In this document: piece after piece, positions 1 through 53,175 of the stretch
Position numbering within the stretch: the first letter of the stretch is position 1
Layout of the letters: every line of letters begins with the position of its first letter
Assembly (NCBI GenBank): GCA_944325895.1
Contig: CALVCA010000009.1
Coordinates: forward strand, 1 to 53,175
Origin: Candidatus Gastranaerophilales bacterium
Lineage (GTDB): Bacteria; Cyanobacteriota; Vampirovibrionia; Gastranaerophilales; Gastranaerophilaceae
Length of the DNA: 53,175 nt
Direction: 5' to 3'
The notes under the pieces: model-generated
Databases searched by the model: none
Told to the model about the DNA's origin: nothing
The model's input: the letters and a program-made list of their open reading frames with translations, nothing else
Program-made: the position numbers and the translations under genes

Positions 1-105
1 TTGAAGCAATTAGATACAGAACAGGATGCGATAACACAGGAAATGGATGCCGTACAAAAAGTTATTGAAAAGAACACAGAATCAACATTCAAGACATTCG
101 GTTAA
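1..105 (+). CDS. C-terminal end of a hypothetical protein (5' truncated by window)
   Basis: Frame 1 is open from the first base to a TAA at 103-105, giving 34 residues that end in KNTESTFKTFG. The tail is polar and helical (E/D/Q/K-rich). It resembles the C-termini, ending in something like '.EMDAVKKVIEKN...SFK.F', that I recall from lineage-specific Gastranaerophilales proteins of unknown function; that recollection is not testable here. It is followed by a rho-independent terminator, so it ends a transcription unit. No function can be assigned. Confidence 0.6.
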   Translation: MKQLDTEQDAITQEMDAVQKVIEKNTESTFKTFG

Positions 106-203
106 TCCTTTGCGAAAAATTCACGCAAAATTTTATTCCAAAAAATTCATCCTACAAAAAATTTCCCTTACGGATATTAGTTATCCAATTTCCCTTTTCC
201 TTG

Positions 204-229
204 ACGACCTGCTACGGTCGTTTTTTTTT
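204..229 (+). terminator. Rho-independent terminator before smc
   Basis: ACGACC (204-209) pairs with GGTCGT (216-221) around a 6-nt loop, followed by an uninterrupted T run to 229. It ends the upstream transcription unit and isolates the smc operon. Confidence 0.85.
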
Positions 230-249
230 GTTAATTTATATAAATAAGT

Positions 250-279
250 TTGACATAAATAGCCTCTTACTGTCATAAT
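250..279 (+). promoter_or_regulatory. Putative sigma70-type promoter of the smc operon
   Basis: A perfect -35 TTGACA (250-255) lies 18 bp before CATAAT (274-279). Expected initiation is around 285-287, only a few bases before the smc ATG at 290, and no Shine-Dalgarno is visible. The message would have an extremely short or absent leader. Confidence 0.6.
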
Positions 280-289
280 AACAATAGTT

Positions 290-3200
290 ATGTACATAAA
301 ACAACTAGAAATTGACAATTTTAAATCATTTGCAAATAAATCGGAAATACCGCTGTTAAAAGGATTTACCACCATCTCCGGACCAAACGGTTCAGGTAAA
401 AGTAATATTATTGACAGTGTACTTTTTGCACTGGGGCTTGCTAATGCAGGCGAGTTACGTGCTGAAAACCTGTCACATTTCATATCTACATATACAAAAC
501 GCAATGATGCATTTGTAAAAGTTACGTTTGGTGATATGGAAGGCGGCAAAGATTTAAGCATAGCAAGAAAGATAAGAAAGTCTACTCAAGGTTACGCAAG
601 TACATATTATTTAAATGACAGTGTTACAACTTTATCCAATATCCATGCCGTTCTTGAAAAATATAACGTAACTCCGAACAGCTATAACGTAATGATGCAG
701 GGTGATGTTATGGGAATTACTAACTGTACTCCCAGGCAACGCCGTAAAATTATTGATGAAATCGCAGGAATTGCTGATTTTGACCGCAGAATAGAACAGG
801 CAACCAATGAGCTTTCTACTGTTGAACAAAGAGTTGAACGTTCTTCCGTTATTTTAAACGAAGTTGATATCAGGCTTGAACAATTAAAAGAAGAACGTGA
901 AGTTGCCTTAAAATACCAAAAACTCAGAGAAGAAAAAACTTCTTTGGAAAGCCAAATAAATACAGTTCGCTTTTTTGATATCAAAAAAAATCTCGAAAAA
1001 GCTCATGAAAATATTTTGGAATTTAGCAAAAAGAAAAAAGAAGAAGAGGTAAAGAATAAAGATTTAGACGAGCGTTTGGAGTTGATAAAAGCCAAATACA
1101 AAGAAGTTTCGGATAAATTAAAAGAAGAAGGCGAAACTCAACAGATTAATTTAAAAAAACAAGAAGAAGAAATCAAAGGCGAGATTGACAGAAAAAATAA
1201 TGCGTCAATTTATGCAGACAAACAAATCCACGATGGTTTAAGATCAATTGAAAATGCAAAAAACGGTATTGAAACCTTCAATAAAAAAATTGATGATTTT
1301 AAATTAAAAATCAATTTAAAAAATGATGAAATACGTCTGATAGAAAAAAATATCGCTGAAAAGAATGAAGAATTAAAGAAAATTTTAGAAGATATGACAG
1401 GGCTTAATGCCACGGCAGATCAGCATATTGAGCGGCGTAACAGTTTAAGAAAGAGTTTGGAAGAACTTCAAGATAAAGAAAATTCTCTGATAAAAGAACG
1501 TTTGCCGTTAGAAAATGAATTAAAGCTTTTGCAAAAGGATTTGGAAGAAGCAAAATCAAAGCTTAACGAGCTGGAAGAAATGAAAAAAAATTTCAGCGAA
1601 AATCAAGCGTTGAAAAAAACTCTTGTTGAACAATTAGAAAAAGAGCTTCAAGATTTTAAAATTATCCAACAAAACGCATTGCATGATTTGGATACAACAA
1701 AAAATGAAATTAATGATTTAAATTACAATATTCAAATGTCATACCGTAAAATTTCGTCAATGGAAGCTAAAAAGCAGGCTTTTGAAGATGCAAATTTCGG
1801 CAGAGCTATTGACACTATTATTAATGCAAAATTAAAAGGAGTCCATGCTCCGCTTGTAAAACTCGGGACAGTTGATAAAGAATATTCAACAGCGATGGAA
1901 GTGGCATTCGGAGGCAGAATGGCTCATATTGTAGTTGATGATGAGCATGTTGCTTCCGTTGCAATAGAACTTTTAAAATCGTCAAATGCTGGCAGAGCTA
2001 CTTTTATTCCGCTAAATAAAATGCAAAAAGCTCCTTCAAAATTACAATTACCAAAAGAAAAAGGTGTTATTGATTTTGCAATTAATCTTGTTGATTTTGA
2101 CGACAGATATATTAATGCATTTTTCTATGCGGTTGGTGATACCCTTGTTGTTGAAGATATGGAATGTGCCAAAAAACTTATCGGCAGATACAGAATGGTA
2201 ACATTACAAGGCGAGCTTTTTGAAAAGTCAGGTTCAATAACAGGCGGTACTGTCAGAAAATCAGGCTTAAGTTTCAGTCAAAATGACGATGCTGAGCTTG
2301 AAAGCTATAAAATCAGACTTCACGATATGGAAGTAAAATTGTCAGAGCTTGAACATAAAAAAACAGAATTAGAAAATAAACTTGATACAGTCAGAACAAA
2401 CTACTCAAATTCGTTAAGCGAGTTTAGCAAAGCAAAAATTGAGCTTGACAATATGAATAAAAATTACGATCAAAGTGAGAATATTTTAAAAGAAAAAACT
2501 GATTTTATAAAAACTACTGCTCCGAAAATTGATGAGCTTAATAAAAAACTTGATAAAATTGAAGAAAAGCACGTAAATATTTTAGATAATATATCTCACA
2601 CGCAAGCTCAAATTGAAGAAGTTGAAAAACTTATTAACGACAAAGATTTAAAAGAATTAAAAGAAAAAACCGAAGGTGTTGAATTTGAAATTAAGCGTTT
2701 GCAAACCAATTTAATGAATGCACAAAACGATATTAATGAATTAAACAGACAAATTTCTTTCCACGTAAATTTGATAGAAACTAAAAATGAAGAAATATCT
2801 TCTATTGAAAAAAATAACCAAAAACTAGAAGAAGATAAAGCTCAATACAAATCTGATATTGAAAAATTAAACGAAAAACTGGAAAAATTACATGAAGAAA
2901 TTGCTTTAATAGAGGAAAAATTAGGTAATTTATTAAAAGAACGTGATGAAATCAATGCTGATATAATTGAACTGGAAAAACAAAAGCATATAAAAACGAC
3001 TGATATAGAACGTATTGCCGAACAAATTGAATCATTCAAAGCCAGACGCAGAGAACTTGAACCTCAAATGGATGCAGCACGGCAAGAACTGGAAAATGCA
3101 GGCGTTGAAATTAATAAACTGGAACCTGTTGATATTTCAATTGATGAAATCACTTCAAAAATTCAACGTTTGGAACGCCGTATGACTGAATTGGGAGATG

Positions 3201-3787
3201 TTAACATGCGAGCACTCGCCGCATACGAAGAAGTTTTGGCACGTCAGGAAGAATTAAAGCTGCAAATAGAAACTCTTTCAAAAGAACGCAAGGAAATTTT
3301 AGACAGAATGCAGGGTTATGAGCAGCTTAAAAAAGAAACGTTTATGAAAACATACAACAACATAAACGAAAATTTCAAAGATGTATTCCATCAGTTATCC
3401 GAAGGCGAAGGAGAATTAAAATTAGAAAACCCTGAAGATCCTTTATCCGGAGGTTTGACAATAGAAGCTCAGCCACGTGATAAAAAACTTCAAAGGTTAG
3501 AAAGTATGTCCGGCGGAGAAAAATCCTTGACGGCTTTGGCATTTGTTTTTGCAATACAAAGATATATGCCGGCACCTTTTTATGCATTTGATGAAGTTGA
3601 TGCAAGTTTGGATACAATGAATGTGGAACGCATCGCTCATATGGTGCAGAATCAATCAAAAAATACGCAATTTATAGTAGTTAGTCATAGAAAACCTATG
3701 ATAGAATCAGCTAATAGAACAATCGGTGTAACACAAAAAGAAAAGGGTATCACCCGAGTAACAGGGATAAAACTAAGAGATGAGTGA
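290..3787 (+). CDS. smc: Chromosome segregation protein SMC
   Basis: A 1165-residue SMC ATPase, the usual length for bacterial SMC. It organises and segregates the chromosome as a dimer bridged by ScpA/ScpB. Visible parts in order: N-terminal ABC half with Walker A GPNGSGKS (residues 31-38); a long Glu/Lys/Leu coiled coil; a globular hinge at about 515-640, including VAFGGRMAHIVVDD and GSITGGTVRKSG; the returning coiled coil; and the C-terminal ABC half with signature MSGGEKSL (about 1073) and Walker B YAFDEVDASLD (about 1100). The start is the first ATG preceding the conserved MYIKQLEIDNFKSF. The end overlaps scpA by 8 bp, so the two are translationally coupled. Identification is secure. Confidence 0.98.
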   Translation: MYIKQLEIDNFKSFANKSEIPLLKGFTTISGPNGSGKSNIIDSVLFALGLANAGELRAENLSHFISTYTKRNDAFVKVTFGDMEGGKDLSIARKIRKSTQGYASTYYLNDSVTTLSNIHAVLEKYNVTPNSYNVMMQGDVMGITNCTPRQRRKIIDEIAGIADFDRRIEQATNELSTVEQRVERSSVILNEVDIRLEQLKEEREVALKYQKLREEKTSLESQINTVRFFDIKKNLEKAHENILEFSKKKKEEEVKNKDLDERLELIKAKYKEVSDKLKEEGETQQINLKKQEEEIKGEIDRKNNASIYADKQIHDGLRSIENAKNGIETFNKKIDDFKLKINLKNDEIRLIEKNIAEKNEELKKILEDMTGLNATADQHIERRNSLRKSLEELQDKENSLIKERLPLENELKLLQKDLEEAKSKLNELEEMKKNFSENQALKKTLVEQLEKELQDFKIIQQNALHDLDTTKNEINDLNYNIQMSYRKISSMEAKKQAFEDANFGRAIDTIINAKLKGVHAPLVKLGTVDKEYSTAMEVAFGGRMAHIVVDDEHVASVAIELLKSSNAGRATFIPLNKMQKAPSKLQLPKEKGVIDFAINLVDFDDRYINAFFYAVGDTLVVEDMECAKKLIGRYRMVTLQGELFEKSGSITGGTVRKSGLSFSQNDDAELESYKIRLHDMEVKLSELEHKKTELENKLDTVRTNYSNSLSEFSKAKIELDNMNKNYDQSENILKEKTDFIKTTAPKIDELNKKLDKIEEKHVNILDNISHTQAQIEEVEKLINDKDLKELKEKTEGVEFEIKRLQTNLMNAQNDINELNRQISFHVNLIETKNEEISSIEKNNQKLEEDKAQYKSDIEKLNEKLEKLHEEIALIEEKLGNLLKERDEINADIIELEKQKHIKTTDIERIAEQIESFKARRRELEPQMDAARQELENAGVEINKLEPVDISIDEITSKIQRLERRMTELGDVNMRALAAYEEVLARQEELKLQIETLSKERKEILDRMQGYEQLKKETFMKTYNNINENFKDVFHQLSEGEGELKLENPEDPLSGGLTIEAQPRDKKLQRLESMSGGEKSLTALAFVFAIQRYMPAPFYAFDEVDASLDTMNVERIAHMVQNQSKNTQFIVVSHRKPMIESANRTIGVTQKEKGITRVTGIKLRDE

Positions 3788-4565
3788 GCAAGCAGTATTA
3801 GAAATAAATAGTCAAAATTTACCTGAAATAATAAATGACGATGAAGGTATTGGAATTTTGGTATCAATGGCAAAATCAGGCAAAATTGATCCGTGGAATG
3901 TCGATATTATTGATGTCACTGATAAATACCTTGCACACATTTGTCAAATGAAATCTCAAAACTTACGTCTTACAGGAAGAACTTTTTTGTTTGCTGCTGT
4001 GCTTTTAAAATTAAAGTCAAATGTTTTAGAGGGTAATGATATTTTACAAATAGGTGAAGAACCTGAGGTCGAATTTGATGACGATGGTTTTATTGTAGAA
4101 TATCCCGATGAAGATTTTATTCCTACAAGTAATATTGTTTCAATTGATGAAGTTTTACAAAGACGTACAAGCGTCAGATTAAACAGAAATCGTGTTGTAA
4201 CGTTACGGGATTTGATAAGACAATTACAATTTTATGAAAAGTTAGAAAAAAAACAATCTCTTGAGCACGCTCATGAACGTGCTAAACGCAGAGTACAGTC
4301 ATATTCCAGGCTTACACCCGATGATATCATAAATTTGGCTCACGAAGAATATATTGAAGATTGCGTTATTAAATTAAAAGAAAATTTAGAACAAATTTTT
4401 TCTCACGAAGAAAAAATTGAACTTAATGAATTAACTCTACTGGGTATGGACAAAATAAGTGCATATATTGCTTTGTTATTTTTAACCGCAGAAACAGATT
4501 ACGATTTAAAGCAGGATGAATTTTATTCTGATTTGTACGTTGTAAAAGGAGTACAACATGCTTAA
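3780..4565 (+). CDS. scpA: Segregation and condensation protein A (kleisin)
   Basis: A 261-residue kleisin that bridges the SMC heads and binds ScpB. The N-terminus has the family pattern: a short segment, then SGKIDPWNVDIIDVTDKYL, followed by the LTGRTFLFAAVLLKLKS helix. The centre is acidic and variable (about 90-120). The C-terminus holds the winged-helix region that contacts the SMC cap. The ATG lies inside the end of smc (8-bp overlap) and the stop overlaps scpB by 8 bp, giving a tightly coupled smc-scpA-scpB operon. In many bacteria smc sits away from scpAB, so the contiguous arrangement is notable but functionally logical. Confidence 0.95.
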   Translation: MSEQAVLEINSQNLPEIINDDEGIGILVSMAKSGKIDPWNVDIIDVTDKYLAHICQMKSQNLRLTGRTFLFAAVLLKLKSNVLEGNDILQIGEEPEVEFDDDGFIVEYPDEDFIPTSNIVSIDEVLQRRTSVRLNRNRVVTLRDLIRQLQFYEKLEKKQSLEHAHERAKRRVQSYSRLTPDDIINLAHEEYIEDCVIKLKENLEQIFSHEEKIELNELTLLGMDKISAYIALLFLTAETDYDLKQDEFYSDLYVVKGVQHA

Positions 4566-5058
4566 ATCAAGAATTGAGGCAGTACTTTTTACAACAGCAA
4601 AAGCCTTAACCGCAAAAGAAATTGCTGAAATTTTAGATACTGATATTGATGCGGTTGAAGAAGCATTGCTTGAACTTATTATGGATTACTCTTCCCGTGA
4701 CGGGGCATTGGAAATTGATGATGAAAACGGGTATATCCTTCAGGTAAAAGAAGAACATATGGATATTGTTGAAAAACTTTGTCCTGTTGAATTAAAACCT
4801 GCCGTTTTAAGAACACTTTCTGTTATTGCAATAAAGGAACCTATAAGACAAACAGAATTAAAAGAAATGCGTGGTTCAAATGCTTACGAACACGTTCAAG
4901 AACTCTTGGATAAAGGCTTAATCTCCCGTACAAAAGATAAAAACGGCAGAAGTTATAATTTAAAAACAACTCCAAAATTCGCTGAATATTTCAAATTAAA
5001 AGGTGATACAAAAGCTCTTGCTAAAATGCTTGAAAAAAGGATACCGGATGAAAATTAA
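4558..5058 (+). CDS. scpB: Segregation and condensation protein B
   Basis: A 166-residue ScpB with two winged-helix domains: MLKSRIEAVLFTTAKALTAKEIAEIL at the start, and LRTLSVIAIKEPIRQTELKEMRG in the second half. Both are characteristic of ScpB, which dimerises and wraps the ScpA linker in the condensin complex. It is slightly short compared with the usual 180-200 residues. Upstream, AAAGGAG at 4544-4550 gives a good ribosome-binding site inside scpA. The gene overlaps the next ORF by 11 bp, so the four-gene transcript continues into the protease. Confidence 0.95.
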   Translation: MLKSRIEAVLFTTAKALTAKEIAEILDTDIDAVEEALLELIMDYSSRDGALEIDDENGYILQVKEEHMDIVEKLCPVELKPAVLRTLSVIAIKEPIRQTELKEMRGSNAYEHVQELLDKGLISRTKDKNGRSYNLKTTPKFAEYFKLKGDTKALAKMLEKRIPDEN

Positions 5059-6337
5059 AAATATTCTTTTGTGCTTAATTGTATTTTTTTGTGCTTATGT
5101 AATATCTTCAAACTTGATACCGAAATTTTATTATTCTAAAGCACAATTTGCATTAAAAAATAAAGATTATCAGACAGCATCAAATTATTTATACAAAGCT
5201 CTTTTGCTAAGACCGAATAATTTGGATTACAGATACTATTATGTTAAATCTCTTACCAAATTAAAACCTACTTATAAAATACAAAAAATTATATATAAAT
5301 TTTCCAATGGTGAAGATAGTGCAGCATCTATTGCTCAAGATAAAATTAATGATTGGAAACGCAATATTAATCTTAATATAGGGAATAATTACATTGATCA
5401 GGCTCCAATGGATTCTGCGATTATACGTTGGAATAAAAATTCTTTTCCGCTTCATGTTTATATAGACGAACAAAATTTTTTATCAGTGCCTGAATACTAT
5501 AAAGATGCCATTTTGAAAGCATTTAATCAATGGGATAAATCAATTGATTTTATTGGTTTTAAATACATTTCTAATCGTTCGGATGCCCAAATAGAAATTT
5601 TATTAAAAGAGCTTCCTGATAATATTTGTGATAAAAACGGCCTGTGCAAATATGTAGTAGGATACACGGAACCTGACATTAGAGGAAATACTTTGAATAA
5701 AATGACGATAACTCTATATGACAAAACACCTAACGGTGATTATTTTTCAGATAAAGAAGTATATAATACTGTTTTACATGAAATAGGTCATGCACTGGGT
5801 ATTATGGGACACAGCTACAGTACTGACGATTTGATGTATATGCAAGCACAAAATTCAACAAATATTTTTATACAATATAAAGAAGACTTTCACTATATAT
5901 CAGGCAATGATATAAATACTATGAAACTTTTATATATGTTAAAGCCTGATATAACGGATAATTCAGAACCGGAAAAACTTATATATCCCCCTATAATTTT
6001 GGGGAGTAAAGAAGATATAGCAAAAAAGAAAGTCAAAGAAGCAATTTCTTATATAAAATCATCACCCGATATATCCGTAGGTTACATTAATTTAGCAGGT
6101 GCATACACGGACTTAAAGCAATACAAAAAAGCTTTAACTGCTTTAGAAAAAGCCCTTGATAAATCTAATACGGATAATGAAAGATTTGTTATATATTATA
6201 ATTTTGCATACATTTACCGTGATTTAAAGCAGTATAAAGCAGCTTTAGACTATGCAAATTTAGCAAAAAATATTCAGTCTTCACAAGATATATTAGAATT
6301 AATCAGCATAATTGAGCATGAAATGTCGGTAAATTAA
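5048..6337 (+). CDS. TPR-flanked matrixin-type zinc metalloprotease, membrane-anchored or secreted
   Basis: A 429-residue protein from the ATG at 5048, which follows AAAAGG at 7-nt spacing; an in-frame ATG at 5003 has no Shine-Dalgarno and lies deeper in scpB. The N-terminus is a signal peptide or anchor (KIKNILLCLIVFFCAYVISS). Next come a TPR-like region (about 25-65), then a protease domain with the zinc signature HEIGHALGIMGH (from residue 244) and a following Met-turn (DDLMYM). Two C-terminal TPRs follow (about 330-420). Spacing fits the metzincin/matrixin family (HExxHxxGxxH). The active site should face the outside of the cytoplasmic membrane. Co-transcription with condensin genes is unexpected and gives no clear functional link. 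The substrate is unknown. Confidence 0.8.
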   Translation: MKIKNILLCLIVFFCAYVISSNLIPKFYYSKAQFALKNKDYQTASNYLYKALLLRPNNLDYRYYYVKSLTKLKPTYKIQKIIYKFSNGEDSAASIAQDKINDWKRNINLNIGNNYIDQAPMDSAIIRWNKNSFPLHVYIDEQNFLSVPEYYKDAILKAFNQWDKSIDFIGFKYISNRSDAQIEILLKELPDNICDKNGLCKYVVGYTEPDIRGNTLNKMTITLYDKTPNGDYFSDKEVYNTVLHEIGHALGIMGHSYSTDDLMYMQAQNSTNIFIQYKEDFHYISGNDINTMKLLYMLKPDITDNSEPEKLIYPPIILGSKEDIAKKKVKEAISYIKSSPDISVGYINLAGAYTDLKQYKKALTALEKALDKSNTDNERFVIYYNFAYIYRDLKQYKAALDYANLAKNIQSSQDILELISIIEHEMSVN

Positions 6338-6406
6338 TGTAACAATTTTTTACATTTAATAACAAAAAAGTTTTTTACCGGCATTAAAATACTAAAAGGA
6401 GTAAAA

Positions 6407-6991
6407 ATGCATTCGAATTTATCTTTTAAAGGAGTAATTCCAGTCAAGGTATATATGAACGGAAATATTGTAAAAGATAACGAAACCGTGCATAAAGCCT
6501 GCTTGGAAGCCGTAAAAGTTATCTCCGGTCCGTTAAGTGATACTCCTAAATTTAAACCTGCCGCCGCACAACTTTCAACCATGGATAATGGTTACAACTA
6601 TTTTAGAGCGTATTACGGATATGCAAATAAAAATAATAAAACCAAGCCGTCAGATTTTTTCAAAATATTAATGGACAAATTTAACAACGGCTTTATTGTT
6701 ACAGGTAAACCGGCTGAAGTATTAACAGTATTAGGTAAAAAAATCGGGAAAGCACGGCAAGAATGCAATAGCTTGAATATAAGAGAAAATCAAAAATTAA
6801 TAGACGCAAAAACAAATTACTGGAAAGCTTTACATCAAATTAAAGATGATGCGGCATTAAGAATCAGAGAAATATATGATCCGGCAACATTGGCTAAACA
6901 CGGGAAACATCAGCAAATGAATTTAGATGTTGAGCTAAATCCTGTCAAAAACAAGGTTATACTTAACAGTATAACCTTTAGCAACAATTAA
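6407..6991 (+). CDS. Hypothetical protein with N-terminal SFKG motif
   Basis: A 194-residue soluble protein with no signal peptide or membrane segment. The start ATG is preceded by AAAAGGAG (6393-6400), an excellent ribosome-binding site. The N-terminus MHSNLSFKGVIPVKV carries the [S/N]F[K/Q/T][G/A] motif seen in several other unrelated-looking proteins of this window. A central region (about 60-110) has aromatic residues (NYFRAYYGYANKN), and the C-terminal half is charged and helical. I do not recognise a family. It stands alone between the smc operon and the flavoprotein gene. Confidence 0.7.
   Translation: MHSNLSFKGVIPVKVYMNGNIVKDNETVHKACLEAVKVISGPLSDTPKFKPAAAQLSTMDNGYNYFRAYYGYANKNNKTKPSDFFKILMDKFNNGFIVTGKPAEVLTVLGKKIGKARQECNSLNIRENQKLIDAKTNYWKALHQIKDDAALRIREIYDPATLAKHGKHQQMNLDVELNPVKNKVILNSITFSNN
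6953..6978. other. Perfect 11-bp hairpin at the 3' end of the preceding gene
   Basis: AAGGTTATACT (6953-6963) and AGTATAACCTT (6968-6978) are perfectly complementary around TAAC. The hairpin lies inside the last codons of the 6407-6991 gene. On the plus strand no T run follows. On the minus strand it is followed by TTTTT (bases 6946-6950 after one intervening G/T pair), so it could terminate antisense transcription or protect the mRNA 3' end. Confidence 0.5.
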
Positions 6992-7067
6992 ATTAACAAA
7001 AACTTCACAAAGACTTTAAAAAAAAATTTGTTTACGTTATATTTAACAGGTAAATTTGGAGAAAAAG

Positions 7068-8444
7068 ATGTATAACGTAGCAATCATAGGAGCCGGCCCC
7101 GCAGGAATATTTGCGGCATTGGAAATAACAAAATTAAAACCTGACTGGAAAGTTGTTTTAATTGAAAAAGGACAAAGAATAGAAAAAAGGAAATGTCCTT
7201 TAAGAGAGGGATCGCCCAAATGTACAAACTGTGCAAAATGCGGTTTATTATGCGGTTGGGGCGGTGCAGGGGCTTTTTCTGACGGAAAACTAACGCTGAC
7301 CCCTGATGTAGGCGGGCATTTGGTTGATTATATGCCGCGGCAAAAAGCTGAAGACTTAATAGGATATTCAGATAAATTATATCTTGATTTTGGTGCCACA
7401 GAAGAAGTTTTCGGAACAGATATGAAAACTTTCCACGAGCTGGAACATCAGGCTGTGATGGCTGAATTAAAATTAGTACATTCTCCTGTAAGACATTTAG
7501 GTACGGAAAGAAGTCTTGACGTACTTAAGGCAATGCAAGACTATTTAGATGAAAGAATAACAATATTAAATAACGTAACAGCGGAAAGCTTAATTGTAGA
7601 ATGTGAACAAGTAAAAGGAATAAAACTCAATAACGGCGATACAATTTGTGCTGAATACACCATAATAGCCCCTGGGCGTGAAGGTGCAGATTGGCTTACA
7701 AAAGAATTTGCAAAACACAAAATAGGTATGGTGAATAATGCCGTAGATGTAGGTGTACGTGTTGAATTACCGGCACCTGTGTTTGAACCTTTGACATCTA
7801 AATTGTATGAATCAAAATTGATTTACCATTCCCCGACCTTTGGTGATGAAGTAAGAACATTTTGTATGAATCCAAACGGTGAGGTTGTTCAGGAAAATTA
7901 CAGCGGAATTGCTACCGTAAACGGTCATAGTTATGCCAATTACAAAACACCTAATACAAATTTTGCACTTCTAGTCAGCGAAAAATTTACTGAACCGTTT
8001 AAAGAACCAATACAGTATGGTCAGCACATAGCAAGCCTTGCAAATATGCTTGGAGGCGGTATATTAGTGCAGCGTTTCGGAGATTTACTTGACGGAAGAC
8101 GTTCAACACCTGAAAGAATAAATTCAAGCATTATAACCCCGACACTTACATGTGCAACACCGGGTGATTTAAGCCTTGTTATTCCGTATCGTCAGATGAC
8201 AAGTATTATAGAAATGCTGTATGCACTTGATAAAATTGCTCCCGGTACGGCTTCACGCTATACTCTATTATATGGTATAGAAGTTAAATTTTATTCCGCA
8301 AGAGTAAAACTAACCAACGAACTTGAAACAGAAGGTGTTAAAAATCTGTTTACAATAGGCGATGGTGCCGGTGTTACAAGAGGTTTGCTGCAAGCGTCTG
8401 CGTCAGGCGTATATGTGGCAAGAACTATTTGCTCAAGAAATTAA
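7068..8444 (+). CDS. FAD-dependent oxidoreductase (COG2509-type uncharacterised dehydrogenase)
   Basis: A 458-residue flavoprotein. The start is the ATG at 7068, six bases after GGAG (7058-7061); an upstream in-frame TTG at 7056 overlaps that Shine-Dalgarno. The N-terminus has the dinucleotide-binding fold VAIIGAGPAGIFAALE followed by an acidic strand end (VVLIEKG). A cysteine cluster follows (KCPLREGSPKCTNCAKCG, about residues 45-65), then GWGGAGAFSDGKL. The C-terminal FAD motif is FTIGDGAGVTRGLLQASASG. This arrangement fits the COG2509/NAD(P)/FAD-dependent family, whose physiological substrate is not established. The cysteine cluster might bind a metal or cluster, but that is inference. Confidence 0.88.
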   Translation: MYNVAIIGAGPAGIFAALEITKLKPDWKVVLIEKGQRIEKRKCPLREGSPKCTNCAKCGLLCGWGGAGAFSDGKLTLTPDVGGHLVDYMPRQKAEDLIGYSDKLYLDFGATEEVFGTDMKTFHELEHQAVMAELKLVHSPVRHLGTERSLDVLKAMQDYLDERITILNNVTAESLIVECEQVKGIKLNNGDTICAEYTIIAPGREGADWLTKEFAKHKIGMVNNAVDVGVRVELPAPVFEPLTSKLYESKLIYHSPTFGDEVRTFCMNPNGEVVQENYSGIATVNGHSYANYKTPNTNFALLVSEKFTEPFKEPIQYGQHIASLANMLGGGILVQRFGDLLDGRRSTPERINSSIITPTLTCATPGDLSLVIPYRQMTSIIEMLYALDKIAPGTASRYTLLYGIEVKFYSARVKLTNELETEGVKNLFTIGDGAGVTRGLLQASASGVYVARTICSRN

Positions 8445-8457
8445 TCAGTGGTATAAT
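8429..8457 (+). promoter_or_regulatory. Extended -10 promoter giving a predicted leaderless kinase mRNA
   Basis: TGG-TATAAT (TATAAT at 8452-8457) is an extended -10 element, with a weak -35 TTGCTC (8429-8434) 17 bp upstream. The kinase ATG begins at 8464, six bases after the -10 box, where initiation itself is expected. No Shine-Dalgarno exists. Confidence 0.5.
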
Positions 8458-8463
8458 TTTTTT

Positions 8464-10197
8464 ATGGAAAAAGTTAGCTTAACAACACAAAATCGGCTGA
8501 TAATTTTCGGGCTTATTTTAAGCACGCTTTTAATTATGGCTATTGCAGTATTTTCTGTATTAAATATCCAAAAAAAATTAAACGAAGGCTATCAAAACTT
8601 CGGACAAATTATATCCAAAACATTAGCCATTGAAAGTAATGTAATAATAAAAGATTTACCTGAAAATGAAATTTTCAACACTTTAAAAGAGCATACCGAT
8701 ACTATTTTAAAAAGTAACAGTGACATTGTATTTATTGAATTTGCCGATAAAAGCGGAAAAATAATATATTCTAACCGTATAACTCAAAAACGTCCTAATA
8801 TAATTGTAAGCTCGCCCGACAACGGTCGTATAGGTGCTGTCACAATTGGACTTTCAGGCAATATTATAAATCAAATATCATCCACAACACGTGCCTCATT
8901 ATTGTTTGTATTTGCAATTGCCTGGATTGTGTTTGCATTTGTAATTCTTATAAATACTTATCTTATTACACGTGAATTGAGGATTTTGCATGACGGGGTA
9001 CAAAAAATTTCATCAGGGAATTTTGGTTACAAAATTTCGGGTGAAAACGTAAGCAATGAAGTTCAGGAACTGTTTAATTCATTTAACGACATGTCAGCAA
9101 GACTCCGGCTGTATGAAGAACAAAATATAGAACAGTTGACTTTGGAAAGGAACAAACTGGAAGCTGTTTTAATGAGTATTGCAAATGGAGTTGTTGTGTG
9201 CGATAACAATGATTTGGTGGTACTGGTAAATAATCATGCACAAAGCCTTTTGGAAGTCACTGAAGAACAAATGCTTAATACAAAAATACAAAATTATATA
9301 GATACAGAAGGCAATTACTGCTTTAAAAATAAGATAGAAGAATTTAAATCAGGTGATAATAAGTTTGTAACATTTAATATAACTGTTGACAAACGTGTCA
9401 TAAAATCAGTAATTTCGCCAATGTATACACGCAGCGGCGAATATGTCGGATACATTATTGTACTGATTGATGTCACTAAAGAAACCGAAATGGATTTAAT
9501 GAGATCACAATTTATTTCAAATGTTTCACACGAACTTAGGACACCTGTTACAGTTTTAAGAAGCTATATAGATACTCTCTACAATTTAGGCAACGAATTT
9601 GATTACGAAACACAAAAAGAATTTATCGGAACAATAAATAATGAAATAATCAGACTCAACAATATGGTTAACGATATTTTAGATTTTTCACGATTAGATT
9701 CGGATGTTGAGCTTGAAAAAACATTTAATGACATAGCACTGATGACAGAAAATTGCGTTAAGCAAATTGAAGTTTTAGCTCAAGAAAAAGAAGTTACAAT
9801 AGAAATTTCAAAAGATAAAAATATTCCGGAAGTTTTATTTAATTACGACAGTATAGAACGAGCATTAAGAAATCTTTTGTCAAACGCTATAAAATATTCA
9901 CCTGAAGGTAAAAAAATTCGTGTACGAGTCTTTAAATCATCGGAAAATGAAGTTACCGTAACAGTACAAGATGAAGGCTGCGGAATTGCTCCTGAATATC
10001 AAAAGAAAATTTTTGACAGATTTTTCAGAGTTGAAAACAATACTCACACAATAAAAGGGACAGGACTTGGGCTGCATTTGGTCAAAACGACAATTGAGAA
10101 ACATCATGGCGGCAAAGTATTTGTAGACTCAAAACCAAATGAAGGTTCAACATTCGGTTTCACATTACCGGTCAAAGCTTATGAATTAATCAAATAA
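8464..10197 (+). CDS. Membrane sensor histidine kinase, NblS/Hik33-like
   Basis: A 577-residue sensor kinase. The ATG at 8464 matches the promoter; an upstream in-frame start lies inside the flavoprotein gene. Order: transmembrane helix 1 (about 11-33), extracytoplasmic sensor of about 110 residues, transmembrane helix 2 (about 146-168), HAMP, PAS (about 235-340), HisKA with phospho-acceptor His356 in NVSHELRTPVTVL, then HATPase_c with N box NLLSNAIKYSP, G1 DEGCGIA, F box FDRFFRVE and G2 GTGLGLHLVK. The TM-sensor-TM-HAMP-PAS-HisKA layout is that of cyanobacterial NblS (Hik33/DspA), whose partner is RpaB; an RpaB-like regulator is encoded at 38193-38942. Assignment to NblS rather than to a PhoR/VicK-type kinase is inference from architecture and lineage. 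Confidence 0.88.
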   Translation: MEKVSLTTQNRLIIFGLILSTLLIMAIAVFSVLNIQKKLNEGYQNFGQIISKTLAIESNVIIKDLPENEIFNTLKEHTDTILKSNSDIVFIEFADKSGKIIYSNRITQKRPNIIVSSPDNGRIGAVTIGLSGNIINQISSTTRASLLFVFAIAWIVFAFVILINTYLITRELRILHDGVQKISSGNFGYKISGENVSNEVQELFNSFNDMSARLRLYEEQNIEQLTLERNKLEAVLMSIANGVVVCDNNDLVVLVNNHAQSLLEVTEEQMLNTKIQNYIDTEGNYCFKNKIEEFKSGDNKFVTFNITVDKRVIKSVISPMYTRSGEYVGYIIVLIDVTKETEMDLMRSQFISNVSHELRTPVTVLRSYIDTLYNLGNEFDYETQKEFIGTINNEIIRLNNMVNDILDFSRLDSDVELEKTFNDIALMTENCVKQIEVLAQEKEVTIEISKDKNIPEVLFNYDSIERALRNLLSNAIKYSPEGKKIRVRVFKSSENEVTVTVQDEGCGIAPEYQKKIFDRFFRVENNTHTIKGTGLGLHLVKTTIEKHHGGKVFVDSKPNEGSTFGFTLPVKAYELIK

Positions 10198-11772
10198 AGC
10201 ATTTATTTTATCTGCAATATCCAGAGGATCAATTTCACCAGTAATTTTGTTTATATCCTGAGCAATCTGAAACAACTTTGCAGCTTCGATTTTATCACCT
10301 GTAAGAGCAATGCATCTTGCCAAATTAAAATGTGCCAAAGCATAATTGGGATTACATTCAACAGATTTCGTAAACAATTGCATTGCCTGCTGAACTCTGC
10401 CAAGATCGTCTAAATATATTACCCCTAAATTGTTATATGCAATATCGTATAAAGGATCATACTCAATAGCCAGCTCATATTCTTTAATTGCTTCATCGAT
10501 ATCGCCTTTTCCCCAGTATAAAAAGCCCAAATTACAATGAATTTTGGCATTTTCAGGCTGCAGATCGAGAGCATTTCTGTATATAGCCAAAGCATTGTCA
10601 TAATCTTGTTTATCATAAAAAGCACTGCCTAAATTTATATATATATCAATATCTTCAGGTGTTAATAAATATGCACTTTGGTATGAGCTGATAGCGGCGT
10701 TTAAATCTGAATTTGCTTCTTGAAAAACATATCCGAGAGTTTGGTTGATAACACTTGTCCACTGTTTATTCGGATTTAAAGTAACAGCTGTTTGAAAATG
10801 TGAAACCGCAGCATCAGTATCACCTTTAATATATAAAATATTTGCGAGATTTGAATGAAATTCAGGGACATTAGGCATTATAGAAATTAATTTTTTATAC
10901 ATTTCAACAGCACTGTCAAAATCACCCAATTCTTCATAAGCCTGGCAAAGATGTCTATACGCTGAAATATTTAAACTATCAAGCCAAATTGCCATTTTAT
11001 ATTCGGTAATAGCATTTTCAAATTGACCGATAGCACGGTAAATATCGCCTAATAAACAGTATAAAGGAACAAATCCGGGGGCTTTTTCTATTGCTGAAGC
11101 ATAAATATCTACAGCTTCAACCAAACCTTTTGACTGAACCTTTAAAAAACCCTTTATAAGCATAGGCAAAAATTTTATATAGGATAAGGATTTTGCTACA
11201 TTTTTTAAAGCTTGAATATCAAACGGCAAAGTAAGAACCGACAAAATCCATTCAAAATATGCCTTAAATGAAGTTTTAAAGCATTTATAAGAAGAAATTT
11301 TATATAAATTAGATAAAAGATAATGAGCACAAGAATTACTTAAAGGTTTATATTTTACCGCCTTTTTAGCACTCAAAGCAGCTTCAATAAATCTGGCTTT
11401 TTTAGTATAGGTTTCAGCTAAAAGAAAATAAGATTTAGCAGACTTTGGATTTTTATCCAGTGCCATATCAAGATAATTGATAGCCTTATCTAAATCACCT
11501 TTATAATACTGTGCTTTTGCAATTTTATAATATATTCCTTCGGAATCAATATAAGTTTCAAGTGCTCTTTGGTATTCGGTAATAGCTTCATCAATATACT
11601 GGCAGGAATTATAAATATCCAAATGCCATGCCAAAAACAAATCACCGAGTCTGACATGTAAATCGGCATTAGTCGGATCATTTTGCAAGCCGATTTGACA
11701 TAATTCAATAGCGGATTTTACATTGCCTGTCTTGTATTCTTTTTCAATTTTCTTTTCAAGTACTTTATCCAT
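10186..11772 (-). CDS. Large tetratricopeptide repeat protein
   Basis: A 528-residue protein built almost entirely of TPRs. Many 34-residue units are visible, such as AITEYQRALETY, AIAEYKMAIWLDSLN-like and AIKEYELAIEYDPLYD. A non-TPR stretch near residues 155-225 may be amphipathic or membrane-associated (ILSVLTLPFDIQALK). The start at 11772 (ATG) is preferred over a TTG 39 bases upstream. No Shine-Dalgarno precedes it. The 3' end overlaps the kinase 3' end by 12 bp (convergent). It is a protein-interaction scaffold and its partner is unknown. Confidence 0.8.
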   Translation of the reverse strand: MDKVLEKKIEKEYKTGNVKSAIELCQIGLQNDPTNADLHVRLGDLFLAWHLDIYNSCQYIDEAITEYQRALETYIDSEGIYYKIAKAQYYKGDLDKAINYLDMALDKNPKSAKSYFLLAETYTKKARFIEAALSAKKAVKYKPLSNSCAHYLLSNLYKISSYKCFKTSFKAYFEWILSVLTLPFDIQALKNVAKSLSYIKFLPMLIKGFLKVQSKGLVEAVDIYASAIEKAPGFVPLYCLLGDIYRAIGQFENAITEYKMAIWLDSLNISAYRHLCQAYEELGDFDSAVEMYKKLISIMPNVPEFHSNLANILYIKGDTDAAVSHFQTAVTLNPNKQWTSVINQTLGYVFQEANSDLNAAISSYQSAYLLTPEDIDIYINLGSAFYDKQDYDNALAIYRNALDLQPENAKIHCNLGFLYWGKGDIDEAIKEYELAIEYDPLYDIAYNNLGVIYLDDLGRVQQAMQLFTKSVECNPNYALAHFNLARCIALTGDKIEAAKLFQIAQDINKITGEIDPLDIADKINALFD

Positions 11773-11960
11773 ATATACTAATATTTTAATGAACAATTGA
11801 TAAAAATGCAAGTATGTATAACTGTCTAGTGCAAAAAAGAATATAAAGGCAATAAAATAACATGATGAATTTTAATATCAATAATATAGTTACAAGAATA
11901 TATCCTGGTGTATGAGTAATTCCGCAACAAAATTACTTACCATTAGAGTAAGGAGAAACC

Positions 11961-12533
11961 ATGTCAAAGCTTCAATATAAAAAAATGTCCACAGAAGAAC
12001 TGGTTGTGCTGTCACAAAAAGAGGACTTAAATGCTTTGGAAGAACTGCTAAGACGAGAACAAAAAAACATATTTGCAACTTTTTCATATTTAAGTAAAAA
12101 GCGGGAAAATGTTGCTGATTTAACGCAGGACACATTGTATAAAATAGCACAAAAAATACACACCTTAAAAAATCCAAAAACATTCAAAAGCTGGCTGAAT
12201 CAGATTATAACAAATATTTTTTATGATGAATTAAGAAAACACCAAAGACGACCGGATACAATATCAATAGATCAGGAAGAAAATATAAATAACATAACAG
12301 ACAAAAAATGCAAACCGCATGAAAAATGTTTGTCAGGCGAATTGGAGCAAATAATAAAAGAAGCAATACAGGATTTGCCGGAACAATACAGAATAGCAAT
12401 AATTTTAAGAGAATTACAAGGATTAAGCTATGAAGAAATAGCACTTGCGACAAATACAAATGTCGGTACCGTAAAATCACGTATAGCACGTGCACGTGAC
12501 AAATTACAATCAGGTTTAAAATCATATATATAG
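11961..12533 (+). CDS. ECF-type RNA polymerase sigma factor
   Basis: A 190-residue group IV sigma factor. The start is preceded by TAAGGAG (11949-11955). Region 2 includes NVADLTQDTLYKIAQKIHTL and the KSWLNQIITNIFYDELRK helix that contacts the -10. Region 4 has LPEQYRIAIILRELQGLSYEEIA followed by the helix-turn-helix TNTNVGTVKSRIARARDKL that reads the -35. The next gene, 7 bp downstream, is a zinc-finger anti-sigma factor, so this is a classic ECF sigma/anti-sigma pair responding to an envelope or redox signal. The regulon is unknown, and the upstream region (11812-11960) may carry an autoregulated promoter. Confidence 0.93.
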   Translation: MSKLQYKKMSTEELVVLSQKEDLNALEELLRREQKNIFATFSYLSKKRENVADLTQDTLYKIAQKIHTLKNPKTFKSWLNQIITNIFYDELRKHQRRPDTISIDQEENINNITDKKCKPHEKCLSGELEQIIKEAIQDLPEQYRIAIILRELQGLSYEEIALATNTNVGTVKSRIARARDKLQSGLKSYI

Positions 12534-12540
12534 GAGGAAC

Positions 12541-13056
12541 ATGCAAAACGAATTAACATGTAATCAGGTAATAGCACTTATGAATTTTTATGTAGAAGAC
12601 AAACTGAATGAAAAATTGAAGTCATACGTAGAAGATCATCTACGCAAATGTCCAAAATGCCGTGAAATATATATGCAGTCACAAAAAGTCATAAGTAAAA
12701 TTTTTACAGATGAAAATGAAAAATACCAAACAACACAATACAAAGAATTTAAAAATAATATTTCAGCATATATAGACAACGAGCTGGATGAAAAAGACAG
12801 CGTCCGCATAAAGAAAATAGCAATAACAAATCCGTTAGCACGAAAGGATTTGGAGGATATGTATACATTCAAAAGGCTATTGCATAATTCATTTGAAAAA
12901 ACACGTTCAGAATGGAAGACTGATTATTCAAGACAAGTAATAAATAAAATGGACATAGTCGAACCTGAAAAGACACCTATATACAAAATTATCGGGATAT
13001 TTACCGCAATGCTGATACTTATAGTATGCTGTCTTATAACAATGCTATATTTTTAA
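12541..13056 (+). CDS. Membrane-anchored zf-HC2 anti-sigma factor
   Basis: A 171-residue protein. The N-terminal ZAS/zf-HC2 domain has Cys7 and the signature HLRKCPKC (His33, Cys37, Cys40), which binds zinc and holds the cognate sigma factor. A second helical segment (about 65-115) partly repeats the ISAYIDNELDEKD pattern. A single transmembrane helix near the C-terminus (about 147-169) is followed by only a residue or two, so the sensor side is nearly absent; sensing may be cytoplasmic (zinc or redox). AGGAGG overlaps the sigma stop, giving translational coupling. The 3' end overlaps the convergent minus-strand gene by 12 bp. Confidence 0.88.
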   Translation: MQNELTCNQVIALMNFYVEDKLNEKLKSYVEDHLRKCPKCREIYMQSQKVISKIFTDENEKYQTTQYKEFKNNISAYIDNELDEKDSVRIKKIAITNPLARKDLEDMYTFKRLLHNSFEKTRSEWKTDYSRQVINKMDIVEPEKTPIYKIIGIFTAMLILIVCCLITMLYF

Positions 13057-13668
13057 ACCGCCGAACTTAGCAGCAGAAATATTTCTGTAATCATCCATAG
13101 AAATTCTAGGGACTTTGTAAGTAGTGTTTTTAGCAATATAAGTTTGCTGGCGTTTTGCCGCAAGCTTATTTCTCAATAACGGTGTAATTATATTACAGGA
13201 CAATATAGATCCGACAGTCATACCAACTACGTCTATACCGTTTTTAAATTTTTTATAATCATCTTTAATTAAGTGATAGTCAGGAAGATTTTCAATATTT
13301 AAATTTTTACCGACAATAACTTTATTACCCGCATTATCAATCAACGGATTTTTGTTTAAAAATTTTCTGATGTTTACATTGGCAAGTTTACCTGTAGAAA
13401 CAAGTTTTGATGCGAAACGTTTTATTGCACTGGTGACAATGAAAAAAGAGGCAACATTAATAGCACCGTCGCAGATTTCTTGCGGAACCAAAAACATTTT
13501 TTGTTCTTTTGGAATTTTATCATTAACCAAAATAGCAACTACCTGTGCTGCAGACGACAATGCCCAGCCTAAAACTCCTGTAACGATAAGCATTTTAGCA
13601 GGATTTGGTCCGAATTTTGTAAATATCAAATCTTTTGATTTAGAGAAGAGTTTATTTATTGCGTTCAT
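13045..13668 (-). CDS. Hypothetical membrane protein, second gene of duplicated cassette A
   Basis: A 207-residue protein with several hydrophobic helices (AKMLIVTGVLGWALSSAAQVV; a second near 65-90; a third near 150-170). The ATG is preceded by GGAGGAG, which lies inside the upstream gene; the two genes overlap by 17 bp. It is similar by eye to the 44923-45483 protein: both share AK(x)LIVV..VL near the N-terminus, then N(D/K)KIP(x)3(R/M)xFV, a D(L/G)xxG step, and a late IxPLxxxxxxxxxK/ER segment. No known family is recognised. Probably an integral membrane protein working with its partner gene. Confidence 0.7.
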   Translation of the reverse strand: MNAINKLFSKSKDLIFTKFGPNPAKMLIVTGVLGWALSSAAQVVAILVNDKIPKEQKMFLVPQEICDGAINVASFFIVTSAIKRFASKLVSTGKLANVNIRKFLNKNPLIDNAGNKVIVGKNLNIENLPDYHLIKDDYKKFKNGIDVVGMTVGSILSCNIITPLLRNKLAAKRQQTYIAKNTTYKVPRISMDDYRNISAAKFGGLKI

Positions 13669-14251
13669 TGTTAACTCCTCCTATTTTTGCAAAAAGATTT
13701 GTCAGATATTTAGTCAAAGGTGCATCAATTAAAAAATTAGTAAAGGTCATAACAACAAGTCCCAAAATAGTACCAAATGCATTTTTATACTGGACAAGTT
13801 CATCAGTAACAGATTTTACACCGTTTGGAGTTAAAGCCTTTCTCATTTTCTTAAATTTCATATTGGGCTTGATTTGCTCAGGTAACTTTGTAAAGGCATC
13901 AATAGATTTTATACATAATTTACGGATAGTATAACCTGTTAAAGTACCTGCAATGATCTTGGCAACAGTCCTGCAGATTGAAATTTTTCTGGTATCTTTA
14001 TCTACGTCTTTATTTGCGGCATCAATAAAAGGCTGCGACAACAAAGCAGATGCACCGAGTATTAAACGGTTCTCAGCGGAAGAAAGATTTTTGCCTATCC
14101 ATTCTATAGTATGATTTAATTTTTCGCTTTTAATTGTCGGATTAGGATTTTTTTTAGTACCGATTAATCCAAGAGCAAATTCCGTTGCTTTATCACGGCA
14201 GCGGGTAAATGTATTTAATTTGACACTACTTATACCTGGCACACAAATCAC
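13652..14251 (-). CDS. Hypothetical membrane-associated protein, first gene of duplicated cassette A
   Basis: A 199-residue protein read from a GTG at 14251; a GTG three codons later is an alternative, and no ATG or clear Shine-Dalgarno exists, so the start is uncertain. It has hydrophobic segments around LILGASALLSQPF, VAKIIAGTLTGYTI and ILGLVVMTFTNFLI. It resembles the 45467-45994 protein (LxxQPF/LYNPF step, then a similar run of hydrophobic helices, then a GTxL helix near the C-terminus). The 3' end overlaps the next gene by 17 bp, exactly as in the second cassette. Function unknown. Confidence 0.65.
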   Translation of the reverse strand: MICVPGISSVKLNTFTRCRDKATEFALGLIGTKKNPNPTIKSEKLNHTIEWIGKNLSSAENRLILGASALLSQPFIDAANKDVDKDTRKISICRTVAKIIAGTLTGYTIRKLCIKSIDAFTKLPEQIKPNMKFKKMRKALTPNGVKSVTDELVQYKNAFGTILGLVVMTFTNFLIDAPLTKYLTNLFAKIGGVNNERNK

Positions 14252-14314
14252 CCAATTATATAAGGAAAATAAAAATGAATAATTGCGTCAAAATGAGGTT
14301 TTATTAAGAATTAT

Positions 14315-15550
14315 TTACAATATGGCACCTTTAGGTACGACAGTAACACCGCCTGGAGATACAAAAAAACCACGTTTGACGTCTTCTTCCCAACTGTAAC
14401 CGATTCTCGTATTAGGCGGAATTTGGACATTTTTATCAATTATTGCTTTTCGTATTTTGGAATATCTGCCCACATCAACATTTTCCATCAAAATACTGTC
14501 AACTACTTGAGAATAACTGTTAATTCTTACCTTTGGCGACAGAACACAATGCGATAACATACCGCCTGAAACAATACAGCCTTCAGATACCATAGAATTT
14601 GTTGCCATACCGATTCTGTCACCTTCCTGCCAAATAAATTTTGCAGGCGGATAATTGTGGTTAAAAGTTCTTAACGGCCACTCTCTTGAATATAAATTCA
14701 ATTCAGGAGAAGACTCCAACAAATCCATATTAGCCTGCCAATAAGCATCGACACAGCCTACATCTCTCCAGTACCCTCTTTCGCCGTCTGTCATACCCGA
14801 AAAAGAATTATCATTAAAATTATACACAAATATATTTTTACCTTCATTTAAAAGCATCGGAATGACATTTTTGCCAAAATCGTGGCTGGAATTTTCTATT
14901 TTATCATCACGAATCAATGCATCCATAAGAATGTCTTTATTAAAAATATAATTTCCCATGGAAGCAAGACACATGTTCGGATTTCCAGGCAAAGATTTAG
15001 GCGTATATTGCGGTTTTTCGACAAAATTGACCAATTTCCAATTTTCGTCAACTTCCATAATACCGAATTCAGAAGCTTCTTCTATGGGTATAGGTATAGC
15101 TGAAATAGATAAATCGGCACAACGTGCTTTATGAAAATCAAGCATTTGCGAAACATCCATTTTATAGATATGATCGCCTCCAAAAATACAAACATAATGA
15201 GGAGCTTCGTCTTCAATTTGAAACATATTTTGATAAATTGCATCAGCTGTACCTCTGTACCAATCGTTTCCGGTACGCATTTGAGCGGGTACTAAATCAA
15301 CATATTGATTTAAAAAAGGTGACAGAGCCCAGCCCCTGGTTATATGCTTATTTAATGAATCAGATTTATACTGTGTTAAAACTTTAATTTTAAAAAAGCC
15401 GGAATTAATAAAATTATTCAAAACAAAATCGATAATTCTATATCTCCCCCCAAAAGGAACAGCCGGTTTTGCACGATCTCGTGTTAAAGGATAAAGTCTT
15501 TTACCTTCGCCGCCTGCTAAAATCATAACCAATGCATCATCAATTGACAT
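14315..15550 (-). CDS. glgC: Glucose-1-phosphate adenylyltransferase (ADP-glucose pyrophosphorylase)
   Basis: A 411-residue GlgC, normal family length. It makes ADP-glucose from ATP and glucose-1-phosphate, the committed step of glycogen synthesis. The N-terminal nucleotidyltransferase signature is MILAGGEGKRLYPLT with AKPAVPFGG. FGGDHIYKMD, EFGIMEVDENW and VEKP mark the catalytic core (metal/sugar contacts). The C-terminal left-handed beta helix (about 290-411) has hexapeptide-like repeats (EGCIVSGGMLSHCVLSP, VDSILMENVDVGRYS). The ATG follows GAGGG. No glycogen synthase gene is adjacent in the window. Confidence 0.96.
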   Translation of the reverse strand: MSIDDALVMILAGGEGKRLYPLTRDRAKPAVPFGGRYRIIDFVLNNFINSGFFKIKVLTQYKSDSLNKHITRGWALSPFLNQYVDLVPAQMRTGNDWYRGTADAIYQNMFQIEDEAPHYVCIFGGDHIYKMDVSQMLDFHKARCADLSISAIPIPIEEASEFGIMEVDENWKLVNFVEKPQYTPKSLPGNPNMCLASMGNYIFNKDILMDALIRDDKIENSSHDFGKNVIPMLLNEGKNIFVYNFNDNSFSGMTDGERGYWRDVGCVDAYWQANMDLLESSPELNLYSREWPLRTFNHNYPPAKFIWQEGDRIGMATNSMVSEGCIVSGGMLSHCVLSPKVRINSYSQVVDSILMENVDVGRYSKIRKAIIDKNVQIPPNTRIGYSWEEDVKRGFFVSPGGVTVVPKGAIL

Positions 15551-15581
15551 ATAAAACCCTCATTCTTTTTTGCACAATTTT

Positions 15582-15610
15582 ATTATACACAAATCTTTAA
15601 AAAATGTTAA
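15582..15610 (-). promoter_or_regulatory. glgC promoter
   Basis: On the minus strand, TTAACA (15610-15605), a 17-bp spacer, then TATAAT (15587-15582) lie upstream of glgC (start 15550). The -35 box sits in the last codons of purD, so glgC can be transcribed independently of the purine genes. Confidence 0.65.
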
Positions 15611-16676
15611 TATCTTTTCTAAAAAATTTATTTTTCATTTGAATTTTTTCAGCATAATCATACAGAATATCGAACGGATTATCTCCGTGAGCACAAATTG
15701 ACAACACTCTGCCGCCATTTGAGTAAAGTTTATTGTTATTTTGTTTTACTCCGGCAAAATAAACTTTCACTCTTTTATCATTTGGCAAAATAATCTCATC
15801 ACCTTTTACCGGATTTTCGGGATATCCTTTTGCTGCAATAGTCAAACACGCAGAATAGCCGTTTTTATAAACCGGTTTTTCATTATTTAATAAGATTGTC
15901 AAAAAATCATTTTTTAAATGATTTAAAATAACCTGGCATTCAGGGTCGCCTAATCTTACATTATATTCCAATACATACCAATCATTACGGGACCAAATAA
16001 GCCCTGAATATATAAATCCTGAAAAATTTGCACTGGAATTCAAAAGAGCAGCTTCCAATTTTGCAGAATATAATTCTAATTTTTCCGTTTGTTCTAAAGA
16101 TAAATTAACAGGACAAAATGCCCCCATACCGCCTGTATTTGGTGAATTCAAATCATTAGTAAGTCTTTTAAAATCACGTGCAGGGCAAAAATTTACCAAT
16201 CGTTTACCGTTGAAATAGGACATTAAAGAAATTTCATCGCCTGATAAATATTCTTCAATAAAATAAGGCATATTCAAGCTTTTTGTGAATGTATCTTTAT
16301 CCTGCTGATTATAAACGACTTTTACACCTTTGCCTTTACATAAACCGTCAGCTTTAACTACCTGAGGAAACAAATCAGATTCAACAGGCAGCAATTTTGC
16401 ACATTTAATCCCGTGTTCTGCCATAAATTTTTTAGCAAAAAGTTTTGAGCTTTCAAGTCTTGAAAAATTTTTATCCACACCGATACATTTAATACCCTTA
16501 GCCTGATAAAAATCTACAAGCCCGTCACAAATAGGCTGTTCCGGCCCAAAAATAATCAAATCGGGATTGTCATCAGGCGAATTTAAAATTTCACAACACA
16601 ATGGAGAACTTTTTATAAATTCTTTTAAAGCTTCTTCTCTTGCACCGTTACCTATCACACAAACTTTTAATGACAC
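15597..16676 (-). CDS. purD: Phosphoribosylamine--glycine ligase (GARS)
   Basis: A 359-residue PurD, shorter than the usual 420 or so. It joins glycine to phosphoribosylamine (second purine step). N-terminal GNGAREEALKEFI replaces the usual GxGGREHAL. The ATP-grasp core is seen in VVKADGLCKGKGV, EEYLSGDEISLMSYF, GGMGAFCPV and EYNVRLGDPECQ (metal ligands E and N). The start is the second of two GTG codons (16676), nine bases after GGAGG; the first GTG abuts the Shine-Dalgarno. It overlaps purN by 10 bp. The shortened N-terminus and loops suggest a compact, divergent enzyme rather than a damaged one. Confidence 0.92.
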   Translation of the reverse strand: MSLKVCVIGNGAREEALKEFIKSSPLCCEILNSPDDNPDLIIFGPEQPICDGLVDFYQAKGIKCIGVDKNFSRLESSKLFAKKFMAEHGIKCAKLLPVESDLFPQVVKADGLCKGKGVKVVYNQQDKDTFTKSLNMPYFIEEYLSGDEISLMSYFNGKRLVNFCPARDFKRLTNDLNSPNTGGMGAFCPVNLSLEQTEKLELYSAKLEAALLNSSANFSGFIYSGLIWSRNDWYVLEYNVRLGDPECQVILNHLKNDFLTILLNNEKPVYKNGYSACLTIAAKGYPENPVKGDEIILPNDKRVKVYFAGVKQNNNKLYSNGGRVLSICAHGDNPFDILYDYAEKIQMKNKFFRKDINIF

Positions 16677-17245
16677 CCGTTGCACCCTCCGCAGTTTAAT
16701 AAATCGGAAAAATCAAATACTTCATCTTTAAGAAGTTTATCAATTACTATCGGATAAAGCTGATGTTCAAGTGAATGTATTTCTTTTTCAAATTCATCAA
16801 AATGCATCACATTACTGATTAAAATCGGATATTGAGCTATTATTTTTCCGCCGTCAAGCTCATTATTAACCCAGTGAACAGTCACCCCGCTGACTTTTAC
16901 TCCTGCAAAAAAGGCTCTTTGAATCGCATCTTTTCCCTTAAAAGCCGGCAATAATGACGGATGAATATTAATAAATTTTCCCAATTCAAGTACATCATCC
17001 GGCAAAATACGCATATAACCCGCTAAAACAATTAAATCAAAATCATTTGCACCAAAATATGCTGCAGTTTCTTCAAAAGGCAAATATTGATTAGGAATAC
17101 CCCTTTTTTTAGCACGTTCTAAAATATAAGCATTTAAATTATCAGAAAGACAGGTAATATTAACATCCTTATCTTTAAAAAATTCAGCAATAGCTTCAAA
17201 ATTACTGCCGTTTCCGGAACCCATTACCGCAATGTGTTTTGTCAT
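16667..17245 (-). CDS. purN: Phosphoribosylglycinamide formyltransferase, with a Cys-rich C-terminal tail
   Basis: A 192-residue PurN, which transfers a formyl group from 10-formyl-THF to GAR. The N-terminal phosphate-binding loop is GSGNGSNFEAI. The catalytic triad is present: Asn93 and His95 in INIHPSLLPAFKG, and Asp131 in ELDGG. The C-terminus carries an extra cysteine-rich ending, NCGGCNGCH, not part of the canonical fold. The gene overlaps purM by 4 bp (ATGA) and purD by 10 bp, so the order purM-purN-purD is one operon. Confidence 0.94.
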   Translation of the reverse strand: MTKHIAVMGSGNGSNFEAIAEFFKDKDVNITCLSDNLNAYILERAKKRGIPNQYLPFEETAAYFGANDFDLIVLAGYMRILPDDVLELGKFINIHPSLLPAFKGKDAIQRAFFAGVKVSGVTVHWVNNELDGGKIIAQYPILISNVMHFDEFEKEIHSLEHQLYPIVIDKLLKDEVFDFSDLLNCGGCNGCH

Positions 17246-18150
17246 TTTTCCACAACCTTTCCTAAAATTATCGGATCAAATTCTTTGCATATATTGAATA
17301 TATCACTAAAATTATTTTTATCCGCTATCAAACAAAATCCAGCACCGCAGTTAAAAACCTGATATACTTCCGCTCCGCATAAATCATACAATTTTTTAAA
17401 AATATCTGATTTGAGTAATTTCGAATAATCTAATTGTAAATCAAAATTTTTCGGTACAATTCGTATAATATTAGAATAAAGTCCGCCTCCTGTAATATTT
17501 GCAGCTGATTTAATTAAATTATTCTCCCATAATTTTCTGATATATTCATAATAAATATATGTCGGTTCCAAACATTTTTCAAAATCAGACTCTGATAATT
17601 TTCCATCACAATAAAATTTTCTGATAAGCGAAAATCCGTTGGCATGAACACCGCTTGATTTTAAAGCAATAACTATATCACCGTCAGAAATATTGGAAGA
17701 TGAATTATTACCGGAGCCAATAACAAATCCGCATATATCAATGGCATTTTCTCTCAATAAATGCGGCAGTTCAGAGGTTTCGCCGCCAAGGAGTTTACAG
17801 TTATATGCATCCAATACATTTTTTAATTCGGAAATAATAGTAAAAACAGCATCACTATCAAGTGTATGTACGGCTATATAATCATAAAAGGCAAGTGCAA
17901 TCGCATTTTTTGTAGCTAAATCATTTAAATTAGCAGCCACAACCTCTAATGCTATATTTCTATATAACTTTTTTTCATATAACGGAATAATTTTTGAACC
18001 AATTCCGTCGCAAGATGCCAAAATTATGTTTTTGTTTAAATTAATTTGACCTGTAAAATCAGAAAAATTTGTGTCTAAGTCTGCTAATTTTTTGCATAAC
18101 ATCTCTGCTTGTGAAAGATTTACTCCCGATTTTGCATATAAATTACTCAT
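17242..18150 (-). CDS. purM: Phosphoribosylformylglycinamidine cyclo-ligase (AIRS), divergent and short
   Basis: A 302-residue PurM compared with a usual 340-350; it closes FGAM to AIR using ATP. Recognisable family motifs: YAKSGVNL at the N-terminus, DGIGSK, NLNDLATKNAIALAFYDYIA in place of the usual NDLLCQGAEPLFFLDY, LGGETSELP, SSGVHANGFSLIRK, ANITGGGLYSNI and VFNCGAGF. The several substitutions (the canonical NDxxxxGAxPL step is altered) show strong divergence, but the order of motifs and the purN/purD neighbours support the call. A -10-like TAAAAT lies 6 nt before the ATG and no Shine-Dalgarno is present. Confidence 0.85.
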   Translation of the reverse strand: MSNLYAKSGVNLSQAEMLCKKLADLDTNFSDFTGQINLNKNIILASCDGIGSKIIPLYEKKLYRNIALEVVAANLNDLATKNAIALAFYDYIAVHTLDSDAVFTIISELKNVLDAYNCKLLGGETSELPHLLRENAIDICGFVIGSGNNSSSNISDGDIVIALKSSGVHANGFSLIRKFYCDGKLSESDFEKCLEPTYIYYEYIRKLWENNLIKSAANITGGGLYSNIIRIVPKNFDLQLDYSKLLKSDIFKKLYDLCGAEVYQVFNCGAGFCLIADKNNFSDIFNICKEFDPIILGKVVEK

Positions 18151-18208
18151 AAAATTATTTTATTACAAACAAAAAAGCAAAAAAAATTTTTTGGAGTTTT
18201 GTAATAAT

Positions 18209-18550
18209 ATGCAAACATCAAATATTCAATTTACAGCAAAACTAAACACCGTAAAATTACTGGAAACCACGACATTTAAAATAATAGAACGTGAATCGAT
18301 ATCCGATTTAAAACCCGTAATTGATTCATTATGGGATAAACCTTTAAAAGGTTTTGGCAAAGGCGGTTACAGATATTATTTAAAAATCATTGGTGATAAA
18401 CTTTTAAATAAATATCCGCAGCTGCAAGAAGCAACATACTCAATATTAAATTTTACCGACAAGAACCCAAATGCTACTAAAAAAGAATTGCAGGAATTTG
18501 TATCACCCATAATTAAAAAACTGGGTGATACAATGGATGTAACAATATAA
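18209..18550 (+). CDS. Hypothetical protein, 113 residues, N-terminal NIQFTA motif
   Basis: The start ATG at 18209 follows GGAG (18193-18196) at a rather long spacing of 12; a longer in-frame reading would run into the divergent purM gene. The protein begins MQTSNIQFTAKLNTVKL, one of the N-terminal [N/S]xxF[x][G/A] motifs recurring in this window, and continues as a soluble, mixed alpha/beta small protein (KGGYRYYLKIIGDKLL). No family is recognised. It ends 3 bp from the convergent oadB gene. Confidence 0.65.
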   Translation: MQTSNIQFTAKLNTVKLLETTTFKIIERESISDLKPVIDSLWDKPLKGFGKGGYRYYLKIIGDKLLNKYPQLQEATYSILNFTDKNPNATKKELQEFVSPIIKKLGDTMDVTI

Positions 18551-18553
18551 GTA

Positions 18554-19759
18554 TTAATTGCACAGAGAAAGCAGAATACCTGCAGCAACGGCTGAGCCGA
18601 TAACACCGGCAACATTCGGTCCCATAGCGTGCATTAAAAGATAATTTTGGTCATTTGCTTCAAGCCCTACCTTGTTTGAGACTCTTGCCGCCATCGGAAC
18701 CGCAGAAACGCCTGCAGAACCTATAAGCGGATTTACAAGATTCAAAGGCTTTTTAAACAATTTATTCATTAAATACTCAAACCAATTCATAACTTTTGCA
18801 AAAATAACACCGCCTGCAGTTGCAAGAGCAAAAGCAGTCACACCTAATACCAAAATAAACAATGTCTGCATTGTAAGGAATTGATCGGAAGATAGTTTAG
18901 AGCCGACAGATAACCCCAAAAAGATTGTCACTATATTAATCAAAGCGTTTTGCATTGTATCGGATAATCTTTCAACCACACCGCATTCTTTACAAAGATT
19001 ACCAAAAGTCAAAGCCCCAATTAAAGGACACGCATCAGGCAAAAATATAATACAAAGTCCTAAAACAACAATAGGAAAAACAATCTTTTCACGTTTTGTG
19101 ACATTTCTAAGCTGAGACATCTGAATTTTACGTTCTTCTTTAGTTGTCAGAAGCTTCATGATAGGCGGTTGAATAACGGGGACAAGTGCCATATAAGAAT
19201 AAGCGGCAACAGCAATGGCACCCAATAACTCAGGAGCTAATTTAGAAGTGACATAAATCGATGTAGGACCATCCGCACCGCCAATAATACCAATAGCCGC
19301 AGATTGAGGCAATGTAAAACCAAACACACAAAGTGCCAGCAACAAAGCTCCAAAAATACCGAATTGTGCCGCACCGCCTAATAAAGCAGTTTTAGGGTTT
19401 GCAATTAAAGGTCCAAAATCCGTCATAGCACCAACTCCCATAAAAATAATCAACGGGAATAAACCTCTATGAATACCGGCTTCATAAATAATACCTAAAA
19501 AACCGTTCGGGCCTGCAATATCTGCTACAGGTATATTTGACAGCAAACCGCCGAATGCAATAGGAACCAATAACAAGGGTTCGAATTGTTTTTTAATTCC
19601 CAGCCAAAGCAAGAATAAACAAACTGCAATCATAATAGGAGAACCGAATTGATGTAAAAACTGTTCAGCCCCGCCAGTTATATTCGGATCTGCCGGCTGA
19701 ATAAAATTTGCTATACCGGTTGAACTCCATAATTTAGTTAAACTTTCTAATATATCCAT
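18554..19759 (-). CDS. oadB: Sodium-ion-translocating decarboxylase, beta subunit
   Basis: A 401-residue polytopic membrane protein of the OadB/GcdB/MmdB family, which couples decarboxylation of carboxybiotin to Na+ export. Typical motifs are seen: [36 protein letters not shown] (the conserved Asp and Ser region for Na+ transport) and [18 protein letters not shown] with [19 protein letters not shown] near the C-terminus. It follows oadA by 18 bp. No gamma (OadG) subunit gene is visible next to it. Confidence 0.95.
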
Positions 19760-19777
19760 TTTACTATTCCTTTTCTA

Positions 19778-21547
19778 TTATGCAACGGTGACTAAAACCT
19801 GACCTGTTTGAACGTGATTACCTGTTTCAATTTCAACCGATTGAACAGTACCGCCGACAGGAGATTTAATTTCGGTTTCCATTTTCATTGCTTCAATTAC
19901 TGCAATAACATCTCCTTCATTAATATTATCGCCTTCTTCAACCAGTACTTTTAAAATAGTACCCGGCAATGCAGCTTTAACCGGAGTGCCTTCACCGCCT
20001 GAAGTATGTTTTGCTTCAATTCCAGCTTTAATATTGAAATCATACAATTTTCCGTTAACTGTCGCTTTCTCGCCTTCAATTGCAACAGCATATTTTTTAC
20101 CGTTCACAGTTACAGTATAAGCGTCTGCAGCATCAGGTTTCTGTTCACATTTTCGAACACCGATAACACCTTTGCCTTGAAGAAACAAAATACCTTTTTC
20201 TTTGCAGGTTGCCGCAATAAAGATATTTTCCTCGGTTTCTTCAAGTTCTGCATCTTTCAACATTTTCTTAGCAGCTTCAATTCCCTTATTTGGGTCACGA
20301 TCGTTGATATCAACAACTGCTTCGGCGGTAGGCTGGAGTTTTAATTGTTCGGAAGCAAGCCTAACAACTTCACTGTCCGGCTCACATGGAGTTTTACCGA
20401 AATAACCTAAAACCATTTTGCCGTAACCTTCAGCAATTTTTTTCCATTTGCCGAACATTACATTATTAAATGCCTGCTGAAAATAGAATTGGGAAACAGG
20501 TGTCACAGAAGTACCGAAACCGCCTTTTTCAACTACCTCTTTCATAGCAGTTACAATTTCGGGATATTTATCCATAATACCGTTATCTCTGAGCATTTGA
20601 GTATTTGCGGTCAATGCTCCGCCCGGTAAAGGTGATTGAATAATCATAGGGTTAACCGCTAAAGCTTCAGGCGGTAAAAAATAATCTTTCATACAATCTT
20701 TAAATATTTCTTCTGTTTCAAGTATTTTTTCAATATCAATACCCAAATCAAAATCACTGCCTTTTAATGCATGCCACATTGAAACGATATCAGGTTGAGC
20801 CGTACCGCCTGATACAGGTTTCATAGACAAATCAATACCGTCAGCACCGCCATCCAATGCAGCCAAATAAGCTGCTAAACCTGTACCGGCTGTTTCATGT
20901 GAATGAAATCTTATATGCATATTTTCGCCTAAAATTTCACGGGTGCGTTTAATAGTTTCATACACTTTTTTAGGTGCGGAAGTGCCGGAGGCATCTTTAA
21001 ATGCCAAAGAATCAAACGGTATTCCCGCATCTAAAATATTTCTTAAAACTTTTTCATAAAAATCAACATCATGGGCACCGTGACAACCGATAGGCAATTC
21101 CATCATCGTAATTGTAATTTCGTGTTTTAAGCCGTTATCTTTTATGCATTGACCTGAATAAATGAGATTATTAACATCATTCAATGCATCAAAATTTCTG
21201 ACAGTAGTAATTCCGTGTTTTTTAAACATTTTTGCATGTAAATTTATAATGTCACGAGGCTGGGAATCCAAACCTACAACATTAACGCCTCGTGCAAGTG
21301 ATTGCAAATTAATTTCATCACCTACAGCAGCTCTTATTTTATCCATGGTTTCAAAAGCATTTTCATTACAGTAAAAAATCGGAGATTGAAATCTTGCACC
21401 GCCTGCAACTTCAAAATGTTTCAATCCTGCTGCAACAGCTGATTGCAATGCCGGTATAAAATCATCTACAAATACTCTTGCTCCGTATACGGATTGAAAT
21501 CCGTCCCTGAATGAAGTATCCATAACTTTAATAAGTTTTCTTCCCAT
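19778..21547 (-). CDS. oadA: Biotin-dependent carboxyltransferase, oxaloacetate decarboxylase alpha / pyruvate carboxylase B type
   Basis: A 589-residue protein. The N-terminal TIM-barrel carboxyltransferase begins KVMDTSFRDGFQSV, matching the DTTLRDxxQS motif; FKDASGTSAPKKVYE supplies the catalytic lysine and metal region and HSHETAGTG the metal-ligand histidines. A conserved carboxylase domain follows (about 300-450). The C-terminal biotinyl domain has the biotin lysine in EAMKMETEI. With OadB next door it probably decarboxylates oxaloacetate (or a related acid), passing carboxybiotin to the Na+ pump. The adjacent birA would biotinylate it. Distinguishing oxaloacetate from another substrate is not possible here. 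Confidence 0.9.
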   Translation of the reverse strand: MGRKLIKVMDTSFRDGFQSVYGARVFVDDFIPALQSAVAAGLKHFEVAGGARFQSPIFYCNENAFETMDKIRAAVGDEINLQSLARGVNVVGLDSQPRDIINLHAKMFKKHGITTVRNFDALNDVNNLIYSGQCIKDNGLKHEITITMMELPIGCHGAHDVDFYEKVLRNILDAGIPFDSLAFKDASGTSAPKKVYETIKRTREILGENMHIRFHSHETAGTGLAAYLAALDGGADGIDLSMKPVSGGTAQPDIVSMWHALKGSDFDLGIDIEKILETEEIFKDCMKDYFLPPEALAVNPMIIQSPLPGGALTANTQMLRDNGIMDKYPEIVTAMKEVVEKGGFGTSVTPVSQFYFQQAFNNVMFGKWKKIAEGYGKMVLGYFGKTPCEPDSEVVRLASEQLKLQPTAEAVVDINDRDPNKGIEAAKKMLKDAELEETEENIFIAATCKEKGILFLQGKGVIGVRKCEQKPDAADAYTVTVNGKKYAVAIEGEKATVNGKLYDFNIKAGIEAKHTSGGEGTPVKAALPGTILKVLVEEGDNINEGDVIAVIEAMKMETEIKSPVGGTVQSVEIETGNHVQTGQVLVTVA

Positions 21548-21548
21548 G

Positions 21549-22283
21549 TTATTCCCTTTCTATTATAAAAATATCTCCGGATGTTAATACTAAATCTTTT
21601 TCATTATTTTTCAAAACTAACTCTCCACAATCAGTAATGGAGGCAGCAATTCCGCTCACAGTACCGTTTATTGTTTCGACTTTGACATTTTCATTTAAAA
21701 AATTTGCATAATTTAAATAATCTTGCTTTATAATTCTAAATCCGTTTAGTAAAAATTCATCATATTTTTCAAAAAATTTGGCAACTAAATCTTTTGTAAA
21801 ATTTTGCAAGTCAACTTTTTCATTTATTTCTAAATTTAATGCTGTAATAACCTTATCAGTTACTTTTTTTATATCTTTTTTGTCGACATTTAAATTTACA
21901 CCTATTCCTAAAATTAAGCCTTTTAACTCAGTTCCTTGCATTACAGTTTCAGATAATATTCCTGCAATTTTTTTATCGTTTATTAAAACATCATTAGGCC
22001 ATTTTATAGAAGGTTTTAAACCGTAATTTTCTAAGACTTCACACAAAACTACCGATAAATACTGCGTTAAATTTGAATAACTCTCCAAAAAATCAGTTGA
22101 TGGTTTTAAGACAAATGATAAGTATAAATTTTCCCCGCCTAAATCAATCCACTTTCTGCTAAAACGACCATGACCAAAAGTCTGTCTTAAAGCCTGAATA
22201 ATCGTTTTATCAGATAAAGCCTCTAAGTTATTTTTTGCATAAAAATTTGTTGAATCTACTTCTTTTAGGGTTAAAATTTGCAT
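21549..22283 (-). CDS. birA: Biotin--[acetyl-CoA carboxylase/decarboxylase] ligase
   Basis: A 244-residue group I biotin protein ligase without an N-terminal DNA-binding domain. Motifs: EVDSTNFYAKNN, the biotin/ATP loop as GHGRFSRKW (canonical GRGRxGRxW), and WPNDVLINDKKIAGILSE, which carries the catalytic lysine. A C-terminal beta domain contains INGTVSGIAASITDCGELVL. GAGG precedes the ATG. It is immediately upstream of the biotin-carrying OadA (1-bp gap), so the modifying enzyme and its substrate are co-expressed. Lacking a helix-turn-helix, it cannot act as a BirA repressor. Confidence 0.94.
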   Translation of the reverse strand: MQILTLKEVDSTNFYAKNNLEALSDKTIIQALRQTFGHGRFSRKWIDLGGENLYLSFVLKPSTDFLESYSNLTQYLSVVLCEVLENYGLKPSIKWPNDVLINDKKIAGILSETVMQGTELKGLILGIGVNLNVDKKDIKKVTDKVITALNLEINEKVDLQNFTKDLVAKFFEKYDEFLLNGFRIIKQDYLNYANFLNENVKVETINGTVSGIAASITDCGELVLKNNEKDLVLTSGDIFIIERE

Positions 22284-22379
22284 TTTGCCTCTAATTTATA
22301 TTAATAATTGTATAATAAACACAAAATATTTGCTAATTTTTTTTTCTTGAGTTAAAATAAATTTTGCAAGGAGAGATTT

Positions 22380-23072
22380 ATGAGTGGACATTGGGTTTAT
22401 AATACGGTGATAGGGGGACATAATTTATCGTTTAACCTGGACACAATATTTACCATGTGGTTTGCAATGGCTGTTATTTTGATATTTGCCTTTATAGCTA
22501 CACGCAAACTCTCTGTAATCCCCGGAAAAATCCAAGCTGTATCAGAAAGTTTAATGAAATTTTTTTGGGGGACACTTGATACAATGATTGCAAATGATAA
22601 CAGAAAGCATGTTCCGCTTGTTGCATCATTATTTTTATTTATCTTAATTGCTAATCTTATGGGGCAATTACCGCTCAGAATTATACATTTAAAAAGCGGC
22701 GAATTGGCATCACCGACTAATGATTTAAATTTGACAGCAGCAATGGCAATTATAGTTTTAATCTATTATGTCGGCATGGGAATTAAGAAAAAAGGTCCTA
22801 AATTTTTCTTGCACGAATTCAGTTTCACCGGCATAATAATGTTTTTGGTAGAACTTTTAGAAATGATAACAAGACCTTTAAGTCTTGCAATCCGTCTTTT
22901 TGCAAACATATTTGCAGGCGAAATACTTGTTACGGTTGCTTTGGGAGTATTTGCATATTTCCTTCCGCTGCCGATAATGTTATTTGAATTACTTGTTGCT
23001 TTTATTCAGGCAACAGTGTTTATGATGTTGACTATAGCTTATGTTTCATCAGCTACAGGTGATGAACACTAA
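22380..23072 (+). CDS. atpB: ATP synthase F0 subunit a
   Basis: A 230-residue a subunit forming the ion half-channels against the c-ring. The essential arginine is in TRPLSLAIRLFANIFAGE. Several transmembrane helices are visible (MWFAMAVILIFAFIAT, VASLFLFILIANLMG, LLVAFIQATVFMMLTIAY). AAGGAGAG precedes the ATG. It is the first gene of the operon; the atp1/atpI gene that heads cyanobacterial operons is missing here, the space being occupied by the divergent birA. A TATAAT at 22311-22316 in the divergent region is a possible -10, with no convincing -35. Confidence 0.96.
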   Translation: MSGHWVYNTVIGGHNLSFNLDTIFTMWFAMAVILIFAFIATRKLSVIPGKIQAVSESLMKFFWGTLDTMIANDNRKHVPLVASLFLFILIANLMGQLPLRIIHLKSGELASPTNDLNLTAAMAIIVLIYYVGMGIKKKGPKFFLHEFSFTGIIMFLVELLEMITRPLSLAIRLFANIFAGEILVTVALGVFAYFLPLPIMLFELLVAFIQATVFMMLTIAYVSSATGDEH

Positions 23073-23089
23073 AAAATAAGGAGATAAAA

Positions 23090-23332
23090 ATGGAAGAATT
23101 AAAAACAATTTCTGATTTGGCACAATTAGGCGGCGGTGTCGCAATTGGTTTTGGTGCAATCGGTGCAGGGTTAGGTATTGGATTTGCAACAAAGGGCTTG
23201 ATGGATGCAATATCTAGACAACCGGAAGTTTCAGGTAAAGCATTCGGATTTTTCCTGCTCGGTGCAGCATTATCTGAAGCTTGTGCATTGTATGCATTCG
23301 TTATCGCTGCTAAATTAGTAGGTTTAATGTGA
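23090..23332 (+). CDS. atpE: ATP synthase F0 subunit c
   Basis: An 80-residue two-helix proteolipid. Helix 1 is glycine-rich (GFGAIGAGLGIGFATKG), the polar loop is SRQPE, and helix 2 holds the ion-carrying Glu63 in LGAALSEACALYAFV. At the positions that bind Na+ in Ilyobacter-type rings (Gln32, Ser66, Thr67) this protein has Ile30, Ala and Cys. That pattern argues for proton coupling. AAGGAG gives a strong ribosome-binding site, as expected for the most abundant subunit. Confidence 0.97.
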   Translation: MEELKTISDLAQLGGGVAIGFGAIGAGLGIGFATKGLMDAISRQPEVSGKAFGFFLLGAALSEACALYAFVIAAKLVGLM

Positions 23333-23339
23333 GGTCCAA

Positions 23340-23747
23340 ATGGAATTTAACGCAACATTTTTAGTATCAGCAATAAGTTTTTTAGTATTTGTTTTTTTAA
23401 TGAACAAAATATTTTACGCTCCTTTAACCAATGTTATCATAGAGCGTGAAAAACTTGTTGATGATACTTTAAATGAAGCAAAAAATTCCAAGGATGAAGC
23501 TTTAAATATTTTAAAAGAAAGAGAAGATAAGCTTAATAAAGCTTATAATGACAGCAAAAAACTAATTTCTGACAGCGTTGAAAACGCTAATTTAAAATCA
23601 AAAGAGATGACGCAAAAGGCTAAATCTGATTCCGTTGCAGAAATAAACAAACAAAAAGAATCACTAAAACAAGAAAATGACAGCCTTGATTTAAATGCAA
23701 CCGTAAATGATTTAGCACAAACAATAACAGCAAAAATTTTAGGATAA
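23340..23747 (+). CDS. atpF2: ATP synthase F0 subunit b' (first of two b-type subunits)
   Basis: A 135-residue stator subunit: one N-terminal membrane helix (FLVSAISFLVFVFLMNKIFYAPL) followed by a long charged coiled coil. Two consecutive b-type genes between c and delta are typical of cyanobacteria, plastids and some photosynthetic proteobacteria, where b and b' form a heterodimer. GAGG lies in the short gap after atpE. The C-terminus ends LNDLA-like in a short helix (NDLAQTITAKILG). Confidence 0.9.
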   Translation: MEFNATFLVSAISFLVFVFLMNKIFYAPLTNVIIEREKLVDDTLNEAKNSKDEALNILKEREDKLNKAYNDSKKLISDSVENANLKSKEMTQKAKSDSVAEINKQKESLKQENDSLDLNATVNDLAQTITAKILG

Positions 23748-23751
23748 AAAA

Positions 23752-24246
23752 ATGGCAGATTTTTGGAACATAATTGTAGAATCAAATACATTTAACTTTG
23801 CAATATTAGTAATAATTTTAGCGGTAGTTTTTGCAAAAATTGATTTGCCGGGGATTTTAGAAAAAATAAAAAATGACATAGCATCAACCATAGAAAATGC
23901 AAAGCACGAAAAACTAAAAGCTGACGAAGAACTAAAATCTGCTAAAATCAAATCTGACAGTGTTGCTGCAGAGATCAAAAATCAATTATCAAATGCTGAA
24001 ATCAGTGCTAAAAATCTTTCCGATAATATCTTAAAAAATACTGATGAGAGCATAAAACGTATTGAAGATAATGTTAAAAAAGTAATTATTGCCGAAGAAA
24101 AAAGATTATCAAACAAGCTTACTCAAGATACCGTAAGTAAAGCAATAGAGATTGCAAAATCAAATATTATATCAAAATTAGATGCCAATATGCATGAAAA
24201 ACTCATTGATGACAGCATCAATGAAATAGACAAGGTAAAACTATGA
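23752..24246 (+). CDS. atpF: ATP synthase F0 subunit b
   Basis: A 164-residue stator subunit with an N-terminal membrane helix (FNFAILVIILAVVFAKIDL) and a long alanine/lysine/glutamate helix ending in a delta-binding region ([17 protein letters not shown]). It starts 5 bp after the b' stop and overlaps atpH by 4 bp. With b' it completes the heterodimeric peripheral stalk. Confidence 0.92.
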   Translation: MADFWNIIVESNTFNFAILVIILAVVFAKIDLPGILEKIKNDIASTIENAKHEKLKADEELKSAKIKSDSVAAEIKNQLSNAEISAKNLSDNILKNTDESIKRIEDNVKKVIIAEEKRLSNKLTQDTVSKAIEIAKSNIISKLDANMHEKLIDDSINEIDKVKL

Positions 24247-24797
24247 TTAAAAACATAACACAATCAGCTAAAATATATGCAGATGCACTTATTGAAACCG
24301 CAAAAGACGGCAGACTTTCTTACAATGAAATTTTTGAAGATATAAATACAATATTTCAAATATTAAAAAGTTCTGATGATTTAAAGAAAATTCTTTTAAC
24401 ACCTGCGGTTCCTTCCGAAAAAAAGATTGAAATTATTGAAGATGTATTTACATCTCAAGTAAAACCTGATATTTTAAATTTTTTAAAAATTCTTGCAGAA
24501 AAAAAACGGTTTGATGAACTTGATTTAATTATTGAAGCATTCAAAAAAGAATATGATGAAATTCAAAATTTAAAATGTGTGACAATAATTTCTGCAGTAG
24601 ATTTATCAGATGAATATAAAGCAAAAATAGTTTCCAAACTGCAGGAAAAACTTCAAAAAAATATAATTGCAGATTGGCAAAAAGATGACTCCATAATAGG
24701 CGGTTTGGTAATAAAAATTGATGATGATGTAATTGACACGAGTATAAAAAACAAATTAGAAAATTTAAGTAAAAATATTATAAAGGGGAACTTATGA
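24243..24797 (+). CDS. atpH: ATP synthase F1 subunit delta
   Basis: A 184-residue delta subunit (OSCP-type) linking the stalk to the alpha subunits. The N-terminal helical bundle starts with [18 protein letters not shown], and there is a typical [19 protein letters not shown] segment. The C-terminal part has [32 protein letters not shown], matching the family GG(x)xxxxxDxxxDxS pattern. It overlaps both neighbours by 4 bp. Confidence 0.95.
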
Positions 24798-26305
24798 CAC
24801 TAATACAACCTGATGAAATCAGTTCTATTATTAAGAACCGGATTGAAAATTATGAAATACAAACAGAAGTTGCAAACACAGGCAGCGTACTTGAAGTAGG
24901 CGACGGGATAGCAAGAATTTACGGTTTAAGAAATGTAATGTCAAGTGAGCTTGTAGTATTTGATGACGGGAAAGACACGTTAGGTATTACAATGAACCTT
25001 GATGAAGATAACGTAGGTGTTGTAATATTAGGGGATTACACACAGATAAAAGAAGGTATGACAGTCAGAACAACCGGAAGAATAGCATCAGTACCTGTAG
25101 GAAACGGGCTTATCGGAAGAATAATAGACCCGACAGGTAAAGCTATCGACGGAAAAGGTGAATACGAATACACTAAAACACGTCCTATTGAACGTGTTGC
25201 TCCCGGTATTGTTGCAAGAAAATCAGTTCACCAGCCTCTGCAAACCGGTTTAACGGCAATTGATGCATTAACACCTATAGGCAGAGGACAACGTGAGCTT
25301 ATTATCGGTGACAGACAAACCGGTAAGACTGCCATTGCAATTGATACTATTATTAACCAAAAAGATACTGATGTTATTTGCATATATGTTGCCATAGGAC
25401 AAAAAGCATCAACTGTTGCACAGCTTGCAAAAACGCTTGAAGACAGAGGAGCTATGGATTATACAATAATTGTATCGGCAACTGCTGATGAATCGGCACC
25501 TTTACAATATATTGCACCGTTTGCCGGAGCTGCTATCGGCGAAGAATTTATGGAACAAGGTAAATCAGTATTAATAGTTTATGATGATTTATCAAAACAC
25601 GCTCAAGCATATCGTGCCATGAGTTTGCTTCTTAAAAGACCGCCGGGACGTGAAGCTTATCCGGGCGATGTATTCTATCTTCACTCAAGATTGCTTGAAC
25701 GTGCGGTTAAATTAAATGATGACCTTGGCGGCGGCAGTATGACAGCTTTACCTATCATTGAAACTCAAGCAGGTGATGTTTCTGCATACATCCCGACAAA
25801 CGTAATTTCTATTACTGACGGTCAAATTTTCTTGGAATCAGGTTTGTTTAATGCAGGTGTAAGACCGGCTATTAATGCAGGTATATCTGTATCACGTGTC
25901 GGCGGTGCAGCACAAACAAAAGCAATTAAGCAAGTTGCAGGTCAATTACGTCTTGATTTAGCTCAATACAGAGAATTGGAAGCATTTGCACAATTTGCTT
26001 CCGATTTGGATCAGGCGACAAAAAATCAGTTGCTGCGTGGTGAAAAATTAACTGAAGTTTTAAAACAGCCTCAATATAACCCGCTTAGCGTAGCTGAACA
26101 AGTTAGTATCTTATTTGCTGCTAATAACGGTATACTTGATGACATTAAAACAGCCGATATAGGCAAATTTAAAAAAGAATGGTTTGTTCATTTGAATGCT
26201 AATTTGTCCGAGCTGGTTGAAAGACTCAATAACGGAAGTGCACTGTCAGATGACGACAAAAACAATTTAAAAGAAGCATTGGAAAACTTTAAAAAAACAT
26301 TCTAA
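24794..26305 (+). CDS. atpA: ATP synthase F1 subunit alpha
   Basis: A 503-residue alpha subunit, full length. Walker A is [36 protein letters not shown]-type and [12 protein letters not shown] segments and the alpha arginine-finger region [19 protein letters not shown] are all present. It is a non-catalytic nucleotide-binding subunit of the F1 hexamer. The catalytic beta subunit and epsilon are not in the window; in cyanobacteria they form a separate operon. Confidence 0.98.
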
Positions 26306-26314
26306 GGTAATAAA

Positions 26315-27232
26315 ATGGCAAATTTAAAAGACATAAAAAACAGAATACAAAGCGTAGAAAGCACAAAAAAAATTACAAGGGCGATGAAAATGGTTGCGGC
26401 GGCTAAAGTCAAACGTGCTGAAAATAGCGTAAAAGCTTCAAGACCTTTCACTGCCGAATTAAACAATATGTTTTCGAAACTTTTAAATTCTATCGGGAAT
26501 ATAAATGATTGCAGACCAAATATAAAATCTTCGGTAGATAATTATCCGAGTCTTTTAAAAATGCGTGACATAAATGAGGCAGGTATCCTTGTTATAACTT
26601 CGAATAAAGGGCTTGCAGGAGCTTATAATGCAAATATTATAAGAAAAACTCTAAAGCTTATTGAAGATTACGCTGAAAAAGGTATAAAATGCAAATTATT
26701 TATAGTCGGGCAAAAAGGCATTTCCGTATTGAGAAAAAAATGCAAGGATTTAAATTGTGAAATTGTTGCCGAATACTATAATGCAGCGAATAATCCGTCT
26801 GCAGAGGCTGCAAACATTATAACAGAGGACATTGCAAAGTACTTTGTCGAAGAAAAGATTGACAGAATTGAAATTGTGACAACACGGTTTAAAAACATGA
26901 TGAGCTATTATGTTGAAGATTGGATTGTACTTCCTGTACAAAAGCCGGACAATAAGGAGCAGCTGGTTGACCCATTGATGGAATTTGAACCTGATATGCC
27001 GAGTATTTTGCAAAAAATTGTTCCGATGTATATTACAAACATAATCTATCAGGCATTACTTGAAGCACAAGCATCTGAACTTGCATCAAGAATGACTGCT
27101 ATGTCCGCTGCAACTTCAAATGCCGAAAATATGCTGAGAGATTTATCCATTGAATACAACAAAACCCGTCAAACAGCAATTACTCAAGAGCTGATTGAGG
27201 TTGTATCGGGTGCTAACGCACAAAATACTTAG
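26315..27232 (+). CDS. atpG: ATP synthase F1 subunit gamma
   Basis: A 305-residue central-stalk rotor. The N-terminal coiled coil is RIQSVESTKKITRAMKMVAAAK, and the C-terminal helix contains SRMTAMSAATSNAENML. The regulatory insertion (about 30-40 residues) of photosynthetic gamma subunits is not visible: EDWIVLPVQ runs directly into a short EFEPDMPSILQ linker. This fits a non-photosynthetic relative of cyanobacteria. It is the last operon gene and overlaps the convergent minus-strand gene by 20 bp. Note that cyanobacterial nomenclature calls this atpC. Confidence 0.96.
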   Translation: MANLKDIKNRIQSVESTKKITRAMKMVAAAKVKRAENSVKASRPFTAELNNMFSKLLNSIGNINDCRPNIKSSVDNYPSLLKMRDINEAGILVITSNKGLAGAYNANIIRKTLKLIEDYAEKGIKCKLFIVGQKGISVLRKKCKDLNCEIVAEYYNAANNPSAEAANIITEDIAKYFVEEKIDRIEIVTTRFKNMMSYYVEDWIVLPVQKPDNKEQLVDPLMEFEPDMPSILQKIVPMYITNIIYQALLEAQASELASRMTAMSAATSNAENMLRDLSIEYNKTRQTAITQELIEVVSGANAQNT

Positions 27233-28763
27233 GCATTTGTTTACGTAAAAATTCAATGTTCGGCTGTGCCAGCATTAAATTACTATTTCCCGGCATTTTT
27301 TGTGCCGCAAGTCTTGCTTTACGTTTTTCATCGCTTTTTTTAGTCATATGAATATTTAACTTAGGGATACCAACTCCCAATACTAAACCTGAGAATAAGT
27401 ATCCTGCAAGCTGCGATATATTAAAATTACGTAATTTAACTCTTGTTAGTTTATCACTCTTTGGAAGCAGTTTTAAAAGTTTATTGAAGGATAATGCCTT
27501 ACCGTCTTTTACAGTAGAAATACCAGCTTTATGAAGTGCTTCGTATAATATCTCATCACGGCTTCGTCCGACAAGTGATTTATCCAAAAGTTTCAATGTA
27601 CCTTTAGCTACAAAATTACCGAATACAAGCCAGCTTAAGTATCCCAAAGTATCTTTTACCGTTGCTTCCCGCAATTCATCTTTATCACGTGCAGCTAAAA
27701 GTCTTGACATAATTGTTAGACCATATACAAGCTTAAACTGATTTAATGTCGGGGTTATGCCTTTATATTGAATATTCGGTAAAAAGTCTTTTGCTTTAAA
27801 TTTACAAATCAATCCGTATGACATTGTACCAAAAGCTGCTGCAGCAAGTGCTTTTAAGGCTTTAAATTTATTTGTTTTATCTTTTTCTCTGCCTTCTACA
27901 CCCACAAAACCGTCACTGCCGGTTTTCTTTTTCGTTAAATAAATATTAAACGGTTGTATACAACAGCCAATGACCGAGGCAATACCGAGTCCCAATAATG
28001 AACGGCTTAAACCGAGTTGTTTCAATGATTTTACAAACTTAACATCTTCAAAAGACTCAACATTAAACGATTTTATAACATTTTTATTAAAGAAATTTTT
28101 AGAAACTGATGAAATATTTGCAACAACATCATTTAACCGTGCTTTTATGGACTTTTCACCTGATTTAAGGATAATATCTTCTCTGCCAAAATCACTCAAA
28201 ACAATATTTTTCAACATTGCACGGTTGTCTTTAGACGGGTTTTTAATTTCTTTGACCAAAGTTTGTGCAAAATCTTTTTGAGCATTTTCTGAAAGCATTT
28301 TGCCGTCAGGAGAAGTTATAATTTGAGAAATACGTGAAGCATACACATCCACATTGCCGTTTGGATTGGATTTAGTTACTTCATGTTGGATTTTACCGAG
28401 CATGTCAATAGTATCGGAACCTGCAAAAATTTTATTTGCTTTAATATCGTATTTGGAATTAATAGCTGCAGCTAAAAGCATACCGGCAAGAGGACCGTAT
28501 ACTAATCCGACTGCCGCATGGTTTACAGTACCGCTTGCTTCACGTCTAAATGTTTCAATACCTGCCAATGGACCCCTTGAAAAATCAGTTATAGTTCTTG
28601 GCATAACCATACAGGTAAAATCAACGCCGGTTGCACCCCATGCCTGATTTGTGTCCAAAAACCTTAACAGACTTACAGCTCCTGATCCGAGACCGCTAAA
28701 TGAATTTTGGTTTTGAGTACGTTGTTGGTAAATGTTGGGTAAATTTGAATTTTGAATTTTCAT
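27213..28763 (-). CDS. Large lineage-specific membrane protein, paralogue 1
   Basis: A 516-residue protein of unknown function. The disordered Asn/Gln-rich N-terminus ends in NSFSGLGSGAV, then a hydrophobic start and the segment MPRTITDFSRGPLAGIETFRREASG. Several probable membrane helices follow (LVYGPLAGMLLAAA, LLGLGIASVIGCCIQPFNIYLTKKK, YLFSGLVLGVGIPKLN). It aligns along its length with the next gene (28776-30329): PRTI..., AG(I/M)E(T/A)FRRE(A/S)SG, Q(K)PxNxxxTxK, and SRxxAxxDxxELREAT(V/I)(K/R)D. GGAA precedes the ATG. Cellular role unknown; membrane localisation is inferred. Confidence 0.75.
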   Translation of the reverse strand: MKIQNSNLPNIYQQRTQNQNSFSGLGSGAVSLLRFLDTNQAWGATGVDFTCMVMPRTITDFSRGPLAGIETFRREASGTVNHAAVGLVYGPLAGMLLAAAINSKYDIKANKIFAGSDTIDMLGKIQHEVTKSNPNGNVDVYASRISQIITSPDGKMLSENAQKDFAQTLVKEIKNPSKDNRAMLKNIVLSDFGREDIILKSGEKSIKARLNDVVANISSVSKNFFNKNVIKSFNVESFEDVKFVKSLKQLGLSRSLLGLGIASVIGCCIQPFNIYLTKKKTGSDGFVGVEGREKDKTNKFKALKALAAAAFGTMSYGLICKFKAKDFLPNIQYKGITPTLNQFKLVYGLTIMSRLLAARDKDELREATVKDTLGYLSWLVFGNFVAKGTLKLLDKSLVGRSRDEILYEALHKAGISTVKDGKALSFNKLLKLLPKSDKLTRVKLRNFNISQLAGYLFSGLVLGVGIPKLNIHMTKKSDEKRKARLAAQKMPGNSNLMLAQPNIEFLRKQMPKYFVR

Positions 28764-28775
28764 AAATTTTATTTC

Positions 28776-30329
28776 CTATTTTAAAAATGCTTTAAATGTT
28801 GGTGAACTGCTTTTTATATTATTTTTTATAAATGTATTTGAAACATCAAACGAACTATTTTTTGCTTTCAATTCGGCTTCACGTTTTTTATTAGTTTGTG
28901 TTCGGGTGTATAGAGGAATGAATACCCCTAAGGCCAATAATGAGAATGCTAAATTACCAAGTTGACAAACTGATCTCATATTTTTTGCAAATTTTGTTGC
29001 AACTTCATCGGAAGATTTGAGGCTTACGTCTTTTACCCAGTGTTTTAGTTTTTTCAATAAATTCGGTTTTTCTCCTGGTTTGAATGGCTTCAAATCGTTT
29101 AATAACTTCACATCACATTTTGAATATTTTTCAATAAGCGTAGCCACACCTTTTGCAGCATAATCACCGAGAAAATACAAACTGGAGAACGTTGCAATAT
29201 CTCTGATAGTAGCTTCTCTAAGTTCGTTTCTGTCTTCAGATGCCATCATACGACTTGCAAAAGTTGCCGTTGAAATAAGTCTTGCCTGATCCATTGTCGG
29301 AAATATACCTTTAAATTGCAACATTTCCTTACCGGGTAATTTAAATCCCATAGACATAAGCATTACGCCTATCATAGAACCTACTGAAATAAATTTTTGT
29401 TTTAATAATGCTGCTTTTTCTTTTGGAGTAAGTTCTTTTGGTTCATTATCTTTACCAAAGTCCTTATAAATAGGAGCACCTTTTACACCTGAATGCTTTG
29501 CCGTAATCCATCTGTTAATCGGCTGCATTGAAATAGCCAGCGGAATAATAATACCGAGTCCCGCAAAACTTTTCCAATTAACAAGCTTAACCGCTTTGTT
29601 TACAAATTTAGTAAACTGCTCAGTTGTTTTAACACCGTTTTTAGTCAAAGCCCTGTCAACATTAACGAAATCTTCCAAAAATCCTTTCAAATTTTTAGGA
29701 AGAACTTTGCCGTTAAGTTCCAGGTGTTCCGTCATATTAGTTATTGCGGCAATTTCTTTATAAGCTTTGGTAACAACTTTATTCGGCTTTTTAACAAGAT
29801 TTGCTTCAGATATTTTGCTTATTTGGGACGATAAATCAAAGTCTTTAAATGCGACTTTCTTCTTACCGTCTACACCTGACAAATCGTTTACAAAACTGCT
29901 TAAAGCCTTTTCAAGCCTGTTTGAACCTTTACCTTCTGCATTTTGCAAATATTTTTGGACAATTTTTAAAGTTTCTTCGTTTGCCCAAACATTTGACATA
30001 CCTTTTATTCCTTTTACAACACCAAATTTTTGTAAAAGTTCTGCAATGCCCATAACTATAAAGCTCGGCAATAAACAGTTTACAACAAGTCCTGAAGATT
30101 CACGGCGGAATGCTTCCATACCAGCATATACATTTGACTCTTTTGTTTCAATTATTGTTCTTGGTACAATTGCCGTTGATAAATCCAGGACGGATACGTT
30201 TAACATAGGAATTTCTTCGCAAGCCTGTATGCCACGCAAAGCTAAATCGCCCAATCCTTTAAATGAAGGCTGATTTTCCCTTTTTGGGGTAATTGTTCTG
30301 TTTTCTACACTACTAATTCTATCTATCAT
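28776..30329 (-). CDS. Large lineage-specific membrane protein, paralogue 2
   Basis: A 517-residue paralogue of the neighbouring 516-residue protein, in tandem with 12 bp between them. N-terminus: disordered, ending QPSFKGLGDLALRG; then VPRTIIETKESNVYAGMEAFRRESSG; FAGLGIIIPLAISMQPINRW; ATFASRMMASEDRNELREATIRD; and a last hydrophobic helix (LAFSLLALGVFIPLYT). A minus-strand TATAAT (30343-30338) sits 8 bp before the ATG with no Shine-Dalgarno, so its mRNA may be leaderless. Function unknown. Confidence 0.75.
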   Translation of the reverse strand: MIDRISSVENRTITPKRENQPSFKGLGDLALRGIQACEEIPMLNVSVLDLSTAIVPRTIIETKESNVYAGMEAFRRESSGLVVNCLLPSFIVMGIAELLQKFGVVKGIKGMSNVWANEETLKIVQKYLQNAEGKGSNRLEKALSSFVNDLSGVDGKKKVAFKDFDLSSQISKISEANLVKKPNKVVTKAYKEIAAITNMTEHLELNGKVLPKNLKGFLEDFVNVDRALTKNGVKTTEQFTKFVNKAVKLVNWKSFAGLGIIIPLAISMQPINRWITAKHSGVKGAPIYKDFGKDNEPKELTPKEKAALLKQKFISVGSMIGVMLMSMGFKLPGKEMLQFKGIFPTMDQARLISTATFASRMMASEDRNELREATIRDIATFSSLYFLGDYAAKGVATLIEKYSKCDVKLLNDLKPFKPGEKPNLLKKLKHWVKDVSLKSSDEVATKFAKNMRSVCQLGNLAFSLLALGVFIPLYTRTQTNKKREAELKAKNSSFDVSNTFIKNNIKSSSPTFKAFLK

Positions 30330-30575
30330 ATGGCGTTATTATAACAACTATGCACTAAATTTAAAAGCCGTGAATTTCTAAAATTGCTATGTATTTGTTA
30401 AATATTAAGGCAATGTAAAGATACTATTTTGATTTTTTTTATTAAAATAAAATTATTTATTCAATTTTGTAAAAAACAAATACAAAACTAATTTCTGAGT
30501 ATTTTAAATGAGTGAAAAATTGTATTTTTTACCCTTAAAATTTTTGTAAATAATTGTAAATTTTTGTTAAGAAAT

Positions 30576-31973
30576 TTAATCAATCTGCAAATTTTTCACA
30601 AAATTAATTGCATCATCTTTAGAAATAACATCACCATTCAGTTGAGCATCATGTAATTTTTCAAGAATAAAACCGAGCTGTTTTGATGGTTTTATATTTA
30701 AAATTTTAATAATATCATTACCATCCAAAAGTTTCGGAAGCGGTTTAAGGGAATCTTTAACATTTAAATAGTAATCTAAAAGTTTGTTAAGCGAAGATAA
30801 ATTATTTTGAACGACATCATCAGTAATTTTCGGACCTCGTGCTGACAATCTGTCCGATTTAGCCAATATAATATTATCAATGCAGTTATCGTCCATTTTT
30901 CTTATATAACGCATCATTACTTTTTCTGTTACGTCTTGACCGCTCATTACCTGTGACGGGTAAATATGAAACTTAATCATGGAAGAAATATAATTAATTT
31001 GCTTATTTGAAAAATTAAGCTTTTTCAATATATTAACAGACATTTTAGCCCCGACATCATCGTGTTTAATAAACCTGTGTCTGTCATTTTCAATAGTCCA
31101 TGTGGAAAACTTTCCTATATCATGCATAAAACCGGCAAGTTTAAGGTGAGTCAATCTAGAAAACCCGCCAAAATCAACAGAATCCATATGCTTTTTAACT
31201 AAATCACCGGATTCTGAATAAATTTTGGTTATCTGTTTTACGGCTTCAACGCTATGGTGAAACAAATCCAAGTGATGATGAGAATTTGGCGGCACAAGTT
31301 TCAGCTCTTTTACAAACGGAAAAATTTCTTCAAGCATACCGCAATTATCCATCAATAAAAGTGTTTCAAACACATAATCACCTGAAAACATTTTCATAAT
31401 CTCATATTGAACACGTTCAACAGCCGGTTTATGAATTAAATTTTTATATTTTTTTATAACAGTAAAAAGTTTTTTATCGATATCAAAACCTAAAATGGCA
31501 TGAAACCTGAAAATCCTCAGTAACCTTAACGGATCGTCCACAAAATTTTGTTCGGAAATCATATTTATTTTTTTATTATTTAAATCATCAGCACCGCCTG
31601 TGACATCAATAAGATTTAAAGTATTTAGATTAACAGCCAATGAATTAATCGTTAAATCTCTGCGTTTCAAATCTTTTTCCAAGGAATTATCTAAAGGATT
31701 TGTAATATCAATACAATTTATTTTATCCTTGAATACTAAACGGTAAATTTTATTTATTTCATCAAGCGGAATAAATTTTGCATCAAAAATTTCCGAGCAT
31801 TTTAAAGCGAACTCTTTTGCATCAATTCCTTCCACCAAAATATCCCTGTCGTACGTTAATTTACCTAAAAATAAATCCCTTACGGCACCTCCGACAAGAT
31901 AGATATCATTTGTAAAATTTTCTTTTAATTTATTTAAGATTTCATCATTTTCAATTTTTTGAATTATATTCAT
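30576..31973 (-). CDS. cca: CCA tRNA nucleotidyltransferase / poly(A) polymerase family with HD domain
   Basis: A 465-residue class II nucleotidyltransferase. The catalytic head is YLVGGAVRDLFLGKLTYDRDILVEG (G-G and DxD). KRRDLTINSLAVNL, then DDPLRLLRIFRFHAILGF and PAVERVQYEIMKM, form the tRNA-binding neck. An HD phosphohydrolase-type domain follows (HHSVEAV, GFMHDIGKFSTW, HDDVGAKMS), as in bacterial CCA enzymes with an HD extension. Adds or repairs the tRNA 3' CCA; whether it is CCA-adding or A-adding cannot be decided here. It overlaps rsmE by 23 bp. Confidence 0.9.
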   Translation of the reverse strand: MNIIQKIENDEILNKLKENFTNDIYLVGGAVRDLFLGKLTYDRDILVEGIDAKEFALKCSEIFDAKFIPLDEINKIYRLVFKDKINCIDITNPLDNSLEKDLKRRDLTINSLAVNLNTLNLIDVTGGADDLNNKKINMISEQNFVDDPLRLLRIFRFHAILGFDIDKKLFTVIKKYKNLIHKPAVERVQYEIMKMFSGDYVFETLLLMDNCGMLEEIFPFVKELKLVPPNSHHHLDLFHHSVEAVKQITKIYSESGDLVKKHMDSVDFGGFSRLTHLKLAGFMHDIGKFSTWTIENDRHRFIKHDDVGAKMSVNILKKLNFSNKQINYISSMIKFHIYPSQVMSGQDVTEKVMMRYIRKMDDNCIDNIILAKSDRLSARGPKITDDVVQNNLSSLNKLLDYYLNVKDSLKPLPKLLDGNDIIKILNIKPSKQLGFILEKLHDAQLNGDVISKDDAINFVKNLQID

Positions 31974-32670
31974 AAATAATATTACCTAATGCAACCGTTA
32001 CCGCTGTTTCAGCCTTTAAAATCAGATTTCCCAATGTCAGCATATCAATACCTTTTTTTGAAAAAATTTGAAATTCTCTGTCGGAAAATCCGCCTTCCGG
32101 TCCTATTATAACTAAAACATTATCATTTTTTTTCAAAGGAGCAATATCTTTCAAAGTTTTTTTTGCAATTCTTTCACAAAAAACAATCACTCTGTCGAAT
32201 TTATCAATTAAATTTTCAAGTATTTCAGGCTCAAAACAAGTAGGGATGTCGGCTCTTTCACATTGCTTTGAAGCTTCAATCATAATTTTTTGCCATTTTA
32301 CAATTTTCTTTTTAATAACTTCATCACTAAGAGCACAATAATCAGTCCTGACAGGAAAAATTCCTTTGACACCGAGTTCCGTAGCTTTTTCAATAACGAA
32401 GGATTGAGCGTCACTTCTGAGCGGACTTTGTGCCAAATATAATCCAAAATCAAGCCGCCTAAAAGATTTATAACTATTTTCAATTTTTGCAATAACCTCA
32501 TCTGTTGTTATACTATCTACAACAGTTTCGTATTCAATTTGATTTTCGTCAATAAATAACAATTTTTCGCCGCGTCTTGCTCTTAAAGCACGGGCTATAT
32601 GATTATAATTGTCTTTATCAATAATTATATTATCTTTTATACTTGTAGATTTTATAAAAAAATGCGGCAT
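31951..32670 (-). CDS. rsmE: 16S rRNA (uracil1498-N3)-methyltransferase
   Basis: A 239-residue SPOUT methyltransferase. The start MPHFFIKS at 32670 matches the usual RsmE beginning (MPRFF); in-frame ATGs a few codons upstream are less likely. An N-terminal PUA-like domain (HIARALRARRGEKLLFIDEN) precedes the SPOUT knot with IGPEGGFSDREF and LTLGNLILKAETAVTVAL, which bind SAM. TATTAT lies 6 nt before the ATG and no Shine-Dalgarno is visible. It is co-transcribed with cca. Confidence 0.94.
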   Translation of the reverse strand: MPHFFIKSTSIKDNIIIDKDNYNHIARALRARRGEKLLFIDENQIEYETVVDSITTDEVIAKIENSYKSFRRLDFGLYLAQSPLRSDAQSFVIEKATELGVKGIFPVRTDYCALSDEVIKKKIVKWQKIMIEASKQCERADIPTCFEPEILENLIDKFDRVIVFCERIAKKTLKDIAPLKKNDNVLVIIGPEGGFSDREFQIFSKKGIDMLTLGNLILKAETAVTVALGNIIYEYNSKN

Positions 32671-32711
32671 ATATTTATAATACATCAAAATTGTTAATTT
32701 TTATATTAAAC

Positions 32712-32740
32712 TTGTAGTAAAAAAAATATTATTGTATTAT
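32712..32740 (+). promoter_or_regulatory. Promoter of the activase-like gene
   Basis: TTGTAG (32712-32717), a 17-bp spacer and TATTAT (32735-32740), with the ATG at 32751. Initiation around 32747 gives a leader of about 4 nt. A second candidate -10, TATAAT (32741-32746), overlaps the leader. No Shine-Dalgarno is present. Confidence 0.5.
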
Positions 32741-32750
32741 TATAATTAGT

Positions 32751-33821
32751 ATGGAAAATAAATCGGAAAAAATAATAGGTATACCAAGGGCAATGTCGTT
32801 TTATAATAACTATCCCTTCTATTACGGTTTTTTCACGGATTTAGGGATAAAAATTGTCTTATCAGACGTAACGACAAAACAAACCATGTCTAACGGATCA
32901 GCCTTAGTTGTAACTGAAACGTGTCTGCCGATAAAAGTTTACATAGGTCACATACTAAATCTTATTGATAAAGGTATTGATAAAATATTTGTTCCGTCAA
33001 TACAGTCAATTGCTCCTAAAATTTATAATTGTTCAAAAATAAGAGGTCTGCCTGATTTAGTAAGAAATGTTGTAAAACGTGATTTTACAATTATTGAAGC
33101 TACACTTGATAAATCTGAAAAAAATCACGGTTTATATGACTTTTTAAAAGAAATGGCAGAACCGTTCGGCATTACTGACGAAAAATTAATTAAAAAGGCA
33201 TCAAAAGCCGGCTGGAAATGCTACAATAATTTTCATATTATGGTTAAATCGGGTATGAGCTACAAAAAAGCTATAAACTATGCTTTGCAAGGCAAAGTAT
33301 TTATAGAAAACCAAACAAAAGAATATCCGATATCAATTGCACTTATATCGCACGGTTATAATATTTATGACGAAAGAACCTGCATGAAAATCTTTGATAA
33401 GCTTGAAGCGATGGATGTTAAAGTATATACGTCGCTGCAGTTATCAAACGAACAGTTGGATGACGGCATAGTTTCACTCGGAAACGAACAATACTGGGCA
33501 AATGAATATGACATGACAGGCAGTGCCGGACATTACCTGAAAGACAACCGCATAGATGGAATAATTACTCTTACTGCCTTTGGCTGTGGTCCTGATTCTT
33601 TGATGGTAGAAAGAATTACAAGAAAAGCAAAAAGATTTAACAAACCCCTTTTAAACTTAACAATAGATGAACATACCGGAGAAGCCGGATTTATCACCCG
33701 TTTAGAAGCTTTTGTCGATATGCTTTTCAGAAAAAAACGTGCTAATATTATAAATAATATTGAAATTAACGGACATAAATCCGAATACATACCAAACACA
33801 AATTTTATTGAAACCAAATAA
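32751..33821 (+). CDS. Acyl-CoA dehydratase activase-related protein (DUF2229/COG3580-type)
   Basis: A 356-residue protein of the family related to 2-hydroxyacyl-CoA dehydratase components (DUF2229/COG3580-3581). Typical features: IGIPRAMSFYNNYPFY at the N-terminus, SNGSALVVTETCLPIKVYIGH with a conserved Cys, FVPSIQSIAPKIYNCSK with a second Cys, and late FGCGPDSLM and DEHTGEAGFITRLEAF. Conserved cysteines probably hold an Fe-S cluster. The partner ATPase activase domain (BadF/HgdC) is not next to it. The exact reaction is unknown in this family. Confidence 0.85.
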   Translation: MENKSEKIIGIPRAMSFYNNYPFYYGFFTDLGIKIVLSDVTTKQTMSNGSALVVTETCLPIKVYIGHILNLIDKGIDKIFVPSIQSIAPKIYNCSKIRGLPDLVRNVVKRDFTIIEATLDKSEKNHGLYDFLKEMAEPFGITDEKLIKKASKAGWKCYNNFHIMVKSGMSYKKAINYALQGKVFIENQTKEYPISIALISHGYNIYDERTCMKIFDKLEAMDVKVYTSLQLSNEQLDDGIVSLGNEQYWANEYDMTGSAGHYLKDNRIDGIITLTAFGCGPDSLMVERITRKAKRFNKPLLNLTIDEHTGEAGFITRLEAFVDMLFRKKRANIINNIEINGHKSEYIPNTNFIETK

Positions 33822-33823
33822 CT

Positions 33824-34528
33824 TTAAATTTGATAATCAATATGGTATTGCTCAAATAATTTGTTATAATAATCTTTGTCTTGAATAATGTCAGATTTGT
33901 TCAGCTTCATATCACTTCCGTATTCAAACTCTTTTTGTAATTCAGCATTATTTTTAAGACTAAAGATATAGTTTAAATAATCGTAAATAATTCTATTGCC
34001 TATAACCGTCTTTTTCGAACTCGGAATGTCCATTTGGAGTAGTAACTTTGCATTTTTCGATAAGTGTGAACATTTTGGATCTTTTAATTCGGCAATTTTC
34101 TTCACATTTTTACATAAACATTCACACCAGTCTTCTGCTGGATAAAAACCAAATTTAGAATGAAATGTAATTGCCGGAGCTGTAGAAAATAATTTGACAT
34201 CATTAAAGTTATTTTCCAACATTTCAATAACGCTTGCCAGGTGCAATATAGTTCCGAGGCCTTTTCCCTGATGAATTTTTTCTGTAGACATCGCATTTAT
34301 AAATAAACTGTCATCATAAATTTTAAATTCCAGTTTTGCCGGCACTTCCCGTTTTTTATTAAATACAACTATATCATAGTTATCATTATTTCGTTCATAA
34401 ATATCAACCGAATATTTTTTTAAATCGTTTGTTCTGCAACTAAAGTTGTCAAATAAAGTTATACCGTTTTGATTATACGTCTTTAAACGTTGAAAATTAG
34501 TGTTAGAGTTTGTATTAAAAATTTTCAT
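33824..34528 (-). CDS. GNAT-like acetyltransferase family protein
   Basis: A 234-residue protein from ATG 34528 (MKIFNTNSNTNFQRLKTY). A longer in-frame reading would cross the accD promoter and is rejected. It belongs to the proteins with an N-terminal MKI...N.F motif. The middle has an acetyl-CoA binding signature in a GNAT-like context: HQGKGLGTILHLASVIEML (QGKGLG pyrophosphate loop) followed by a FSTAPAITFHSKFGFYPAE strand-helix. The C-terminal 80 residues are not recognised. No substrate can be named. Confidence 0.65.
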   Translation of the reverse strand: MKIFNTNSNTNFQRLKTYNQNGITLFDNFSCRTNDLKKYSVDIYERNNDNYDIVVFNKKREVPAKLEFKIYDDSLFINAMSTEKIHQGKGLGTILHLASVIEMLENNFNDVKLFSTAPAITFHSKFGFYPAEDWCECLCKNVKKIAELKDPKCSHLSKNAKLLLQMDIPSSKKTVIGNRIIYDYLNYIFSLKNNAELQKEFEYGSDMKLNKSDIIQDKDYYNKLFEQYHIDYQI

Positions 34529-34568
34529 ATTCAAATAAAAATTATAAATGTAAAAATTTGCTACTAAT

Positions 34569-34597
34569 TTGATAAGTAAATTTTTTTGATGTATAAT
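34569..34597 (+). promoter_or_regulatory. accD-accA-prmA-kdsB operon promoter
   Basis: TTGATA (34569-34574), a 17-bp spacer and TATAAT (34592-34597) precede accD (ATG 34619). GAGAGGG at 34602-34608 is its ribosome-binding site. A conventional leader of about 15 nt results. Confidence 0.7.
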
Positions 34598-34618
34598 GAA
34601 TGAGAGGGATAAATAATT

Positions 34619-35482
34619 ATGACAGTTCAAGATTGGTTTGAAAAACGAAAAGAAGCACAAATCCAAAGACGTGCATTAGAAGCAAAAGCTGCAGTTGTTG
34701 AAAATCCTGATTTATGGACAAAATGTGTACACTGCGAAGCTCAATTATTAAAATCAGATATAGAAGAAAATATGTTTGTATGTCCGGTTTGTGATTATCA
34801 TTTCAGAATAAATGCTAAAACCCGTATTAAACAGTTGTTTGATGAAGGATCATTCGAAGAAATGTTCAGTGAAATAAAGCCGACAGATCCTTTGGAATTT
34901 GTGGATACGGAATCATATAAAACAAGGTTAGAAAAAGCTAAAGAAAAAACAGGGCTTGATGATGCTGTAATAACAGGCATAGGAACAATTGACGGGCACA
35001 AAACAGCAGTGGCCGTTATGGATTTTGATTTTATGGGCGGTTCTATGGGAAGCGTTGTCGGCGAAAAAGTGGCAAGCATAATAGAAAAAGCAATAGAATT
35101 AAGGCTTCCTGTTTTGGCAATAACATCATCAGGCGGTGCAAGAATGCAAGAAAGTGCACTGAGTCTTATGCAAATGGCTAAAACATCATGTGCATGTGCA
35201 AGGCTTGATGAAGAAGGTTTATTGTATATCAACCTTTTAACAGAACCGACATTTGGCGGTGTAACAGCAAGTTTTGGAACTTTGGGTGATATTATAATAG
35301 CTGAACAAGGTGCAAGAATTGGCTTTGCCGGCAGACGAGTAATTGAACAAACCATAAGACAAAAATTGCCGTCTGACTTTCAAACGGCTGAATACCTGTT
35401 AAAATATGGTCAAGTTGATATTGTTTCAGCACGTAAGGATTTAAAAAAGACGTTGGCAAATGTTTTGTCAATGCATGAATAG
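34619..35482 (+). CDS. accD: Acetyl-CoA carboxylase carboxyltransferase beta subunit
   Basis: A 287-residue AccD. The N-terminal zinc ribbon has four cysteines: Cys36 and Cys39 in KCVHCE, Cys55 and Cys58 in CPVCDYHF. The crotonase-like carboxyltransferase half includes AVMDFDFMGGSMGSVVGEK, SSGGARMQE, and FGTLGDIIIAEQGARIGFAG. With AccA it transfers the carboxyl from biotin to acetyl-CoA to make malonyl-CoA for fatty acid synthesis. accA follows after 10 bp; the biotin carboxylase and carrier genes are elsewhere. Confidence 0.97.
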   Translation: MTVQDWFEKRKEAQIQRRALEAKAAVVENPDLWTKCVHCEAQLLKSDIEENMFVCPVCDYHFRINAKTRIKQLFDEGSFEEMFSEIKPTDPLEFVDTESYKTRLEKAKEKTGLDDAVITGIGTIDGHKTAVAVMDFDFMGGSMGSVVGEKVASIIEKAIELRLPVLAITSSGGARMQESALSLMQMAKTSCACARLDEEGLLYINLLTEPTFGGVTASFGTLGDIIIAEQGARIGFAGRRVIEQTIRQKLPSDFQTAEYLLKYGQVDIVSARKDLKKTLANVLSMHE

Positions 35483-35492
35483 AGGTTAAGTA

Positions 35493-36449
35493 ATGACTAC
35501 TGTATTGGATTTTGAAAAACCTATTATGGAAATTCAAGAAAAAATTGAAGAATTAAAAAAAATAAGTTTGGAGTCCGGCATGGATTTAAATAAAGAAATA
35601 GAAACCTTTGAACAACAGGCAGATGATTACAGAAAAGAATTGTATTCAAATCTTAAGCCTTCTCAAAAAATGCAAATCGCAAGACATCCTGAAAGACCGA
35701 ATTTTTTGGATTTTGTAGAAAGAATTTGTGAAGATTTTGTTGAACTTCACGGTGACAGAGAAGGCATGGATGATAGAGCAATTATTGGCGGTTTAGCCAA
35801 ACTGAACGGTCGACCGGTTATGATTATCGGTACAATGAAAGGGAAATCTACAAAAGAAAATTTAGAATACAATTTCGGTATGCCGCAGCCCGAAGGATAC
35901 AGAAAAGCTTTAAGATTATTTAAACATGCTGATAAATTTAATATTCCTATAATAACGATAATAGATACTCCCGGAGCATATCCCGGTATCAGTGCGGAAG
36001 AAAAAGGTCAAGGTTCTGCTATTGCCGTAAACTTACGGGAAATGGCAAAACTAAAGGTTCCGGTTATTGCGATAATTTCCGGTGAAGGCTGTTCGGGCGG
36101 TGCTTTAGGGCTTGCTGTTGCCAATAAAGTATTTTTACTTGAACATGCTTATTATACGGTTATTTCTCCCGAAGGCTGTGCCTCTATTTTATGGCGTGAT
36201 GCTTCAAAAAATAATGAAGCTGCGGATGCTCTTAAAATAACTGCAACCGACTTATTAAAATTTAATATTATTGACGGCGAAATAAAAGAACCTGTTGGCG
36301 GTGCTCATACTGACTACGATGCGGCAGCTTTAAATTTAAAACAAACTGTCCTTTCCTGTTTGGATGAACTGGATAAAATGTCGTCTGAAGAACTGCGTAG
36401 TCAACGTTATGAAAAATTCAGAAATATGGGTGCATTTTTGACATGCTAA
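35493..36449 (+). CDS. accA: Acetyl-CoA carboxylase carboxyltransferase alpha subunit
   Basis: A 318-residue AccA, standard length. Diagnostic segments: ARHPERPNFLDFVE, LHGDREGMDDRAIIGGLAKLNG, FGMPQPEGYRKALRL, DTPGAYPGISAEEKGQGSAI and SGEGCSGGALGLAVANKVF. Ends with LRSQRYEKFRNMGAF. AGAGG precedes the ATG. It overlaps prmA by 7 bp, so the membrane-lipid pair is translationally coupled to the ribosomal methyltransferase. Confidence 0.97.
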   Translation: MTTVLDFEKPIMEIQEKIEELKKISLESGMDLNKEIETFEQQADDYRKELYSNLKPSQKMQIARHPERPNFLDFVERICEDFVELHGDREGMDDRAIIGGLAKLNGRPVMIIGTMKGKSTKENLEYNFGMPQPEGYRKALRLFKHADKFNIPIITIIDTPGAYPGISAEEKGQGSAIAVNLREMAKLKVPVIAIISGEGCSGGALGLAVANKVFLLEHAYYTVISPEGCASILWRDASKNNEAADALKITATDLLKFNIIDGEIKEPVGGAHTDYDAAALNLKQTVLSCLDELDKMSSEELRSQRYEKFRNMGAFLTC

Positions 36450-37345
36450 AATCATGTTATTATGAACTATCTATAAACATTAACCCGAATTTAGCTGATA
36501 TTATGAGTGATTTTTGTTTTGAAAATCTGCCCTGTGAAGGTGTTATTTTAGCTGAAGAAACATATAAAGACCTTGAACTTATATCAACTACCGAAGGCAC
36601 ACTAAAGGTCTTTTTAACCGAAAATGTCATTGATATTGAAAATATCTTAAAAAAACAAAGAAATGTTTTAAAAGAACGCGGGCTTTCAGAACAAGAAATC
36701 GGTAGTTTTAATTTTATTATTGAAAAAAAAGAAAACAAAGATTGGTCTGAAAAATGGAAAGAACAATGGGATGTTACTCACGTAAGCGATAAAATTGTTG
36801 TTGTTCCTGACTGGATTGATTATGTTCCAAAACAGGATGAAATTATAATCAAACTTGAGCCGGGTTGTGCTTTTGGCACAGGAACACATCCTACAACTCA
36901 ACTTTGTATGAGAGCCATTGAAAAACACACCCAAAAAGGGGTTAGCGTCGCTGATATAGGGACAGGATCAGGTATTCTTGCCATTTGTGCAAAAAAATTC
37001 GGTGCTGATTATGTTTACGGATGCGATAATGATGAAACGGTAATTGACGTTGCAAAACAAAATGCACTTAAAAACAATGTTCAGTGTGTTTTTGAATTGA
37101 ATACCGCCGATAAAATTAACAATAAATTTGATTTGGTATTAGCAAATATTCTGCATAATGTTTTAGCGGATATTATGAACAACTTAAAAAATCTGCTCAA
37201 ACCTGAAGGTATTTTAGTTTTGAGCGGTATACTAGATGAAAAAAAACAAATTGTTTTGGATGCTATAGAAAAATGCGGCTTAACACTAATTGAAGAAACT
37301 CATCAAAATCAGTGGACAGCATTAAGCGTAAGGAGAAAAGTATGA
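36443..37345 (+). CDS. prmA: Ribosomal protein L11 methyltransferase
   Basis: A 300-residue PrmA. An N-terminal substrate-recognition domain is followed by a linker with FGTGTHPTTQLCMRAIE and the class I SAM-dependent fold: VADIGTGSGILAICAKKFGA (motif I) and CDNDETVIDVAKQN (acidic loop). LVLANILHNVLADIM contains the catalytic NILxxxL region. It trimethylates L11. It overlaps accA by 7 bp and kdsB by 4 bp. Confidence 0.94.
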   Translation: MLKSCYYELSININPNLADIMSDFCFENLPCEGVILAEETYKDLELISTTEGTLKVFLTENVIDIENILKKQRNVLKERGLSEQEIGSFNFIIEKKENKDWSEKWKEQWDVTHVSDKIVVVPDWIDYVPKQDEIIIKLEPGCAFGTGTHPTTQLCMRAIEKHTQKGVSVADIGTGSGILAICAKKFGADYVYGCDNDETVIDVAKQNALKNNVQCVFELNTADKINNKFDLVLANILHNVLADIMNNLKNLLKPEGILVLSGILDEKKQIVLDAIEKCGLTLIEETHQNQWTALSVRRKV

Positions 37346-38073
37346 CAACTGCCATTATTATACCTGCAAGATACGGTTCCAGCAGACTGAAAGGTAAACC
37401 TTTGATAGAAGTTAACGGAAAGCCCATAATACAATGGGTATTTGAAAAAGCTGTTAAGGCGACATTAGCTGACAGGGTAATCATTGCAACTGACAACGAA
37501 GAAATTCTGCAGACATGTCTTTTGTTTGGTGCTGAAGCAGAAATGACATCTGAAACGCATAACTGCGGCAGTGAAAGGATTATGGAAGTTGTTGACAGAC
37601 ACCCTGAAATTACTCATATCGTCAACCTGCAAGGTGATGAACCCCTGATAAAACCCGAAAGCATTGATGAAGTTATTAAAAACATTATTGAAGATAAAAA
37701 TGCTGATATATCAACTCTTGTAAGAGTGTTAAAAGATAAAAAAGATATTGAAAACCCTAATTTGGTTAAATGTGTTGTTGATAATAATGGTTATGCAATG
37801 TATTTTTCAAGATCAAAAATTCCGTTTGAAAGAAATGAAGGACATGCAACTTTCTATGGGCATTTGGGAATATACGGCTACAAAAGAGAAGCTCTTGCTA
37901 AAATGACTTCATTACCGCAAACAAGCCTTGAACTTTCAGAAAGTTTGGAACAGTTAAGGGCATTACAATATGGTATGAAAATTAAAACAAGTGTTGTTGA
38001 TTTCATACCTGTCGGTATTGATACGGTTGAAGATTTAGAAAAATTCAAAAAAATAGTTGAAACTCAATCATAA
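37342..38073 (+). CDS. kdsB: 3-deoxy-manno-octulosonate cytidylyltransferase (CMP-Kdo synthetase)
   Basis: A 243-residue KdsB starting at ATG 37342, which follows AAGGAG and overlaps the prmA stop (ATGA); an in-frame ATG 30 bases upstream lies inside prmA. N-terminal nucleotide loop IPARYGSSRLKGKPL, then VIIATDNEEI, NLQGDEPLI, and the C-terminal GHLGIYGYKREAL with SLEQLRALQYG. It activates Kdo for lipopolysaccharide inner core, so the organism is expected to have an LPS-bearing outer membrane. Confidence 0.95.
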   Translation: MTTAIIIPARYGSSRLKGKPLIEVNGKPIIQWVFEKAVKATLADRVIIATDNEEILQTCLLFGAEAEMTSETHNCGSERIMEVVDRHPEITHIVNLQGDEPLIKPESIDEVIKNIIEDKNADISTLVRVLKDKKDIENPNLVKCVVDNNGYAMYFSRSKIPFERNEGHATFYGHLGIYGYKREALAKMTSLPQTSLELSESLEQLRALQYGMKIKTSVVDFIPVGIDTVEDLEKFKKIVETQS

Positions 38074-38089
38074 TTTTTATAAAAAGTAC

Positions 38090-38118
38090 TTGCAATTTTT
38101 CTTTACTTAGGTTAATAT
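38090..38118 (+). promoter_or_regulatory. rpaB promoter
   Basis: TTGCAA (38090-38095), a 17-bp spacer and TAATAT (38113-38118). Initiation near 38125 gives a leader of about 65 nt before the ATG at 38193; AAGGA (38181-38185) is the ribosome-binding site. The AT-rich leader could carry regulatory sites but no repeat is convincing. Confidence 0.6.
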
Positions 38119-38192
38119 ATCGTTATAAAAATATAAATAAATCAATAATTTGTAATATATTTTAATGGTGTAATTTTTATAAGGAAAAGACT

Positions 38193-38942
38193 ATGACAGA
38201 AAACGCTGAAATTCCAAATGAAACAGAAGATCGTCAACGTATTCTTTTAGCTGATGATGAAGCTAGTATAAGACGTATCTTGGAAACTAGATTGAAAATG
38301 GCTGGCTATGATGTGTATACCGCACAGGATGGTGAGGAAGCCGTTAATGCATTTAACAAATACAATCCTGATTTAGTAGTATTAGATGTTATGATGCCTA
38401 AAATGGACGGTTATGGTGTAACAAGAGAAATCAGAAGAACATCAGATGTACCAATTATTATTCTTACAGCATTGGGTGATGTTTCGGAAAGAATTACCGG
38501 TCTTGAACTGGGTGCTGATGATTACGTAATAAAACCGTTCAGTCCAAAAGAACTTGAAGCTCGTGTAAAAGCTGTTTTAAGACGTACAAACAATCGTGAA
38601 ACCGTAACACCTACAGGCAAAGTTACCAAAAATGTGATTACTACCGGTAATATAAAAATTGATACGGCACGTCGTCAGGTATTCAGAAAAAATGAACGTA
38701 TCAGACTAACCGGTATGGAATTCAGCTTACTGGAATTGCTGGTTAACAATTCCGGACAAGCATTTTCAAGAAATGAAATATTGCAGCATGTTTGGGCATA
38801 TCCGCCTGATCACAGAATAGATACACGTGTTGTTGATGTTCATATTTCAAGATTACGCTCAAAGCTTGAAGCTGACCCTGCAAATCCCGAATTAATATTA
38901 ACAGCCCGTGGGATAGGTTATATGTTTCAAAGAATAAGTTAA
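38193..38942 (+). CDS. rpaB: OmpR-family response regulator, RpaB-like
   Basis: A 249-residue two-domain regulator. Receiver domain: acidic pocket DD21-22, phospho-acceptor Asp65 in VVLDVMMPKMDGYG, Thr in ILTALGD and Lys in DDYVIKPFSPKE. Its wording (ADDEASIRRILETRLKMAGY, GYGVTREIRR, DVPIIILTALGDVSERITGLELGADDY) is that of cyanobacterial RpaB/Ycf27. The C-terminal winged helix (RLTGMEFSLLELLVNNSGQAFSR, VVDVHISRLRSKLE, ARGIGYMF) binds DNA. In cyanobacteria RpaB is an essential regulator paired with NblS and binds HLR1 sites; here photosystem targets should be absent. Followed by a strong terminator, so monocistronic. Confidence 0.92.
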   Translation: MTENAEIPNETEDRQRILLADDEASIRRILETRLKMAGYDVYTAQDGEEAVNAFNKYNPDLVVLDVMMPKMDGYGVTREIRRTSDVPIIILTALGDVSERITGLELGADDYVIKPFSPKELEARVKAVLRRTNNRETVTPTGKVTKNVITTGNIKIDTARRQVFRKNERIRLTGMEFSLLELLVNNSGQAFSRNEILQHVWAYPPDHRIDTRVVDVHISRLRSKLEADPANPELILTARGIGYMFQRIS

Positions 38943-38967
38943 GAGGCTTTAAAAAGCCTCTTTTTTT
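38942..38967. terminator. Bidirectional terminator between rpaB and the epimerase gene
   Basis: AGAGGCTT (38942-38949) and AAGCCTCT (38954-38961) form an 8-bp stem with a TAAA loop, followed by a T run to 38967. It starts inside the rpaB stop codon and contains the stop of the convergent epimerase gene, so it probably serves rpaB; the minus-strand side has only a short U stretch. Confidence 0.9.
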
Positions 38968-39845
38968 ATAGCCATCTCTTTTATACCGTTTTTAACATCT
39001 GTTTGAGGTGTGTATCCAAATAAAGAAATCAACTTTTTGTTATCTAAAATTGATTTTTCTATGTCACCAGGTCTTGCATCAACATACAGGGGAGCAAGTT
39101 TATAATTCAATTCGCATTTTAAAACATCAAACAATTCATTTATCGAAGTTTTTTTATTTGTTGAAACATTTATAATTTGATTATTAATATCTTTTGTCAA
39201 AGCTAATACATTCACTTTTGCGATATCAGATACAGAAATAAAATCTCTGTACTGTTCACCGTTACCGTGAATTTTTACCTGTTTATTATGTGACATTAAT
39301 TCAAAAAACTTTGCGACAACGCCTGCTTCTCCAAAAGCGTCCTGACCGCTTCCGTAAACATTTGCATACCGAAAAATTATATAATTAATGCCGCAGTATT
39401 TAATAAAATTTTCAGAAGCATTTTTAGTTATCGCATAAGGTGACAAAAACGACACCGGATGATTTTCATCAACCGGTAAATATTTAGGATTTGCATACAC
39501 CGCAGCCGTTGAAGAAAATACAATCTTTTTTACATTATATTTTTTGGCTAAATAGCAGACATTTACGGTTGCTTGATAATTATCATGACAGTCCTGAAGC
39601 GGATTTTCAATTGCAGCAGACACCGATGGCAATGCAGCCAAATGAATAACATAATCAATTTTATTATTTTCAAAAACATCCGCAAGTTCAGAGGTTGCAA
39701 CATCAATATTGTAATATAATACAGAAGGAATTTGCGACGTTATTTTTCTGTCAGCAATTATTACATTAAAATTATTTTTTATTAATTCAAGAGCTGTATA
39801 TTTTCCGATAAAACCGCAGCCTCCGGTTAACAGAACATTATGCAT
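38949..39845 (-). CDS. NAD-dependent sugar epimerase/dehydratase (GalE-like SDR)
   Basis: A 298-residue extended short-chain dehydrogenase. The start ATG at 39845 follows GGAGG at 5 nt; an upstream TTG is the alternative. Rossmann motif VLLTGGCGFIGKYTA, HLAALPSV, SSTAAVYANP, and the catalytic SPYAITK (YxxxK). FRYANVYGSGQDA is typical of UDP-glucose/GlcNAc 4-epimerases. It overlaps the upstream sugar-transferase gene by 8 bp, so it likely supplies a UDP-sugar for the surface polysaccharide that transferase starts. Substrate not determinable. Confidence 0.88.
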   Translation of the reverse strand: MHNVLLTGGCGFIGKYTALELIKNNFNVIIADRKITSQIPSVLYYNIDVATSELADVFENNKIDYVIHLAALPSVSAAIENPLQDCHDNYQATVNVCYLAKKYNVKKIVFSSTAAVYANPKYLPVDENHPVSFLSPYAITKNASENFIKYCGINYIIFRYANVYGSGQDAFGEAGVVAKFFELMSHNKQVKIHGNGEQYRDFISVSDIAKVNVLALTKDINNQIINVSTNKKTSINELFDVLKCELNYKLAPLYVDARPGDIEKSILDNKKLISLFGYTPQTDVKNGIKEMAIKKEAF

Positions 39846-41196
39846 GTCTGCCTCCAAGTGCTAAAAATATTGCTTTAACAAGAATACTCAAATCCCAAAG
39901 CAAATTCCTGTGTTTTATATAATACAAATCATATTGAAGTTTTATAGCTTCATTGTCAGATGCAAAACAATACCCCTGATTAATTTGTGCCCAACCGGTC
40001 CAGGCAGTATCAACAAGCATTCTAAGGGTATATCCCGGAATTTCTTTAGAGTATATTTCTGCAACTTTTGTCCATTCTGCTCTTGGTCCTACTATTGACA
40101 TTTCACCTTTTAGTATGTTTATCATCTGAAAAATTTCATCAAAACGTGCTTTTCTTACAAATCTACAAAACGGGATTACACGGTCATCTTCTTCCTGATT
40201 TTCAACATAACCGACTTTTTTATCATCATTCGGAATAAAATCGTTTGCGTACATTGTTCTTAATTTATATGCATTAAATATTTTTCCGTTTTTTCCGACC
40301 CTTTCCTGAGTAAACACAGGCGATTTGCCGTCTGTTAATTTGACCCTTAATGCGATATAGCCTGTTATAGGCAATGTAACCGTTAATATAATTAAAGCTG
40401 CAATTATATCAAAAATTCGTTTAAAAAAATTATAAAGCTTTGAATTATGCGTTTGAAAATAGTAAATAAATTCACTAATTGTATTCTCATCAATATAATA
40501 TTTTCTTGTGACAAGTTCATAAAAATCATACATCCTATACACTCTGACATGCCTCGGAATAACATTATTTGACAACAACGACAATGCAAAAAGTTCATCA
40601 AAAGGTTTGTCATTGGCTGTTATTATAATATCAATGTTTAAATCTTTAATTTTATTGCGTAATTCATCTATTCTGTTATTAACCGTTTCATAATCATTAT
40701 TGCAATTTATATATTCAAAATTTTCAATAACTTGCATTTTTAGAGCATATTTTTCATTTATTAATTCCGTAATAACGTCGGATAAATTGCCGCTGCCAAT
40801 TATTAATACGTTTTTTATTTTTTTTAAATTAAACAAATAATAATGAAAAATTATTCTGTATAATAATAAAAATCCCCATATAGTGAATAAATCAAATAAA
40901 ATAAATAATATAAAATTTGTCTTTAAAAAATATAATATCAAAGCTGCCGGCAGTAGCGTAAAAATACACGCCTCAAAAAGCAAATAAATATTTTTTGCTG
41001 TAATATTGAATTCTCTGATTTTATAGTTATCTTTCAAAAATAAAGTAGCAAGTCCGCAGGTTATGACAGCAATATATGTAAGCCACAAAAAACCTTCCGG
41101 CATCTTAAAATAAGAATACCAAAAAACAGTAGCACAACTTAAAACTACAAAATCATACAAAAATAAAAAAATAACAGACTTTGATAAAAATTTCAT
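39838..41196 (-). CDS. Polyprenyl-phosphate sugar phosphotransferase (WbaP/WcaJ type)
   Basis: A 452-residue initiating glycosyl-1-phosphate transferase. N-terminal transmembrane helices (VIFLFLYDFVVLSCATVFW, LWLTYIAVITCGLATLF and more) are followed by a CoA-binding-like Rossmann domain (VLIIGSGNLSDVITELI). The bacterial sugar transferase domain contains KRIFDIIAALIILTVTLP, PVFTQERVGKNGK, FNAYKLRTM, RKARFDEIFQMINILKGEMSIVGPR. It loads the first sugar onto undecaprenyl phosphate for exopolysaccharide or capsule. Sits with the epimerase and may be regulated from a palindrome-rich upstream region. Confidence 0.92.
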   Translation of the reverse strand: MKFLSKSVIFLFLYDFVVLSCATVFWYSYFKMPEGFLWLTYIAVITCGLATLFLKDNYKIREFNITAKNIYLLFEACIFTLLPAALILYFLKTNFILFILFDLFTIWGFLLLYRIIFHYYLFNLKKIKNVLIIGSGNLSDVITELINEKYALKMQVIENFEYINCNNDYETVNNRIDELRNKIKDLNIDIIITANDKPFDELFALSLLSNNVIPRHVRVYRMYDFYELVTRKYYIDENTISEFIYYFQTHNSKLYNFFKRIFDIIAALIILTVTLPITGYIALRVKLTDGKSPVFTQERVGKNGKIFNAYKLRTMYANDFIPNDDKKVGYVENQEEDDRVIPFCRFVRKARFDEIFQMINILKGEMSIVGPRAEWTKVAEIYSKEIPGYTLRMLVDTAWTGWAQINQGYCFASDNEAIKLQYDLYYIKHRNLLWDLSILVKAIFLALGGRHA

Positions 41197-41236
41197 AGCA
41201 ACAACCTCATGATAAAATGTAATATCCTATACATTA

Positions 41237-41353
41237 TGTATGAAATGTATTGGACGCAATGAAATCAAACCTGTAGCGTATGATAAAATTAATATTAATA
41301 TTAATAAATATTTGTATTATAATGGTAATTGAAATTTCTATACATTTCATACA
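41237..41353. repeat. 14-bp inverted repeat bracketing an AT-rich intergenic segment
   Basis: TGTATGAAATGTAT (41237-41250) and ATACATTTCATACA (41340-41353) are perfect inverted copies 89 bp apart, between the sugar transferase start and the integrase stop. The left copy overlaps another palindrome, ATACAT-T-ATGTAT (41229-41241), about 30 bp upstream of the transferase ATG. They could be operator sites or ends of a lost insertion; the sequence does not decide. Confidence 0.6.
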
Positions 41354-41358
41354 AAATG

Positions 41359-41898
41359 TTATAGAATAAAATCCAAATAGCTTTTATAGATTTGTTCTTG
41401 CTCTATACCAATGTATTTAAGCGTAATAAATGGGCTTGAATGATTGAAAATTTTTTGTAGCATAGCAATATCTTTATATTTTTTATAATGATGATAGCCG
41501 AAAGTTTTCCTCATAGTATGAGTGCCGAATTTTTCATCAGAGATTATGACCTTACATGCATCACGAATAATATAATATGCAGTTACACGGCTTAACCTGT
41601 TTCCGAATTTTGTAATAAAAAGAGGCTCATCCAAGGATCTTTTTAGAGTAAATTCTTTTAACAACGGCTTGAGTTTTGAATTTATAGGGAATTTTTTTAA
41701 TTTTTTTGTTTTAGTTTCAATAATTTGAATATAATTTTTATTTTTTACATCACCGACATCAAGAGCTAGAATATCTGAAATTCTGAGCCCGCAATTTATT
41801 CCCAGCGTAAAAAGAAGCAAATCTCTTTTATTTGGTGATAATATTTTTTCAATTTTTCTTAAATCCTTTAAATTTCTGATTGGTTCTACAGTACTCAT
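41359..41898 (-). CDS. Compact tyrosine recombinase (integrase), catalytic domain only
   Basis: A 179-residue site-specific recombinase lacking the usual N-terminal SAM-like DNA-binding domain. All catalytic residues are visible: Arg39 (CGLRISD), Lys in KTKKLKKF (about 63-66), His127 and Arg130 (HTMRKTFGYH), His153 (FNHSSP) and Tyr162 (LKYIG). AAAGGA precedes the ATG. It lies next to tRNA-His, whose 3' end is duplicated nearby, consistent with an integrase targeting that tRNA, although it faces away from the tRNA. Small catalytic-only recombinases also act in inversion switches, so its job is unproven. Confidence 0.88.
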   Translation of the reverse strand: MSTVEPIRNLKDLRKIEKILSPNKRDLLLFTLGINCGLRISDILALDVGDVKNKNYIQIIETKTKKLKKFPINSKLKPLLKEFTLKRSLDEPLFITKFGNRLSRVTAYYIIRDACKVIISDEKFGTHTMRKTFGYHHYKKYKDIAMLQKIFNHSSPFITLKYIGIEQEQIYKSYLDFIL

Positions 41899-41924
41899 AA
41901 TTAAATCCTTTCATTTTTAATATA

Positions 41925-41952
41925 TAGACAAAAAATATTTTTATGATAAAAT
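41925..41952 (+). promoter_or_regulatory. tRNA-His promoter
   Basis: TAGACA (41925-41930), a 16-bp spacer and TAAAAT (41947-41952) preceded by TGA (extended -10). Initiation near 41959 would start the precursor about 6 nt before the tRNA. Confidence 0.5.
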
Positions 41953-41964
41953 AATTATGAAGAT

Positions 41965-42041
41965 GGCGTCTGTCGTCAAGCGGTTAAGACCTCGGATTGT
42001 GGTTCCGATATGCATGGGTTCGAATCCCATCAGACGCCCCA
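41965..42041 (+). tRNA. tRNA-His (anticodon GTG)
   Basis: The cloverleaf folds fully: G-1 at 41965, acceptor GCGTCTG/CAGACGC, D arm, anticodon stem TCGGA/TCCGA with loop TTGTGGT (anticodon GTG, His), T stem ATGGG/CCCAT with TTCGAAT, discriminator C pairing with the encoded G-1, and encoded CCA at 42039-42041. The G-1:C73 pair is diagnostic of tRNA-His. Confidence 0.97.
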
Positions 42042-42078
42042 TAAAATCGGTTATAACATTTTGTTATGACCGATTTTA
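42042..42078 (+). terminator. Long AT-rich hairpin directly after tRNA-His
   Basis: TAAAATCGGT (42042-42051) pairs perfectly with ACCGATTTTA (42069-42078), and the stem continues inward through TATAACA/TGTTATG. About 17 bp near-perfect with a T loop, ending TTTTATT. Probably terminates the tRNA; a second, more conventional terminator is found after the tRNA-end duplicate. Confidence 0.65.
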
Positions 42079-42083
42079 TTATG

Positions 42084-42220
42084 AGGTTTGTAGATAGAGA
42101 TGAGAACCACCAAGCGGAGCTTGGTTTAGGTTCGAGCGACCTGTGAGCAGAGTGCTTTTGCAAAAAAGAACGTAATTCTTTGAAGCAAAACACGTAGACA
42201 CGTTTAACGCAAACAGGTCA
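42084..42220. repeat. Hairpin-rich module between tRNA-His and its duplicated 3' end
   Basis: No credible coding region. A run of short hairpins is visible: ACCAAGC/GCTTGGT (42109-42125), AGGT/ACCT (42128-42142), AGCA/TGCT (42146-42156) and AAAGAA/TTCTTT (about 42164-42180). An outer 7-bp pairing, GACCTGT (42138-42144) with ACAGGTC (42213-42219), encloses the last two. It looks like a structured RNA or REP-type element. Other copies in the genome cannot be checked here. Confidence 0.5.
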
Positions 42221-42223
42221 AGA

Positions 42224-42241
42224 GAATCCCAACAGACGCCC
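42224..42241 (+). repeat. Imperfect copy of the tRNA-His 3' end (att-like site)
   Basis: GAATCCCAACAGACGCCC matches the tRNA-His T-arm/acceptor end at 42022-42039 in 17 of 18 bases, 202 bp downstream. Direct duplication of a tRNA 3' end is the standard footprint of integration by a tyrosine recombinase, and one is encoded at 41359-41898. Confidence 0.7.
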
Positions 42242-42253
42242 ATTTTTTAAGAA

Positions 42254-42276
42254 TAGACCCTTTTGGGTCTTTTTTA
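42254..42276 (+). terminator. Rho-independent terminator after the tRNA-end copy
   Basis: AGACCC (42255-42260), TTTT loop, GGGTCT (42265-42270), then a T run. It lies 13 bp after the tRNA-end copy and may be the original terminator of tRNA-His, displaced by an insertion. Confidence 0.8.
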
Positions 42277-42297
42277 TTGCTATATCTGTGTTTCAAC

Positions 42298-42309
42298 AGT
42301 TCGAACAAA
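42298..42309 (+). repeat. 12-bp direct repeat, left copy
   Basis: AGTTCGAACAAA recurs exactly at 42916-42927, and both copies contain the T-loop-like TTCGAA. The pair brackets the small ORF and the toxin-antitoxin-like locus (618 bp apart). Confidence 0.5.
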
Positions 42310-42346
42310 ATTCCATAATTTAAAAATTTAAATTACCTTGAAAACC

Positions 42347-42523
42347 TTAACCCTTATGCATTTTACGTTTTGATAACATAGATTCTGCTTGTTGGGATTC
42401 GAATTCAATTTTTTCCTTTAAAGTTGTGCTTCAAATAATAAGCATATTTTTTCATTTTTGCTTGTTGTATCTTCGTATTTTAACAGGTACTCCGTCAATT
42501 ACGAATTCTTTAATATATTTCAT
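42347..42523 (-). CDS. Small hypothetical protein, 58 residues
   Basis: Read from ATG 42523 to TAA 42347. The sequence starts MKYIKEFVIDGVPVKYEDTT and ends in a charged helix (LLKEKIEFESQQAESML) with a basic tail SKRKMHKG. The composition is protein-like: a short beta strand, then a long amphipathic helix. There is no Shine-Dalgarno. It is divergent from the toxin-like gene. No family is recognised; it could be real or a chance ORF. Confidence 0.4.
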
Positions 42524-42668
42524 AATTGATATATAATTGTATTTGTAAATAAATCAACATGAACATTGAAAATATAAACACAGGGTAAAAGGAACTCTTT
42601 TCTAAAGGAAACTAACCGGCAATATCATTGTAGACCTCGGGTTAGCCCCGACTAGAAAGGAGGTTGAT

Positions 42669-42758
42669 ATGAGCGATTTCAATTTGAGTATATTTTTAAT
42701 CCTTTTGATTTTGTGCATATTAAAAACGGTTCTTATTCCTAAGAATAAGAACCGTTAG
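42669..42758 (+). CDS. Small hydrophobic peptide, candidate type I toxin
   Basis: 29 codons from ATG 42669 to TAG 42756-42758. The start is set by a near-perfect Shine-Dalgarno AAAGGAGG (42656-42663) five bases upstream, the strongest in this region. The peptide is MSDFNLS, then a run of Ile/Leu/Phe long enough for one membrane helix (SIFLILLILCILKTVLI), then a basic tail PKNKNR. Size, a single helix and charged tail fit membrane-acting type I toxins (Fst/Ldr/TxpA-like) by architecture, not by recognised homology. The last third of the gene forms the hairpin that ends the antisense RNA. Confidence 0.65.
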   Translation: MSDFNLSIFLILLILCILKTVLIPKNKNR

Positions 42759-42801
42759 ACCTCTACAGAGTTCCCGATAGTCTGACAAACTATCACCCTG
42801 T
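42722..42801 (-). ncRNA. Predicted antisense RNA (antitoxin) of about 80 nt
   Basis: Expected to start about 42801 from a consensus minus-strand promoter and to end after the 42755-42726 hairpin, which on this strand is followed by TTTTT. It is fully complementary to the 3' part of the toxin message. It carries the complement of TAGACCTC at 42756-42763, and the same 8 bases occur at 42631-42638 just before the toxin ribosome-binding site, so it could also pair there and block translation, as RNA II does in the Fst par system. Confidence 0.6.
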
Positions 42802-42807
42802 GTTTTT

Positions 42808-42836
42808 ATTATAAATTATCTTTTTCTATTTTTCAA
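42808..42836 (-). promoter_or_regulatory. Strong antisense promoter
   Basis: On the minus strand, TTGAAA (42836-42831), exactly 17 bp, then TATAAT (42813-42808): a near-consensus sigma70 promoter pointing into the toxin gene. Confidence 0.75.
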
Positions 42837-42915
42837 CCCCATTGATAAAATTTTCTATTTCGATATGAAGTAATATTAGTTTATAAGAACATAAAATCGG
42901 GTGTAAAGCTTTAAG

Positions 42916-42951
42916 AGTTCGAACAAAGTCCTATCATCTACCCCATAAAAT
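42916..42951 (+). repeat. Second 12-bp direct repeat, with a tRNA-end-like sequence
   Basis: AGTTCGAACAAA (42916-42927) repeats 42298-42309. It runs into CCCCATAAAAT (42941-42951), identical to the tRNA-His end and downstream bases (42037-42047). ATAAAATCGG at 42891-42900 is also shared with 42041-42050. These look like degraded tRNA-end/att fragments. Confidence 0.45.
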
Positions 42952-43029
42952 ATCAGATCTTTTTAGTTTTGTGTTTCTTATTTTTACATAAAAACTACGG
43001 GAAATTGAACTATTTTAAAACTAAATTCT

Positions 43030-43809
43030 TTAATCAGAATTTCTGCATAGTTTTAAATACTTTGCCAATTCTTTTTCAGCATATTTTATTTTTGATTTTA
43101 TATGAATATTCTTAATCAAATGTATTTTTAAATTGAATGCATCTTTTAATTTTCTATTTTTTAAAAAGTATTTTACTACCTGATTATAAGCATTGTGTTC
43201 GGATTTCAGACAATATCGCAGCTTTTGAAGCAAATCTACCGCAATTTCCGGTGTTAATTGCTTTAACAATTTATCCGATTTTTGTTTTACTTCATTCATT
43301 GGCATATCAACTTTAGCAGATAATATATTTTTTAATTCAGCAGCTGTATCAATTAATTTAACATTATTTAACAACTTACCATTACGATAAATATTATATT
43401 TAGGGTTAAAAATTCTATCAAACATATGCCTGGTTTCATGCAATGCGGTGTATTTACTAATTTTACCGTCATCATCCTGCTTAACCAAAATTTTATATCC
43501 AATATGATTAACTACAAAATTGTCTTTACCGGTTTTCTTAAATTGAAATTCATTAACAAAACTTCCTGAATAATTAGGGTTTTGTTCCGGCAGGATTTTG
43601 TAATTAACCTTATGCGGAAACATCGTAAAATCTAAGATATTTTTAAAATCTTCAACTGTGCATTTTCCATTTTGACATCTGCTATCCAGGAGTATAAAAA
43701 ATTCTTCCGCATAATGTGCAGCTTTGAAATTACGACCTTCGACAGTACCTCTGACCATATTATATGGGAATTTTATAGTTGGTGATATAAAATTTTTAAT
43801 TTTAAACAT
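43030..43809 (-). CDS. Hypothetical protein with HExxH motif
   Basis: A 259-residue protein without signal peptide. HETRHMFD (His124-Glu125-x-x-His128) sits in a helix after a beta strand, as in zincin metallopeptidases, but no third ligand motif is clear; Glu213 in KSEHNAYNQ is a candidate. The C-terminal third is strongly basic and helical. It overlaps ogt by 8 bp, so the two share a transcript. A peptidase role is a hypothesis only. Confidence 0.65.
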   Translation of the reverse strand: MFKIKNFISPTIKFPYNMVRGTVEGRNFKAAHYAEEFFILLDSRCQNGKCTVEDFKNILDFTMFPHKVNYKILPEQNPNYSGSFVNEFQFKKTGKDNFVVNHIGYKILVKQDDDGKISKYTALHETRHMFDRIFNPKYNIYRNGKLLNNVKLIDTAAELKNILSAKVDMPMNEVKQKSDKLLKQLTPEIAVDLLQKLRYCLKSEHNAYNQVVKYFLKNRKLKDAFNLKIHLIKNIHIKSKIKYAEKELAKYLKLCRNSD

Positions 43810-44317
43810 TTTTTTCTAATTCCAATAGTTTTGCTTTTAAATCTAATCCCCACGCATAACCTGTCAGCTTTCCATTCTTGCCAATTACTCTATGGCAGGG
43901 GATAATAATCATTATAGGGTTATGTCCGATTGCATTTCCGACAGCTCTTGCAGACATTTTTGTTTTATTCAATTTTTTTGCCGTAATATCAGCAACTTCG
44001 CCATAAGAAATAGTTGTACCGTAAGGAATGGAGCATAAAATATCCCAAACAACCTGACGAAAGGAGGTCCCGTCAGGTTTTAGTTTAAGTTCACTTATGT
44101 TTGGTTTTTTATTTGAAAAATATTTATCTAACCAGTTTTTTGTTTCAGTAAAAATTTCAATGCAATCGTCATGAATAACATCATCACCGGGACGTAAACC
44201 GGTTAGACATACACCGTCACTTTCTAAAATTAATAAACCGAGCGGTGAATTGTATGTTGTTTTATAAATCTTCCGGATCAAGTTCTTCACTGTCGTGTAT
44301 TCTGTCACTGTTTTCAT
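43802..44317 (-). CDS. ogt: Methylated-DNA--protein-cysteine methyltransferase
   Basis: A 171-residue Ogt/MGMT that repairs O6-methylguanine by transferring the methyl to its own cysteine. The active site IIPCHRVIG is intact, with the helix-turn-helix FRQVVWDILCSIPYGTTISYGEVA and SARAVGNAIGHNP carrying the arginine finger; the GLDLKAKLLELE end is typical. The ATG at 44317 makes a 56-bp overlap with the upstream gene and leaves an unusual 15-residue leader before YKTTYNSPLG, so a later start (for example the TTG at codon 13) is possible. Confidence 0.94.
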   Translation of the reverse strand: MKTVTEYTTVKNLIRKIYKTTYNSPLGLLILESDGVCLTGLRPGDDVIHDDCIEIFTETKNWLDKYFSNKKPNISELKLKPDGTSFRQVVWDILCSIPYGTTISYGEVADITAKKLNKTKMSARAVGNAIGHNPIMIIIPCHRVIGKNGKLTGYAWGLDLKAKLLELEKNV

Positions 44318-44594
44318 TATACATTCTTAAAACTGAATCGGGTACACCTTCGGTTTCTTCTTCAAAATAATGAGATCTTATTTTACCATTGTCATAGAAA
44401 CTTTCTTTTTCAAACCAGGTCGGATTTTCAGAATGTTCCTTACGAACACGTTCGACGACTACACCATTTTTGCTTTTTACAAACACGTCAACATTTCCGT
44501 CGGTGTAGTTAAAGTTTTGAACACTGTCTTTGTTTGAGGAAAAATTAGTGCATTTTGCACAGTGGCAATTTGTGGTAACTGGTAAAATTTTCAT
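44262..44594 (-). CDS. Small hypothetical protein with N-terminal Cys cluster
   Basis: 110 residues beginning MKILPVTTNCHCAKCTNFSS. The start shares the M(K/R)(I/V)xPV pattern of other small proteins here. Cys10, Cys12 and Cys15 (with His11) may bind a metal. The rest is acidic, with a beta-rich middle (DVFVKSKNGVVVERVRKEH). AAAGGATG precedes the start. It overlaps ogt by up to 56 bp. No family recognised. Confidence 0.65.
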   Translation of the reverse strand: MKILPVTTNCHCAKCTNFSSNKDSVQNFNYTDGNVDVFVKSKNGVVVERVRKEHSENPTWFEKESFYDNGKIRSHYFEEETEGVPDSVLRMYNENSDRIHDSEELDPEDL

Positions 44595-44609
44595 AAAACA
44601 TCCTTTCTT

Positions 44610-44849
44610 TTACACTTCAAAAGTAGTAATCTTTTCTTCATAAATTGTTTTTAATTGACCATCATCCGTAAATTCTTTTACGATCGTTAGACGAACATTA
44701 TCATGATATAATTCTCTGCGTTCATATACTAAAAAATCATCTTTTAATTCCTGATAAATATCGCAGTTTTTTTCTTTATAGTGTCTGTTTTCAACACGAG
44801 CTTGAAATGAATTAGCCTGTGAATAAACATGTACAGGTGAAATCCTCAA
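44610..44849 (-). CDS. Small hypothetical protein, TTG start
   Basis: 79 residues if started at TTG 44849, which lies 7 nt after AAAGGGG. This reading gives MRISPVHVYSQANSFQARVE, matching the recurrent N-terminal motif of this window, whereas the longer ATG reading (44882) has no ribosome-binding site. The rest is a beta-rich charged protein (VYERRELYHDNVRLTIVKEF) somewhat like its 110-residue neighbour. It lies 15 bp upstream of that neighbour, so they are probably co-transcribed. Function unknown. Confidence 0.6.
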   Translation of the reverse strand: MRISPVHVYSQANSFQARVENRHYKEKNCDIYQELKDDFLVYERRELYHDNVRLTIVKEFTDDGQLKTIYEEKITTFEV

Positions 44850-44922
44850 AATTATACCCCTTTCATACATATTTAAACTCAAACAAAAAATTTTTTGCTA
44901 GTAAATTTACAAAAATTTATAT

Positions 44923-45483
44923 TTATTTTTCACCTGCATTTTGATTTACAGATAATTTAGTAAATCTTTTAAATACGGAATTTTTTTGAGTATTAAAAGG
45001 ATAATTGCTATAGGTAGTTTTAGGTTCGTGTTTAAAAAATCTTTTTTCAATACTTGCAGCAACAGGTGTAGCAATTAGGGGGACTAATACCCGTTCGGTT
45101 ATAACACCGGAGCCAATCAAAGCGACAATGGTTGCAAAACTTTTTTTAGCCAATCCTATATTTTTAAATTGAACACCTTTAAACAATTTATTCCACAATT
45201 TATTTTGAAATTTAGGATTTGCAATAGCAAACCCGACAGCAATTTGGGCAATTGCAGTGACAATACCTGATGCCAAGTCCATAGCCGCAACGAACGGACG
45301 TCTTTTTTCCGGAATTTTTTTATTTTTCATTGTTGTTTCATATCGAACTGAATATGCAAAAACATCTTTTAAGACAGAACAAACAACAATTGTCTTAGCG
45401 GCAAACGCATCGTCAGAGATAACCCGCTTCAGATGATTATTTATGATTTTTGATTGAGTAATCGGTTTAATCATCTTTATCAT
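44923..45483 (-). CDS. Hypothetical membrane protein, second gene of duplicated cassette B
   Basis: A 186-residue protein with hydrophobic helices (AKTIVVCSVLKDVFAYSV; LASGIVTAIAQIAVGFAI; SFATIVALIGSGVITERVLVPLIATPVAA). It is similar by eye to the 13045-13668 protein, including NKKIPEKRRPFV and IATP/ITPLL-type late segments. It overlaps the upstream partner by 17 bp, exactly as in cassette A. The C-terminal tail is Asn/Lys-rich. Function unknown. Confidence 0.7.
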   Translation of the reverse strand: MIKMIKPITQSKIINNHLKRVISDDAFAAKTIVVCSVLKDVFAYSVRYETTMKNKKIPEKRRPFVAAMDLASGIVTAIAQIAVGFAIANPKFQNKLWNKLFKGVQFKNIGLAKKSFATIVALIGSGVITERVLVPLIATPVAASIEKRFFKHEPKTTYSNYPFNTQKNSVFKRFTKLSVNQNAGEK

Positions 45484-45994
45484 CCTTTACTAATAAATCG
45501 GCAATTTTCGGGAATAATCTGTTAGAAAGAGCCAAAACAGGTACAAACATTGCAATAGTCAGCATCGTACCCAATCTGTCCTTTACAATACCAACGCAGG
45601 TTTCATCAAGCAGCTTTAGTGCTTTTTCGACATTATTACCGGTGGTTTGCATAATTGATGCAGGAATTTTTGAATGATCTTTTATAGCATCTTCAACAAT
45701 TTTAAACTTTAACTTTCCTTTTTGAGCAAATTTATCCACAACTTTATACAATACATTCAAAGACGCTAATTGTGCTAAAATACTAATAACAGCTTCAACA
45801 GGCTGTTTTATAGCTGCCCACTTTTTATTTTCTTTAGATTCTTTGGTAAACGGGTTATACAAAATCATCAAAGGAGCAATAGCAAATTTACCAGCAGCAT
45901 TAATATAATTAGCGATTTTCTCGCCGCCTTGATCTGAAAATTTTTCCAGCGAACGAGCCATTTTTTGATTAAATTTTACGGGTAGAACTCTCAT
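45467..45994 (-). CDS. Hypothetical membrane-associated protein, first gene of duplicated cassette B
   Basis: 175 residues beginning MRVLPVKFNQKMARSLEKF, again the MRVxPV start. Hydrophobic stretches: KFAIAPLMILYNPF, VISILAQLASLNVLYKV and LGTMLTIAMFVPVLALSN. It resembles the 13652-14251 protein. The acidic tail (LLVKDDKDD) is encoded where the downstream gene begins. The ATG lacks a Shine-Dalgarno; an AT-rich TATATA lies 5 nt before it. Function unknown. Confidence 0.7.
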   Translation of the reverse strand: MRVLPVKFNQKMARSLEKFSDQGGEKIANYINAAGKFAIAPLMILYNPFTKESKENKKWAAIKQPVEAVISILAQLASLNVLYKVVDKFAQKGKLKFKIVEDAIKDHSKIPASIMQTTGNNVEKALKLLDETCVGIVKDRLGTMLTIAMFVPVLALSNRLFPKIADLLVKDDKDD

Positions 45995-46045
45995 TTGTCT
46001 ATATAAAAATACTGATAAATATTTTTGCCATGAACTTTATAAATT

Positions 46046-46726
46046 TTAACAATTGTAATTTTCACACGAAACATCAAAAATGTTTTTGTCTAATTGACTA
46101 AAATTTGTAATTATTTTATTAACTCCAACAATATTTTTATAAAAATCTGCGGGTTCTCTTGACGCAATTGCCATAACCATACCGATACCGGCATTTATGG
46201 CAGCTTCAATACCTGATAGAGCATCTTCAATAACAACACAATCCGACGGTTCAAGATTAATATTTTTAGCTGCAATAAGATAAATATCGGGAGCGGGTTT
46301 ACCTGGGATTATACCGTTTGAATAGACGATTTTGTCCAAATCAAACCATTTTTCAAGATTAAAATTTTTGATATAAAATTCTACATTAGACCATTCAGAC
46401 ATGGTAGCAATGGTACGAGGTATATTATTTTCTTTTAAAAAATCCAAAAATTCTTCTGCACCGGGGGCAAGTTTCATATCACGGCACATATTTCTGTAAT
46501 ATTCTTCTTTTTCTGCGGCAATTTTTTCGACTAATTCAGGCTCAGGCTCTTTTCCTATTGCATATTTAATTATATCAGCATTTGTTCTGCCGAACATATA
46601 TTTAAGCATTTCTTCATCAGAAAATGGTACATCCCTCAACCTTTTTGAATATTCTCGCCACGCATCCAAATGCAATTGTGAATCCCAAAAAAGTGTACCG
46701 TTAAAGTCAAAAATTATACCTTTCAT
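46046..46726 (-). CDS. HAD-superfamily hydrolase (beta-phosphoglucomutase/phosphatase-like)
   Basis: 226 residues of HAD subfamily I. Motif I is IIFDFNGTLFWDS with nucleophile Asp7, but the usual second Asp (acid/base) is Asn9. An alpha-helical cap follows, then motif II TIATMSEWS, motif III lysine in GIIPGKPAPDIYL, and motif IV VVIEDALSGIEAAINAG. The PAPD/DALSG wording is that of the beta-phosphoglucomutase group. It overlaps the upstream TPR gene by 1 bp. Substrate unknown, and the Asn9 change may alter chemistry. Confidence 0.85.
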   Translation of the reverse strand: MKGIIFDFNGTLFWDSQLHLDAWREYSKRLRDVPFSDEEMLKYMFGRTNADIIKYAIGKEPEPELVEKIAAEKEEYYRNMCRDMKLAPGAEEFLDFLKENNIPRTIATMSEWSNVEFYIKNFNLEKWFDLDKIVYSNGIIPGKPAPDIYLIAAKNINLEPSDCVVIEDALSGIEAAINAGIGMVMAIASREPADFYKNIVGVNKIITNFSQLDKNIFDVSCENYNC

Positions 46727-47292
46727 TAATTTCCCCGTTCTATAAGTTTATTGTAAATATCCAAATATTCTTTTGCCTGTTTTTCTTTATTAAGAATTTT
46801 AAATGTATATGCTAAATTATAGTAAAAATCAGCTTCTTGATTATTTAAATCAATAGCTTTATAAAATTCCCATTTAGCAGCTTTAGGCTTACCCGCTTTA
46901 AGATAAGCACATCCCAAATTGTAATATCCGTAAGCAAATTCAGGATTATATTTAACCGCTTTTTTAAACTGCTGAACAGCCATATTTGGTTTATTTTGAA
47001 TCATATATATATTACCTAAGTTATAATAAGCTTTATAATATTTCGGATCAGCGGAGATAGCTCTGTTGTACATAAAAACAGCATCATCATTTTTACCTTC
47101 ATCCTGCAAAATATTTCCCATCAAAAGCCAGTGTTGTGCATTTCTTTGATCTTCAGGGATGCTTAATAACAAAGTAAATGCTTCTTTAATGTTATTACCT
47201 GCATAAAGGATTTTAATTTTATCATCCAATTCATTAGCAAAACACATGCCGGCAATTGCGAATATTAACAAAGTTAAAAAAATTTTTTTCAT
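46726..47292 (-). CDS. Exported TPR protein
   Basis: 188 residues from ATG 47292. The N-terminus MKKIFLTLLIFAIAGMCFA is a clean signal peptide with probable cleavage after CFA. About four TPRs follow (AVFMYNRAISADPKYYKAYYN, AVQQFKKAVKYNPEFAYGYYN). A longer in-frame reading would run through a terminator region and is rejected. The ATG is 6 nt after a TATAAT box. It is likely a periplasmic scaffold. It shares a transcript with the HAD gene. Confidence 0.8.
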   Translation of the reverse strand: MKKIFLTLLIFAIAGMCFANELDDKIKILYAGNNIKEAFTLLLSIPEDQRNAQHWLLMGNILQDEGKNDDAVFMYNRAISADPKYYKAYYNLGNIYMIQNKPNMAVQQFKKAVKYNPEFAYGYYNLGCAYLKAGKPKAAKWEFYKAIDLNNQEADFYYNLAYTFKILNKEKQAKEYLDIYNKLIERGN

Positions 47293-47298
47293 AACAAA

Positions 47299-47304
47299 AT
47301 TATA
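47299..47304 (-). promoter_or_regulatory. -10 box of the exported TPR gene (leaderless arrangement)
   Basis: TATAAT on the minus strand (47304-47299) is followed by TTTGTT and then the ATG at 47292. A weak TTGTTG lies 17 bp upstream. Transcription is expected to begin at the start codon. Confidence 0.5.
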
Positions 47305-47328
47305 TACTAAAAAATTCAAGGCAACAAT

Positions 47329-47356
47329 TTGACATAAAAAAAACATGATACATAAT
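47329..47356 (+). promoter_or_regulatory. Promoter of a possible small RNA
   Basis: A perfect TTGACA (47329-47334), a 16-bp spacer and CATAAT (47351-47356) on the plus strand, in an intergenic region whose flanking genes are on the minus strand. Confidence 0.5.
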
Positions 47357-47362
47357 GTTAGT

Positions 47363-47417
47363 GATGTCTCTTTTACTGGTACCCCGGGCTTTACTCCTTT
47401 GCTTCGGGGATTTTTTT
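47363..47417 (+). ncRNA. Possible small RNA of about 55 nt
   Basis: Starts where the 47329-47356 promoter predicts and ends at an intrinsic terminator: CCCCG (47382-47386) with CGGGG (47405-47409), then a run of T to 47417. No ORF with a ribosome-binding site is inside. The GC-rich stem stands out in the AT-rich surroundings. Confidence 0.4.
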
Positions 47418-47419
47418 GC

Positions 47420-47444
47420 AAAAAAAAGGCTGATAAAATCAGCC
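47420..47444 (-). terminator. Terminator of the 47479-48237 gene
   Basis: GGCTGAT (47428-47434) and ATCAGCC (47438-47444) form a 7-bp stem with a 3-nt loop, and bases 47420-47427 give a T run on the minus strand. Confidence 0.85.
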
Positions 47445-47478
47445 ATACACTTACACACATATTTACATTAAGGGGGTA

Positions 47479-48237
47479 TTAATTTTCTTTTTTAGAACCT
47501 GAAACACCTGCGATTATACCGCCTGCAATCATACCTAAAACAGCCCATTTACCTTTCAGGCATTTCAGCCATTTTAATTGACTAGCTGCAAGGACAGCAC
47601 CGCCGCCGAGTATAGCACCGCCTAGACCACGACCTAAACCTTTACGGATTTTAGAGCTTTTTGATTCAGGCTGACCTGATAATGTCGAGATATTTTCTTC
47701 AGCAGTAACATTGTTAGCCACACCGAAAGTCAACACCTGGAATAAACCTTGAGTAAAGGAATCACGGCCTTTTGCTCTGATATCATCCGTTAAACTTGTA
47801 TTATAAAGCGATTGATACGTTGCTTTAGCACGATTTATAATATTTCTTTCATTTTCACCGGGATATTTAGCTGCCACCGCATTAACCAAATTTTGGAATG
47901 CACCGACAACCTGTTCTTGTTCATTACCTGCTATTTTTTCATTTAATACAGCTGCAGCGTTTCTTATGCCTTCATCAACCGCATTAATTCTCAATTCATT
48001 TTTTCTTTGATTTTCAACCATTTGAAGATTATAATCAGATGTAAAATTCAAATAATCTTTCATATTATTAAAATATGCATCATAATTTAAACCTGTAAAT
48101 GACGGAGTAAAAGGCATCATTCCGAAGATACTGCCGTTCATTCCCATATAATCGGTATCGTACATATTGCTTAAAAAAGCATTATTAATGTAGCTGCTGT
48201 ACATTGGATTATACATACCCAAACCATTTACTGACAT
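47479..48237 (-). CDS. Hypothetical protein with Met/Asn/Tyr-rich N-terminus and Gly-rich membrane segment
   Basis: 252 residues. N-terminus rich in Met, Asn, Tyr and Phe (MSVNGLGMYNPMYSSY). A helical, charged middle (about 65-165) has QVVGAFQNLVNAVAAKYPGENER. A glycine-rich hydrophobic C-terminus (GLGGAILGGGAVLAASQLKW; VLGMIAGGIIAGVSG) is probably two membrane passes. A weak AAGG precedes the ATG. No family recognised; the composition recalls the surface-type proteins at the end of the window. Monocistronic, with its own terminator. Confidence 0.7.
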   Translation of the reverse strand: MSVNGLGMYNPMYSSYINNAFLSNMYDTDYMGMNGSIFGMMPFTPSFTGLNYDAYFNNMKDYLNFTSDYNLQMVENQRKNELRINAVDEGIRNAAAVLNEKIAGNEQEQVVGAFQNLVNAVAAKYPGENERNIINRAKATYQSLYNTSLTDDIRAKGRDSFTQGLFQVLTFGVANNVTAEENISTLSGQPESKSSKIRKGLGRGLGGAILGGGAVLAASQLKWLKCLKGKWAVLGMIAGGIIAGVSGSKKEN

Positions 48238-48348
48238 AATTTCTAACCTTCCAATTTTCCTACCTTACTTATATAAACAATTTTTAAATATCAAAATTGC
48301 TTAAGAGAACATTATTGTTTAACATTTCTTAACAAAAATCTTAAAGAT

Positions 48349-48377
48349 TTACAAATTTGCCATTAACAATGTAAAAT
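48349..48377 (+). promoter_or_regulatory. Promoter of the anchored TPR gene
   Basis: TTACAA (48349-48354), 17 bp, TAAAAT (48372-48377). Initiation near 48384 would fall after the first ATG (48381), favouring the ATG at 48396 as the real start. Confidence 0.45.
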
Positions 48378-48380
48378 AGT

Positions 48381-49445
48381 ATGATTTATAATGGAATGCT
48401 AAAAATAAGAGTCTATAAATTATTTATATTTATAATAACCATTTTAATCGGTATAATAGTATTTTTTAATCAGGAATGGTTTTTAAAGCAGTACGATAAA
48501 TTATGCAGCATGTATTACATATATAAAGGGGATAAAGCATTTTCCAAATTAAAGCTGCAGCGTGCAATAGATGAATACAACACGGCATTAAAGCTTTATC
48601 CTGAACATTACAGTGCATGGTTTAATTTAGGAAACATTTATGTCGTATTTGAAGATTATTTTTCTGCTGTAGATGCATATGAGCAGGCAATAAGATATAA
48701 CCCTAAAATGATGATAGCCCGAATGAATTACGGGATTGTGTCGGCAGAAAAGCTTGGTGATTTTGACGGAGCAATAGAGCAATATAATGAGATTATAAAG
48801 ACTAAAAGGCATTTAATTTCAATACCTTTTGTATATAGCAACAGAAAAAGTTATAAAATAAATAAAGGTCTTGCCTATTACAATATGGGGCTGGCATACA
48901 GACAAAAATCATTATATACCGGTGACGATATTTTTTTGCAGCGGGAATATTTAAGAAAGGCACTTGAAGCATATAAAAACGCTGTCAAAATTTTGAAAAA
49001 AGATTACGATCCGAGATACAATTTGGCATTAACCTACCACTTATTAGGCGATTATAATAATGCAGGTCTGACTTACTGTAAGGCAATATCAATAGCACCA
49101 ATGAATTATGAAGCACATTACAATTTAGCGATTTTATTAAGGCACATGAAGTATTATAAAGAATCACTGGATGAATTAGAGAAAGCAACAGCCTTAATAA
49201 CCGAAACTGACGGGGCGACAAACAGACAAAGATATATTTTTGACGTAATGAATGAAGTTACAAGGACGATATTATCGGATACGGAGAAAAAATACTTACT
49301 TGACAGGATAAATAAAGATGATGATGTTGGAAAATCCGGTATAACATATCTTCACGGCAAAATTGTCGCATCGGATGAACTTGATAAAGCGATTTTAAAG
49401 AATTTTCAAACCTGCGGATCAATAGAGCTGTTTAAAGAGGATTAA
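48381..49445 (+). CDS. Membrane-anchored TPR protein
   Basis: 354 residues from the first ATG, or 349 from ATG 48396, which fits the promoter better. A single N-terminal membrane helix (VYKLFIFIITILIGIIVFF) precedes several TPRs: AIDEYNTALKLYPEHYSAWFN, AVDAYEQAIRYNPKM, and further units at about 155-280. The last 70 residues are not TPR (TILSDTEKKYLLDRI, SGITYLHGKIVASDELD). Orientation of the repeats is probably extracytoplasmic. The 3' end overlaps the convergent permease gene by 4 bp. Function is inferred as a scaffold only. Confidence 0.78.
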   Translation: MIYNGMLKIRVYKLFIFIITILIGIIVFFNQEWFLKQYDKLCSMYYIYKGDKAFSKLKLQRAIDEYNTALKLYPEHYSAWFNLGNIYVVFEDYFSAVDAYEQAIRYNPKMMIARMNYGIVSAEKLGDFDGAIEQYNEIIKTKRHLISIPFVYSNRKSYKINKGLAYYNMGLAYRQKSLYTGDDIFLQREYLRKALEAYKNAVKILKKDYDPRYNLALTYHLLGDYNNAGLTYCKAISIAPMNYEAHYNLAILLRHMKYYKESLDELEKATALITETDGATNRQRYIFDVMNEVTRTILSDTEKKYLLDRINKDDDVGKSGITYLHGKIVASDELDKAILKNFQTCGSIELFKED

Positions 49446-50278
49446 CCTTTGACAGCACCTTCATTTTCGCCGGAGATAAAATATTTTTGCATGGATAAAA
49501 AGAATACAATAATCGGGACAATAGAAATAATAGAACCTGCAGCAATATATCTCCAGTTAGCACTGAACATGCCTTGAAGATTATTAACACCGACAGGGAG
49601 AGTATACAAACTTTCTTTGGTAAGTACAATACTCGGCCACAAGAATTCACCCCAGGAACCAATAAAAGTAAAAATAGCTAAAACAGCCAAAGAGGGTTTA
49701 ACCATAGGCAAAAGGACTTTCCAAAACACCTGAAAAGCATTACATCCATCAATAATAGCGGCTTCTTCCATTTCTTTAGGGATGGTTAAAAAAGCCTGAC
49801 GCATTAAAAATATGCCGAAAGCACTAACGGCAAAAGGCATAATAAGTCCGATATATCCGGCGAGATTATTAACATTATCAGTAAGATGTAATTTTATAGT
49901 TATAAGATAAACGGGCAGCATAATAGCTTGAAACGGAATCATAATTGTTGCAAGAATTGCAAAAAATATAATTTTTTTACCTTTAAATTCCATTCTTGCA
50001 AGGGGATAAGCGGCGAGCGAAGACAGAATAAGATTTAATAAGACAGTGCCTGCAGCAACAATCATACTGTTAATAAAATACCCTAAAAGATTAACTCTTT
50101 TCCAAACACCCGCATAATTTTCAAAAGTAAAATCCGAAGGGATGAAAACCGGCGGATAAGCAAAAATATTTTCGCCGGCACCTTTCAAAGACGTAGATAT
50201 AAGCCATAAAAACGGAAATATTGATAATAAGGATATCAAAATCAAAATTAAATGAGAAAATAATTTACCGTTTTTCAT
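49442..50278 (-). CDS. Carbohydrate ABC transporter permease, MalG/UgpE type
   Basis: 278 residues with about six membrane helices and a signature EAA loop: EMEEAAIIDGCNAFQVFWKVLLP, which contacts the ATPase. The start FSHLILILISLLSIFPFLWL and the end GPVKG-like tail EGAVKG are typical of MalG-family permeases. It overlaps the MalF-type gene by 4 bp (ATGA). No binding protein or ATPase gene adjoins, so the pair must use components encoded elsewhere; the sugar is unknown. Confidence 0.93.
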   Translation of the reverse strand: MKNGKLFSHLILILISLLSIFPFLWLISTSLKGAGENIFAYPPVFIPSDFTFENYAGVWKRVNLLGYFINSMIVAAGTVLLNLILSSLAAYPLARMEFKGKKIIFFAILATIMIPFQAIMLPVYLITIKLHLTDNVNNLAGYIGLIMPFAVSAFGIFLMRQAFLTIPKEMEEAAIIDGCNAFQVFWKVLLPMVKPSLAVLAIFTFIGSWGEFLWPSIVLTKESLYTLPVGVNNLQGMFSANWRYIAAGSIISIVPIIVFFLSMQKYFISGENEGAVKG

Positions 50279-51129
50279 AACTGATATTTTTTCCTTTCAA
50301 AACACAAAATATTAATTAAAGAAAAAAGCATAACAATTAATAAAAGTACAACCGCCATAGCGGAGGCATAACCTAAATCCAGGTTTTCAAATGCACGTTC
50401 ATAGATATAATATACAATGGTTTTACTGGCATTGAGCGGTCCGCCTTTTGTCATAACATAAATTTCAGCAAAGACTTTCATTGCCGAAATTGAACTTATA
50501 GTAACGATAAGAGCAATTACAGGCATGATATGCGGAATTGTAACCGTCAAATGCTTGGTTAAAAAACCTGCCCCGTCGATATCGCATGCTTCATACAATT
50601 CTTTAGGCACACTCATCAATGCAGAAAGGTATATCATCATGTAATATCCGATTCCTTTCCAAATGGTAACGATTATAACGGAATACAAAGCCCAATTAGG
50701 ATCAGTAAGCCATCCGACTGAATTAAAACCTAATGATGTAACAATGTAATTTAAAATTCCCTGATCTGCATAAAGCCACTTGAATGCAATTGCCGCAACA
50801 ACAATAGAAACAATAACAGGCAAATATATTAAAATTTTATACAAAGTAATACCACGGAGTTTTTGATTTAACAAAACAGCTAAAAACAACGGCACAACAG
50901 CGAGTATTGGGACCGCAACAGCCAAATAAATAAAAGTATTTAAAAGTACTTTGTAAAAAACTGGATTTTTCAAAAGTTCAATATAATTATCAAATCCGCA
51001 AAAGACAGCGGAATAAATACTGTTTGAATAATCCGAAAAACTCAAAACTATTGTATGAAAAAACGGAATAAAAAAGAATATTAAAAGTACTGTAGCAGCA
51101 GGCAATAAAAATAAATACGGTGTAAACAT
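50275..51129 (-). CDS. Carbohydrate ABC transporter permease, MalF/UgpA type
   Basis: 284 residues from ATG 51129 (MFTPYLFLLPAATVLLIFFF). Six membrane helices and the EAA loop ELYEACDIDGAGFLTKHLTVTIP are visible, with late AEIYVMTKGGPLNASKTIVYYIYERAF, typical of the UgpA/MalF family. A TTG 18 bases upstream is less likely. No Shine-Dalgarno precedes it; an extended -10 box lies 6 nt before the ATG. It pairs with the MalG-type gene downstream. Confidence 0.93.
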   Translation of the reverse strand: MFTPYLFLLPAATVLLIFFFIPFFHTIVLSFSDYSNSIYSAVFCGFDNYIELLKNPVFYKVLLNTFIYLAVAVPILAVVPLFLAVLLNQKLRGITLYKILIYLPVIVSIVVAAIAFKWLYADQGILNYIVTSLGFNSVGWLTDPNWALYSVIIVTIWKGIGYYMMIYLSALMSVPKELYEACDIDGAGFLTKHLTVTIPHIMPVIALIVTISSISAMKVFAEIYVMTKGGPLNASKTIVYYIYERAFENLDLGYASAMAVVLLLIVMLFSLINILCFERKKYQL

Positions 51130-51135
51130 AAAGAT

Positions 51136-51141
51136 ATTATA
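51136..51141 (-). promoter_or_regulatory. Extended -10 box of the permease operon (leaderless arrangement)
   Basis: TGC-TATAAT on the minus strand (TATAAT 51141-51136), with no -35 of note, followed by ATCTTT and the ATG at 51129. Confidence 0.5.
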
Positions 51142-51292
51142 GCACAAATCAGGATTAAAAATGGTTAATTAAAGTCTGTTACGGGGAATATATAAAGTAT
51201 ACCCCAAATTGTAAAGAAATTTTACAAATTATAAAATATATAGCAATTATATATTGAATATATATTTTATATATTTAGCGAGGAGTATAATT

Positions 51293-52102
51293 ATGACCAT
51301 AAGAAGCAGTATAAGCTTTCCAAAACAAACTAATTATACAGTAAACATAACTCGAAATTATTATGTAAACCGTCCGGCAGCACCAAAGGCGAACAACGGT
51401 GTATTTTGGGGTACATTTGCAGCAGGCGGTTTAATGAGCCTTGTACAGTCATTGTTATCAACATTTACACCCGAGCAAAAACCTGAGGTAAAGCCCTCAG
51501 TATATAAATATGATGACTATAGTTTTAAGCCGACAGAAGAGTTAGGTGACGATGAGATAGAAGTTGACGCAGATGATGATGCAGATAATGATACTGATGA
51601 TGACGGTGATGCCGGAGCAAGATTAGAAGCTACAATTGAACATGTACCAGGGAATACAACTTATCAAATTGTAGAAGGTAATACGTGGTATAATATTACT
51701 TCAGCAAAATATGATATTCCTGAAGGAGTAGACATATTAGATGTAGCACGAGAACTTGCTGTTCATAATTCAAATATTGATGATAGAGCAAAAGCCTTAG
51801 AAATTCAAAAAACTGAAGGTATAGTATTTTACCCGGGACAAACAATTGAACTACCTGACGAATTTGTAATAGACGGTAAAGAAATTACGTTAAAAGAAAA
51901 TCCGGCTGTGCCAAAACATGACAACACTAATTTCAAAAATGGTAGTAAATATACAGTTGCAAGAGTTACATCAGTAGGTGACAAGTGGCAAGTACGTGTT
52001 AATGGTGCAACTAAAGAAATATATGATACACAAGAAAAAGCAGAACAAGCAAAAGCTTATTTTGATGAGCACCAAACATTTGAGGACTTTACACCAACAT
52101 AA
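51293..52102 (+). CDS. Surface-type protein with LysM-like domain and Asp-rich linker
   Basis: 269 residues from ATG 51293, preceded by AGGAG (51281-51285). An N-terminal region with RNYYVNR leads to a hydrophobic segment NNGVFWGTFAAGGLMSLVQSL. An extremely acidic linker follows (about 85-110, mostly Asp). Residues about 120-190 read like a degenerate LysM fold: TTYQIVEGNTWYNIT at the start and VFYPGQTIELP at the end. The last 40 residues (KWQVRVNGATKEIYDTQEKAEQ) resemble a repeat in the next protein. Export is likely but there is no classical signal peptide. Function unknown; cell-wall association is inferred. Confidence 0.72.
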   Translation: MTIRSSISFPKQTNYTVNITRNYYVNRPAAPKANNGVFWGTFAAGGLMSLVQSLLSTFTPEQKPEVKPSVYKYDDYSFKPTEELGDDEIEVDADDDADNDTDDDGDAGARLEATIEHVPGNTTYQIVEGNTWYNITSAKYDIPEGVDILDVARELAVHNSNIDDRAKALEIQKTEGIVFYPGQTIELPDEFVIDGKEITLKENPAVPKHDNTNFKNGSKYTVARVTSVGDKWQVRVNGATKEIYDTQEKAEQAKAYFDEHQTFEDFTPT

Positions 52103-52195
52103 TTGTAACAAAATATTAAAAAAATAATAAAAACAGACAATTAAATAAATAATATATACTTTATATATATAAATAATAAACAGAGGAGTATAAAA

Positions 52196-53175
52196 ATGCC
52201 CGGAATTTACAGACCTTGGTTTAGACCACCGCAGACAACGATTAATATTTACCAACAAAGCAGAATGATGCCGCACTGCCATCACGGAGGCAGCGGAGGA
52301 TTTTGGGGAGCCTTTGGCGGTGGATTTGTCGGCGGTTTGCTGGCATCATTTAGCCGAATGCCGATGATGGGCGGATTTTTTGGCGGTATGCCTATGATAG
52401 GCGGGATGCCAATGATGGGTATGACAAGCATGCCAATGATGAATATGTCCGGAATGCCGACAATGGGCGGTATGCCGACAATGAACATGCTGGGCAATAC
52501 ACAACAGACAGAAGAAAAAGATCAGTTTTCACAATTACGTAATCTGTTCCCTGAATATACATTTGAAGAAATTGACGGAAAATATTACGCTAAAGACGGC
52601 GAAGGTAAAGTAACCGAATACAATACATTTGATGCAATGATGGATGCACTGGTAAATAAAAATGCATCAAAAAATCCCAATGCGGAAGAAATTGCACAAA
52701 TAAGAGCTAAAGCAGAACAAGAAGCTGCTGTAAGAGAATTACAAGAAGAACTTAATGCGTTCTTAGAAGATTATAAGAAAAATGCACAATTACCGGAGGG
52801 TGTTACAGTAACCCTGGTTAATGACCCGGAAGATGACAATAATTTAAAATTTAAAATACAAAAAGGTGAAGAAAATCCGGCATATTTTGATACCATAACA
52901 GACTTGGGTGATGCACTTGCTGTAATGGCTCAGGCAGTAAAAAAACCTGACGGCACTGTAGAGCAAAGCACCACTCCAACAACACCAAAAACTTCTGAAA
53001 CAGAAGAAGAAACGTCTGTAAACAATAATCAAAACAAAAATGTAACAACTTTAAACACTAATGCTAACAAGCAACAATGGAGTGTTAAAGAAGAAAGCGG
53101 AATGTTTACAAGAGATGCCGTATTGACAGATGTTTATGGTAATGAATATAAATTAAGAACAAATGACGGCGATGA
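52196..53175 (+). CDS. Met/Gly-rich surface-type protein (3' end beyond window)
   Basis: Open from ATG 52196 to the last base (326 complete codons, no stop). AGAGGAG precedes the start. The N-terminus INIYQQSR and GGFWGAFGGGFVGGLLASF matches the FWG segment of the preceding protein. Then comes a Met/Gly/Pro repeat region (MPMMGG, GMPMIGGMPMMGM, SGMPTMGGMPTM; about 55-100). Two copies of a short domain follow: YTFEEIDGKYYAKDGEGK with YNTFDAMMDAL, and LKFKIQKGEENPAYFDT with LGDALAVM. Then a Thr/Glu/Asn-rich linker. A partial, probably exported structural protein. Confidence 0.72.
   Translation, partial: MPGIYRPWFRPPQTTINIYQQSRMMPHCHHGGSGGFWGAFGGGFVGGLLASFSRMPMMGGFFGGMPMIGGMPMMGMTSMPMMNMSGMPTMGGMPTMNMLGNTQQTEEKDQFSQLRNLFPEYTFEEIDGKYYAKDGEGKVTEYNTFDAMMDALVNKNASKNPNAEEIAQIRAKAEQEAAVRELQEELNAFLEDYKKNAQLPEGVTVTLVNDPEDDNNLKFKIQKGEENPAYFDTITDLGDALAVMAQAVKKPDGTVEQSTTPTTPKTSETEEETSVNNNQNKNVTTLNTNANKQQWSVKEESGMFTRDAVLTDVYGNEYKLRTNDGD

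What the first reader, a model, noticed from the sequence alone, without database searches (positions are those of the whole stretch)
41359..42276. Integration footprint at tRNA-His: duplicated tRNA 3' end and a second terminator
The tRNA-His end GAATCCCATCAGACGCCC (42022-42039) recurs with one change at 42224-42241, immediately before a conventional terminator (42254-42276), while the intact tRNA has its own different hairpin (42042-42078). The simplest reading is that an element of about 200 bp inserted into the tRNA and restored its 3' end. A complete catalytic-domain tyrosine recombinase lies on the other flank. Use of tRNA 3' ends as att sites is established.
Basis: partly seen in the sequence, partly recalled or inferred. 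Interest (0 to 1): 0.55.

Follow-up and report, generated by a model that had tools for sequence, protein, structure and literature searches.

The report
Hairpin element stacked behind tRNA genes
The 200-base stretch behind this tRNA gene is one copy of an apparently undescribed family of folded, gene-less insertions that sit behind many different tRNA genes in a group of gut bacteria and whose arms match the tRNA they sit behind; what moves them, and why their sequence tracks the tRNA, is open.

Summary
In detail: the tRNA-His 3' end recurs at 42224-42241 with one change (0.01 matches expected). Insertion with restoration of the tRNA end is well supported. In G021 and G025 tRNA-His runs straight into a terminator like the one beyond the window's insert, with no second copy of the end in 1.5 kb. 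The segment is one copy of a dispersed family: covariance model R1 matches 41 of 59 genomes, the window's own included, and 121 of 240 of the class, every match listed being in the window's family; named carriers are mostly Gastranaerophilales. Of 201 distinct copies, 118 have a tRNA or tmRNA just upstream. The fold is a three-way junction with covariation, and its arms match the T-arm of the host tRNA beyond 1000 of 1000 shuffles. No Rfam family reaches its cut-off on it. The neighbouring tyrosine recombinase is probably unrelated: it borders an inverted-repeat switch, as do 12 of 20 homologues, and its gene number does not track element number. Movement by recombination in trans is inferred; no mover was found, and hairpin-driven spread or an RNA role remain open.

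The parts
41966..42041 (+). tRNA-His (anticodon GTG), intact; its 3' end is read here as supplied by the inserted element
42022..42039 (+). first copy of the direct repeat (T-loop to acceptor 3' strand)
42042..42078 (+). hairpin T1 (17 bp) directly behind the tRNA, read as element-borne; no T run
   Evidence: a near copy lies in the G015 tRNA-His array
42097..42101 (+). left strand of P1 (pairs 4 of 5 with 42226-42230)
   Evidence: alignment A2 and its fold; not formed in the single-sequence fold
42104..42108 (+). left strand of P2 (GAACC, complement of the tRNA T-arm strand GGTTC)
42129..42133 (+). right strand of P2 (GGTTC, copy of the tRNA T-arm 5' strand)
   Evidence: family test
42138..42219 (+). 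P3 core hairpin of the family; this copy lacks the CGGAGG-like stretch that most aligned members have
42096..42230 (+). whole match to covariance model R1
   Evidence: 131 bits (a seed of the model)
42224..42241 (+). second copy of the tRNA-His 3' end, one change; read as the displaced original end
   Evidence: empty sites
42255..42276 (+). terminator T2, like the one that follows tRNA-His directly in G021, G025 and G015
41359..41898 (-). catalytic-domain tyrosine recombinase, probably an invertase; not counted as part of the element
41231..41359 (.). inverted repeats 41231-41250 and 41340-41359 (95% complementary, 89 nt apart) with a promoter-like match 41295-41323 (+) between them: likely the recombinase's own switch

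Best explanation
The segment is one copy of a non-coding, structured insertion element that enters tRNA genes at the T-loop. Anatomy, in order: a replacement tRNA 3' end, a hairpin (T1), an arm P2 made of the host T-arm's 5' strand and its complement, a conserved core hairpin P3, the motif CAAGA, then the displaced original 3' end and original terminator. P1 pairs the displaced end with the left arm. Shown: the anatomy, the fold, the dispersed family, the strict polarity (same strand, downstream of the tRNA), the match of the arms to the host tRNA, and empty sites. Inferred: that the element moves, and that it moves by recombination between the tRNA 3' end it carries and that of a target gene, catalysed in trans by an enzyme not found here. 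Also inferred: that P1 and P2 sequester the duplicate end so that it does not disturb tRNA folding.
For: R1 matches in 41 of 59 genomes, own included, and 121 of 240 of the class. 57 of 101 hits have a tRNA within 400 nt upstream on the same strand, against 2.3% of 5000 random positions; 57 upstream-same, 1 upstream-opposite, 0 downstream. Over distinct copies 118 of 201. In 87 of 97 copies within 130 nt of a tRNA the displaced end matches that tRNA's end in at least 10 of 13 bases, 56 in all 13; for ends of other anticodons this happens in 296 of 8892 pairings. Covariation: 12 of 25 pairs with both-side changes, 93.3% of cells paired, 15-40% when slid by 1-3 columns; 20 of 25 pairs in 97 distinct rows fitted to the model. 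Arms match the own host: P1 right 4.47 of 5 vs 2.96 shuffled, P1 left 4.02 vs 3.46, P2 right 1.98 of 2 vs 1.40, P2 left 1.91 vs 1.54, 47 rows. Empty sites. Patchy presence: tRNA-His 3 of 29 loci of relatives; tmRNA 3 clear hits in 30 loci, the window's genome among them. Stacked units, and in G015 a tRNA-His end of the type of G025. The nearest core lies at the same tRNA in another genome for 40 of 118, shuffled mean 4.75, largest of 200 13, as expected of site-bound elements.
Against: No mover found: no coding version between core halves in 263 loci, some overlapping (of 269 left halves 221 have a right half within 100 bp, 2 at 390-412 bp, 46 none). G002, with 31 R1 matches, has five Phage_integrase hits that look like two Xer-type proteins and three short ones, and no long integrase (reading by length only). 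The same-tRNA clustering fits vertical descent as well. Both copies mostly agree on an encoded CCA (78 of 87; the two mixed classes are 5 and 4), so CCA gives no general polarity. tRNA-free copies exist, which a tRNA-specific recombinase would not explain. One of the five covariation measures on the small alignment, further pair types, is not above the shuffles (408 of 500 as high). If each element carried only its donor's end, arms that match many different hosts need an extra step (co-evolution or copying).
Confidence: 0.5

Rival explanations
1. A palindromic repeat spread by hairpin-driven template switching or hairpin-loop insertion (like Rickettsia palindromic elements), not by a recombinase. 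The core lands in loops of T-arms, terminators and other palindromes, and the arms become complementary by strand-switch copying.
For: Cores in non-tRNA palindromes, including hairpins whose outer arms differ between copies with nearly the same core (G002 copies L258, L259, L260), between two genes (L254) and in frame in a phage gene (L264). Arms fitted to each host. No tested mobilising gene correlates.
Against: Flanking inverted repeats exceed mismatched pairs only modestly: 16 of 94 above the 95% level of the mismatched pairs, about 5 expected. Strict polarity behind tRNAs and a duplicated 3' end are not predicted by loop insertion alone.
Confidence: 0.25
2. A vertically inherited functional RNA attached to tRNA transcripts (trailer or regulatory RNA), kept by selection.
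For: Conserved fold; more G-U than A-C cells outside one nearly fixed G-U pair, 72 against 40, which hints at the tRNA-sense strand (the alignment was fitted to the model, which favours G-U, and in P1 the two are 30 and 26); nearest cores at the same tRNA across genomes.
Against: Patchy at the same gene; from 6 to 44 R1 matches in five genomes of one genus; 20 listed genomes of the family without a match; a hairpin lies between tRNA and element.
Confidence: 0.2
3. One reading: insertion by the neighbouring tyrosine recombinase.
For: The gene encodes a tyrosine recombinase and ends 67 bases from the tRNA.
Against: Invertase-like inverted repeats at it and at 12 of 20 homologues; 8 of 36 genomes have elements and no such gene, 4 have the gene and no element.
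Confidence: 0.03
4. Plain local duplication of the tRNA end, with no element.
For: Tandem units occur (for example L133, L157, L137).
Against: The body between the repeats is shared by loci behind other tRNAs.
Confidence: 0.02

Closest known systems
Integrative elements and islands that use tRNA 3' ends as attachment sites (general knowledge)
   Same: Duplicated tRNA 3' end, restored tRNA, empty sites, stacking behind one tRNA
   Different: About 200 bp, no gene, one core family behind many anticodons (28 labels with tmRNA and one odd call), arms fitted to the host
E. coli tyrT repeats / rtT RNA, Rfam RF00391 (recalled; no paper seen)
   Same: Tandem non-coding units behind a tRNA that each contain its 3' end
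   Different: No match to the Rfam model; here many tRNAs and dispersed copies
Rickettsia palindromic elements (passages of PMC2635572 seen; in-frame insertion is recalled)
   Same: Short dispersed palindromic elements, one copy here in frame in a gene
   Different: Strong attachment to tRNA 3' ends; another host group; sequences not compared
REP elements with Y1 (RAYT) transposases (recalled)
   Same: Dispersed hairpin repeats possibly moved in trans
   Different: No R1 copy around 4 Y1 genes; correlation weak (rho 0.31, P 0.15, 23 genomes)

Membership tests
tRNA-targeted integrative element | direct repeat of the tRNA 3' end at both borders | tested here: met
tRNA-targeted integrative element | empty site in relatives | tested here: met
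   G021 and G025; G015 is not clean
tRNA-targeted integrative element | integrase encoded inside the element | tested here: not met
   no gene in the 200 bp; no coding version in the fetched loci
tRNA-targeted integrative element | excision as a circle | not testable with these tools
   no reads at hand
rtT RNA (RF00391) | match to the Rfam covariance model | tested here: not met
   not listed at E up to 1 for window 40000-44000 or ten family loci
Palindromic element (RPE-like) | palindromic fold, dispersed copies | tested here: met
Palindromic element (RPE-like) | insertion in frame within genes | tested here: inconclusive
   one phage ORF; no systematic count
REP / RAYT system | Y1 transposase gene flanked by the repeats | tested here: not met
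   0 R1 hits around 4 Y1 genes; further Y1 loci were fetched but not searched
IS110-type element | IS110 transposase (PF02371) in carrier genomes | tested here: not met
   1 of 23 genomes of the family has it, G021, which has no element
Invertase (FimB-like) for 41359-41898 | inverted repeats beside the gene | tested here: met
Integron attC site | recombination by IntI | not tested
   none

The most novel reading that the evidence does not exclude
A new class of mobile RNA- or DNA-hairpin element that copies its target on insertion: it enters the T-loop of almost any tRNA and builds both strands of its outer arms from that tRNA's own sequence, so that the duplicate tRNA end it leaves is locked into a three-way junction and the host tRNA stays functional.
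Probability: 0.2. Interest if true: 0.85.

Novelty: new variant of a known kind. Interest (0 to 1): 0.6.

Why it matters
A structured element matched in 121 of 240 genomes of the class, with no Rfam family that reaches its cut-off on it, sits at the 3' ends of essential tRNA genes. If it moves, it is very small for an element that uses tRNA ends and must have a mover that can be looked for. If its arms are rewritten at each tRNA, the rewriting mechanism would be new. It also explains stray tRNA ends in gut-bacterial genomes and separates them from a neighbouring phase-variation switch.

Tried and rejected
Neighbouring tyrosine recombinase as mover: rejected. Y1 transposase, IS110 and reverse transcriptase as movers: no support; RT rho 0.14, P 0.52 in 23 genomes. 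Long integrase in trans: of five genomes searched, G000, G010 and G021 have one or two open frames of 369-429 codons, G002 and G013 none; the viral record of L265 has no Phage_integrase match, but it may be a fragment. Coding version of the element: none seen. Known RNA family: none at its cut-off; sub-threshold Rfam matches in the ten loci lie on tRNAs or outside the element cores. Phage and plasmid records: no match; viral contigs: two.

First attempts at the arm-to-host test failed on register: 79 of 97 parsed, 48 for the P1 and P2-left tests; P1 was not beyond its shuffles; 32 of 97 parsed; P1 left 3.12, equal to the shuffle maximum, and not beyond it with one row per anticodon. One search uses the covariance-model register; of 101 rows it drops 46 without host or T-arm and 8 with gaps. 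The inverted-repeat test of flanks was weak. ARAGORN misses truncated tRNAs, so the share at tRNAs is a lower bound; on the other hand the nearest tRNA upstream need not always be the host.

Of the 228 hits were entered: five that repeat another locus were left out by hand (window, L006, L026 and two in L041). Identical copies and copies without a parsed core were then dropped, leaving 201. Fetched but not analysed: L290-L299 and most of L374-L379.

Literature: nothing on this element in the listings (tyrT/rtT; repeats, T-loop; Gastranaerophilales, repeat, tRNA; palindromic elements); two searches listed no paper. I saw listings and starts of abstracts only, and passages of PMC2635572. The library holds open-licence papers only, so absence there is weak.

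Full report
Check of the observation. The tRNA-His gene (41966-42041) ends in GAATCCCATCAGACGCCC, and this recurs with one change at 42224-42241; within three mismatches there is no other site in 53 kb and 0.01 would be expected. The hairpin behind the tRNA (42042-42078) is strong but has no T run; the only terminator-like site called in 41150-42320 is 42255-42270.

Empty sites. A search of 59 genomes, the window's own included, with 41930-42300 found tRNA-His or pieces of the insert in 50. In G021 and G025 the tRNA runs straight into a GACCC..GGGTC terminator like the window's second one, and no second copy of the end follows in the 1.5 kb held. G015 has such a terminator too, but a second copy of the end lies about 0.9 kb on. 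R1 finds the element at 3 of 29 tRNA-His loci of relatives (G007, G011, G016); some of the others end at a contig end soon after the tRNA and cannot show absence.

A dispersed family. The insert body matched loci behind tRNA-Asn, Lys, Leu, Arg, Asp, Val and Ser genes. Sixteen copies were aligned, folded and made into covariance model R1. R1 has matches in 41 of 59 genomes, own included, at E 0.01, 6 to 44 matches in six genomes searched more fully at E 0.05, and in 121 of 240 genomes of the class at E 1e-5; the 121 matching genomes listed are of the window's family, as are the 20 listed without a match, and 99 more without a match are not listed. At E 0.01 some genomes of other families of the order match more weakly.

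Attachment to tRNAs. Of 101 R1 hits in the first 80 named loci, 57 have a tRNA within 400 nt upstream on the same strand; of 5000 random positions in the same loci, 2.3% do. One hit has a tRNA upstream on the other strand and none has one downstream. Pooled, 223 hits gave 201 distinct copies with a recognisable core, 118 of them with a tRNA or tmRNA within 450 nt upstream, under 28 labels, one of which is a doubtful call. Not all of the other 83 are free of tRNA: some sit behind ends that ARAGORN missed. Of 97 copies within 130 nt of a tRNA, 87 end in a recognisable second copy of that tRNA's 3' end, 56 with 13 of 13 bases; ends of other anticodons pass the same test in 296 of 8892 pairings. 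The second copy usually begins in the T-loop, right after CAAGA and one more base.

Structure. RNAalifold gives a three-way junction. On the MAFFT alignment 93.3% of cells pair, 12 of 25 pairs show changes on both sides, and sliding the partner by one to three columns drops pairing to 15-40%; four of five measures exceed all 500 shuffles, further pair types do not. On 97 distinct rows fitted to the model the numbers are 90.2% and 20 of 25 (this alignment leans to the structure). Outside one nearly fixed G-U pair there are 72 G-U against 40 A-C cells, which hints that the tRNA-sense strand is the folded one, with the same caveat. The window copy folds with z -3.3; P2 and P3 form in that fold, P1 does not. 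In the window, P1 left is 42097-42101, P2 is 42104-42108 with 42129-42133, P3 42138-42219, and P1 right 42226-42230 lies in the second tRNA copy.

Arms tuned to the host. P1 right and P2 right are copies of the host's own T-arm, P1 left and P2 left their complements. Over 47 rows with host and full arms, all four match the own host better than in any of 1000 shuffles, and the same holds with one row for each of 21 anticodons. Two earlier tries with regular expressions were poorly registered and weaker, and did not support P1. Either the arms co-evolve with the duplicated end, or insertion copies the target.

Spread. For 40 of 118 copies the nearest core lies at the same tRNA in another genome (4.75 expected, maximum 13 in 200 shuffles); for 6 it lies at another tRNA in the same genome (1.26 expected, maximum 6). 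So lineages are tied to tRNAs, by site-specific exchange or by descent. Presence is patchy: at tmRNA there are 3 clear hits in 30 loci (G000, G005, G016) and two weak ones, one of them upstream of the tmRNA; at tRNA-Asp some genus members have R1-type copies, some other cores and some neither. Units stack: tandem copies, a 1.5-kb insert with a NERD gene between tRNA-Asp and the R1 copy in G013, and other inserts in G015. The G015 tRNA-His array contains the end CCACTATCCGCCCC, which is not that of its own tRNA but identical to that of G025: a sign of transfer that carried a foreign tRNA end. In G000 tRNA-Asp lacks CCA while the displaced copy has it, and 10 of 13 tRNA-Asp ends printed for the genus have CCA, but over 87 copies this is no rule.

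The tyrosine recombinase. The gene 41359-41898 is a catalytic-domain-only recombinase with matches at E 1e-15 in 30 of 59 genomes, own included. A 20-nt inverted-repeat pair encloses 89 nt between it and a sugar-transferase gene, with a promoter-like match inside. Of 20 homologues, 12 have such a pair downstream and 3 one upstream. Gene number and element number are uncorrelated. It is best read as a phase-variation invertase and not as the element's integrase.

The mover. IS110, Y1 and reverse-transcriptase families do not track the element, no coding version appeared, and G002, with 31 R1 matches, shows no long integrase. Recombination in trans between tRNA ends remains my first choice because of repeat, polarity, stacking, tRNA-bound lineages and the foreign end. 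Hairpin-driven spread is the main rival because of tRNA-free copies with location-specific outer arms and an in-frame copy in a phage gene.

Known or new. No Rfam family reaches its cut-off on it and none of the paper searches named in Tried and rejected listed it; the library is partial. It works like a tRNA-end integrative element and resembles palindromic repeats, but membership of either is not proven.

Noticed in passing
41231-41359: Inverted repeats around 89 nt with a promoter-like match, between a sugar-transferase gene and a short tyrosine recombinase: a likely phase-variation switch for surface polysaccharide.
   Followed up: partly
42669-42758 (+): A 29-residue hydrophobic peptide frame (MSDFNLSIFLILLILCILKTVLIPKNKNR) in a structured stretch, reminiscent of type I toxins (recalled); similar flanking sequence recurs in L063 (G013) and near tRNA-His in G015.
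   Followed up: no
L010 1610-1839; L361; L365, L370, L098, L118: At least two other core types seem to use the same frame behind tRNAs: one with CTCGGCAGAGT, one with GCGGATTTGCGGACGG.
   Followed up: partly
L052, L033, L112, L139: Partial copies of the tRNA 5' end (about to the D-loop) followed by other inserts lie upstream of intact tRNAs: a mirror image of the 3' insertions.
   Followed up: no
L107-L109, L251-L253, L120, L244-L250: tRNA-free, near-identical copies of related cores inside larger mosaic intergenic repeats in G002 and G010.
   Followed up: partly
L264 381-962 (-): A core in frame inside a phage protein gene on a viral contig.
   Followed up: partly
L265: Viral contig with an element and a tRNA-Val-like 3' end near its end; it also has a reverse-transcriptase-like ORF with YMDD.
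   Followed up: partly
L362 (G000:C41): An element behind a tRNA-like 3' end with no 5' half found; genes with DUF3800 and DUF4145 lie on that side, as if an island had entered the same T-loop.
   Followed up: partly
L254 (G002:C8:52744-52863): A core directly after a stop codon between two frames that look like ribosomal-protein genes (their identity is recalled, not searched).
   Followed up: no
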